A stretch of DNA of 36,012 bases from a virus, in IMG/VR virus record IMGVR_UViG_3300025151_000129, positions 1 through 36,012 of that record; one strand, written 5' to 3'. Below, piece after piece: positions 1 to 36,012 of this stretch; the stretch's first letter is position 1; each line of letters opens with the position of its first letter. The translations under genes were made by a program, and so were the position numbers. The notes under the pieces were generated by a model, which ran no database searches, was not told where the DNA came from, and saw only the letters and a list, made by a program, of their open reading frames with translations.

Positions 1-1
1 G

Positions 2-166
2 GACAATCTTATCAACCAGATTCTGGATGATATGGACATCAAAACTATGATGGCAATTCTTTATGATAACATGAGTGAGAGTTATGATAAGTATTCGGTT
101 GATGAATTGATTGAAGAGGTTAAAGAATACTATCCACACATTCTGGAGGAAAGTAACACTAACTGA
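2..166 (+). CDS. 3' end of a small acidic protein (partial)
   Basis: An open frame enters from the left edge and ends with TGA at 164-166, giving 54 residues of the C-terminus. It is rich in Asp and Glu and reads as alpha-helical (for example ILDDMDIKTMMAILYDNM), ending in LEESNTN. I do not recognise a family. Acidic helical proteins of this size are common in the accessory regions of cyanomyoviruses. The true start lies outside the window, so neither length nor function can be judged. No hairpin or promoter is visible just after it, so it probably shares a transcript with the next gene. Confidence 0.6.
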   Translation, partial: DNLINQILDDMDIKTMMAILYDNMSESYDKYSVDELIEEVKEYYPHILEESNTN

Positions 167-257
167 AGCGGCTGCCCGACCAGTTGGATAAGTGTCACAC
201 AAAATGGGCACAGACCTCAAAATCGTGTATTGTAGAACAGTCAAAGGAATGCAACTC

Positions 258-494
258 ATGGCAACTCCAATCTTCACACTCTCTCCCGAAATGCAACAGA
301 CCTGGGATTATGTCATGGGGCAAATGTTGTCCTTCGTGAATGACACAAATGCCGATGTAGATAGTGCCTATGATTTTGTCTGTGAGCAACTGGATATTGA
401 TTCCTTTGTTGAAAACGAAACCGCATGGAATGACTTCTATACTTATTGGGAAGCGGCAGACAATCGTAACCAAACCCAATACAACTTTGCCTGA
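258..494 (+). CDS. small conserved phage protein, function unknown
   Basis: The product is a 78-residue acidic protein starting MATPIFTLSPEMQ and ending QTQYNFA, rich in aromatic residues (Trp, Tyr, Phe). I chose ATG 258 because AAAGGA at 243-248 lies 9 bases upstream, a good ribosome-binding site. The same frame is open back to GTG 192 and also has ATG 204 and ATG 249, but those starts have no correctly spaced site. No known catalytic motif or membrane segment is visible. It resembles the short acidic hypothetical proteins clustered in cyanomyovirus accessory regions. Function unknown. Confidence 0.65.
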   Translation: MATPIFTLSPEMQQTWDYVMGQMLSFVNDTNADVDSAYDFVCEQLDIDSFVENETAWNDFYTYWEAADNRNQTQYNFA

Positions 495-522
495 TTCTTT
501 ACACTTTTCAACTCACAAAACT

Positions 523-684
523 ATGCGTTATTCTGTCCACTGTCCATCTGCCCCATACGAAAATTCTTCCTTCGTTGACATCGACGATGCATGGGGTTTG
601 TGTTTAGATCTCTCCGAAGAATTCGGTTATGCCGAAGTCCGTCAGGGCGAACATGTCCTGGGAAGTTACACCGACGGTCGGTGA
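523..684 (+). CDS. 53-residue protein, function unknown
   Basis: The product is a 53-residue protein from MRYSVHCPSAPYEN to LGSYTDGR. It has two Cys residues and an acidic centre (DIDDAW, DLSEEFGYAEV), which suggests a small alpha/beta fold. The frame stays open upstream to about 364, but that part overlaps the preceding gene and reads as nonsense, so ATG 523 is preferred. There is no clear Shine-Dalgarno sequence. Codons are strongly C-ending, as in its neighbours and unlike the AT-rich virion genes. I recognise no family. Confidence 0.6.
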   Translation: MRYSVHCPSAPYENSSFVDIDDAWGLCLDLSEEFGYAEVRQGEHVLGSYTDGR

Positions 685-740
685 TAGACAATCGACAAAC
701 TGTCACACACTTCCCCCAAAACGCCTCAATCCATCCTATA

Positions 741-753
741 GTGACGAAGTCAC
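741..753 (+). other. short perfect palindrome between genes
   Basis: GTGAC-GAA-GTCAC is a 5-base inverted repeat with a 3-base centre, 18 bases before the next start codon. It overlaps a possible -10 box (TATAGT, 737-742) that has no matching -35. It could be an operator or a tiny hairpin. The gap 685-771 also contains TGTCACAC (701-708), which occurs again at 193-200. Confidence 0.3.
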
Positions 754-771
754 AAACAAAGCGACACCCCC

Positions 772-1119
772 ATGCGTAAGATCGAATCCCAAATGATTGC
801 TGCCGTCAAAGGTAACATCAACTGGAGCAAAGATAACACCTCCGTTATCTTTCAAGACGGTCTCTCTAGCGTGTATCTCCACGGCAATCTGATTGCTGAG
901 ATTGATGATGACTCCCTCAAACTGTTTGATGGTGATCATCAGTCAAAGACCACAAAGTCACGTCTGAATGCCCTTCTTTCTGAGTTTGGATATACTTGCG
1001 GAACCAAACGTGAGTATGTTTTTCAGAAGCAATATGAGTGGTTCATTCAAATGTTTGACCTGACAGAAAAGGCAATGCGGACTATTCCTTTCACCAACGG
1101 AATGCGTCTGGCAGGATGA
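772..1119 (+). CDS. 115-residue conserved cyanophage protein, function unknown
   Basis: The product is 115 residues, starting MRKIESQMIAAVKGNINWS and ending TNGMRLAG. The pattern of an N-terminal helix, then short beta strands (NTSVIF, SVYLHGNLIAEI), then TTKSRLNALLSEFGY matches a small protein I recall as common in T4-like cyanophages and some other marine phages. No biochemical role is known to me. No catalytic motif or membrane segment is visible. The start lacks a Shine-Dalgarno sequence. Two GC-rich hairpins follow the stop codon, so a transcript may end or be stabilised there. Confidence 0.75.
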   Translation: MRKIESQMIAAVKGNINWSKDNTSVIFQDGLSSVYLHGNLIAEIDDDSLKLFDGDHQSKTTKSRLNALLSEFGYTCGTKREYVFQKQYEWFIQMFDLTEKAMRTIPFTNGMRLAG

Positions 1120-1126
1120 CAACTCT

Positions 1127-1143
1127 GGGGGACTAATTCCCCC
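1127..1143 (+). terminator. GC-rich hairpin after the 115-residue gene
   Basis: GGGGGA (1127-1132), loop CTAAT, then TCCCCC (1138-1143): a perfect 6-bp stem starting 8 bases after the stop codon. No T-run follows, so it is a weak or atypical terminator, or an mRNA-stabilising hairpin. Confidence 0.4.
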
Positions 1144-1159
1144 CTCAATTGTTATCACC

Positions 1160-1181
1160 AGCGGGGGTGAAGCATCCCGCT
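1160..1181 (+). other. second intergenic hairpin
   Basis: AGCGGG (1160-1165) pairs with CCCGCT (1176-1181) around a 10-base loop. It lies 37 bases before the start of the KTSC-like gene, so it would fall in that gene's 5' leader if transcription reads through. It may be part of a terminator pair or a leader structure. Confidence 0.35.
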
Positions 1182-1218
1182 CTAAACAACTTCACTACAC
1201 ACAACCAAAGGTAACATC

Positions 1219-1446
1219 ATGATCGCTAAGTTCAACTCCTCCGCTATCAACACCATCGCCACCGAAGGTGACACCGTAACCGTCGAATTCAACGGCGGTC
1301 GTCAGTACGATTACAAGTCTGCTGATGTCAGCGGTTTCGTTTCTTCCCTGAACGATGTCATCGCCAAGGGCGAATCTGTTGGTCGGTTTGTGAACACCAG
1401 CATCCGTAGCAAGGCACTGGAAACCCTCCAAATGTCTGCTGCCTGA
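1219..1446 (+). CDS. KTSC-domain-like small protein
   Basis: The product is 75 residues from MIAKFNSSAINTIATEGDT to ETLQMSAA. It follows the layout of the KTSC domain (PF13619): SS-x-I near the N-terminus, a strand pair with V-x-F-x-x-G and Y-x-Y (VTVEFNGGRQYDY, about residues 20-32), then a helix and a GRF-x-N-x-x-I-R motif near residue 55. The function of KTSC proteins is unclear; nucleic-acid or tRNA-synthetase-associated roles have been suggested. AAAGG lies about 8 bases before ATG 1219. Codons are almost all C-ending (ACC, ATC, GTC, TCC), and hairpins flank the gene, which suggests a separately regulated, strongly expressed mRNA. The domain call is by eye. Confidence 0.65.
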   Translation: MIAKFNSSAINTIATEGDTVTVEFNGGRQYDYKSADVSGFVSSLNDVIAKGESVGRFVNTSIRSKALETLQMSAA

Positions 1447-1457
1447 TAACATAAACT

Positions 1458-1488
1458 GTGCCCTCTTCACTAACACTGGGGAGGGCAC
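1458..1488 (+). terminator. strong hairpin after the KTSC-like gene
   Basis: GTGCCCTC (1458-1465) pairs perfectly with GAGGGCAC (1481-1488), an 8-bp GC-rich stem with a 15-base loop, starting 12 bases after the stop codon. Position and stability fit a transcription terminator, but there is no T-run directly after it, so RNA protection is an alternative. Confidence 0.5.
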
Positions 1489-1510
1489 ACATAGCATTCG
1501 TTCGTTAACA

Positions 1511-1577
1511 GCAGTTAGGGGGTATTATGCCCCCTTAGCGTCGGCGGGCGTGGCTAAAAACGCCCCACTTCCCTAAG
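1511..1577 (+). other. structured GC-rich intergenic block with two hairpins
   Basis: Hairpin 1 is AGGGGG (1517-1522) / CCCCCT (1530-1535) with a 7-base loop. Hairpin 2 is GGGCGT (1546-1551) / ACGCCC (1560-1565) with an 8-base loop. TTAGGG (1515-1520) could instead pair with CCCTAA (1571-1576), giving a competing long-range fold. With the 1458-1488 hairpin this fills most of the longest gap without a gene (1447-1645). No tRNA or riboswitch class that I know fits. A small RNA, a terminator cluster or a 5' leader are possible. Confidence 0.4.
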
Positions 1578-1645
1578 CTATAAACGACCCAGATCGACCT
1601 TTCAATTTCTCTCTCTTAAAAAAATTCCGAGCATATATAAAATCA

Positions 1646-1834
1646 ATGGCAAAGTTCAATGAAATGCAAAAAAATTCCGCAGAAAATTTTACGACCGTAG
1701 AGATCGATCCAGTTACGGGTGAGCACTATCTAACGATTCCAGAATGGATATGTGATGAGAACGGGTGGTACGAGGGCACAGAGGTTAATATTGAGGTCGA
1801 TGGAAACTCTATTATTATCTCAGAGGTTAATTGA
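1646..1834 (+). CDS. AbrB/MazE-like small protein
   Basis: The product is a 62-residue acidic protein, MAKFNEMQKNSAEN to IIISEVN. The C-terminal two thirds (EHYLTIPEWICDENGWYEGT, then VNIEVDGNSIIISE) has the strand-helix-strand rhythm of the SpoVT-AbrB swapped-hairpin fold: a 'TIP' strand, a 'GWYEGTEV' turn and a closing 'DGNSIII' strand. Related small proteins are frequent in cyanophages. True AbrB proteins bind DNA as dimers, but this one is acidic (Asp/Glu well above Lys/Arg), so DNA binding is not assured. There is no clear ribosome-binding site. A TATATAAA string at 1634-1641 is too close to the start to be a convincing promoter. Confidence 0.65.
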   Translation: MAKFNEMQKNSAENFTTVEIDPVTGEHYLTIPEWICDENGWYEGTEVNIEVDGNSIIISEVN

Positions 1835-1859
1835 CAGAACACTATATAACTGGTATGAT
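1831..1859 (+). promoter_or_regulatory. sigma70-type promoter with extended -10
   Basis: TTGACA (1831-1836, perfect -35) and TATGAT (1854-1859, 5 of 6 in the -10) are separated by exactly 17 bases, with TGG directly before the -10 (extended -10 element). Transcription would begin near 1866, about 16 bases before the glycosyltransferase ATG. The -35 overlaps the stop codon of the preceding gene. This is the best host-type promoter I found in the window and suggests early or middle expression of the downstream genes. Confidence 0.75.
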
Positions 1860-1881
1860 ACTGAAGTAGTTTTATTCTATT

Positions 1882-2640
1882 ATGGCTAAAGGATTCACCG
1901 TAAAGGCAAAGAAACCACCGGTCCCCAATAAAGAAGACGAGTGGGACTATGATAAGGCAAAAGAACTTGTAAAGGGAAAGACAATTGTATTTTGTCTACC
2001 GGGTCGGGGAGTTTCTTACACGTATTTAAAAAGTTTTGTGCAACTTTGTTTTGATCTTGTACAGGCAGGGGCAAGTATCCAGATTTCGCAAGACTATTCC
2101 TCCATGGTAAATTTTGCCAGGTGCAAGTGTCTTGGAGCAAATGTACTGCGAGGACCGGACCAAATTCCCTGGGATGGTAAGTTACAATATGATTGGCAGT
2201 TATGGATTGATAGTGATATTGTATTCAATACTGAAAAGTTCTGGCAGTTAGTTTTGATGGACAAGGACATTGCCGGAGGATGGTACTGTACAGAAGATGG
2301 TCGCACCACATCAGTTGCACATTGGTTGGAGGAGGATGACTTCCGAAACAATGGAGGTGTGATGAATCACGAAACTCTGGAGAGTATTTCCAAGCGCAAG
2401 AAACCATTCACCGTGGACTATACGGGTTTTGGATGGTTACTCATCAAGCACGGAGTATTTGAGAACGAGGGTATGAAGTATCCATGGTTTGCACCGAAGA
2501 TGCAAGTCTTTGAGTCTGGTGAGGTACAGGACATGTGTGGCGAGGATGTCTCGTTCTGTCTGGATGCAATTGAATCTGGATTTGAGATTTGGTGTGATCC
2601 AAGAATTCGTGTCGGACATGAAAAGACTCGTGTCATCTGA
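1882..2640 (+). CDS. GT-A-fold glycosyltransferase
   Basis: The 252-residue product has features of a family-2-like glycosyltransferase. It has an N-terminal strand-loop (IVFCLPGRGVSYTYL, about residues 35-49) and a DxD metal/nucleotide-sugar motif at D110-S-D112 in LWIDSDIVF. A late Glu-Asp pair at E221-D222 (GEDVSFCLDAIESGFEIW) sits where the catalytic base is found in GT2 enzymes, and a His follows near residue 246. Proteins with this layout are common in cyanomyoviruses next to structural genes. The acceptor is unknown: virion proteins, host surface sugars or DNA are all possible. It starts right behind a strong sigma70-type promoter and overlaps the next small gene by 23 bases. No signal peptide is seen, so it should be cytoplasmic. 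Confidence 0.8.
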   Translation: MAKGFTVKAKKPPVPNKEDEWDYDKAKELVKGKTIVFCLPGRGVSYTYLKSFVQLCFDLVQAGASIQISQDYSSMVNFARCKCLGANVLRGPDQIPWDGKLQYDWQLWIDSDIVFNTEKFWQLVLMDKDIAGGWYCTEDGRTTSVAHWLEEDDFRNNGGVMNHETLESISKRKKPFTVDYTGFGWLLIKHGVFENEGMKYPWFAPKMQVFESGEVQDMCGEDVSFCLDAIESGFEIWCDPRIRVGHEKTRVI

Positions 2641-2827
2641 TCGATATACCATCTTTCGTAAGAATAAACGTATTTTTACAAATCTTACGGAGGATGAGTA
2701 TCTGGAGATCATGCAAGATCTTGCAATTGAATTTTATGAGACTGGATCACCAAATCCAGAGCACTTGAAAACACAAATTACAAATAATTATGGAGCAACA
2801 AAATGGCTAGAGCAAAAACAGGACTAA
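2618..2827 (+). CDS. 69-residue conserved cyanophage protein
   Basis: The product is 69 residues from MKRLVSSDRYTIFRKNKRIF to KWLEQKQD. A basic N-terminus (RKNKR) precedes the acidic helix TNLTEDEYLEIMQDLAIEFY and a TGSPNPEHL turn. ATG 2618 overlaps the end of the glycosyltransferase by 23 bases; GTG 2630 in the same frame is an alternative start. I recall similar proteins in cyanophages but no function. The following gene also overlaps it, so the three genes look translationally coupled. It may be a small adaptor or regulator, but nothing in the sequence decides this. Confidence 0.65.
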   Translation: MKRLVSSDRYTIFRKNKRIFTNLTEDEYLEIMQDLAIEFYETGSPNPEHLKTQITNNYGATKWLEQKQD

Positions 2828-2952
2828 TTAAAGACGGTTATGTACAGTCGAGACCGAAAAAAACTCGTCAGGGCAACGGAAAACACAGTAAGAGAACCGC
2901 AACTTCTCGCAACTCTGCTCGTAAGATGTACAGAGGGCAGGGTAAGAGGTAA
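2803..2952 (+). CDS. very basic 49-residue cyanophage protein
   Basis: The product is 49 residues, starting MARAKTGLIKDGYVQSRPKK and ending MYRGQGKR. It has 16 Lys/Arg and only one acidic residue, giving a net charge of about +15, and is rich in Gly, Ser and Thr with few hydrophobic residues. It should be unstructured alone and bind nucleic acid. A nearly identical small protein is common in T4-like cyanophages, although its length makes it easy to miss. The start at ATG 2803 overlaps the preceding gene by 25 bases. It could act in DNA condensation, as an RNA-binding factor, or as an inhibitor of a host complex; none is proven. Confidence 0.75.
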   Translation: MARAKTGLIKDGYVQSRPKKTRQGNGKHSKRTATSRNSARKMYRGQGKR

Positions 2953-2979
2953 CTAGATAGTATAGATTTGTAAAGTACC

Positions 2980-3669
2980 ATGGCATGTTTGATAACAAAC
3001 CTTCCTTCACAAGAAGTATGGGTTCGTAAGGAATATTTAACAGATCATCAAAGTGGGCACGGGGAATTTGTAAAGGGCGTTTGGGTTTCGGCAAAGTCGA
3101 TTCCCGGACGCGCTTTTTATTTTGAGACATATTTACCCGAATATGCCGCAATGTATGATAAATTACCGATTAGTGCCTTTTTAAGTGAACCTGTTCTCCC
3201 TGATCCGGATATGACTCTTCATAACCTACAGTTCTGGAACTGTATGGACTATGGCGTAGTGACGGTACAGAAGCAATTCATTGGTTCTATGCACTATGAG
3301 GTCTATACAAGGGATTACGGCACTCAGACGGGCACGTACATATGCACTCTGGACAATTATCATCAGGATCCTGATGTGGTTGACTATGCAACCAGTGAAA
3401 ATCCGTCCGAACACAAGTCACATAACCTTATTGAACTTGATAATGGTCAGTATTGTCTCTATCCAAATAACAGAACTCGTATTTTTGATAATAGTTTGAC
3501 TCCTGAAGAACCAAAAATACCCGATTTTAAGGTTTCGACCGTATATTATCAGGTTGAAAATGGTCATGATCGTGATGGACTGGGTAATGATGAGAATTAT
3601 TTCTGGAAAACGGCAAAAGAACGTCAAAATAGTGAAGAAAATGTTGAAAATGAAGGTATAAATAAATAA
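2980..3669 (+). CDS. 229-residue conserved cyanophage protein
   Basis: The product is 229 residues. The N-terminal half is strongly conserved in my memory of cyanomyovirus genomes: MACLITNLPSQEVWVRKEYL, then GHGEFVKGVWVSAKSIPGRA and FETYLPEYAAMYDKLPISAF. The middle has CMDYGVVTVQKQFIGSMHYE and the end has YYQVENG and YFWKTAKER. It is rich in aromatic residues and has no membrane segment. No enzyme motif is recognised. It often sits just upstream of gene 25 in this phage group, which suggests a virion or morphogenesis role, but that is only context. A late promoter octamer lies inside its last codons, so transcription of the virion operon begins here. Confidence 0.7.
   Translation: MACLITNLPSQEVWVRKEYLTDHQSGHGEFVKGVWVSAKSIPGRAFYFETYLPEYAAMYDKLPISAFLSEPVLPDPDMTLHNLQFWNCMDYGVVTVQKQFIGSMHYEVYTRDYGTQTGTYICTLDNYHQDPDVVDYATSENPSEHKSHNLIELDNGQYCLYPNNRTRIFDNSLTPEEPKIPDFKVSTVYYQVENGHDRDGLGNDENYFWKTAKERQNSEENVENEGINK
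3657..3664 (+). promoter_or_regulatory. T4-type late promoter (TATAAATA)
   Basis: This is an exact match to the T4 late promoter -10 octamer recognised by the gp55-type late sigma factor. It lies in the last codons of the preceding gene and 17 bases before the gp25 start. It is the likely main late promoter of the baseplate operon. Confidence 0.75.
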
Positions 3670-3681
3670 AAACTCTGTTCG

Positions 3682-4086
3682 ATGGCGGTTAAACGGACAT
3701 CAAGAGCGTTTAAGGACATAAGTTTGTCATTTGAACCTCATCCAGTTACGAAAGATTTCCCAATATTGAAGAATGAATCGGCAATTCGCCGTTCTGTAAA
3801 AAATATTGTGCTTACAATACCTACAGAAAAGTTTTTTAATTCGTTATTTGGGTCAGATGTCTATGGTAGTCTCTTTGAATTTGTTGATTTTGGAACTGCA
3901 TCGATTATTCAGCAGCAAATTCAGACATCAATTGAAAATTTTGAACCAAGAGTGAATAATATTGGTGTAGATGTCTTTCCATCACCCGATGAAAACACTT
4001 TTGAGGTTACAATTTCATATGATATTATTGGACAATCATTTCCAACACAAGAATATACGTTTCTATTAGAGGCAACGAGATACTAA
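3682..4086 (+). CDS. gp25: baseplate wedge subunit gp25
   Basis: The 134-residue product matches the GPW/gp25 family in length (T4 gp25 is 132) and motifs. The signature NESAIRRSVKNIVLTIPTEK (from about residue 31) is followed by FFNSLFGSDVYGSLFEF and the C-terminal strands VTISYDIIGQ and YTFLLEATRY. In T4, gp25 joins the gp6-gp7 heterotrimer bundle at the baseplate core and connects the wedge to the first sheath ring. The gene follows a late promoter octamer and ends one base before gp6, as expected for subunits made together. There is no Shine-Dalgarno sequence. Confidence 0.92.
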   Translation: MAVKRTSRAFKDISLSFEPHPVTKDFPILKNESAIRRSVKNIVLTIPTEKFFNSLFGSDVYGSLFEFVDFGTASIIQQQIQTSIENFEPRVNNIGVDVFPSPDENTFEVTISYDIIGQSFPTQEYTFLLEATRY

Positions 4087-4087
4087 A

Positions 4088-6004
4088 ATGCCTTTTACTA
4101 AATTTTCTAATCTAGATTTTGATCAAATAAAGACATCCATAAAGGATTATCTACGTTCAAATTCAAATTTTTCGGATTTTGACTTTGAAGGGTCTAATTT
4201 TTCAGTATTGATTGATACATTAGCATATAATACATACATAACTGCCTTTAATACTAACATGGCAGTTAATGAATCCTTCTTAGATTCTGCAACAGTAAGA
4301 AGAAACGTGGTTTCTTTGGCATCTAATATAGGATATCTACCTCGTTCCAGGAAGGCATCAAAAGCTACGATATCATTTAGTATTACTCCAAATAATGATT
4401 CAAGTCTCACAAATGTAGTTCTTCAACCAGGAGTTGTATGTACTGGTAGTGTCAGTGATACTTCTTATATTTTTTCTACTATAGAACCAATAACCGGAAT
4501 TATAAACGAAGGTACAGTTTCTTTCAATTCCATTGACATATATCAAGGAACTTTTCTCACAAAAACATTTACATTTGATGCTTCAATAAATCAAAGGTTT
4601 GTTCTTGAAAATTCTTTTATTGATACAGAAACAATAAAAGTTTATATAAAGAGAAGTGGTGATAATGGTGATGGTACTGAATATAAACAGATTGATAATA
4701 TTATTGATGTTGATAAAGATTCGAGAGTTTATTTTGTTAGAGAAATTGATGATCAAAAATATGAATTAAGATTTGGTGATGGAATTTTTGGTAAAAAACT
4801 AGGAACAGAATCGGGAGATGATGGTAATATAATCACCGTAAAGTATTTGATAACAGATGGTGAAGATGGAAATGATGTTTCCCAGTTTTCTTTTGCAGGA
4901 ACCATAAAGGATGAATCTGTTATTCTTACATTCGATTCTCCCACACTAACCATTGATAGCACTAAGTCTCAAAATGGTGCCGATATAGAACCATTAGATT
5001 CAATTCGTTATTTTGCTCCATTATCATATTCATCACAGAATAGAGCTGTTACGGCAAAAGATTATGAATCTATAATTAAGAGAATTTATCCAGATACTGA
5101 GTCTCTTTCTGTTGTTGGTGGAGAAGAAATGGATCCACCTCAATATGGTAATGTTTTAATTAGTATTAAACCCAGAGGTGGTAATTACATATCAGATTTT
5201 AATAAGAATCAGATATTATCAAAGTTGAGACAATATTCCGTATCTGGTATTAATCAAAAAATAGTAGATTTAAAATTACTTTTTATTGAACTAGAATCAA
5301 GTGTTTACTATACAGATTCATTTGTTTCAAATGTTGAAGAATTGAAATCGAAAATTATTAATACTCTGACACAACACTCAAAATCAGTCAATTTAAATAA
5401 ATTTGGTGGTAGATTTAAGTACAGTAAAACACAGCAGATTATAGATTCTGTTGATAGAAATGCAATTACATCTAATATTACAAAGGTTATAATTAGAAGG
5501 AATTTAAATGCAACCCTAAATCAAAATGCACAATATGAATTGTGTTATGGAAATCAATTTCATGTAAAACCAGATGGTTACAATATCAAATCTACTGGAT
5601 TTAATATATTGGGAGAATCCTCAAAAGTTTATCTTACTGACAGACCAAATGCAGGATATAAAACAGGAGTTTTGTCAATTGTAAAACAAAATACAGATAA
5701 CGGTGAGGTTGTTGATGTAAAAAGAAATGCAGGAACAATTGATTACATCAAAGGAGAAATAGAATTAGAAACCATCTATATTACATCTACAGATAAACCT
5801 GATAATGTGATAGAAGTAGAAGCAGTTCCAGAGTCCAATGATGTTGTTGGACTCAGAGATCTGTACCTAAATTTGAATGTTTCAAAAAGCAGAATAAATA
5901 TGATTAGGGATGTTATTTCTTCAGGAGTAGAAGTTTCTGGAGTAGAATTTATAAAATCATCTTATACTTCAAGTTATTACAACGGGAAATTAGTAAGACA
6001 GTAA
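4088..6004 (+). CDS. gp6: baseplate wedge subunit gp6 (baseplate J-like)
   Basis: The 638-residue protein is close to T4 gp6 (660). The N-terminal region carries the hallmark of phage baseplate J/gp6 proteins: DTLAYNTYITAFNTNMAVNE, then SFLDSATVRRNVVSLASNIG and YLPRSRKASKA (about residues 44-98). Next comes a beta-rich domain with YELRFGDGIFGKKLG and a core with YFAPLSYSSQNRAVTAKDYE (about residues 308-327), typical of J-like proteins. gp6 dimers form the inner iris ring that links wedges and triggers sheath contraction. The gene sits directly between gp25 and the gp7-position gene with one-base gaps. Confidence 0.92.
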   Translation: MPFTKFSNLDFDQIKTSIKDYLRSNSNFSDFDFEGSNFSVLIDTLAYNTYITAFNTNMAVNESFLDSATVRRNVVSLASNIGYLPRSRKASKATISFSITPNNDSSLTNVVLQPGVVCTGSVSDTSYIFSTIEPITGIINEGTVSFNSIDIYQGTFLTKTFTFDASINQRFVLENSFIDTETIKVYIKRSGDNGDGTEYKQIDNIIDVDKDSRVYFVREIDDQKYELRFGDGIFGKKLGTESGDDGNIITVKYLITDGEDGNDVSQFSFAGTIKDESVILTFDSPTLTIDSTKSQNGADIEPLDSIRYFAPLSYSSQNRAVTAKDYESIIKRIYPDTESLSVVGGEEMDPPQYGNVLISIKPRGGNYISDFNKNQILSKLRQYSVSGINQKIVDLKLLFIELESSVYYTDSFVSNVEELKSKIINTLTQHSKSVNLNKFGGRFKYSKTQQIIDSVDRNAITSNITKVIIRRNLNATLNQNAQYELCYGNQFHVKPDGYNIKSTGFNILGESSKVYLTDRPNAGYKTGVLSIVKQNTDNGEVVDVKRNAGTIDYIKGEIELETIYITSTDKPDNVIEVEAVPESNDVVGLRDLYLNLNVSKSRINMIRDVISSGVEVSGVEFIKSSYTSSYYNGKLVRQ

Positions 6005-6005
6005 T

Positions 6006-9000
6006 ATGAAAGATTCATACCTTGAAACAAGGATCAAAGTTCAAGACATTTTAGGAAATCAACTTCCTAGATTTATTGTAGACGAAAGTCCAAAAACAGT
6101 AGATTTTTTAAAACAATATTATATTTCCCAAGAATATCAAAGTGGTCCTGTTGATATTGCAGAAAATTTAGATCAGTATTTGAATCTTGATACTTTAGTA
6201 TCAGAAGTTATAGTTGGTGTAACTACCCTGTCTTCTGATATATCATCGACAGAAACTACAATAACAGTCAGTAGTGGAACTAAAGGATATCCTGATGAAT
6301 ATGGATTATTAAAAATAGATGATGAGATTATTACGTACACCGGAATAACATCAACAAGTTTTACTGGTTGTATTCGTGGATTTAGTGGCATTACCGATTA
6401 TCATCAAGATTTAAATCAAGAAGAGTTAGTATTTTCTTCATCATCTGCGGCATCACATAGTGGCGGATCTTCAATTACAAATCTTAGTTCATTATTTTTA
6501 AAAGATTTTTACAATAAATTTAAATTTACATTTGCGCCAGGATTAGAAGGTAAAGATTTTATATCTTCTTTGAATGTAGGGAATTTCTTAAAAGAGATAA
6601 AATCATTTTATATTTCTAAAGGCACAAACGAATCCTTTAGAATTTTATATAATGTTCTTTATGGTAGAGAACCAAAAGTAATAAATTTAGAAGAACTAAT
6701 ACTCAAACCTTCTTCTGCAAAATTCAAAAGAAGACAAGTTGCCTTAGCCAGATTGATATCTGGAAATCCTTTAAAGATAAAGGGTCAATCAATATTTAAG
6801 GATAATTCTTCTAGTGAAGCATCAGTATCTGATATACAAGCAGTTGTAACTGATAATGAAGTTTTATATCAAATTGACCTGTTTATTGGATATGATGAAA
6901 TTTCTGACATCAAAGGTATATTTAAAATTACACCAAATAGTAAATCTGTTGAGGAATCTGCCGCTGGTTCAAAGGTAATAACAGTAGATTCTACACTAGG
7001 TTTTTCTGATAGTGGAACAATAGTTTCTGGAAATAATACTATTACTTATACTGATAAAACCATTAATCAATTTTTAGGTTGCACGGGAATAGAAAGCACA
7101 ATTGAAAAAAGTGATATTGTAAGAAGTAATGAATTGTATTTTGGGTATGAAGATGGAGATACCAGTAAAAGGGTAGATTTAATTTTTGTTGGTGTATTAA
7201 ATGACTTTGTTCAAGATGGTAATTTGGATATTGATGAAGGAGATGTATTAAAAATAAAAAATTATGGTATAAAAATTGAAAATCCAGAGAGTAACAAAAG
7301 TAAAAAAGAAATTTTTTCAAATTCTTGGATATACAATACTAGTTCGACCTATCAAATTACATCCTTTAACAATCAAACCATTCAATTAAGTAGTTTAATT
7401 GATCGTTCGAGTCTTAAAAAAGGAGATAATATTGAAATTATTGATAGATTTACAAAAAATAGAATATTTCCTACTAACAATAACGATCAATATCCGATTA
7501 TTACTGCAATAGATATACAAAATAATAGTGTAATTTTAGATAATTTTGCTTTCAGTCCCGATGACGCTAAAAATTATAATTTAAGAAGAGTTCTTAATAA
7601 AGCAAAAACAGAATCAGAAAAAACATTATTGAAATATGGAAATTCTGTAATTACTTCTGATGTTCAAAATGTTTATTTTGATGACATCAACAAAGATTTT
7701 TATGTTGCCTCAAATTCATTACCATCTGAAGTTAATGATAGCGAAGTTAGTGGTAGCAATGAATATAGGGAAAATTTGAGTGTTGAGGTGGTTCAGGAAT
7801 CATTATCAAGTGCTATTGCAAATGACCCACCAGAAGAAGAGGATAATTTACGTGAGCGTAATGATGATGAAAAATACACACAAATTAAATTTACTTCAAA
7901 CCCAATAAAATTTAGAACCGGAGATAAAGTATTATATTCCCCTAAAGGAGAAGGAGATCCTTTATTGGGTTTGACCGAGGGTATATATTATGTTAAGAAG
8001 ATATCTTCAAATACGATTGAATTGTATTCTTCTTTACCAGCAATTGATGTAGGTAGAAAATTAGGATTTTTAGCACCAATTTCAAATGATTTGGGTCATG
8101 TTTTCACACTATACTCTCAAAGAACTAATATTATTGATTCTCAAAAATTATTAAAAAAATTCCCATTAGTTTCAAATTTGAATAAAAATCCATCCCCCAC
8201 AAACCATGGTGGAATAGGAATGTTGATAAATGGTGTTGAAATTGATAGTTACAAATCATTAGATAAAGTTTATTACGGAAAACTCAATAGTATTGACGTT
8301 TTAAATGGTGGAGAAGATTTTGATGTTACAAATCCTCCTGAACTGGTGGTATCCGAGAGTTCTGGAACAAGAGCTCTTGCTCAACCAGTATTAAAAGGAA
8401 CAGTCACAGATATTTTAATTGATGAGTTTAATTACAATGTTAATCAAGTAGTTTCTATAGGAGTTACCGGAGGTAATGGGACAAGCATATCTGTTGTTCC
8501 TATCACACAAAAAAGATTTGTAGAACTTCCATTTGATGCCAGATCTGATAGTAATGGGGGTAAAATTACATTATCAAATAATAGAATTTTATTTGATGAC
8601 GATCACGGTTTAGATGATGGTCAAGAGGTAGTTTATGATTCAAATTTAAATAATCCTTTAGGAGTTGGTGCAGGTTCTTCAACGTTAGTGAGTGATGGAA
8701 GATATTTTGCTAAAGTTTTAAACAATAAAACAATAAAACTTTTTCCAACTCTTTCTGATTTAAATGGTAATACTAATGAAATCAACTTTAATGGAACTAA
8801 CACATCTGGTGTTCATAAAATTAAAGTAGGACCTTATAACTTATTAAGACAAATTAATGTATTGGATGGTGGAGTATTTTACAACAATAAATTACAAGTT
8901 TCTCCTTCGGGAATATCGACAATTACGAATACAATTAATTTCAACAATCATGGATTTAATAGTGGTGAAATAGTAGAGTATTCGTCATCCGGAACAACGA

Positions 9001-12000
9001 TCACAAATTTAAACATTAATAATCAATACTATGTTTTAAAGATAAATGATAATTCTTTTAGAGTATGTGATGCTGGCATTGGAGGAACAGTGTCAACAAA
9101 TTATGATAAGAAAAATTATATTGAATTTGATAATACCGGAACAGGATATCAAACATTTAAGTATCCTGATATAAAAGCTTTTGCAAATGTTGTAACTGTT
9201 GGATTAGGCACAACTAGTACACAATCTATTACTTTAACTCCTGTTGTTAAAGGATCAATAGATAGAGTTCATTTATATGAGGCAGGAACAAAATATGGAT
9301 CTACAATAAAAAACTATGAAAGAAAACCAACAATAAGTGTAAAGAATGGTAGAGATGCCAGAGTTAGACCAATTATTGTAGGTGGACAAGTTCAAAGAGT
9401 TAATGTTGAATACGGTGGTGCAGAGTATTACTCTATTCCCAATTTAAATATTATTGATCCTACCAATTCTGGAACTGGTTGTGTCTTACGTCCAGTTATA
9501 GAAAATCAACGATTAGTTGAGGTAAAGGTTATTAATGCCGGAGCAGGATATTCGGAGACACAATCTTTTATAGATGTTACTTCTTCAGGTAAAAATCAAG
9601 TATTTGATTCTAATGTTAGATCTTTAACTGTGATAAATGGAGGTAATTTTGATGTTGATAATAATCTAATTTTTGATAGTAAAGTACTTTCAGAAAACAA
9701 AAAAGAAACAGCATTAAATTATTCTGTTCTCAACTATGAAGACAATATTTTCTTAGATAATTCAAGTAAAATATCTGGAATTATTGGGTGGGCATATGAT
9801 GGAAATCCAATTTATGGACCTTATGGATCTAAAGATCCCAATGAATTTAGTGTTGCAGAAATTTTAACATCAGGATACACCAAGAATAGTAATTTAGTAG
9901 AAGATCGTCCCTCTACAAGTATATTCCCAGAAGGATTTTTTGTTGAAGATTATACATACGACAATAGTGGGGATTTAGATGAATATAATGGTAGATTTGA
10001 GAAAAACAGTGATTTTCCTAATGGAGTATATGCATATCATGCATTATTAGATGGAAACGGAAAAGGAGTATTTCCTTATTTCATCGGCGACAAATATTAT
10101 TCATCTCCAGAAAAAGAAAACTTCAATGATATTGATCAAACATTTGATTTCAATAATTCAAATTTAAAGAGAAATACTTTTCCATATAAATTATTTGATT
10201 CTTCATCTGAGAATAATTTTATTAGAAATAATATAGAAAAAGAACATAGAATTGAAATAGTATCTACATCGTCAGGTTCAATAGAATCTTTTAATATTAA
10301 TGATGGAGGAACTGGATACAAAGTAAATCAAATTTTAAAATTTGACAATTCAAGCACTAATGGATCCGGAGTATCTGCAAAGATTTTTGCTGTAAAAGGA
10401 AAAGATATAGTAGATGTAACAACGACAGAGACTAATATTACAAATGCTATTTCATCCAATGAAGGCGGAAAAATAAGAGTTTCTGTATCAACAAGTCATC
10501 CTTTCAACGATAATGATATCATTTCTTTTAGTGGAATATCATCAACATCTGTTGCAGATCTTCAAGTATTTTCAAAAATAAATGTTCTTCCTTTATCAAA
10601 TACTAGATGTTTATCAACAGTATCTTCAGTTTCTGATGTAAGTACACCCATATCTTCAGATATTTTAGTTTCCTTTATACCATCATATGTTTCTGCAGAT
10701 AGTGTAGTGTCAATAGGAACAGAAACTTGTACGGTATTGAATGCTTATCAGGACAGTAACATTCTTACGGTACAAAGAACTCTTACAGGACTTGAACATC
10801 CAAAGGGAACTATTTTATCATATACCCAAAAAGATTTTACCGTTGATGTTGATATTCCAACATCGTTATTTGGTATTGATGATTCTAAAGTTAATGAAAA
10901 GGTTTATTTCAATCCATCTCAATCTGTAGGAATTGGAACTACTGTAGGAACTACGAATAAAGTTTCTTTTACTCGGGCAGGTACACCAATAACACGTAAT
11001 ATTCCTGTTCAAGAAATTTATTTAGAAAATCATCCATTTACAACTAATCAAAAAATTGTTTATGAGGGTCCTAATAGTGCTATTGAAGTTAAAATATCTC
11101 CTAGTGATTCCTCTAATATAAATTTAGAAAACTTTTCTACATTGTATGCCGTAAAAACTAGTGCAAATACTATTGGAATAAAAACTGGAATTCAAACATC
11201 AAATTTATATTTTATTGAGGCTGATGATAAAATTAATGCATCTTTTAGAACAGATTATGATCAAATAACGGTAGATTTGAAAAAAATTAACTCGGTGGTT
11301 TCTGTTTCAACTTCTCATGGAATGAATACAGGTGACACCGTAATATTAGATCATAAATCTAATTTATCAAAGACCGTTACCTTAAAAAGAGATTCTGAAG
11401 ATGGTTTTATTTTAGTTAATCCAGATAATGTTGATTCTTTTACAACAGCATCTAATATTTTAACCTTGACATCTCATGAGTTCAAGACAGGAGACAAAGT
11501 AAAATATTCCACAACAGGAACACCTCCTACAGGATTGACAAATGATTCATACTATTATGTTTATGTTGATGGTGTAGACACAATACAGTTATGTGAAACT
11601 TATGTTGATGCGGTTGAAGTTCCATCTAACGCGGTTACATTTTCTTCAACAGGATCTGGAACGCATACAATATCCTTAGTTAATTCTCAAATTTCATTAA
11701 CAAGAAATGATAATTTAGTATTTGACACATCAGATTCTTCACTATCCGAATATACTCTTAGACTTTTTTATGATCAAGAATTTGATAATGAATTTGTATC
11801 GACCGGATCAACTTCTTCATTCTCTGTAACAGGTATTGGATCTACTGTAACAACATTAACTTATAGTGATTCTTTACCTGATAAATTATACTATGCTTTA
11901 GAAAAGTCTGGACACATTAGCACGGCAGATTTTGATGTCAAGAATTATTCTGAAATAAAATTCTTTGATAGTGGATATGATGGTGAATTTATTATTACTG

Positions 12001-15000
12001 GTGCAGGAACAACTACCTTTACAATAAATCCTCCATCTGTAGAAAGATTATCATATACTAAATCTCAAACTGATACCTTTGAATATGAAACTACATCAAC
12101 ATCTGCTGTTGGTCCGGTTTCTAGGATAACATTAATGTCTGGTGGATCAGATTATAAAAAATCTCCAATCTTTGTTGGGGTTGGAACTACAACATCAACA
12201 AATGCACTAATTATTCCATCTTCAAAAGAAATAGGGAATGTTAAAAACATTAGATCCATATCCAATTCATTTGAATATCTTTTTGATAGAACATTAAGAC
12301 CAGAAGCATTAATTCCACAGAAAGTTGAGTTTTTAGATTCTAATACAATTGATACTATAACTGTTACTAATAATGGTAGTAACTATATTAATAATCCTGA
12401 TGTAATTATTATTGATAGTAATACAAACAACATTATTAATTCTGGATTTTTGACTTCAGAAATAAATTCTGGAGAATTAATAGGTGTCAATGTCATTACA
12501 GAACCAGTTGGACTTCCTGAAAAAGAAATCACCATAAGAACAATTAATAATGATAATGGTGTTGCCATTACTGGTGTCACCACAGACTCTAATACTAGAT
12601 TTAAGTGTACCATACAAACACCATTATCTGGATTTAGTAAAAAACCTTTTGAACAGGGAGATGAGGTATACATTGAGGGTATAACTGCTTCTTCAGGACT
12701 TGGATTTAATTCTGAAGATTATGGATATAGATTTTTTGAAGTTGTTAATGTAGAGACGGACTCTGGTAGTAATGTAATTACTTTTGATTTTACTGGAATA
12801 TCAACAAATATCGGTGTTCCTGGAACTGCATCAAATTATGGTAGATTAATACCAAAAACTGATTATCCACAATTTAGCACCACATATAAAACATCTTTAT
12901 TTACGATTGGTGAAAATATACTCTGTAATGGAATAATCACAGATCTTGAAGTTGTTGAAAGTAAAACAAACTATTTAAAAATTATTGGTAGATATGTAAT
13001 ATCTTCTGGAGATAATATTGAGGGTTCTATATCCAAAAATACTGCTAAGGTTTCAAAAATTACAGATAATAAAGGAACATTTACAATTGACTTTTCCGAT
13101 AAAGTAGAATTTGGATGGGATGATGATACGGGGAAAACAAATACAAGTGTTCAGGTAATTCCTGATAATGATTATTATCAAAATTTATCATATTCTGTCA
13201 AGAGTCCAGTTACTTGGAAAGAGTCTGTAAATACTACAAATAATTTAGTTCACACTATTGGACTTAAAAACTTTGCCGATACTGAAGTTGAAACTAGTTC
13301 TAGTGTGTCTATTGGAGGAACTAGTGCATCTGTAGTTATTGTTGATGTTATTGACAAACTAAGAGCTGATACAATTTATAATTTTGATAATGCAAGAGAT
13401 GTTGATGTTGCAGATGGAAAATCAAGATTTATTGAACTTGAAAATACAAGATTAACTGATTATATTAATTGTAAAACAAATAATGCACTGACCATTGATA
13501 ATATTAATCAACAATTCTCTAATTTGGAAGATTCTCCAGATGAATTTTTAAATATTGATAATATTGATGGTTCTTCTAGATTTGATACTTATTTGGTCAA
13601 ATTGAATAGCTTCCCAAGAAATAAAAATCAAGCTCAATTATCAGAAATTGTATTATTGAGTAGTGGTGATAGTTCGGATAACATTTTAATAAACAAATTG
13701 GAATTAATAAATTCTGGCGATGGTGCTATTACTTCTGTTGATGAATTATATGGATCTTATCAAATTCAATTACATGAAGATGGTGAAAACTATTTTAGAT
13801 TTGTTCCAAATGATCCATATGATGTTGATTATGATCTTAAATTCATAAAAACATCATTTGGTTCATCCGCAGGTATTGGATCTACTACTTTTGGATCTAC
13901 AACACTAAGAACTTTTACGGCATCAGTGTTTCCTGATACAACTCAGGTAACAGGATATGATATCAATCAATATAATGCACTATATGTCAACACAAAAGTA
14001 GAAGATCTTATTACACATGAAATGAATTACGTCGAAACTTATGTTACCCATGATGGAACTGATACTAAATTAAGTGAGAGTTTTGTCGGATCTACTTTAG
14101 AAACTAACCCTCAAATTGGATTTTCTACAGCATCTATTTCTGGTAGCACTTTAATACTTGGATATGAAAATCCGGCAGGTAATAATAAAATTAGAATAAG
14201 TCAAAAAATTGTTGGCATTGGAACTACTGGATCAGGAAATGGTGAATATCGTTACTCTATTGGTTCTGAACAAATTGCCGGTGCAGAAAGAAGTGCGGTA
14301 TATCAATCTATAAATCAAGTTGGTATAGGGACCACAACTATTGTTGAATTAGATTCAAGTTTATTTGATGCTGCAAAATCTATTGTTTATGTTCAATCAA
14401 ATAATTTTAGTGCTTTGCATCAGTTAACAGTATTGCACGATGATACCAATGGATATATTCAGCAAGCACCATTCTTAACTAATGATGATGTTGTTCCTAT
14501 CACTGGATTAGGTACATTTGGTGTTGAATTTTCTCCTTCCGGAAATCTTACTGTTAAATTCCATCCAGAAGATTCAGTTGGTGTAACTACTGTAAATATT
14601 TTCAATCAGGCAATATATAAAATCTTAGATCTTGAAAATACATATCCAAGTTTGGATTATGGCAGAGTATCTGAAAGTGTGTCTAATGCTTCTTATAATG
14701 CCGTAAATGGTGCTAGAATTAATAAAAAAGACTTTGACTTAAAGTATCAAAATACTCCTATATTTTCTAAATCATTTAATCCATCCAGTGTTATAACGGC
14801 AGGAACAGGAAAGAGTGTTTTTAACATTGAAGATCATTTCTTCAGACCCGGAGAAGAATTGATTTATACTCCAAATTCAACGATTGTTGGAGTTGGATCT
14901 ACACCTATGATGTATGAAGATGATGCCGGAAATGTGGGTGTCTTGACATCAAGAGTATTTGCCATTCGCGTAACAAAAGATAGTTTTGGAATTTCTACAA

Positions 15001-18000
15001 CTAAAACCAAAGCAAATGCAGGAATTGGTGTTACCATAACATCATTTGGTGAAGGTAATGCCCATATATTTGAAATGGCAAAATCAAATGAAAAATCAGT
15101 AATATCTATTGACGGAATAATTCAATCTCCAATTAATGATATTCAAGTAAGTCATACTTTAGAAAATAATCCTGGTTCAGGTATTGGAACGACTACAACT
15201 TTATTCAGTTTGAGTGGAATATCCACAATAAAAGTCGATACTATATTGAAAGTTGAAGATGAATATATGAGAATTCTTAGCGTTGGTATAGGAACTTCAA
15301 CTTCAGGTCCTATCACTGTTGGTGTAGGAACTTACAATTTAGTAGAGGTCACTAGAGGATTTGTTGGAAGTTCTGCAACATCACATGCAAATGGTGTATC
15401 CGCCAATCTTTTTCAAGGATCATTCAATATTGTTAACAGTAAAATACATTTTGCCGAAGCTCCCAGAGGAAATCCTCAACAAACCACTCTTGAAACTGGA
15501 TTGCCATTCCCAAGATCTACTTTCAATGGAAGAGTATTTTTGAGAAATAGTTATGATACAAATATCATTTATGATGATATTTCAAAAGATTTTACTGGAA
15601 TTACATCAGAATTTATTCTTAAGAAAAATAGTGCTAATACAGTGGGTATTGGTACTAGTGGTGGTAATGGAATTGTATTAGTAAATGGAATTTATCAAAC
15701 ACCAATAACTGAAAATAATCGTGATGGAAATTATAAAATTATAGAAGATATAAATGCCGGAATAACGACAATTAGATTCACTGGAATTACTGTAGAAAAT
15801 ACAGAACAACTTGCAATATCTGATACTGATGTTAATAGAAATGAATTACCTAGAGGTGGGGTTCCTGTAACTTTAGGTTCAACAGGAGGACTGGGATATG
15901 CTCCTCTTGTTCCAGCAAATGTAATACCGTTTCTTGATGGTAATGGTGCAATAACAAGCATAATTGGTGTTGCCACAGCAAAACCTGATTTGGGAATTAA
16001 TACAGCGTCTTATGATAAGACAACTGGTATTTTATCAGTTACTACAAATACAAATCATGATTTTAATTTTGGAACAGATTTTGTTAAATTAGAAGGATTA
16101 GAATTTTCTTGTCCTGGTGGATCTGGAATTACAACAACAATTTTCCCAGATACTGCAACTAAAGTTTTTGCCATAACAAAAGTTGTATCACCAACTATTT
16201 TTGAAACTAAAGTAGGAACCAGCACCATTACACACACTTATGTGGGTCAAGGAAGTGCATATCCATATTATCCAGATTTAACATTTGGATCTGGATATAA
16301 TAACATTGTTAGTATTGGTGTTACAGTTTATGATCCATCACAAGATGCTGGTGGTAGTATAGCAACTATAACTGCATCACCAGTTGGGTTTAATACTCAT
16401 ATTTTTGTATCAGCAGTGGATACAGGTTCAATTGCTTTAGCATCTAACCCAACAGATAAAAGAACACCAACTAATGTTTTATATGATCCATTATCTGGAA
16501 TAGCAACATTTGTATTGGGTGAAAATCATCCTTTCTCTGTAGGAGACACCGTTACTATTGCCGATAATTCACTAACGTTTACGTGTGCTCAGGATAGTCA
16601 TCAAACTAATCATTCATATCCAAGGAGCACTGATCCCATGGGATCAAATTCTACAACCTCTATAGGATCAACAGATGACACAACTGTTACATTGAATGTA
16701 GGATCCTCTGCAGCACATGGTGGGGGAAGATTGCAGTTTAATATTGGTGCAGGTGGAACTGGATACAACGATCCTCAAATTTTTGTATCTCCACCATCTT
16801 ATGAAAGTTTAGAGGTAAGAGGGGTTTCTAGATTGGGTGTAGGTAACACCACTGATACTGGAAGTGGATTACTTGTTGATATTGTTATGCAACCATCTTC
16901 AGAATATGCTGGAATTGGAACTTATGAAGTTGGAGAATTTGTTGTTGCAAGATCTGGATTTGGTTTTGAAAGAGGAGATAAATTTGAACCTGTTGGATTG
17001 GTCACAGACTATAGACTGGAGCAAGTAAAAACTCAATTTAGAATGGAGGTTACTGAAGAATTTACTGATAGTTTCTGTATGTGGCAATTTGGTGAAATTG
17101 ATTATATTGACTCAATTAAAGATCTTCAAACGGGTTCTAGAAAAAGATTTCCAATCAAATATAATGATGAATTGTTCAGTATAGAAAAAGATGATGTTTT
17201 ATTTGAAGATGGTGATCTTTCAAACATTATGTTAGTTATAAGAAATCGTGTTGTTCAAGAACCAATATTACATTATTATTTTATTGGTGGCACTTCAATT
17301 GTATTTACTGATGCACCTGAACCACAAGATGATATTCAAATCTTCTTCTATAGAGGAACTAAGGGTGTTGATGAAACAATTGGAGCAGCAACCACAAACG
17401 CTCCTATAAAACCAGGTGATCAAATAATTCTCTCAAGTCCTCTTGGATTAACAACCAGTCAAACGGTAAGAACTTCTTTCAGAATTTCCAACTCTGATAG
17501 TTTAGAAACTAATGTATATTCTGGTGAAGGTATTGATGAAGAAAATTATAAACCAATTACAGTAATTAAACAAAAAAATAATTTTGTTGCCGATGGTGAA
17601 CTTGTTACAAAAGATCGTAAGAGCTTAACGTCAAGAATATTCCCCGTGGCTAAAATTATTGGTGACATTGAAACATCAACAGGAAAGTTTTTTGTTGATA
17701 CTGTAAATTTATTTGATTATGAGAATAATATAAGTCAAGATACGATTTCTGCACGATTGGTTGCCGAAACTTCAAATCCAGTTGCAGCTGCCATAACAGC
17801 AACTGTATCAATTGCGGGAACAATATCAGCACTTACTATTAATGATGGTGGTTCTGGATATAATTCTTCATCACCACCAACAATTAAATTATCAAATCCA
17901 TATGACACATTCGATGTAGATGATGAAGGAAGATCTATAATTAGTAGTATTGGTGTTACTGCTACTGCTACTGCAACAGTCAGTTCTGCTGGAACTGTAA

Positions 18001-18614
18001 GTAGTGTAAGTATTACCAATGCTGGTTCTGGTTATACTACGGATACTCCTCCTGGTGTAATTGTTGGACTATCCTCAATAATATCTGAAGAAATTGGATC
18101 AATAGGAATTGTTACCTCAATGTCTGGGGCAATCATTGGTATTGGAACTACATTATCTTCATCACAACTTGCGATTAAGTTTACTACAGAAAATGCAAGA
18201 TCATTTGATGGAGTTATTGGAGTAGGTGATCCAATATTCATATATGACACTGAAGTTGGATCTGGAGTTACATCAGTAAATGCGACAGATTCCAACGTAG
18301 TTGGTATAGGAACAACATTTGTAGATAATATCTATATTATCTCGGAGTTGAGTGAAAGTGGTAATCCTATAGTGGGGGTAATAACATGTACAGTGAAGAG
18401 TGATACAAGTACCACAGGAATTAGTACTGTGGGTTATTCTACTAATCCCGTAGGAAGATATTCTGTGGGGATTATTTCGAGTATTACTAGATCTTCATCA
18501 CCAATTTCTATAGGTGTTACAGGTCTTACAGTTGATGCCGGACTAACTACTTTCCCATCAATTGTGAGAACGGGTGGTCAGATCACTTTTAATGAAAGTG
18601 GTGCCATTAACTGA
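6006..18614 (+). CDS. gp7: giant baseplate wedge protein in the gp7 position
   Basis: This single open frame encodes 4202 residues, about four times T4 gp7 (1032), and fills 35% of the window. Its place between gp6 and gp8 and an N-terminus of cyanophage-gp7 type (PRFIVDESPKTVDFLKQYY, then FRILYNVLYGREPKVINLEE near residue 215) support the call. The interior is a chain of beta modules: a YHYH domain (about 1258-1365); at least eight 'H-G/P-F...GD-V' modules; four 'IDDEIITY...RG' modules; G-x-GY repeats; and many GIGTT strings. Near residues 3677-3790 there is a conserved segment, VTEEFTDSFCMWQFGEIDY to IFFYRGTKGVDE. It probably forms the wedge backbone plus long surface extensions that might contact fibres or the host surface. 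No stop or frameshift interrupts it. Identity with T4 gp7 outside the N-terminus is inferred from position only. Confidence 0.8.
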   Translation: MKDSYLETRIKVQDILGNQLPRFIVDESPKTVDFLKQYYISQEYQSGPVDIAENLDQYLNLDTLVSEVIVGVTTLSSDISSTETTITVSSGTKGYPDEYGLLKIDDEIITYTGITSTSFTGCIRGFSGITDYHQDLNQEELVFSSSSAASHSGGSSITNLSSLFLKDFYNKFKFTFAPGLEGKDFISSLNVGNFLKEIKSFYISKGTNESFRILYNVLYGREPKVINLEELILKPSSAKFKRRQVALARLISGNPLKIKGQSIFKDNSSSEASVSDIQAVVTDNEVLYQIDLFIGYDEISDIKGIFKITPNSKSVEESAAGSKVITVDSTLGFSDSGTIVSGNNTITYTDKTINQFLGCTGIESTIEKSDIVRSNELYFGYEDGDTSKRVDLIFVGVLNDFVQDGNLDIDEGDVLKIKNYGIKIENPESNKSKKEIFSNSWIYNTSSTYQITSFNNQTIQLSSLIDRSSLKKGDNIEIIDRFTKNRIFPTNNNDQYPIITAIDIQNNSVILDNFAFSPDDAKNYNLRRVLNKAKTESEKTLLKYGNSVITSDVQNVYFDDINKDFYVASNSLPSEVNDSEVSGSNEYRENLSVEVVQESLSSAIANDPPEEEDNLRERNDDEKYTQIKFTSNPIKFRTGDKVLYSPKGEGDPLLGLTEGIYYVKKISSNTIELYSSLPAIDVGRKLGFLAPISNDLGHVFTLYSQRTNIIDSQKLLKKFPLVSNLNKNPSPTNHGGIGMLINGVEIDSYKSLDKVYYGKLNSIDVLNGGEDFDVTNPPELVVSESSGTRALAQPVLKGTVTDILIDEFNYNVNQVVSIGVTGGNGTSISVVPITQKRFVELPFDARSDSNGGKITLSNNRILFDDDHGLDDGQEVVYDSNLNNPLGVGAGSSTLVSDGRYFAKVLNNKTIKLFPTLSDLNGNTNEINFNGTNTSGVHKIKVGPYNLLRQINVLDGGVFYNNKLQVSPSGISTITNTINFNNHGFNSGEIVEYSSSGTTITNLNINNQYYVLKINDNSFRVCDAGIGGTVSTNYDKKNYIEFDNTGTGYQTFKYPDIKAFANVVTVGLGTTSTQSITLTPVVKGSIDRVHLYEAGTKYGSTIKNYERKPTISVKNGRDARVRPIIVGGQVQRVNVEYGGAEYYSIPNLNIIDPTNSGTGCVLRPVIENQRLVEVKVINAGAGYSETQSFIDVTSSGKNQVFDSNVRSLTVINGGNFDVDNNLIFDSKVLSENKKETALNYSVLNYEDNIFLDNSSKISGIIGWAYDGNPIYGPYGSKDPNEFSVAEILTSGYTKNSNLVEDRPSTSIFPEGFFVEDYTYDNSGDLDEYNGRFEKNSDFPNGVYAYHALLDGNGKGVFPYFIGDKYYSSPEKENFNDIDQTFDFNNSNLKRNTFPYKLFDSSSENNFIRNNIEKEHRIEIVSTSSGSIESFNINDGGTGYKVNQILKFDNSSTNGSGVSAKIFAVKGKDIVDVTTTETNITNAISSNEGGKIRVSVSTSHPFNDNDIISFSGISSTSVADLQVFSKINVLPLSNTRCLSTVSSVSDVSTPISSDILVSFIPSYVSADSVVSIGTETCTVLNAYQDSNILTVQRTLTGLEHPKGTILSYTQKDFTVDVDIPTSLFGIDDSKVNEKVYFNPSQSVGIGTTVGTTNKVSFTRAGTPITRNIPVQEIYLENHPFTTNQKIVYEGPNSAIEVKISPSDSSNINLENFSTLYAVKTSANTIGIKTGIQTSNLYFIEADDKINASFRTDYDQITVDLKKINSVVSVSTSHGMNTGDTVILDHKSNLSKTVTLKRDSEDGFILVNPDNVDSFTTASNILTLTSHEFKTGDKVKYSTTGTPPTGLTNDSYYYVYVDGVDTIQLCETYVDAVEVPSNAVTFSSTGSGTHTISLVNSQISLTRNDNLVFDTSDSSLSEYTLRLFYDQEFDNEFVSTGSTSSFSVTGIGSTVTTLTYSDSLPDKLYYALEKSGHISTADFDVKNYSEIKFFDSGYDGEFIITGAGTTTFTINPPSVERLSYTKSQTDTFEYETTSTSAVGPVSRITLMSGGSDYKKSPIFVGVGTTTSTNALIIPSSKEIGNVKNIRSISNSFEYLFDRTLRPEALIPQKVEFLDSNTIDTITVTNNGSNYINNPDVIIIDSNTNNIINSGFLTSEINSGELIGVNVITEPVGLPEKEITIRTINNDNGVAITGVTTDSNTRFKCTIQTPLSGFSKKPFEQGDEVYIEGITASSGLGFNSEDYGYRFFEVVNVETDSGSNVITFDFTGISTNIGVPGTASNYGRLIPKTDYPQFSTTYKTSLFTIGENILCNGIITDLEVVESKTNYLKIIGRYVISSGDNIEGSISKNTAKVSKITDNKGTFTIDFSDKVEFGWDDDTGKTNTSVQVIPDNDYYQNLSYSVKSPVTWKESVNTTNNLVHTIGLKNFADTEVETSSSVSIGGTSASVVIVDVIDKLRADTIYNFDNARDVDVADGKSRFIELENTRLTDYINCKTNNALTIDNINQQFSNLEDSPDEFLNIDNIDGSSRFDTYLVKLNSFPRNKNQAQLSEIVLLSSGDSSDNILINKLELINSGDGAITSVDELYGSYQIQLHEDGENYFRFVPNDPYDVDYDLKFIKTSFGSSAGIGSTTFGSTTLRTFTASVFPDTTQVTGYDINQYNALYVNTKVEDLITHEMNYVETYVTHDGTDTKLSESFVGSTLETNPQIGFSTASISGSTLILGYENPAGNNKIRISQKIVGIGTTGSGNGEYRYSIGSEQIAGAERSAVYQSINQVGIGTTTIVELDSSLFDAAKSIVYVQSNNFSALHQLTVLHDDTNGYIQQAPFLTNDDVVPITGLGTFGVEFSPSGNLTVKFHPEDSVGVTTVNIFNQAIYKILDLENTYPSLDYGRVSESVSNASYNAVNGARINKKDFDLKYQNTPIFSKSFNPSSVITAGTGKSVFNIEDHFFRPGEELIYTPNSTIVGVGSTPMMYEDDAGNVGVLTSRVFAIRVTKDSFGISTTKTKANAGIGVTITSFGEGNAHIFEMAKSNEKSVISIDGIIQSPINDIQVSHTLENNPGSGIGTTTTLFSLSGISTIKVDTILKVEDEYMRILSVGIGTSTSGPITVGVGTYNLVEVTRGFVGSSATSHANGVSANLFQGSFNIVNSKIHFAEAPRGNPQQTTLETGLPFPRSTFNGRVFLRNSYDTNIIYDDISKDFTGITSEFILKKNSANTVGIGTSGGNGIVLVNGIYQTPITENNRDGNYKIIEDINAGITTIRFTGITVENTEQLAISDTDVNRNELPRGGVPVTLGSTGGLGYAPLVPANVIPFLDGNGAITSIIGVATAKPDLGINTASYDKTTGILSVTTNTNHDFNFGTDFVKLEGLEFSCPGGSGITTTIFPDTATKVFAITKVVSPTIFETKVGTSTITHTYVGQGSAYPYYPDLTFGSGYNNIVSIGVTVYDPSQDAGGSIATITASPVGFNTHIFVSAVDTGSIALASNPTDKRTPTNVLYDPLSGIATFVLGENHPFSVGDTVTIADNSLTFTCAQDSHQTNHSYPRSTDPMGSNSTTSIGSTDDTTVTLNVGSSAAHGGGRLQFNIGAGGTGYNDPQIFVSPPSYESLEVRGVSRLGVGNTTDTGSGLLVDIVMQPSSEYAGIGTYEVGEFVVARSGFGFERGDKFEPVGLVTDYRLEQVKTQFRMEVTEEFTDSFCMWQFGEIDYIDSIKDLQTGSRKRFPIKYNDELFSIEKDDVLFEDGDLSNIMLVIRNRVVQEPILHYYFIGGTSIVFTDAPEPQDDIQIFFYRGTKGVDETIGAATTNAPIKPGDQIILSSPLGLTTSQTVRTSFRISNSDSLETNVYSGEGIDEENYKPITVIKQKNNFVADGELVTKDRKSLTSRIFPVAKIIGDIETSTGKFFVDTVNLFDYENNISQDTISARLVAETSNPVAAAITATVSIAGTISALTINDGGSGYNSSSPPTIKLSNPYDTFDVDDEGRSIISSIGVTATATATVSSAGTVSSVSITNAGSGYTTDTPPGVIVGLSSIISEEIGSIGIVTSMSGAIIGIGTTLSSSQLAIKFTTENARSFDGVIGVGDPIFIYDTEVGSGVTSVNATDSNVVGIGTTFVDNIYIISELSESGNPIVGVITCTVKSDTSTTGISTVGYSTNPVGRYSVGIISSITRSSSPISIGVTGLTVDAGLTTFPSIVRTGGQITFNESGAIN
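6262..6402 (+). repeat. first copy of the 'IDDEIITY...RGFSG' module
   Basis: Residues of about 86-132 of the gp7-position protein contain LLKIDDEIITYTGI and FTGCIRGFSGITDYH. Related copies lie at about 6975-7100 (NTITYTDKT, GCTGIEST), 10687-10815 (VSIGTETCTV, QRTLTGLEHPKG) and 15205-15400 (LKVEDEYMRI, VTRGFVGSSATSHANG). A further copy lies in the DUF4815 protein at about 26460-26620. The shared pattern is a strand with an acidic EE/DE pair, a hydrophobic strand, then RG-x-x-G-x-x-x-x-x-H. Confidence 0.55.
7903..11660 (+). repeat. repeated 'HGF-x-x-GD-V-x-YS' beta modules in the gp7-position protein
   Basis: Protein-level repeats of about 50 residues start near 7903 (FRTGDKVLYSPKG), 8590 (DDHGLDDGQEVVYD), 8940 (NNHGFNSGEIVEYS), 10485 (TSHPFNDNDIISFS), 11008 (ENHPFTTNQKIVYE), 11300 (TSHGMNTGDTVILD) and 11465 (TSHEFKTGDKVKYS). 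Each is followed by a tyrosine-rich strand (YYVKKI, YYVLKI, YYYVYV) and a strand ending in 'T-I-x-L'. Two more lie at 16045 and 16517. They look like small beta domains in tandem. DNA identity between copies is low, so they are old. Confidence 0.6.
9778..10101 (+). other. YHYH domain inside the gp7-position protein
   Basis: Around residues 1258-1365 the segment IIGWAYDGNPIYGPYGSKD is followed by EDYTYDNSGDLDEYNGRF, FPNGVYAYHALLD and FPYFIGDKYY. This is the pattern of the YHYH domain (PF14240), with the GWAYDGNPIYGP core and a Tyr-His pair (AYHA). The family occurs in marine bacterial exported proteins and cyanophage virion proteins; its activity is not known. Metal or carbohydrate binding is a guess. 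Confidence 0.75.
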
Positions 18615-18633
18615 TTAATTTTATTCTTATTAA

Positions 18634-18641
18634 TATAAATA
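18634..18641 (+). promoter_or_regulatory. T4-type late promoter (TATAAATA)
   Basis: An exact late promoter octamer in the 44-base gap after the giant gene, 17 bases before the gp8 ATG. This is the same spacing as at gp25. It would restart transcription after a 12.6-kb gene, so that gp8 and downstream genes do not depend on complete read-through. Confidence 0.8.
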
Positions 18642-18658
18642 TCTAAAAAACAATTAAT

Positions 18659-20233
18659 ATGCCATCAATAATAACAGATCAATTGAGATTATCGACTGCA
18701 AGTAATTTTGTAGATTCTGTTGTAGATAGTAATAATTCTTATTATGTATTTTTAGGGCTTCCAAATTCCACTGGAACCACCCCTGGTGGAACATTTGTAG
18801 GATTTGGCAGAACATCTACTTGGACATCTACAGGAACTCCACCATCACCAGTTGATAATTTTGAATATACCTCACATTATAAAGATACTATGATGTTTGG
18901 TAAAAAAATTACAAGTTCTAATGTTAGAAGAGTTGTAAAAAAATATGATTGGGTTGAAAGAGGCAGATATGATATGTATCGTCATGACTATCAAAAAACA
19001 ACTTTATCTTCTCCATATAATAAAACCAAAAATTTAAGTAGTGCAAATTATTATGTAATAACTGATGAATTTAAAGTTTATTTGTGCATTAAGAATGGAT
19101 CTAGTGGATCTCAACCAGAACCAAATCAATCCTTACACAAACCAACATTTACGGATTTAGAACCATCTCCGGCAAATACTACTAGTGATGATGGATATCT
19201 TTGGAAGTATTTATTTACCGTTTCACCAAGTGACGTAATAAAATTTGATTCTACCGAATATATTATTCTACCAGAAAATTGGACTACGACTACAGATGCT
19301 CAAATAAAAGTTATTAGAGAAGCTGCAGATTCTGATATTAATAAAAATCAAATAAAAACAGTATATATTGAAAATCGTGGTGGTAGTGGATATAGTAATG
19401 GAATATATGATATTGTTGGTGATGGTAGCGGTGCGAAAGTTAGTATAACTGTAAATAGTGATGGTCAGATTATAGGAACAAATATTGTTTCTGGTGGTAG
19501 TGGATATACTTATGGTGTAGTTGACTTAAAAAGTGGATCTAACAACAGTCCAGCTACGTTAGTTCCTATTATCCCACCATCAAGGGGACATGGATATGAC
19601 ATTTACAAGGAATTGCTTGCAGATAAAGTTTTAGTTTATGCTAGATTTGATGATTCCACTAAAGATTATCCGGTAGATACTAATTTTGCTCAGGTCGGAA
19701 TTTTAAAAAATCCAGAGCAACAAGATTCTACAAATTTATTTACTCTAAATGAGTTTTCATCATTAGAGTCTATAAAATTGAGTAATTCAACATTAGTAAG
19801 CACAACAAATTATGTTGGTGCTGCAATAACACAAACTGTTAGTGATGGAATTGCCAGAGGTTATGTTGCATCTTATGATTCTGATACTCAGGTATTGAAA
19901 TATTTTCAAGATAGATCATTGAATTTTGGAGATGGTACTACCAATGTTGATAATGCTAATGTTGGTTCTGAAGGATCTAGATTAAAATTTGGTGGTACTG
20001 GACAAGTTAATGGACAGACACCAAGTTTTAGTGTAAACATAGACACAGGATTTAGTGGCGTTACTACAACAGTAAATGGAAAAATAATTAATTTAGGAAG
20101 TTCTTTTACAGCAGGGGTTTCAACTTCACAGATAAATAAAAAGACGGGCGATATAATTTATATCGATAATAGAAATCCTGTCAATAGAGATCTAAGACAA
20201 AAAGAAGACGTTAAAATCATCCTGGAATTTTAA
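18659..20233 (+). CDS. gp8: baseplate wedge subunit gp8
   Basis: The 524-residue protein is longer than T4 gp8 (334), but key segments match it. These are MMFGKKITSSNVRRVVKKYD near residue 78, WVERGRYDMY, DGYLWKYLF at 178-186, EYIILPENW, and a C-terminus IIYIDNRNPVNRDLRQKEDV then KIILEF that parallels T4 gp8's last strands. In T4, gp8 is a dimer bound to gp7 and gp6 in the wedge. The extra length includes a pair of G-GSGY repeats (about residues 235-300: ENRGGSGYSNGIYDIVGDG and VSGGSGYTYG), the same module seen in gp14 and the giant protein. It has its own late promoter octamer and no Shine-Dalgarno sequence. Confidence 0.88.
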   Translation: MPSIITDQLRLSTASNFVDSVVDSNNSYYVFLGLPNSTGTTPGGTFVGFGRTSTWTSTGTPPSPVDNFEYTSHYKDTMMFGKKITSSNVRRVVKKYDWVERGRYDMYRHDYQKTTLSSPYNKTKNLSSANYYVITDEFKVYLCIKNGSSGSQPEPNQSLHKPTFTDLEPSPANTTSDDGYLWKYLFTVSPSDVIKFDSTEYIILPENWTTTTDAQIKVIREAADSDINKNQIKTVYIENRGGSGYSNGIYDIVGDGSGAKVSITVNSDGQIIGTNIVSGGSGYTYGVVDLKSGSNNSPATLVPIIPPSRGHGYDIYKELLADKVLVYARFDDSTKDYPVDTNFAQVGILKNPEQQDSTNLFTLNEFSSLESIKLSNSTLVSTTNYVGAAITQTVSDGIARGYVASYDSDTQVLKYFQDRSLNFGDGTTNVDNANVGSEGSRLKFGGTGQVNGQTPSFSVNIDTGFSGVTTTVNGKIINLGSSFTAGVSTSQINKKTGDIIYIDNRNPVNRDLRQKEDVKIILEF

Positions 20234-20238
20234 GAGAC

Positions 20239-23200
20239 ATGTCACCACAAAGAACAAATTTTAATGTAAGTCCATACTATGACGATTTTGATAGTAATGA
20301 TAATTACTATAAGGTATTATATAAACCAGGATTTCCTATTCAGGCTAGAGAGTTAACGTCTTCTCAGTCAATATTTCAGAATCAATTAGAACAGTTTGGA
20401 AATAATATCTTTAAACAAAAAACCATAGTTTCTGGTGGTTTTCATTATAGTGGTTCTGGTTCCGATCAACCTTATAGAGGTGTAAAATTACAATCAAAGA
20501 ATTTTGATATTGATATATCAATTTATCTTAATAATTTTTTAAATAAAAAAATTAGAGGTTTAGTATCTGGAGTAACTGCCACAATTAAAAATGTAGTTTT
20601 ACCAGAACCTGGAAATTTAGAAGTAGATAATCCAATTTTATATTTAAATTATGAATCTGGAGATGGAACAAAATCAGATCGTATATTTGAGGATGGAGAA
20701 GAATTAATATGTATTGATAATGTTACTTATGGTAATACTACAATTTCTGCAGGGACACCTTTTGCATCCTTGATTCAATTAAATGCCAATATTTCTGGAT
20801 CGGCATATTCTATTAATAATGGTGTTGTTTTTGTAAGAGGAATATTTGCAAATGTAGAAAATCAAACTTTAATTTTAGATTATTATAAAACAAATCCATC
20901 ATACAAAGTTGGATTACAAGTAAGTGAATCTGTTGTTGATGCTAATCAAGATAATGATTTATTTGATAATGCAAAAGGGTTTAGTAATTATGCGGCACCT
21001 GGAGCCGATAGATTTAAACTTGATCTGAAATTAGTTAAAAAACCACTTGATGGTGATCTTGATTTAGATTTTGTACCACTCACAACAATAAGAAATGGTG
21101 TAAAGCAAGATACTTATGAATATACACAATATAACGTTATAAGAGATTATATAGCAAAAAGAACTTTTGAAGAATCTGGCAATTATGCTGTAAAACCCTT
21201 TACCGTAAGTGTATTTAATTCTCTTAATGATAACTTGGGAAATAGAGGAATATATCAAAAAAATTCCTTGACGAATGAGTTTAATAGTCCTTCTGATGAC
21301 TTGATGGCAGTATCAATATCAAAAGGAAAGGCATATGTCAAAGGATATGATATAGAAAATATTAGTGAAGTTATAAAAGATGTAGAAAAACCAAGAGATG
21401 TTGGTATTCAATCTTCAACATCAGTAGAATTTGAATTTGGTAATTTAATCACTACAAATAATACCACAGGATATCCAGTCCAAGGTCAAGTAATATCATT
21501 AATGGATAATTTTGGTGGAACAGGAACTCCTATTGGTAGTGCCAGAGTTTATAGTTTCAATTTGAAAGATTCTGCTTATGAAAATGATTTTACAGAGTGG
21601 GATTTGAGATTATTTGATATTCAAACTTATACAAAATTAACTCTCAATACCATAGTATCAAGTACACAACTTCCCAAAGGATCTTATATAGTAGGAAGAT
21701 CGAGTGGAGCCAGTGGATATACCGTTTCTGCCGGAGACGATACTGAAGTAGTTAATGTTACTCAAACTTCCGGTACTTTTATAAAAGAAGAGCAATTAGA
21801 AATTAATGGATCTGTAACTGAATTATCAAGATCAATTAAATCGGTAGAGGTATATGATACCAAAAGTATTTTATCCTTTAGTCAAGAAAATTCTGAAATT
21901 ACTGGAAATTTTAAAACAGATTCTTCCTTAAAATCTCTTAATATGCCTCATGGTATAGATAAAGTCACAATTACAAATTCGGGCACGGTGACTAGTAATG
22001 GTCAATCATTTATTGGAATAAAACCCGGTGATATTATCGGATATAGTGCTGGTGAAAATAAAATTTTCAATAAGGTTTCAGCCATAAGTTCTTCTGGAAC
22101 TGAACTGACTGTGATAGCAACTGATCCCAGTGGTGCATATGGACATGCCTTACCTAGTTCGGGAATTACCACCAGTGTGAAAAGATATGTTCCAATCTTA
22201 AATAAATCTAATGGATTATTTGTAAAATTGCCCCAAAACAATATATCATCTATTTCTCTAGATAATTCGTCTCTAAAAACCACAAAAGTTTTAACTAGTG
22301 TAACTGTCAATTCATCTGGTAATGCTACTTTAGCATTACCTTCAGGATTTACGGGAACATTTGATTCTTTTGATCAAGAAAAATATACAGCCGTACAAAA
22401 GAACAATGGATCTATAGCATCATTAAATAGTGATACTTTTACTTACGATGCAACAGCACCATCCATTACGGATTTAACAGCATCACAAAATCATTTCTTT
22501 GCGGTTACTTTAAATAAAACAGGTATTAGAAGTAAAGTAAAAAATTATAATAGAAGTCAAGTAGTAGGAGTGACTTCATCATTTACTAGGTCTAGTGGAT
22601 CTAATTCTTCCAATTCACTTAATGATGGTCTCGTTTATGATGCAAGATATGGATTAAGAGTTCAGGATAAAGAAATTTCTCTTAACAAACCTGATGTCTC
22701 TAGAGTTATTGCGGTATATGAATCTAGAAATTCTTCCGCACCTACTTTAGATCGAGTATCATTCTCATCCACAGTAAATGTATCTACTAATGCAATTATT
22801 GGAGAAAATATTGTTAACTTAGAAAAATCTGTCGTTGCTAGAATTGTAGGAGTAGTAAACTCAGACACTTTAGAAGTTGTTTACTTATCCGATGACAATT
22901 TTAGTGCTGGAGATCAGGTAGAATTTGAAGAGTCTGAAATCAAAACTAATGTTGCCTCACTAACACCGGGTACATACAAAGATATAACTAATAATTTCCT
23001 TTTAGATAAAGGACAACGAAATGAGTATTGTGATTATTCTAGGATAGTAAGAAAAGATTCAGTTAATATTCCATCTAAACAATTAAAAATTATTTTTGAT
23101 TGTTATACAGTTAGTAATGATGAGGGTGATGTTTTTACGGCACTAAGTTATGATGAAAACAGATATTCTAGAGATATACCTCTAATTGACGGACGTGTAA

Positions 23201-26200
23201 GAGCTACAGATACTCTCGATTTTAGACCAAGAGTATCTGATTATAATACATCATCAAGTTTATCACCGTTCCACTTTGATTCAAGAATTTTTGATAATTC
23301 TATCAAACAATTTTTGGTTCCTAATGAAGTAGCAACTTTAGGAATAGAGTATTATCTTCCTAGAATAGATAGACTTTCTGTTAATACGAGTAATAATTTT
23401 GAATATGTAAAAGGAGTATCTTCATTAAACCCTGTAGCACCAAGTAAGTCTAAAGATCCTGGAAGAATGGATATTGCCACCATCAACTTACCAGCATATC
23501 TTTATAATCCTCAAGATGCTATTATCACATATAATGATAATAGAAGATATACAATGAAAGATATTGGAGATATTGATGATAGATTATCTCAACTAGAAGA
23601 ACTGACATCATTAAATTTATTAGAATTAAGTGCTCAATCATTATCAATTCACGATTCTGCTAATCGTGATAGATTTAAGTGTGGAATATTTGCAGATCCT
23701 TTAAATGATTATTCCTTTATTGATGAAGAAAGATCAAAATGCAATTTAGATTCTGGAAATCTACTACCAAAAAGTAGCGAAAATATAGTTAAATTAGACA
23801 TTGTAAGACAATCTGACAATTCTTTATTTGACAGTAACTTAAAAGAAACTGGCAATCAAATAACATTAAATTATGAAGAAATTTCTGCTATTGAACAAAC
23901 TGTTGCGACTGACTTTGAAAACTTAAATCCTTTTAGTGTTTCAGTTTATGAACCAACTATTGAGATAGTTCCCGTTGTAGATTTTTATACAGATGGTGAT
24001 CAAGTAACATTAGAAAAGCAAAAACGAGTTTTTGAGAAGACCAGAAATGTCAAATTGGGAGGTGATGATTTAGAATTAATTGCGGATATAACAATTGGTG
24101 ATGGTGGAGGAGAGGTAATCACAAGTAGAACCTCAGACTTACTTAAATTAACAGGATCAGTAAATCTACCGAAGGATAAAGATAAAAATACAGTTACTAA
24201 TTATGTTGGAACCACTGTAAATCCTTTTGCAAGAAGTAGGACTGTATTTTTTGAAGCAAAGGGATTCCCTGGAAATAATCTTCTATTTCCATTTTTAGGA
24301 CAGTATAAGTCTCCTGATATTTTTATAACGCCAAAATTACTTCAAATACGAAAAGAAGATGGAAGTGATGGATCGACTGGAACATTTATAGTTGGAGAAA
24401 TTGTAGATATTATTGAAGAAAGAACAAATGCACCATTCGCACCAGGATTTCTTGTAAGAAATGGAAGAGGAACTTTTAGAGTTTGTAGACCTGATCATCA
24501 ATCTGGTCCAATAGATAATCCAACAGAAACATATATTACAAGTCCTTATGATGTAAATGATCGATTATCTACTACCGGATATACACAAACAACTAAAACA
24601 TTAAATTTAGATGTTTTAGAAGCAGGAACTAACTTTAAACCTGATTTTGGCGTAGATGTTAATGCCGGACAATCCTTTGGTGGATATGCTCTTGTAGGAG
24701 CTAGAATAGTTGGTAGAGAAAGTGGTGCTGTTGCATTTGTAAAGAGTGATCAACTTGTATCTGATATTTTTGGAACAGTTCAAGGATCATTTCACATACA
24801 AGAACAAAGAATTCCATCTGGTTCTCATGCGTTTAGAATTACTACAAGTTCACAGAATTTATATCCAGAAGCAAGTACTACTTCAGACATTGTATTGACA
24901 GAAACTTATTATACATCAGGTAGTACACAACTAAACTTCACCAAACAAGACAAAGTAAAAGTTACTAAAACAGAACTGAATATTACAGCACAAAATCGCA
25001 TCTTTACAGAAACTATTATTGAAAATGAAAGAAGAACTCCACCATATGATAATGTCAGAGATCCACTTGGACAAACATTTTTCATAGAAGAACCATCAAA
25101 AAATCCTGCAAATGCCAACAGTGAAAAATTGATAAATTCTACAGATGATCTTTCAGATGGGGTAATTGTATCATCTATTGATGTATGGTTTAGATCTGCA
25201 CCTACAGTGCCAGAAAATGAAAATTACAATACAGAGCAACTTAAGAATCTATCAGGTACTGGAGAAAAGGTTACACTTCAATTAGTAGAAACTGTTGGAG
25301 ATGGTAGACCCGGAAGAACGATTTTGGCAGAAACCACACTGGAGCAATATCGCAAGTCTAGTGATGGAACATTAATTAATAATATAAAAACAAGTACTGA
25401 TGCAAATAGTAGTGCATATACTAGATTTTCTTTGAATAGACTTGTTTATTTGGAACCAGGTAAATTATATGCTTTTATATTGAAACCAGGAAGCAGTACG
25501 GCTTATGAGGCATATATTGCAACTAAAGATAAGGCAAATGTAACAGGAACTCAAATTTATAGAAATGAACATGCTGTTGGATCACTGTACAAATCTGCAA
25601 ATGCATTTGAATGGGAAAGAGATCCATATAGTGATTTAACATTTAGAGTTAATGTTTGCAACTTTACACCTGAACAAGGAGTTCTTTATTTAAATAATCA
25701 AGATCTTCCCTCGCAAGCATTGGATCCTAATCCTTTGGAACCAACACCAAAAACTGGATTTGTTAATATTACTCCAATACCTAGTAGTAATACATCATTA
25801 ATTAACATATTGAAAGATGGAAGAACTATTTTGGGTGGTGTTGGAAATACACATGCAACCGCAGATATTACAAGCACTGGTTCTGCCGTGGCAGGAATAT
25901 CCACAGACAATACGGGTACAAATTATATTACAGGAACTTCTTTGGATACTGTTGCAATTACAGGACAAGGAACAGGACTTAAGTTGTCGATTACTGCTTC
26001 TGGAGCAATTTCTAACACTACAGTTGCCGTTGCCGGTGTGGGATATCAAGTGGGTGATCAAGTAGGAATTACAACATCACAAGGTAGAGATGCAATTTTC
26101 ACTGTAAGTTCTACTGATGGAGGTATCAATAGATTGTATCTCGATAATATTCTTGGTGATAGTGGTTTTTGGACAGCAAATCAAGATTTACATTATTTGA

Positions 26201-27711
26201 ATGATTCCGGAGTAAAGGTTGGATTAGCAAATACTGATATTATTTCTAATCATACTAAATTTGCATCAAATCAATTTGCAGGTAACTTCATAAAAGTAAA
26301 TCATCCAAATCATGGAATGCATAGTCGTGCTGGAATAGATAAAGTCGTACTTAAGAATGTTATTGGTAACGTAAATCCAACTACATTATCTGCTGCTGTA
26401 AAGTTATCTGATTCGTCTAGTGCAACTATTAGTGTTGTAGATGCTAGTGAATTTGTTAATTTTGAAGGATACCCTGTAGGTAGTGATAATAATTATGGAT
26501 ATATAAAAATTGGTGAAGAAATTATTGCAATAAATGCTGTTAATACCACTGCAAATACATTAACGATACAAAGAAGAGGAGTTGATGGTACTAAGGCAAT
26601 TAGACATTCAAAAGGATCTTCTGTTTCAAAATATGAATTGAATAATATTTCTTTAATTAGAATAAACAACAAACCTTTAACAATTTCTTCTAATGGAATT
26701 ACTGCAAATAGTTATTATTTGGAGGTTGATTTAGCAGAAAGAACTGAATCTGAAAATACTACTGTAATAGCTTTGAATAGATCTAGTGATGGTTCTGCCG
26801 TTAGTACATTACCAAAACTTTCTTTTACTAATAAAGAAGATGGAGGAGGAAATCAAGTTTCGGTAACTAAAAATATTGTGTACTCTGAGGTATCATCTGA
26901 ATTTGCCGTACTTACTCCATCAGGAAAATCTGGTTCGACCACAAATGCAGATGCATCAGTTAGAACAGTGACCGGAAGAAGTATTGATGGAAATGAAACT
27001 CCATATGTGGATAAAGGATTTGAATCTATTAGTATAGGCGATAATACAGTTAAAGAATTTGATGATTTAAGAATTCTTGCATCTAGAAATATTGAAAATA
27101 CACAATTAACAAATATTGCTGATAATCGTTCTGTTAGTGTTTCTATTAACTTATCACGTTCCAAACAAAATGCATTGTTATCTCCAATTCTTAGTAAAGA
27201 TTTACTGCAAATGCAGTATAAGTCTTATAAATTAAATAGTCCAATTTCATTGGATGCATATGATTCTAATTCTGCCATTAAAGTATTTTCAGAGTCAAAT
27301 GATCCTCATGAATTTGTGTACGTATCAAAATTAATTAAGATTGAAAATCCTGCAGATTCATTAAAAGTATTGGTTACCGCTCAAGTTCCTGCGTCATCAG
27401 ATTTTAGAGTTCTTTATTACATAGAAAGAGCAGACTCTAGTGAAGTTTCTCAAACATTTGAATTGTTCCCTGGATATGATAATCTTAGAAATGATGAAGA
27501 TGGTGAAGGTCTTACACCAGTAGATCTTTCCAAGAATAGTGGTAGATCGGATGTAATTGTATCAAAAACCGAAAAAGGATTCCGTGAATATGAGTTTAGT
27601 ATTGATGGTCTTGACGAATTCACTGCTTTTAGAATAAAAATAGTTGCTTCAGGAACTGATCAGGCAAAATACCCTATATTTGAAGATGTAAGAGCAATCG
27701 CAATCAAATGA
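20239..27711 (+). CDS. 2490-residue DUF4815-type virion protein
   Basis: The N-terminus (MSPQRTNFNVSPYYDDFDSN, then YYKVLYKPGFPIQARELTSS and FQNQLEQFGNNIFK) is the signature of DUF4815 phage proteins. Later landmarks are DTLDFRPRVSDYNTSSSL near residue 990, YIKIGEEIIAINAV with RGVDGTKAIRHSKGS near 2087-2130, and a conserved C-terminus FELFPGYDNLRNDEDGEG to YPIFEDVRAIAIK. No enzyme motif is visible. It sits directly after gp8, where T4 encodes gp9, gp10 and gp11, so it is probably a baseplate-periphery or fibre-attachment protein; direct homology to gp10 is not shown by the sequence. It starts 5 bases after gp8 with AAGAGA as a modest ribosome-binding site, and its stop overlaps the next start (ATGA). 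Confidence 0.82.
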   Translation: MSPQRTNFNVSPYYDDFDSNDNYYKVLYKPGFPIQARELTSSQSIFQNQLEQFGNNIFKQKTIVSGGFHYSGSGSDQPYRGVKLQSKNFDIDISIYLNNFLNKKIRGLVSGVTATIKNVVLPEPGNLEVDNPILYLNYESGDGTKSDRIFEDGEELICIDNVTYGNTTISAGTPFASLIQLNANISGSAYSINNGVVFVRGIFANVENQTLILDYYKTNPSYKVGLQVSESVVDANQDNDLFDNAKGFSNYAAPGADRFKLDLKLVKKPLDGDLDLDFVPLTTIRNGVKQDTYEYTQYNVIRDYIAKRTFEESGNYAVKPFTVSVFNSLNDNLGNRGIYQKNSLTNEFNSPSDDLMAVSISKGKAYVKGYDIENISEVIKDVEKPRDVGIQSSTSVEFEFGNLITTNNTTGYPVQGQVISLMDNFGGTGTPIGSARVYSFNLKDSAYENDFTEWDLRLFDIQTYTKLTLNTIVSSTQLPKGSYIVGRSSGASGYTVSAGDDTEVVNVTQTSGTFIKEEQLEINGSVTELSRSIKSVEVYDTKSILSFSQENSEITGNFKTDSSLKSLNMPHGIDKVTITNSGTVTSNGQSFIGIKPGDIIGYSAGENKIFNKVSAISSSGTELTVIATDPSGAYGHALPSSGITTSVKRYVPILNKSNGLFVKLPQNNISSISLDNSSLKTTKVLTSVTVNSSGNATLALPSGFTGTFDSFDQEKYTAVQKNNGSIASLNSDTFTYDATAPSITDLTASQNHFFAVTLNKTGIRSKVKNYNRSQVVGVTSSFTRSSGSNSSNSLNDGLVYDARYGLRVQDKEISLNKPDVSRVIAVYESRNSSAPTLDRVSFSSTVNVSTNAIIGENIVNLEKSVVARIVGVVNSDTLEVVYLSDDNFSAGDQVEFEESEIKTNVASLTPGTYKDITNNFLLDKGQRNEYCDYSRIVRKDSVNIPSKQLKIIFDCYTVSNDEGDVFTALSYDENRYSRDIPLIDGRVRATDTLDFRPRVSDYNTSSSLSPFHFDSRIFDNSIKQFLVPNEVATLGIEYYLPRIDRLSVNTSNNFEYVKGVSSLNPVAPSKSKDPGRMDIATINLPAYLYNPQDAIITYNDNRRYTMKDIGDIDDRLSQLEELTSLNLLELSAQSLSIHDSANRDRFKCGIFADPLNDYSFIDEERSKCNLDSGNLLPKSSENIVKLDIVRQSDNSLFDSNLKETGNQITLNYEEISAIEQTVATDFENLNPFSVSVYEPTIEIVPVVDFYTDGDQVTLEKQKRVFEKTRNVKLGGDDLELIADITIGDGGGEVITSRTSDLLKLTGSVNLPKDKDKNTVTNYVGTTVNPFARSRTVFFEAKGFPGNNLLFPFLGQYKSPDIFITPKLLQIRKEDGSDGSTGTFIVGEIVDIIEERTNAPFAPGFLVRNGRGTFRVCRPDHQSGPIDNPTETYITSPYDVNDRLSTTGYTQTTKTLNLDVLEAGTNFKPDFGVDVNAGQSFGGYALVGARIVGRESGAVAFVKSDQLVSDIFGTVQGSFHIQEQRIPSGSHAFRITTSSQNLYPEASTTSDIVLTETYYTSGSTQLNFTKQDKVKVTKTELNITAQNRIFTETIIENERRTPPYDNVRDPLGQTFFIEEPSKNPANANSEKLINSTDDLSDGVIVSSIDVWFRSAPTVPENENYNTEQLKNLSGTGEKVTLQLVETVGDGRPGRTILAETTLEQYRKSSDGTLINNIKTSTDANSSAYTRFSLNRLVYLEPGKLYAFILKPGSSTAYEAYIATKDKANVTGTQIYRNEHAVGSLYKSANAFEWERDPYSDLTFRVNVCNFTPEQGVLYLNNQDLPSQALDPNPLEPTPKTGFVNITPIPSSNTSLINILKDGRTILGGVGNTHATADITSTGSAVAGISTDNTGTNYITGTSLDTVAITGQGTGLKLSITASGAISNTTVAVAGVGYQVGDQVGITTSQGRDAIFTVSSTDGGINRLYLDNILGDSGFWTANQDLHYLNDSGVKVGLANTDIISNHTKFASNQFAGNFIKVNHPNHGMHSRAGIDKVVLKNVIGNVNPTTLSAAVKLSDSSSATISVVDASEFVNFEGYPVGSDNNYGYIKIGEEIIAINAVNTTANTLTIQRRGVDGTKAIRHSKGSSVSKYELNNISLIRINNKPLTISSNGITANSYYLEVDLAERTESENTTVIALNRSSDGSAVSTLPKLSFTNKEDGGGNQVSVTKNIVYSEVSSEFAVLTPSGKSGSTTNADASVRTVTGRSIDGNETPYVDKGFESISIGDNTVKEFDDLRILASRNIENTQLTNIADNRSVSVSINLSRSKQNALLSPILSKDLLQMQYKSYKLNSPISLDAYDSNSAIKVFSESNDPHEFVYVSKLIKIENPADSLKVLVTAQVPASSDFRVLYYIERADSSEVSQTFELFPGYDNLRNDEDGEGLTPVDLSKNSGRSDVIVSKTEKGFREYEFSIDGLDEFTAFRIKIVASGTDQAKYPIFEDVRAIAIK

Positions 27712-27914
27712 AAAAAATTAGAGTTGATGGATATTCACATCTTTACAGAGATGTTGAAACAGGAGCTATCGTAAACTGCGATAGTTCCTCATATAAAACT
27801 TATGTGAATTCTTTGAGGAAAGATAAAATAAAAAAACAAGAATTGGATAATATGAAACAAGATATTGAAGATATTAAAGATGCTCTAAAAGAAATTCTTA
27901 ATCGTTTAGCATAA
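27708..27914 (+). CDS. 68-residue coiled-coil protein, conserved in cyanophages
   Basis: The product is 68 residues. The N-terminal half, KIRVDGYSHLYRDVETGAIV then NCDSSSYKTYVNS, is a small beta motif I recall from many T4-like cyanophages ('V-x-G-x-x-x-L-x-R-D-x-x-TGAI-x-N'). The C-terminal half, KKQELDNMKQDIEDIKDALK then EILNRLA, has heptad spacing and should form a coiled coil. Start and stop overlap as ATGA with the DUF4815 gene, so the two are probably co-translated. It may be a small structural or assembly partner. No enzyme motif is present. Confidence 0.7.
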   Translation: MKKIRVDGYSHLYRDVETGAIVNCDSSSYKTYVNSLRKDKIKKQELDNMKQDIEDIKDALKEILNRLA

Positions 27915-27917
27915 ATA
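27910..27917 (+). promoter_or_regulatory. late-promoter-like octamer (CATAAATA)
   Basis: This differs from TATAAATA by one base and sits at the stop codon of the preceding gene, 39 bases before the next ATG. A second TAAATAC follows at 27924-27930. The 42-base gap is one of the few in the late operon, which fits a promoter, but spacing to the start is longer than at the two perfect sites. Confidence 0.45.
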
Positions 27918-27956
27918 CATCCCTAAATACTAATTAGGAACAATATATTGAGTTAA

Positions 27957-28301
27957 ATGTCTGCAGTATATGTAAGTAATATTGTTATTAATCAGGGAGC
28001 AGATTTTGATCAGGTATTTACAATATCTGATAATGCAAATCTTACCTTGGATCTATCATTATATACAATTTCTGCACAACTTAGAAAACATGCCGGGAGT
28101 ACAACAAAAGTAGATTTTTCGATAACAAAACTTGATCCAACTTCAAACGGTTCTTTTGAAGTTAAATTAACTGATACACAAACTTCTGCTCTTAAAAGTG
28201 GCAGATATGTGTATGATATTATGATTACTGAAATATCTAATGATAAAAAAACAAGAGTTATTGAGGGAACTGCTCTTGTAAGAGAGGGAGTTACACGATA
28301 A
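27957..28301 (+). CDS. 114-residue beta-rich virion-associated protein
   Basis: The product is 114 residues: SAVYVSNIVINQGADFDQVF, then LDLSLYTISAQLRKH, then a C-terminal LKSGRYVYDIMI and TRVIEGTALVREGVTR. Alternating hydrophobic strands and the 'I-x-Q-G-A-x-F' opening match a small Ig-like or jelly-roll protein found beside tail-fibre genes in many phages. In such phages it is usually annotated as hypothetical or structural. It shares a TAATG stop-start overlap with the fibre-like gene that follows, and AGGGAG near its end serves that gene. An assembly or attachment role for the neighbouring fibre is plausible but not shown. Confidence 0.65.
   Translation: MSAVYVSNIVINQGADFDQVFTISDNANLTLDLSLYTISAQLRKHAGSTTKVDFSITKLDPTSNGSFEVKLTDTQTSALKSGRYVYDIMITEISNDKKTRVIEGTALVREGVTR
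28285..28290 (+). promoter_or_regulatory. ribosome-binding site for the fibre-like gene
   Basis: AGGGAG inside the last codons of the previous gene, 10 bases before ATG 28301. It is one of the few strong Shine-Dalgarno sequences in the late operon and supports this start and its TAATG overlap. Confidence 0.65.
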
Positions 28302-29035
28302 TGTCACAGGTCAAAGTCCGTGTAGGACAAACAGACGCAATTAAAGTTTTATCATCAGGTCTCCTCAGTGATACTGCTTTCAATGTTGTTGGTGGTATTG
28401 CCAGTGTAACAACTCTGACTGTTACTGGTGCGGTAAATTTTGGGCAACCAGTACAATTTGGTACTGGAACAATTTATATTAAGGGTGATGAAGATGAAAT
28501 TCTTGTTGGATCTGGATTATCACTTACTGATAATTACATAGATATACGAGGTGACATAAATGTTCTTCAAAAAGATTATTTTGATGATCTAGGAAATAGA
28601 ATTATCAGTCATGGTAATTTATTTGTTGGAAATAACTTAAAATCAGTTGGTATAACCACGTTAGCATCTGCCGGAGGTATTACAACAACCGGTGGAAATT
28701 TATTTGTCGGAAATAATTTAGAAGTTGCCGGAACCTCCAATTTTATTGGTACTGCTACGTTTAGAGGAGGAACAATTAATCTTGGTGATTCTGATTCTGA
28801 TGACATCAATGTTGGTGGAGAATTTACCTCAGGATTGATTCCAAATACTACTGGGTTATATAATGTTGGATCAACAGTAAAATCATGGAAACATGGAAAT
28901 TTTTCTGGAACAATAACTGCAACTGATTTAAATATCTCCGGATTGTCTACACATGTTGGAGTTGCAACTTTTCAAAACAATGTATTTGTTGATGGAACAT
29001 TAACTGCCGGACTCATAGATGGAGGTTCATTCTGA
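28301..29035 (+). CDS. fibre-like structural protein
   Basis: The product is 244 residues. The N-terminus MSQVKVRVGQTDAIKVLSSG precedes a series of short Gly/Thr/Asn-rich strands. GNLFVGNNL occurs twice, 27 residues apart (about 105 and 132), and NTTGLYNVGSTVKSWKHGNF near residue 180 is a typical phage tail-fibre shaft repeat ('Y-N-x-G-S-x-x-x-x-W'). It ends FVDGTLTAGLIDGGSF. This is a trimeric fibre or whisker pattern. By synteny it lies just before gp13, where T4 encodes gp12 and the whisker fibritin (wac). It lacks a long coiled coil, so it is not obviously fibritin. It may be a short tail fibre or collar decoration. Confidence 0.65.
   Translation: MSQVKVRVGQTDAIKVLSSGLLSDTAFNVVGGIASVTTLTVTGAVNFGQPVQFGTGTIYIKGDEDEILVGSGLSLTDNYIDIRGDINVLQKDYFDDLGNRIISHGNLFVGNNLKSVGITTLASAGGITTTGGNLFVGNNLEVAGTSNFIGTATFRGGTINLGDSDSDDINVGGEFTSGLIPNTTGLYNVGSTVKSWKHGNFSGTITATDLNISGLSTHVGVATFQNNVFVDGTLTAGLIDGGSF
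28613..28720 (+). repeat. duplicated GNLFVGNNL unit in the fibre-like gene
   Basis: The 27-base coding unit at 28613-28639 recurs at 28694-28720 with four base changes, all but one silent in effect on the motif. Spacing is 81 bases (27 residues), consistent with one duplicated fibre-shaft repeat. Confidence 0.7.
29021..29025 (+). promoter_or_regulatory. ribosome-binding site for gp13
   Basis: GGAGG lies 9 bases before ATG 29035, inside the end of the fibre-like gene. It supports the start of gp13, which overlaps the previous stop by one base (TGATG). Confidence 0.65.
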
Positions 29036-29874
29036 TGGCAAAACCAAGCACTAGACAAGAATTAATTGATTATTCTCTTAGGAGACTTGGTGCTCCAGTA
29101 TTAGAAATTAATGTTGATGATGATCAAATAGATGATTTGGTAGATGACGCCATACAATTCTATAATGAGAGACATTATGATGGTGTCGAAAGAATGTATC
29201 TCAAATACAAAATTACTCAGGAAGATATAGATAGAGGAAAAGCAGGTGGTTCTGGAGGGGTTGGTATAGTAACAACCTCTGCAACTTCAACTATAGTTGG
29301 GACAGCAACTACTTTTAATTTTTATGAGAATTCAAATTATCTCCAAGTTCCGGATTCTGTAATTGGTGTTGAAAAAATATTCAAATTTGATACCAGTTCT
29401 ATTTCTGGTGGAATGTTTAGTATCAAATATCAGTTATTCTTAAATGACTTATATTATTTTAATTCTGTTGAATTATTGCAATACTCCATGGTCAAAACCT
29501 ATCTTGAAGATATAGATTTTCTTTTAACTACGGACAAACAAGTTAGATTTAATAAAAGACAAGATAGATTGTACTTAGATTTTGACTGGAGTGCTCAAGA
29601 AAAAGATACGTATTTGGTAATTGATTGTTATCGAGCACTTGATCCAGCAAACTTTAATCAGGTTTACAATGATAGTTTTGTAAAGCAATATCTGACGGCA
29701 CTTATAAAAAGACAATGGGGTCAGAATCTAATTAAGTTTAGAGGTGTCAAACTTCCTGGAGGAATTGAACTAAATGGTAGAGAAATTTATGAGGATGCCG
29801 AGAGAGAAATAGATTCTCTTAGAACTAGAATGATGCAAGATTATGAATTACCACCCTACGACTTTATTGGATAA
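29035..29874 (+). CDS. gp13: neck protein gp13
   Basis: The 279-residue protein (T4 gp13 is 309) has the gp13 N-terminus: TRQELIDYSLRRLGAPVLEI, then DDQIDDLVDDAIQFYNERHY and DGVERMYLKYKITQEDIDRG. The C-terminal half, KQYLTALIKRQWGQNLIKF then GGIELNGREIYEDAEREI, is the conserved helical part of the family. In T4, gp13 and gp14 form the neck that closes the filled head and accepts the tail. A Gly/Thr-rich insert (GGSGGVGIVTTSATSTIVGT, about residues 71-90) interrupts the middle. It overlaps the preceding stop by one base and runs into gp14 with TAATG. Confidence 0.9.
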   Translation: MAKPSTRQELIDYSLRRLGAPVLEINVDDDQIDDLVDDAIQFYNERHYDGVERMYLKYKITQEDIDRGKAGGSGGVGIVTTSATSTIVGTATTFNFYENSNYLQVPDSVIGVEKIFKFDTSSISGGMFSIKYQLFLNDLYYFNSVELLQYSMVKTYLEDIDFLLTTDKQVRFNKRQDRLYLDFDWSAQEKDTYLVIDCYRALDPANFNQVYNDSFVKQYLTALIKRQWGQNLIKFRGVKLPGGIELNGREIYEDAEREIDSLRTRMMQDYELPPYDFIG

Positions 29875-31856
29875 TGGCACTTAATTCTTTCTTTTTACAA
29901 GGTTCACAAAGTGAACAAAGACTTATTCAAGAGTTAATCAATGAGCAACTTACCATTTATGGTGTTGATATTATATATTTACCTCGTAAAATTGTAAATC
30001 ATGATAATATTTTGAATGAGATAGAATCATCTAAATTTGATGATAATTTTTCTATAGAAGCATATGTAAACACATATGATGGGTATGGTGGTGCCGGAGA
30101 CATTATGACAAAATTTGGAATGAGTTTAAAAGATGAATTGACACTAACAATTTCAAAAGAAAGATACGAAGATTTTATTGCAACATTTGTGGCAGGTGTT
30201 CCTCCAACATATGATCCTCATTCAGGAACATTTAATCAACCTGATGATGATTTTGTTACGACTCGTCCCAGAGAAGGAGATTTAGTATATTTTCCATTAG
30301 GTAAAAGATTATTTGAAGTTAAATTTGTCGAACATGAACAACCATTTTATCAACTAGGAAAAAATTATGTTTATCAACTGAAGTGTGAACTCTTTGAATA
30401 TGAAGATTCTATGAATACTTTTGAAAATCTTAGTACAGGTTCTGAAGAGGTGGATGATCTTCTTGTTGATACTGGATTTATTACTTCTTTAATTCTTGTT
30501 GGAGCATCTTCTACGGCAACTGCCACAACACAAATATCTACTGGTTATGTCAGATCTTTAACTTTGAATGATGATGGATATGGTTATACTAGCACTCCAA
30601 CAGTATCATTCACACCATCTCCAGAAGGAAATGCAGATGCAAATGCCACTGCAGTGGCAATTACAACCGTTAGAAACAATGTATATTCTATTAAGGAGAT
30701 TTTATTGACAAATGCGGGTGTTGGATATACAGAAGCTCCGACTATTACAATATCTGGCGGTGGTGGTGTTGGTGCAAGTGCAACTTGTAGTATAGAAACA
30801 TCACTAAAAGGTATCAGAAAATATACAATTACTGACAATGGATCAGGATACACTAGTGCTCCTACGGTAACCATACCAACACCGGTAGGTCCTGGAGCTG
30901 CCGCAACCGCAACTGTAGGATCTGCCGGAACAATCACAACACTGACATTATCAACAGGTGGAAAATTCTATGGATCAGCACCTAATGTTATAATTGACTC
31001 GCCTCCAACAAGAACTGGTGTTGCCACAACAATAAGTTTGTCTAATTCATCTGGAACAAATGAACCAACATCAGTAGGAACTGGATATTTTGACGGAGAG
31101 ATTTATGAAACCACCGCAACCACTGGATCTGGAATTGGATTAAAAGTTCAAGTTTCTGTAAGTGGTGCAGAACAAAAAATTGATGGAGTTCAATCTATTT
31201 TATATGGTGGATATGGGTATGCAGTTAATGATATTGTTCAAGTTGTGGGAGGAGGTAACGATGGATATCTTAAGATTGGAAGCGGTGTAACAACTGGTAT
31301 AGGAACAACCGCATTAGCAACAGCATTAGTTACCAGTGGAGTAGTTACGGCATTTTCACTTACAAATCCTGGTAGTGGATATACAACTGCTCCTAACGTT
31401 AGCATTGCTAACACTGTAGGTGATAAAGATTATGTAACTTCGGGATTAACCACTGCCACGGCAAGAGTTGTTGTTTCTGCGGCAAATAAAGTAAGTGCAA
31501 TATACATTACGGATCCTGGAATAGGATATACAGCAGCACCATCAATTACAATTTCCTCCCCAACATCTGGAATTGGTACTTTCCAATTTAATGAGGTTGT
31601 TACGGGTTCACCTACAGGTGCTACTGGAAGAGTTAAGTCTTGGGATGGATCTACAAATACACTAAACCTTGGTGCAACAAATGGTACTTTTGGTCGTGGT
31701 GATACAGTTGTTGGATCTGCTTCCTCAGCATCTTATAAACTAAGTTCAATCAAGTCCGAGGATGTTACTGATAAATACGATAAAGGTGATGAAATAGAAA
31801 CATTTGCAGACACCTTACTAGACTTTACAGAAACTAATCCATTTGGTACATATTAA
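29874..31856 (+). CDS. gp14: neck protein gp14 with a long repeat-domain insertion
   Basis: The product is 660 residues against 256 in T4. The first 200 residues match gp14: IYGVDIIYLPRKIVNHDNIL, YVNTYDGYGGAGDIMTKFGM, then GDLVYFPLGKRLFEVKFVE (from residue 135) and PFYQLGKNYVYQLKCELFEY. The last 25 or so (ETFADTLLDFTETNPFGTY) match the T4 C-terminus pattern ending 'NPF'. Between them, about residues 205-635, is an insertion of seven G-x-GYT-x-x-P repeats, a GIGTT string and a GATGRVKSWDG segment. gp14 forms the neck with gp13; the insertion should project outward as a collar-like beta decoration. It is flanked by TAATG overlaps with gp13 and gp15, so the frame is intact. Confidence 0.88.
   Translation: MALNSFFLQGSQSEQRLIQELINEQLTIYGVDIIYLPRKIVNHDNILNEIESSKFDDNFSIEAYVNTYDGYGGAGDIMTKFGMSLKDELTLTISKERYEDFIATFVAGVPPTYDPHSGTFNQPDDDFVTTRPREGDLVYFPLGKRLFEVKFVEHEQPFYQLGKNYVYQLKCELFEYEDSMNTFENLSTGSEEVDDLLVDTGFITSLILVGASSTATATTQISTGYVRSLTLNDDGYGYTSTPTVSFTPSPEGNADANATAVAITTVRNNVYSIKEILLTNAGVGYTEAPTITISGGGGVGASATCSIETSLKGIRKYTITDNGSGYTSAPTVTIPTPVGPGAAATATVGSAGTITTLTLSTGGKFYGSAPNVIIDSPPTRTGVATTISLSNSSGTNEPTSVGTGYFDGEIYETTATTGSGIGLKVQVSVSGAEQKIDGVQSILYGGYGYAVNDIVQVVGGGNDGYLKIGSGVTTGIGTTALATALVTSGVVTAFSLTNPGSGYTTAPNVSIANTVGDKDYVTSGLTTATARVVVSAANKVSAIYITDPGIGYTAAPSITISSPTSGIGTFQFNEVVTGSPTGATGRVKSWDGSTNTLNLGATNGTFGRGDTVVGSASSASYKLSSIKSEDVTDKYDKGDEIETFADTLLDFTETNPFGTY
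30544..31560 (+). repeat. array of seven 'G-x-GYTSAPTVTI' repeats in gp14
   Basis: Copies start near 30565 (DDGYGYTSTPTVSF), 30708 (NAGVGYTEAPTITI), 30828 (DNGSGYTSAPTVTI), 30948 (TGGKFYGSAPNVII), 31196 (YGGYGYAVNDIVQV), 31362 (NPGSGYTTAPNVSI) and 31508 (DPGIGYTAAPSITI). Spacing is about 120-145 bases for adjacent copies. Ala/Thr-rich strands (ATATV) separate them. This looks like a solenoid or bead-on-string beta array. Confidence 0.8.
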
Positions 31857-32704
31857 TGTTAGGGACTTATTACTATCATGAAATAATGAGAAAAACAATT
31901 GTTGCCTTTGGCACATTGTTTAATCAAATTTATATTCGTCATGATGATGGAGACGGAAATCTCTATAATGAACTAAAAGTTCCTTTGGCATATGGACCAT
32001 CTCAAAAGTTTCTGGCAAGAATTGAGCAACAAGGAGATTTGAACAAACCTGTTCAAATTACTCTTCCAAGAATGTCTTTTGAAATGAATGGTATTCAATA
32101 TGATTCTACAAGAAAAACTGGAATTACACAAACTTTCAAAGCAGTTGATAAAAATACTGCTGCTGTAAAAAAAGTTTTTATGCCGGTTCCTTATAATATT
32201 AATTTTGAACTCAATATATTATCAAAATTAAATGATGATGCTCTTCAAATTGTAGAGCAGATTCTACCATATTTTCAACCATCATTTAATGTTACAATAG
32301 ACTTAATTAGTTCTATTGGAGAAAAAAGAGACGTTCCCATCGTTTTGGATAGTATTTCTTTTCAAGATGATTATGAGGGAGATTTTTCTACAAGAAGAGC
32401 ACTGATTTATACACTTAGATTTACTGCCAAAACTTACATGTTTGGTCCTGTTGCCGATAGTTCTGAGGGTCTTATTAAGAAAGTCCAGGTTGATTACTAT
32501 GCAGATACTAATACACAAACTGCAAAACGTGAAGTACGGTACACTGCAACACCTAAGGCACTAACAGATAAAAATAATGATGGTGTTGTTAATGCAGCAG
32601 ACGATGCATTACTTGGACCTGATGATGATTTTGGATTTAATGAAACAACTACATTCTTCTCAGATTCTAAAACTTATAGTCCAACACAACAAAAAGATAT
32701 TTGA
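31856..32704 (+). CDS. gp15: tail terminator/sheath stabiliser gp15
   Basis: The 282-residue protein is close to T4 gp15 (272). The N-terminus MLGTYYYHEIMRKTIVAFGT parallels the T4 start, and IVEQILPYFQPSFN (residues 132-145) is nearly identical to T4. DVPIVLDSISFQDDYEGDFS and DSSEGLIKKVQVDYYADTNT also align with family positions. gp15 forms a hexamer capping the tube and sheath before head joining. Near the C-terminus (238-249) is a dockerin/EF-hand-like loop, DKNNDGVVNAAD, followed by an acidic tail GPDDDFGFNETT. The gene starts by TAATG overlap with gp14. Confidence 0.92.
   Translation: MLGTYYYHEIMRKTIVAFGTLFNQIYIRHDDGDGNLYNELKVPLAYGPSQKFLARIEQQGDLNKPVQITLPRMSFEMNGIQYDSTRKTGITQTFKAVDKNTAAVKKVFMPVPYNINFELNILSKLNDDALQIVEQILPYFQPSFNVTIDLISSIGEKRDVPIVLDSISFQDDYEGDFSTRRALIYTLRFTAKTYMFGPVADSSEGLIKKVQVDYYADTNTQTAKREVRYTATPKALTDKNNDGVVNAADDALLGPDDDFGFNETTTFFSDSKTYSPTQQKDI
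32567..32602 (+). other. dockerin/EF-hand-like Ca-binding loop in gp15
   Basis: Residues D238-K-N240-N-D242-G-V-V-N246-A-A-D249 match the dockerin/EF-hand loop at positions 1, 3, 5, 6, 8, 9 and 12, and are followed by the helix-like DALLG. Only one loop is present; dockerins usually have two. Confidence 0.6.
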
Positions 32705-32710
32705 TAAATT

Positions 32711-33097
32711 ATGACTGATAATGATATGAATGATATTGTACCAGTATCTGGTGAAATTGTCCCAGAAAATCAAGATATTCAGAAGGATTATGAATACACA
32801 AGAGCTAATTTGTATTCATTAATCGAAAAGGGACAAGAAGCAATTAATGGCATTATGGAACTTGCCGGTGAAGGGGGAAGTCCTAGAGCATATGAAGTTG
32901 CCGGTCAACTTATTAAAAGTGTTGCCGACACAACGGATAAATTAGCAGATCTTCAAAAGAAGATAAAAGATCTTGAAGAAGATGGTAAAAAGACTACGAA
33001 TAATGTTACTAACAATGCTGTGTTTGTAGGATCTACATCAGAACTTCAAAAAATGTTGAAGCAAGGTTTTCTAAATAATAATACGGATTCAAAATAA
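32711..33097 (+). CDS. gp16: small terminase subunit gp16
   Basis: The 128-residue protein (T4 gp16 is 164) has the family layout: an acidic N-terminus with YEYTRANLYSLIEKGQEAIN, a helix with GSPRAYEVAGQLIKSVADTT (T4 has SPRHMEVFATL here), the coiled-coil helix DKLADLQKKIKDLEED, and the C-terminal motif NNVTNNAVFVGSTSELQKML that matches T4 'NATVFMGSPTELM'. gp16 rings recognise DNA and regulate the gp17 motor. It follows gp15 after 6 bases. In T4, gene 17 comes next and overlaps it; here an extra gene intervenes. Confidence 0.88.
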   Translation: MTDNDMNDIVPVSGEIVPENQDIQKDYEYTRANLYSLIEKGQEAINGIMELAGEGGSPRAYEVAGQLIKSVADTTDKLADLQKKIKDLEEDGKKTTNNVTNNAVFVGSTSELQKMLKQGFLNNNTDSK

Positions 33098-33099
33098 AT

Positions 33100-34263
33100 A
33101 TGTCCAAGTGTAAATCAGGTCACTATTATTGTTACACTGATAAAAAGTGTAAACCCATTTCAAAGGGGATGAAAGTAACTGCACGATTTTCAGGTGGAGG
33201 AAAAGAACCCGAAGAAGTTGGTATTGATAAACCATTAAATGGAAATCAAACGAATGGGAATGGAAATGGGAATGGGAACTCTAATGGGGGCTCTAATGGA
33301 GGCGTCAGTGAGGGAACCCTTCACAAGTGGTTCAAAGGATCCAAATCAAAGGATGGTAAAGGTGGTTGGGTTAATGTCGTCACAGGTGGGACTTGCGCCA
33401 GTGATAAACCAGGAGAAGGAACACCAAAGTGTGTTTCTTCGGCAAAACGAGCAAGCATGAGTAAGGCAGAAAGACTTTCTGCTCAAAGAAGAAAGAAAAA
33501 GGCAGATCCAGGTCAACAACAAAAATCTGGTGCCGCTAAACCAACATATGTCTCTACGGATTCTAAAAAGAAAATGAAAAAAGAAGAAGTTGAAGTAACA
33601 GAAGCAAAGGACAAAAAGGGTAAAGGTAGTGGTACAAAAGATGCCTGTTATCATAAGGTAAAGTCCAGATATAGTGTCTGGCCCTCTGCATATGCCTCAG
33701 GTGCCCTTGTAAAGTGTCGTAAGGTCGGTGCTGCTAATTGGGGTAATAAGTCCGAATCTGTGGACTACTCGAACTGGAGAGTGGAATTAGAAGAAGCAAA
33801 GAAATGTTGGCCAGGATATGAAAAGAAAGGAACCAAAAAAATGTTTGGTAAGACCTATAACAACTGTGTGAAGAAAGAAGAAACTGAAATTGCTGAGAAG
33901 AAAGATCCTTGTTGGGACACTCATAAGCAAGTGGGTATGAAGAAAAAGAATGGTAGAATGGTCCCCAATTGTGTTCCAAAAGAAGAATTTTCTGACTGGA
34001 GATCCGAATTAGAAGAGGGAGCTGCTTGGACAAAAAAGTCCGGTAAGAACCCTTCAGGAGGATTAAATGAGAAGGGTCGTAAGTCTTATGAAAGAGAAAA
34101 TCCTGGTTCGGATTTAAAAGCACCATCTAAGAAAGTTGGTAATAAAAGGAGAGCATCATTCTGTGCAAGAATGAAAGGTATGAAGAAAAAACTTACTTCT
34201 TCTAAAACTGCGAATGATCCAGATAGCAGAATCAATAAGTCATTGAGGGCTTGGAACTGCTGA
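33100..34263 (+). CDS. modular Cys/Lys-rich protein between the terminase genes
   Basis: The product is 387 residues and very basic. Modules in order: a Cys motif KCKSGHYYCYTDKKCKPISK (3-22); an Asn/Gly linker (about 47-68); a basic segment WVNVVTGGTCASDKPG to SKAERLSAQRRKKK (about 89-135); a DUF5872-like domain ACYHKVKSRYSVWPSAYASG then ALVKCRKVGAANWGNKS (about 181-219); two 'C-W...NGR/KTYNNC-V-K-E-E' repeats (about 236-258 and 272-296); and a DUF6321-like end AWTKKSGKNPSGGLNEKGRK to RINKSLRAWNC (about 309-387). The modules are separated by ELEE-A (232/233), IAE-K (266/267) and ELEE-G (306/307), which resemble the T4 prohead-protease site (L/I-x-E). It could be a processed head-internal or DNA-associated protein. 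No enzyme activity is apparent. Confidence 0.7.
   Translation: MSKCKSGHYYCYTDKKCKPISKGMKVTARFSGGGKEPEEVGIDKPLNGNQTNGNGNGNGNSNGGSNGGVSEGTLHKWFKGSKSKDGKGGWVNVVTGGTCASDKPGEGTPKCVSSAKRASMSKAERLSAQRRKKKADPGQQQKSGAAKPTYVSTDSKKKMKKEEVEVTEAKDKKGKGSGTKDACYHKVKSRYSVWPSAYASGALVKCRKVGAANWGNKSESVDYSNWRVELEEAKKCWPGYEKKGTKKMFGKTYNNCVKKEETEIAEKKDPCWDTHKQVGMKKKNGRMVPNCVPKEEFSDWRSELEEGAAWTKKSGKNPSGGLNEKGRKSYERENPGSDLKAPSKKVGNKRRASFCARMKGMKKKLTSSKTANDPDSRINKSLRAWNC
33252..33300 (+). repeat. short tandem AATGGG-type repeats encoding an Asn-Gly linker
   Basis: Hexamers of the type AATGGR are repeated in frame and encode NGNGNGNGNSNGGSNGG. This is a flexible linker and a likely slippage spot where repeat number could vary between strains. 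Confidence 0.7.
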
Positions 34264-34265
34264 GG
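34262..34265 (+). promoter_or_regulatory. ribosome-binding site for gp17
   Basis: GAGG overlaps the stop codon of the preceding gene and lies 7 bases before ATG 34273. It supports this start for the large terminase. Confidence 0.6.
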
Positions 34266-34272
34266 TTAGTGT

Positions 34273-35916
34273 ATGAGTGAAGTATATCTTGGTAATCCTA
34301 ATCTAAAAAAAGCAAATACATCAATTGAATTTACAGAAGAGAATATCATTGAATTTCTCAAATGTAAAGAAGATCCGGTATATTTTGCCAATAATTATAT
34401 TAAAATCGTCTCTTTGGATGAGGGACTGACTCAGTTTCATCCATACGACTTTCAAGAAAAGTTAATTAATAATTTTCATAATAACAGATTTAATATCTGT
34501 AAGATGCCACGACAAACTGGTAAATCCACTACAGTCGTATCTTACCTTTTGCATTATGCTGTATTCAATGACAGTGTAAACATTGGCATCCTTGCAAACA
34601 AAGCAGCAACAGCAAGAGAATTATTACAAAGGCTACAAACTGCCTATGAAAACTTGCCTAAGTGGATGCAACAGGGTATTCTGTCATGGAACAAAGGTTC
34701 AATGGAGTTAGAGAATGGCAGTAAGATATTGGCAGCTTCTACGTCTGCAAGTGCTGTCAGAGGTATGTCGTTCAACATCCTCTTTCTCGACGAGTTCGCG
34801 TTTGTTCCAAATCACGTTGCTGACTCGTTCTTTGCATCTGTTTATCCTACTATTACTTCTGGTAAAAACACCAAAGTAATTATCGTGTCTACTCCACACG
34901 GTATGAATCACTTCTACCGTATGTGGCATGATGCAGAAAGAAGTAAAAATGAATATATCCCCACAGACGTTCACTGGTCAGAAGTTCCTGGTAGAGATGA
35001 AAAATGGAAAGCAACCACAATTGCAAATACCTCCGAACAGCAGTTCAAAGTTGAGTTTGAGTGTGAGTTTTTAGGATCCGTTAACACTCTTATTAATCCA
35101 GCAAAATTAAAAAACCTTGTATACGAGAATCCCATAAAAAGAAATGCAGGATTAGATATTTACGAAGATCCTCAGGAGAATCATGAATATCTTTTGACGA
35201 TTGACGTGGCAAGAGGAATAGGAAATGATTATTCGGCATTTATTGTTTTTGACATAACACAGTTTCCGTATAAAGTGGTGGCGAAATATAGAAATAATGA
35301 AATTAAACCAATGTTATTTCCCAATATTATTAATGATGTTGGAAAAGGATATAATAATGCCTGGATATTAGTGGAAGTGAATGATATTGGAGATCAAGTG
35401 GCTTCTATCATGCATTATGATTTAGAATATGATAATATTCTTATGGCGGCAATGCGAGGGCGTGCCGGTCAAGTTGTAGGAACGGGGTTTAGTGGAAAGA
35501 AATCACAACTCGGTGTAAGAATGACTGCGGCAGTTAAGAAACTTGGATGCTCCAACCTAAAAACAATGATGGAGGATGATAAGTTACTGACTACAGATTA
35601 TGAAATCATATCAGAACTTACAACTTTTGCACAGAAGGGAAATTCATTTGAAGCAGAAGAAGGGTGTAATGATGACTTGGCAATGTGTCTTGTTATATTC
35701 TCTTGGTTGGTGGCACAGGACTATTTTAAGGAGATGACAGAGAATGATGTTCGTAAGAGAATATACGAGGAACAAAGAAACCAAATAGAGCAGGATATGG
35801 CACCATTTGGATTTATAGAAACTGGTTTTGAAAATAATAATTTTGTGGATTCTGATGGTGATAGATGGTATACCGATGAATATGGTGATAGGTCTTATAT
35901 GTGGGATTATATGTAA
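34273..35916 (+). CDS. gp17: large terminase subunit gp17
   Basis: The product is 547 residues (T4 gp17 is 610). The N-terminal ATPase has Walker A MPRQTGKSTT (residues 78-87, Lys 84) and Walker B ILFLDEFAF (169-177, Asp 173, catalytic Glu 174), followed by the coupling motif VIIVSTPHG. The C-terminal RNase-H-like nuclease has the acidic triad: D311 in LLTIDVARG, E368 in WILVEVND, and D467/D468 in CNDDLAMCL. It is the packaging motor that pumps and cuts concatemeric DNA at the portal. The C-terminus DGDRWYTDEYGDRSYMWDYM is the form I recall from cyanophages. The stop overlaps the next gene by TAATG. Confidence 0.96.
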   Translation: MSEVYLGNPNLKKANTSIEFTEENIIEFLKCKEDPVYFANNYIKIVSLDEGLTQFHPYDFQEKLINNFHNNRFNICKMPRQTGKSTTVVSYLLHYAVFNDSVNIGILANKAATARELLQRLQTAYENLPKWMQQGILSWNKGSMELENGSKILAASTSASAVRGMSFNILFLDEFAFVPNHVADSFFASVYPTITSGKNTKVIIVSTPHGMNHFYRMWHDAERSKNEYIPTDVHWSEVPGRDEKWKATTIANTSEQQFKVEFECEFLGSVNTLINPAKLKNLVYENPIKRNAGLDIYEDPQENHEYLLTIDVARGIGNDYSAFIVFDITQFPYKVVAKYRNNEIKPMLFPNIINDVGKGYNNAWILVEVNDIGDQVASIMHYDLEYDNILMAAMRGRAGQVVGTGFSGKKSQLGVRMTAAVKKLGCSNLKTMMEDDKLLTTDYEIISELTTFAQKGNSFEAEEGCNDDLAMCLVIFSWLVAQDYFKEMTENDVRKRIYEEQRNQIEQDMAPFGFIETGFENNNFVDSDGDRWYTDEYGDRSYMWDYM

Positions 35917-36012
35917 TGGATACCAAAAATAAAGTTATAGATCTAATACGAATTGTTATTTGTTTTCAGTTAGTAATAGTTGGAGCAACTATTGGAGGTT
36001 GTTTTTTACCTG
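35916..36012 (+). CDS. start of a small membrane protein (partial)
   Basis: Thirty-two residues are visible before the window ends: MDTKNKVIDLIRIVICFQLV then IVGATIGGCFLP. A charged N-terminus is followed by a hydrophobic stretch of about 20 residues (IVICFQLVIVGATIGGCFL), a single membrane helix with a GxxxGG-like packing motif. In cyanomyoviruses small membrane proteins often lie between gp17 and gp18 (sheath). The start overlaps gp17 (TAATG), so it should be co-translated. Function unknown. Confidence 0.6.
   Translation, partial: MDTKNKVIDLIRIVICFQLVIVGATIGGCFLP

Follow-up and report, generated by a model that had tools for sequence, protein, structure and literature searches.

A small basic protein conserved upstream of gp25 in T4-like cyanophages has a core under strong purifying selection and is a candidate nucleic-acid-binding protein

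The 49-residue, highly basic protein encoded at positions 2803-2952 of the window (the whole stretch of viral DNA analysed here, 36,012 nucleotides) is the product of a real gene, the core of which is under strong purifying selection. The protein is a member of PHROG 516 / T4-GC 394, a known family of T4-like cyanophages without assigned function, and does not differ from it. T4-like cyanophages are among the most abundant marine viruses, and a gene that nearly all of them carry and that lacks an assigned function is a worthwhile question. We tentatively favour the reading that it encodes a small, probably disordered, non-virion protein that binds nucleic acid, DNA being the likelier ligand, and that is made before or independently of late transcription. 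At the profile level the family has relatives in phages that represent three tail types and infect two host groups, and this link between unrelated phages makes a common intracellular target a question that can be addressed with a synthesisable 50-residue peptide. The features of the window on which the analysis relies are the following.

1882-2640, + strand: upstream gene, 252 aa, PHROG 1574 (no function annotated); phage glycosyltransferases are weakly similar (E 4e-4).
2618-2827, + strand: small upstream gene, 69 aa, PHROG 3252 (E 3e-17), overlapping the basic gene by 25 nt; start codon chosen by reading.
2792-2795, + strand: GGAG, Shine-Dalgarno-like, 7 nt 5' of the ATG of the basic gene; read from the sequence.
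2803-2952, + strand: gene for the 49-aa basic protein, PHROG 516 / T4-GC 394 family; ATG ORF, PHROG 516 at E 1.1e-19, 444 tblastn records, purifying selection.
2854-2946, + strand: coding region for residues 18-48, the conserved core (PKKTRQG...YRGQGK), as seen in the column counts of 89 distinct proteins; pN/pS of the core is 0.11 in close pairs.
2932-2943, + strand: RGQG codons, residues 44-47, identical in 89/89 aligned members; RGQG is also found in S-CREM2 and S-CRM01.
3657-3664, + strand: TATAAATA, putative late-promoter motif (motif from the available part of PMC2984593), the first such site after the basic gene, with 17 nt from its end to the gp25 ATG.
3682-4086, + strand: gp25 baseplate wedge gene, with which the late block starts (PF04965, E 1.7e-12; PHROG 261).
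4088-6004, + strand: gp6 baseplate wedge gene (PF21379; PHROG 219).

The first-pass annotation had described a reading frame of 49 residues with 16 Lys/Arg, one acidic residue, a charge of about +15 and low hydrophobicity, and all of this was confirmed (net charge +15, pI ~12, GRAVY -1.64). With 0.31 charges per residue the protein ranks first among the 47 ATG ORFs of 40-70 aa in the window, the next one reaching 0.19. The overlap with the upstream neighbour was correct as well and amounts to 25 nt if that gene is read as 2618-2827, the start of which in turn overlaps the end of the gene at 1882-2640. Across 89 distinct family proteins P18, K19, Q23, N37, K41 and R44-G45-Q46-G47 are identical without exception, and G24 is identical in 88, the residue of the remaining one being unreadable; RGQG is followed by Lys or Arg in 85 proteins, by Asn in two and by His in one, the position being missing in the last. 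An AlphaFold2 model computed from 77 sequences had a mean pLDDT of 58 and a pTM of 0.14 and contained neither secondary structure nor a confident fold, so that the protein is probably disordered according to the prediction.

Selection was assessed on 110 loci, comprising 80 IMG/VR loci (the best of at least 526), the window, 12 annotated phage regions and 17 matches in genome contigs. In 287 close pairs (<20% nucleotide difference) pN/pS was 0.23 for the whole protein, and a value of 0.39 for its N-terminal part compares with 0.11 for the core, showing that the constraint on the basic protein sits in the core. When all pairs were considered the core pN/pS was 0.22 in frame versus 1.9 and 2.8 in the shifted frames. 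The first-pass annotation had named the lack of purifying selection on the frame as the result that would overturn its proposal; the low core value in close pairs and the loss of the signal in the other frames leave the proposal standing. Two explanations were rejected, a chance ORF on the grounds of the purifying selection together with the shifted-frame control, and a conserved RNA element on the grounds that synonymous sites differ at pS ~0.7.

As a reference we used gp25, which is complete and on the same strand in 102 of the 110 loci (97 distinct coding sequences), the other eight being left out of the comparison. In pairs where gp25 is only 33% identical (331 of 5151 pairs) the basic protein is 65% identical, and in the bands with gp25 more than 70% identical it is slightly less conserved than gp25; median dN/dS was 0.24 for the basic protein versus 0.21 for gp25. 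At moderate distances the basic protein is thus no more constrained than gp25.

The protein of the window matches the full PHROG 516 profile (positions 1-48 of 48), and 26 of 26 aligned family members match PHROG 516. A tblastn search of 50,697 phage records returned 444 at E<=1, 439 of them named Synechococcus, Prochlorococcus or 'Cyanophage' and five being 'Marine virus' single-cell records, where all phage counts refer to records rather than distinct phages, GenBank and RefSeq copies of one phage being counted twice. The expectation that the protein is widely conserved in cyanophages was thus borne out. Relaxing the threshold to E<=10 gave 449 phage records with the full protein, including a single Rhodococcus match at E 7 that we take as chance, and 450 with the core peptide (358 Synechococcus, 63 'Cyanophage', 24 Prochlorococcus and five 'Marine virus'). 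As a yardstick, gp6 of the same window was found in 373 Synechococcus and 61 'Cyanophage' records at E<=1e-5, and the similar numbers, compared as counts and not as lists, suggest that the basic gene is near-universal in T4-like cyanophages. S-B43 (MN018232.1) matches PHROG 516 at two places, 51393-51536 and 138092-138235, reflecting either a duplication or an assembly mixture.

The notion that the gene is easily missed by gene callers held for a minority of genomes: among evenly spaced records no feature was annotated at the match in 3/60 (full query) and 4/60 (core query), P-SSM2 being one such genome, whereas nearly all others listed carry a hypothetical protein there. Genes in the matching place of S-SM1, P-RSM4 and S-PM2 bear the label T4-GC 394. 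A literature search, with supplements, figures and most subscription papers outside its scope, found no mention of phrog_516 or YRGQGK. Among the papers listed on small basic, histone-like or small proteins of cyanophages, titles and opening lines of the abstracts showed nothing that evidently concerns the gene, nor did the available parts of PMC9602691, PMC5931967 and PMC5082946.

A host origin of the gene was considered as well. A search of 300 Cyanobiaceae genomes with the main profile gave matches in 15 at E<=0.1, only one of them strong, and the contig with this strong match also carries psbA, so that this contig of a single-cell genome (G002) is regarded as phage. The other 14 matches (E 0.008-0.094) are partial, eight containing stops, and the profile of the second subfamily described below matched four of 201 genomes at E<=0.01, all partially and three with stops. 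A host gene was ruled out on this basis, the strong match being regarded as phage and the rest partial, many with stops. The 17 genome-contig loci with the basic gene come mostly from contigs titled as metagenome-assembled genomes (MAGs) of other phyla. Four of the 17 were checked for psbA, which lies on the contig of the basic gene in a cultured flavobacterium, Nonlabens (L109) and a Prochlorococcus single cell (L099), on other contigs in one MAG (L107) and is absent from a second one (L110); a non-cyanobacterial host was rejected on the psbA-bearing contigs. The Nonlabens xiamenensis contig (NZ_RMVE01000006.1) is 188 kb long and combines psbA, gp25- and gp6-like genes and the basic gene, suggesting that it is probably a cyanophage contaminant.

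In the 102 loci with a complete downstream gp25 the gap between the basic gene and gp25 is 26-2477 nt, and the genes in between as well as those upstream vary among loci; in S-TIM5 and S-B43, which are exceptions, the basic gene lies beside other genes. The available part of PMC2984593 gives NATAAATA as the cyanophage late promoter motif. In 92 of 103 loci it occurs in the interval from -80 to +12 nt around the estimated gp25 start, with the TATAAATA form near the gp25 start in 65 of 103, and is found in none of 106 loci in the 80 nt preceding the basic gene, where the background is 0.025 per 80 nt. Correspondingly, the 3 kb upstream contain 0.084 motifs per kb, eight times fewer than the 0.68 per kb of the 3 kb downstream. 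Since the motif is present near gp25 but not before the basic gene we infer from the sequence that the basic gene closes or nearly closes a pre-late block. In the window a single gene, 2980-3669, separates it from the late promoter. A missing motif is no proof of non-late expression, as in S-SM1 two genes that precede the basic gene, one of PAAR type and a large one named wedge subunit in RefSeq, also lack NATAAATA. In S-SM1 and S-CAM8 the stop codon of the basic gene and GATAAATA overlap, and the end of this gene thus has bases in common with the presumed gp25 late promoter; the overlap is recorded at position 6346 of L139 and position 4104 of L088.

The conservation anticipated across cyanophages appears to be exceeded, with profile-level relatives in podoviruses, siphoviruses and pelagiphages. 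Cluster C is split: S-CRM01 matches PHROG 516 (2.4e-16) and S-CREM2 matches it weakly (E 0.26) at 37,570-37,722. When the S-CREM2 protein was used as query 16 records were found, including S-H34, S-B68, S-N03, four further Synechococcus myovirus-sized genomes and the T7-like podovirus S-CBP42, with weaker matches to the siphovirus-sized S-CBS2 (E 0.007) and S-CRES1/2 (E 2-3); S-CBS2 and S-CRES are siphoviruses. The S-CBS2 query in turn gave 19 records, adding Syn5 gp19 (8e-5) and S-CRES3, as well as 26 IMG/VR loci. These sequences define a second subfamily with the consensus KRTSIGxGxRKRGS...KRYRGQG(K/R), members of which are matched weakly or not at all by PHROG 516 alone. A third query retrieved nine Pelagibacter phages at E 0.5-3, and two further queries had no phage match. 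Two Pelagibacter phage proteins and 25 sequences among the best 80 IMG/VR loci form a pelagiphage group of 22 distinct sequences, in which the Tyr before RGQG is mostly Asn and two of the 22 depart from RGQG. All 21 relatives listed carry a net charge of +10 to +17, an unrelated Erwinia protein (-6) being left out; the Erwinia matches (E 1-4) were taken as chance, the one that was read being acidic and 120 aa long.

By hhalign the main family aligned with the podovirus, siphovirus and cluster C group at 94.8%, the score lying above 400 of 400 shuffled controls, of which 0/200 whole-column and 0/200 core shuffles reached it. The value was 96.9% for the main family against a set of 15, and the pelagiphage group reached 90.6% against the main family and 96.1% against the second subfamily, each above 100 of 100 shuffles. 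One contig protein (L170) connects PHROG 17967 with PHROG 516, matching the former at 8e-6 and the latter weakly at 0.025. On two T4-like contigs, L154 and L158, a second-subfamily version lies upstream of gp25, and this occupation of the same locus supports a common origin; NATAAATA precedes gp25 in L154 and occurs nowhere in L158. The proteins of Syn5 (gp19), S-CBP42 and S-CBS2, together with PHROG 17967, resemble the window family in size, charge and the anchors K(K/R)TSxG and YRGQG(K/R), but differ in gene neighbourhood and in the middle part, which reads RKRGS or SSMNK instead of KHTKYSATSRN. Judged by these profile comparisons the family looks wider than the cyanomyoviruses, and we propose to call the larger grouping the marine-phage RGQG superfamily. 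The superfamily links are built on short basic sequences; the shuffles argue against composition alone as their cause, and convergence is possible.

The neighbourhoods of the relatives are varied. In S-CBP42 and Syn5 the gene lies between the RNA polymerase/integrase genes and those for ssDNA-binding protein, endonuclease and primase, and in one contig (L160) between an integrase and a Gp2.5-like SSB gene. A ribonucleotide reductase gene is near in S-CBS2, S-CRES1 and three contigs (L151, L152, L161), a sigma-factor gene in S-H34, S-N03 and L161, and a Gam-like gene in L164; other neighbours encode a terminase (L170), an Hsp20 (L167) and, in two pelagiphages, an M15 peptidase. In S-B68 the only named neighbour functions are a phosphatase and a hemagglutinin-domain gene, and the two neighbours in L162 had no family match. 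psbA is present on two of nine virus contigs of relatives tested.

Composition, the absence of a predicted fold, the strict basic motifs and the gene context together point to nucleic-acid binding, which was among the candidates proposed at first and, on these sequence-derived grounds, is the one that we tentatively retain. The protein would be produced in infected cells, either ahead of late transcription or irrespective of it, and would bind nucleic acid via two basic anchors, approximately K(K/R)T(S/R)xG and the C-terminal RGQG(K/R), joined by a basic linker; the ligand would more likely be DNA, either replicating phage DNA or the host nucleoid. Binding itself, the preference for DNA over RNA, the absence from the virion and the time of expression are all inferred. 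More speculatively, the gene may be a hallmark gene for a small basic protein, mostly of 40-50 residues with a C-terminal RGQG(K/R), that is exchanged among marine myo-, podo- and siphoviruses of cyanobacteria and SAR11 and acts pre-late on a target conserved enough to be shared by a cyanobacterium and an alphaproteobacterium, such as nucleoid DNA, the ribosome or RNA polymerase; we consider this possible but clearly uncertain.

The ligand might instead be RNA, for example the host ribosome or rRNA, with motifs working like the tails of ribosomal proteins and shifting translation towards phage mRNA. A target that evolves slowly, such as rRNA, would fit the strict conservation of a short basic peptide in phages that differ in tail type and infect two host groups. 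We nevertheless regard this as unlikely, as a ribosomal Pfam family was matched by 0/26 members and 0/8 further relatives (E<=10, a search in which the HMMER filters drop many weak matches), solved structures gave no match, and the gene context speaks of DNA metabolism more than of translation. The sole Pfam match among the 26 members was to AKAP7, in one member (E 0.009).

Equally improbable, in our view, is another candidate of the first-pass annotation, an inhibitor of a host machine; the protein would then act on a host enzyme, most plausibly RNA polymerase, and block or redirect it much as T7 Gp2 does. This analogy would be in keeping with the apparently pre-late position, with the sigma-factor genes close by in S-H34 and S-N03, and with the place of the relative in Syn5 and S-CBP42 between the RNA polymerase/integrase and ssDNA-binding protein genes, which we take to be approximately the position of gene 2 in T7. 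The likeness to the T7 RNA polymerase inhibitor is one of position only, in that the gene of two cyanopodoviruses has a roughly corresponding place with respect to the SSB gene, while Pfam gave no inhibitor family and the composition is that of a nucleic-acid binder.

A minor virion or baseplate assembly factor, or an internal DNA-condensing (protamine-like) protein, could be expected next to gp25, the gene being upstream of it in the 102 loci, and a PAAR-type gene adjoins the basic gene in S-SM1 and S-MS29, and a tail-fibre-like gene lies near one relative (L166). Promoter position and the relatives in other phage types make a role in the tail or virion less likely: in most loci gp25 comes with a late promoter, which the basic gene lacks in the 80 nt preceding it, and podoviruses and siphoviruses possess no such baseplate. 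Moreover, the S-CREM2 virion table as available from PMC10665884 lists 52 proteins and none at 37,570-37,722, which is a result for one phage and for a class of small basic proteins that tryptic mass spectrometry easily misses. The label 'hypothetical' of the S-SM1 basic gene is uninformative on presence in the virion, as GC 969 is a known virion protein (PMC3037559, in its available part) yet was also called hypothetical in the original S-SM1 record. Altogether we find a virion role doubtful to a greater degree than RNA binding or enzyme inhibition.

A kinship with the QGR loop of H-NS is the least probable explanation and is kept as a minor one: the protein shares a C-terminal GQG(R/K) with the H-NS/StpA DNA-binding domain, the two align without gaps over 31 columns that end at the QGR loop (hhalign 22.9%, E 9e-4; score reached by 0/200 whole-column shuffles), and 3/26 members match StpA weakly (best E 0.058), but the target was picked after a scan of 18950 models, 1/200 core shuffles reached the score and the sister subfamilies gave only 0.7% and 1.7%. 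The H-NS motif is TW(S/T)G(Q/R)GRTP in the available part of PMC4466236, and its Trp and Pro are invariant in six aligned H-NS-type proteins; Trp is present at the aligned column in 0/89 family proteins, the basic protein ends before the Pro and the helix that follows, the window copy lacks the aligned Tyr, and there is no oligomerisation domain. Membership in H-NS was ruled out by the absence of the defining Trp and Pro and by the loss of the profile match in the two other subfamilies. Among 101 Cyanobiaceae genomes 0 had an H-NS domain, a result that speaks against a host H-NS as the target but leaves DNA binding as such unaffected.

Several other genes of the window gave observations in their own right. 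Upstream, the 62-aa product of 1646-1834 (PHROG 661) has a weak match of the MazE-antitoxin type (PF04014, E 5e-4) and the 75-aa product of 1219-1446 a weak match to the KTSC domain (E 0.008), both below the cut-off. The 229-aa product of 2980-3669 has no Pfam match, and its labels conflict, PHROG 3704 being labelled ferredoxin and the S-SKS1 gene in the same place PurM. Finally, gp6 is followed by one open frame of 4202 aa at 6006-18614, in the place that the baseplate wedge initiator gp7 has in P-SSM2.

Follow-up and report, generated by a model that had tools for sequence, protein, structure and literature searches.

The head-tail connector is usually regarded as conserved core machinery. 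The 36,012-nucleotide stretch of viral DNA analyzed here (IMG/VR record IMGVR_UViG_3300025151_000129, referred to in full as the window) raises the question of why a neck protein, gp14, should harbor several hundred additional residues of repetitive sequence, and what such an insertion may contribute to the virion.

Identity and genomic context of the window gp14

The open reading frame (ORF) concerned, located on the plus strand at positions 29874 to 31856, specifies a 660-amino-acid (aa) T4-type head closure protein, as evidenced by its matches to PHROG 460 (head closure Hc2; E = 4e-137) and to the Pfam family T4_neck-protein PF11649 (E = 1.4e-29). These matches, together with the motif counts given below, bear out the initial annotation, in which the ORF was described as a gp14 with a large beta-repeat insertion. 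The gene is situated between those encoding gp13 (plus strand, positions 29035 to 29874; 279 aa), which is devoid of the fibritin-binding domain III of T4, and gp15 (plus strand, positions 31856 to 32704; 282 aa; PF16724, E = 1e-93), the tail sheath stabilizer and partner of the gp14 C-terminal arm, with the terminase genes located downstream in a T4-like order (gp13-gp14-gp15-gp16-...-gp17). The window gp17 is 82 to 87% identical to those of S-SKS1, Bellamy, and P-SSM2, and the virus is, therefore, placed among the T4-like cyanophages. Because gp14 of S-SZBM1, in a 291-aa form, was detected in virions by mass spectrometry (PMC9146016), the protein is considered to be a component of the virion.

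Domain organization of gp14

The boundaries within gp14 were defined by alignment with short gp14s, namely those of CBA120 (213 aa), JS98 (257 aa), Mosig (272 aa), S-PM2 (292 aa), and P-SSM7 (308 aa), which resolved the protein into a core (residues 1 to 196), an insert of approximately 430 residues (residues ~197 to 625), and a C-terminal arm (residues 626 to 660). The core (plus strand, positions 29874 to 30461) displays the T4 head closure/neck fold, based on PHROG 460, PF11649, and the structural match detailed below, and T4 gp14 chains align to residues 13 to 98 and 131 to 177 only (phmmer). The suggestion that both ends of the protein match T4 gp14 holds for the core, but not for the C-terminal end, which is without detectable similarity to T4 itself and resembles the corresponding arm in cyanophage gp14s and, on visual inspection, that of CBA120. 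This arm, "DKYDKGDEIETFADTLLDFTETNPFGTY" (plus strand, positions 31749 to 31856), is conserved in 63 gp14s; in T4, the C-terminal end of gp14 docks on gp15 (PMC12270204).

Alignment positions the insertion point at T4-type residue ~190, and the junction between core and insert (residues 176 to 195, corresponding to T4-type residues ~177 to 190; plus strand, positions 30399 to 30458) represents a hinge of low model confidence. As this point falls within residues 178 to 256 of T4 gp14, which are disordered before tail docking and then bind gp15 (PMC12270204), the array would be held on the segment that tethers the tail-gripping arm to the closure barrel. The T4 and window proteins are, therefore, alike in core fold, gene order, and position of the C-terminal arm, but differ in that T4 gp14, at 256 aa, is without an insert.

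GxGYTxxP beta-repeats account for the greater part of the insert, as an array (residues ~205 to 562; plus strand, positions 30486 to 31559), delineated by motif count, a unit hidden Markov model (HMM), pLDDT, and dN/dS. The strict motif GxGYxxxP occurs five times (residues 235, 282, 323, 500, and 549), against 0.02 occurrences expected from residue shuffles, by which a chance origin is rejected, and it is absent from every other window ORF tested. The unit HMM identified five strong copies and three weak ones (residues 349 to 393, 389 to 432, and 437 to 480). The array had been described as consisting of seven copies, a number that is reached only if decayed copies (GKFYGSAP and GYGYAVND) are counted; five units are clear, and two or three are decayed. 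No Pfam family matched the array at E < 1, and GxGYTxxP-type units are also found in wedge, fiber, and other virion PHROGs. The remainder of the insert is formed by a second module of approximately 63 residues (residues 563 to 625; plus strand, positions 31560 to 31748), delineated by an HMM and by alignment with the 213- to 308-aa gp14s. Its motif (FxFNEVVTGSxxGATGRVKSWD...NGTFxxGDTVVGSxSSA) is different from that of the array units, and it constitutes the sole insert part in gp14 of S-PM2 and P-SSM7.

Predicted fold of the insert

AlphaFold2 was applied to gp14 of a sibling contig, L013, the core of which is 95% identical to that of the window, using an alignment of 63 diverse sequences. The resulting model displayed pLDDT values of 91 to 97 across the array, approximately 84 for the second module, and below 50 for the hinge (residues 176 to 195). 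A model of the window gp14 itself, based on a shallow alignment of 39 close relatives, also gave well-folded strong units, whose values were mostly 80 to 97 across the two models, but values below 50 for the core. In Foldseek searches against the PDB, the L013 core was the sole part to find a match, namely the T4 gp14 structures 9lu5, 9lu7, 9lu6, 9mkb, and 9lu4 (E = 7e-9 to 4e-6), and no confident match to a solved structure was obtained for the array. The array is predicted to fold as a unit of its own, attached through a floppy hinge and outside the neck core, in line with the initial annotation. By prediction, its fold recurs in many phage structural, wedge, and fiber proteins (BFVD matches to the array-containing model). 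These matches include A0A6J5L2T0 and A0A6J5SB35, which are named as P22 gp10-like DNA-stabilizing proteins, so that the decoration of gp14 may be present on further connector proteins.

Length variation and near-identical pairs

Among 322 full gp14s, length was observed to range from 213 to 1,109 aa (292 to 657 aa among isolates alone), and a gp14 tree built from the core alone requires length class to have changed at least 26 times. The length CV of dereplicated sequences was 0.31 for gp14, compared with 0.11 for gp13 and 0.15 for gp15, making gp14 the most length variable of these three neck/tail-joint proteins. The cyanophage gp14s of P-SSM2 (470 aa), S-CAM9 (657 aa), and S-PRM1 (656 aa) have the core, insertion site, repeat unit, and second module in common with the window protein but differ from it in unit number and inserted domains, S-PRM1 having 8 units. 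S-PM2-type phages hold a constant gp14 of 292 to 296 aa that is devoid of the array, which is, therefore, dispensable. No description of this variation was found in the open-access literature, to which the search was confined. The longest gp14s, of 1,109 aa (L302, L304, and L311), contain a possible LamG-like stretch within the array, and those of L307, L313, L330, and L333 (1,021 to 1,022 aa) are without an 87- to 88-aa piece of these 1,109-aa relatives.

The initial annotation had advised alignment of gp14 across many cyanophages, and closely related sequences proved to differ in this region. Sibling L013 is without exactly 552 bp of the window array (184 aa; plus strand, positions 30900 to 31451), the difference being in frame, with flanks that are 93.5% and 94.8% identical as determined by DNA alignment. 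This absence, together with the number of length-class changes on the core tree, leads us to reject the insert as an ancestral fixed feature. Contigs L051 and L070 are 99.4 to 99.6% identical over 7 kb, their sole difference being one 831-bp insert in gp14, which encodes a 277-aa LamG-like domain. The junction of this insert falls inside a run of 20 identical bp that codes for the repeat motif; the repeats may, therefore, themselves act as recombination seams. Similarly, relatives with and without FG-GAP_2 repeats possess gp14 cores that are 96 to 98% identical.

The same pairs bear on the proposition that the array is a structural cement which reinforces the head-tail joint by wrapping around gp13, gp14, or gp15, with unit number tracking particle size or pressure. 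While such a function would be in keeping with the location of the array adjoining the gp15-docking arm, and with the purifying selection described below, a difference of 277 aa is tolerated where the paired cores are identical and the neighboring genes 99.5% identical, and the LamG-like and seven-repeat FG-GAP inserts are bulky domains of unrelated sequence. We, therefore, regard this function as improbable.

Exchange of LamG-like and FG-GAP domains

Six or seven FG-GAP_2 repeats were identified in gp14 of L167, L168, and L170 (E = 5e-77 to 2e-69), and relatives of these repeats are present in a baseplate wedge protein of S-MbCM6. The LamG-like domain is 90% identical between L051 and L338, though their gp14 cores are just 69% identical. 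A domain 86% identical to that of L051 is found in the cultured pelagiphage Mosig, in which it forms part of gp15 and is again bordered by similar repeat units. This domain, accordingly, moves horizontally. The name LamG-like is provisional, as searches with the L051 insert returned only laminin alpha-2 among the top matches, and weakly so (E = 0.08 to 0.4), and no Pfam match was obtained. The L051 contig by itself could be an assembly artifact; such an origin for the domain type is countered by its presence both in the independent contig L338 and in cultured Mosig, and the 292- to 657-aa range of gp14 lengths given above comes from isolates alone.

The Mosig cassette is of the same kind as that of gp14, with repeat units on either side of a LamG-like domain, and it likewise lies at the head-tail joint, but it is carried on gp15 in the company of a plain, unadorned gp14 of 272 aa, whereas the cassette of the sequences described here is carried on gp14. 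Mosig gp15 (L336:3092-4690) attains a length of 532 aa by virtue of this domain and the repeat units at its C terminus.

Selection on the insert

In every pair tested, dN/dS was higher for the array (0.15 to 0.22) than for the core (0.03 to 0.14), values which indicate that the insert is under purifying selection, being kept but changing faster than the core. These values also bear on whether the insert reflects tolerated genetic drift, whereby recombination with other virion genes would load a permissive loop with functionless repeats. The presence of the GxGYTxxP-type unit in many virion proteins, the short-homology junction at the L051 insert, and the existence of constant short gp14 forms could all be explained in this manner; however, the array values are not near 1, the changes are always in frame, and up to approximately 900 extra residues are retained per gp14 copy, making drift an unlikely explanation. 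In one cyanophage lineage, gp14 has been listed as possibly under positive selection, among signals that were not above the false positive rate (PMC5112629). Synonymous divergence between the window gene (positions 29874 to 31853) and L002 is uneven, at 0.43 for the core, 0.22 for the array, and 0.11 for the C-terminal part, which appears to be a sign of mosaic recombination within the gene.

Relationship of the insert to fibritin whiskers

In T4, the fibritin whiskers dock on gp13 domain III (residues 190 to 239) and not on gp14 (PMC12270204). In an alignment of gp13 sequences, this domain (~46 residues) was absent from 13 proteins, i.e., those of the window, 11 cyanophages, and CBA120, and present in JS98. 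No fibritin match was obtained among the window ORFs scanned, Fibritin_C was absent from the complete genomes of P-SSM2, S-PM2, and S-CAM9 (and found in the JS98 positive control), and the JS98 wac protein, when used as a query, had no homologue in P-SSM2, S-PM2, S-CAM9, or Mosig. The earlier remark that no fibritin-like gene is seen is, therefore, upheld.

It had further been suggested that the insertion takes over a collar role, in which case it would perform the task of fibritin by holding or sensing the long tail fibers at the neck. Such a replacement is compatible with the combined absence of fibritin and its gp13 docking domain in cyanophages, and enteric T4-like phages likewise exchange the C-terminal domains of fibritin among themselves (PMC3797505). 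However, S-PM2, P-SSM7, Mosig, and CBA120 are without the array and, as searched, also without the dock or fibritin, so that whisker loss needs no insert. In addition, the insert contains no coiled coil, and a fiber role is better fitted by the gene in the T4 wac position, beside gp13 (plus strand, positions 28301 to 29035), which encodes a 244-aa fiber-like protein. Whisker replacement is consequently viewed as improbable, and the suggested collar role is not sustained.

The 244-aa protein belongs to a family present in several cyanophages, whose members of 73 to 213 aa share an N terminus resembling VRVGxxxAxKVLSS, a variable middle, and a C-terminal DGG[FY]. It represents another candidate neck fiber.

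A probable exchangeable display site at the neck

The explanation that best accommodates these data, and which we favor by a modest degree, is that gp14 provides a site for exchangeable display at the neck, probably serving accessory adhesion. Each subunit of the gp14 ring (hexameric in T4) would carry an exchangeable display segment, and, because the closure barrel precedes this segment and the gp15-locking C-terminal arm follows it, it most likely hangs outward at the head-tail joint, where six copies would be exposed. The site had been expected to decorate the neck, and this remains likely; as the structures found included no neck of a marine T4-like phage, we infer the outward exposure. 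The short beta units with their repeated motif would allow recombination to add or remove whole units and foreign domains (LamG-like or FG-GAP) without loss of the reading frame. That the insert serves as an exchangeable external display is considered very probable. Its likeliest work would be to bind the host surface, or other material such as glycans, with low affinity and in an accessory capacity; this adhesive function is proposed tentatively, by analogy, and the arguments for and against it are close to balanced. Counted against the overall explanation are the weak LamG assignment, the dispensability of the array in S-PM2-type phages, and the case of A-1(L), whose neck fiber bears at its tip a carbohydrate-binding module that did not bind the host (PMC10966104).

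The neck passage structure of 936 lactococcal siphophages and their carbohydrate-binding modules on the MTP offer a parallel, in that a conserved neck attachment is combined with swappable display, like gp14 (PMC6669499). These phages, however, employ a distinct collar protein, in which a BppU-like N terminus is combined with a coiled coil and display is at the chain end, whereas in the window the display would be located inside the closure protein: according to the alignment and the L013 model, the insert lies within gp14 and has neither a helical shaft nor a separate BppU-like or coiled-coil collar protein. T4 fibritin (wac) is likewise attached to the neck and bears distal domains that are exchangeable among T4-like phages, but is a coiled-coil trimer docked on gp13, of which neither gene nor dock was found here.

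A more far-reaching scenario, which we consider doubtful but conceivable, would be that marine T4-like phages dropped the fibritin collar together with its gp13 dock, that the gp14/gp15 joint became a cassette site for the in-frame exchange of adhesion domains (repeat rods, LamG-like, and FG-GAP), and that near-isogenic phages differ in host contact via the neck and not the tail tip. Near-identical natural phages do differ only by a whole domain in a neck ring protein, and the window and L013, L051 and L070, and the relatives with and without FG-GAP repeats constitute natural pairs for the study of neck decorations in abundant ocean viruses.

Additional observations

In the S-CAM9 lineage, in which gp14 carries long repeat arrays, gp13 (L094:1871-2992; 373 aa) has approximately 90 extra residues, indicating that gp13 also takes an insert there. 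Elsewhere in the window, positions 6006 to 18614 encode a giant virion protein of 4,202 aa (PHROG 2885, baseplate wedge), the last third of which weakly matches the gp14 family PHROG 460, perhaps via shared repeat units. Beside the baseplate genes, positions 2980 to 3669 harbor an auxiliary metabolic gene, whose 229-aa product falls in a PHROG labeled "ferredoxin" and has no Pfam match.
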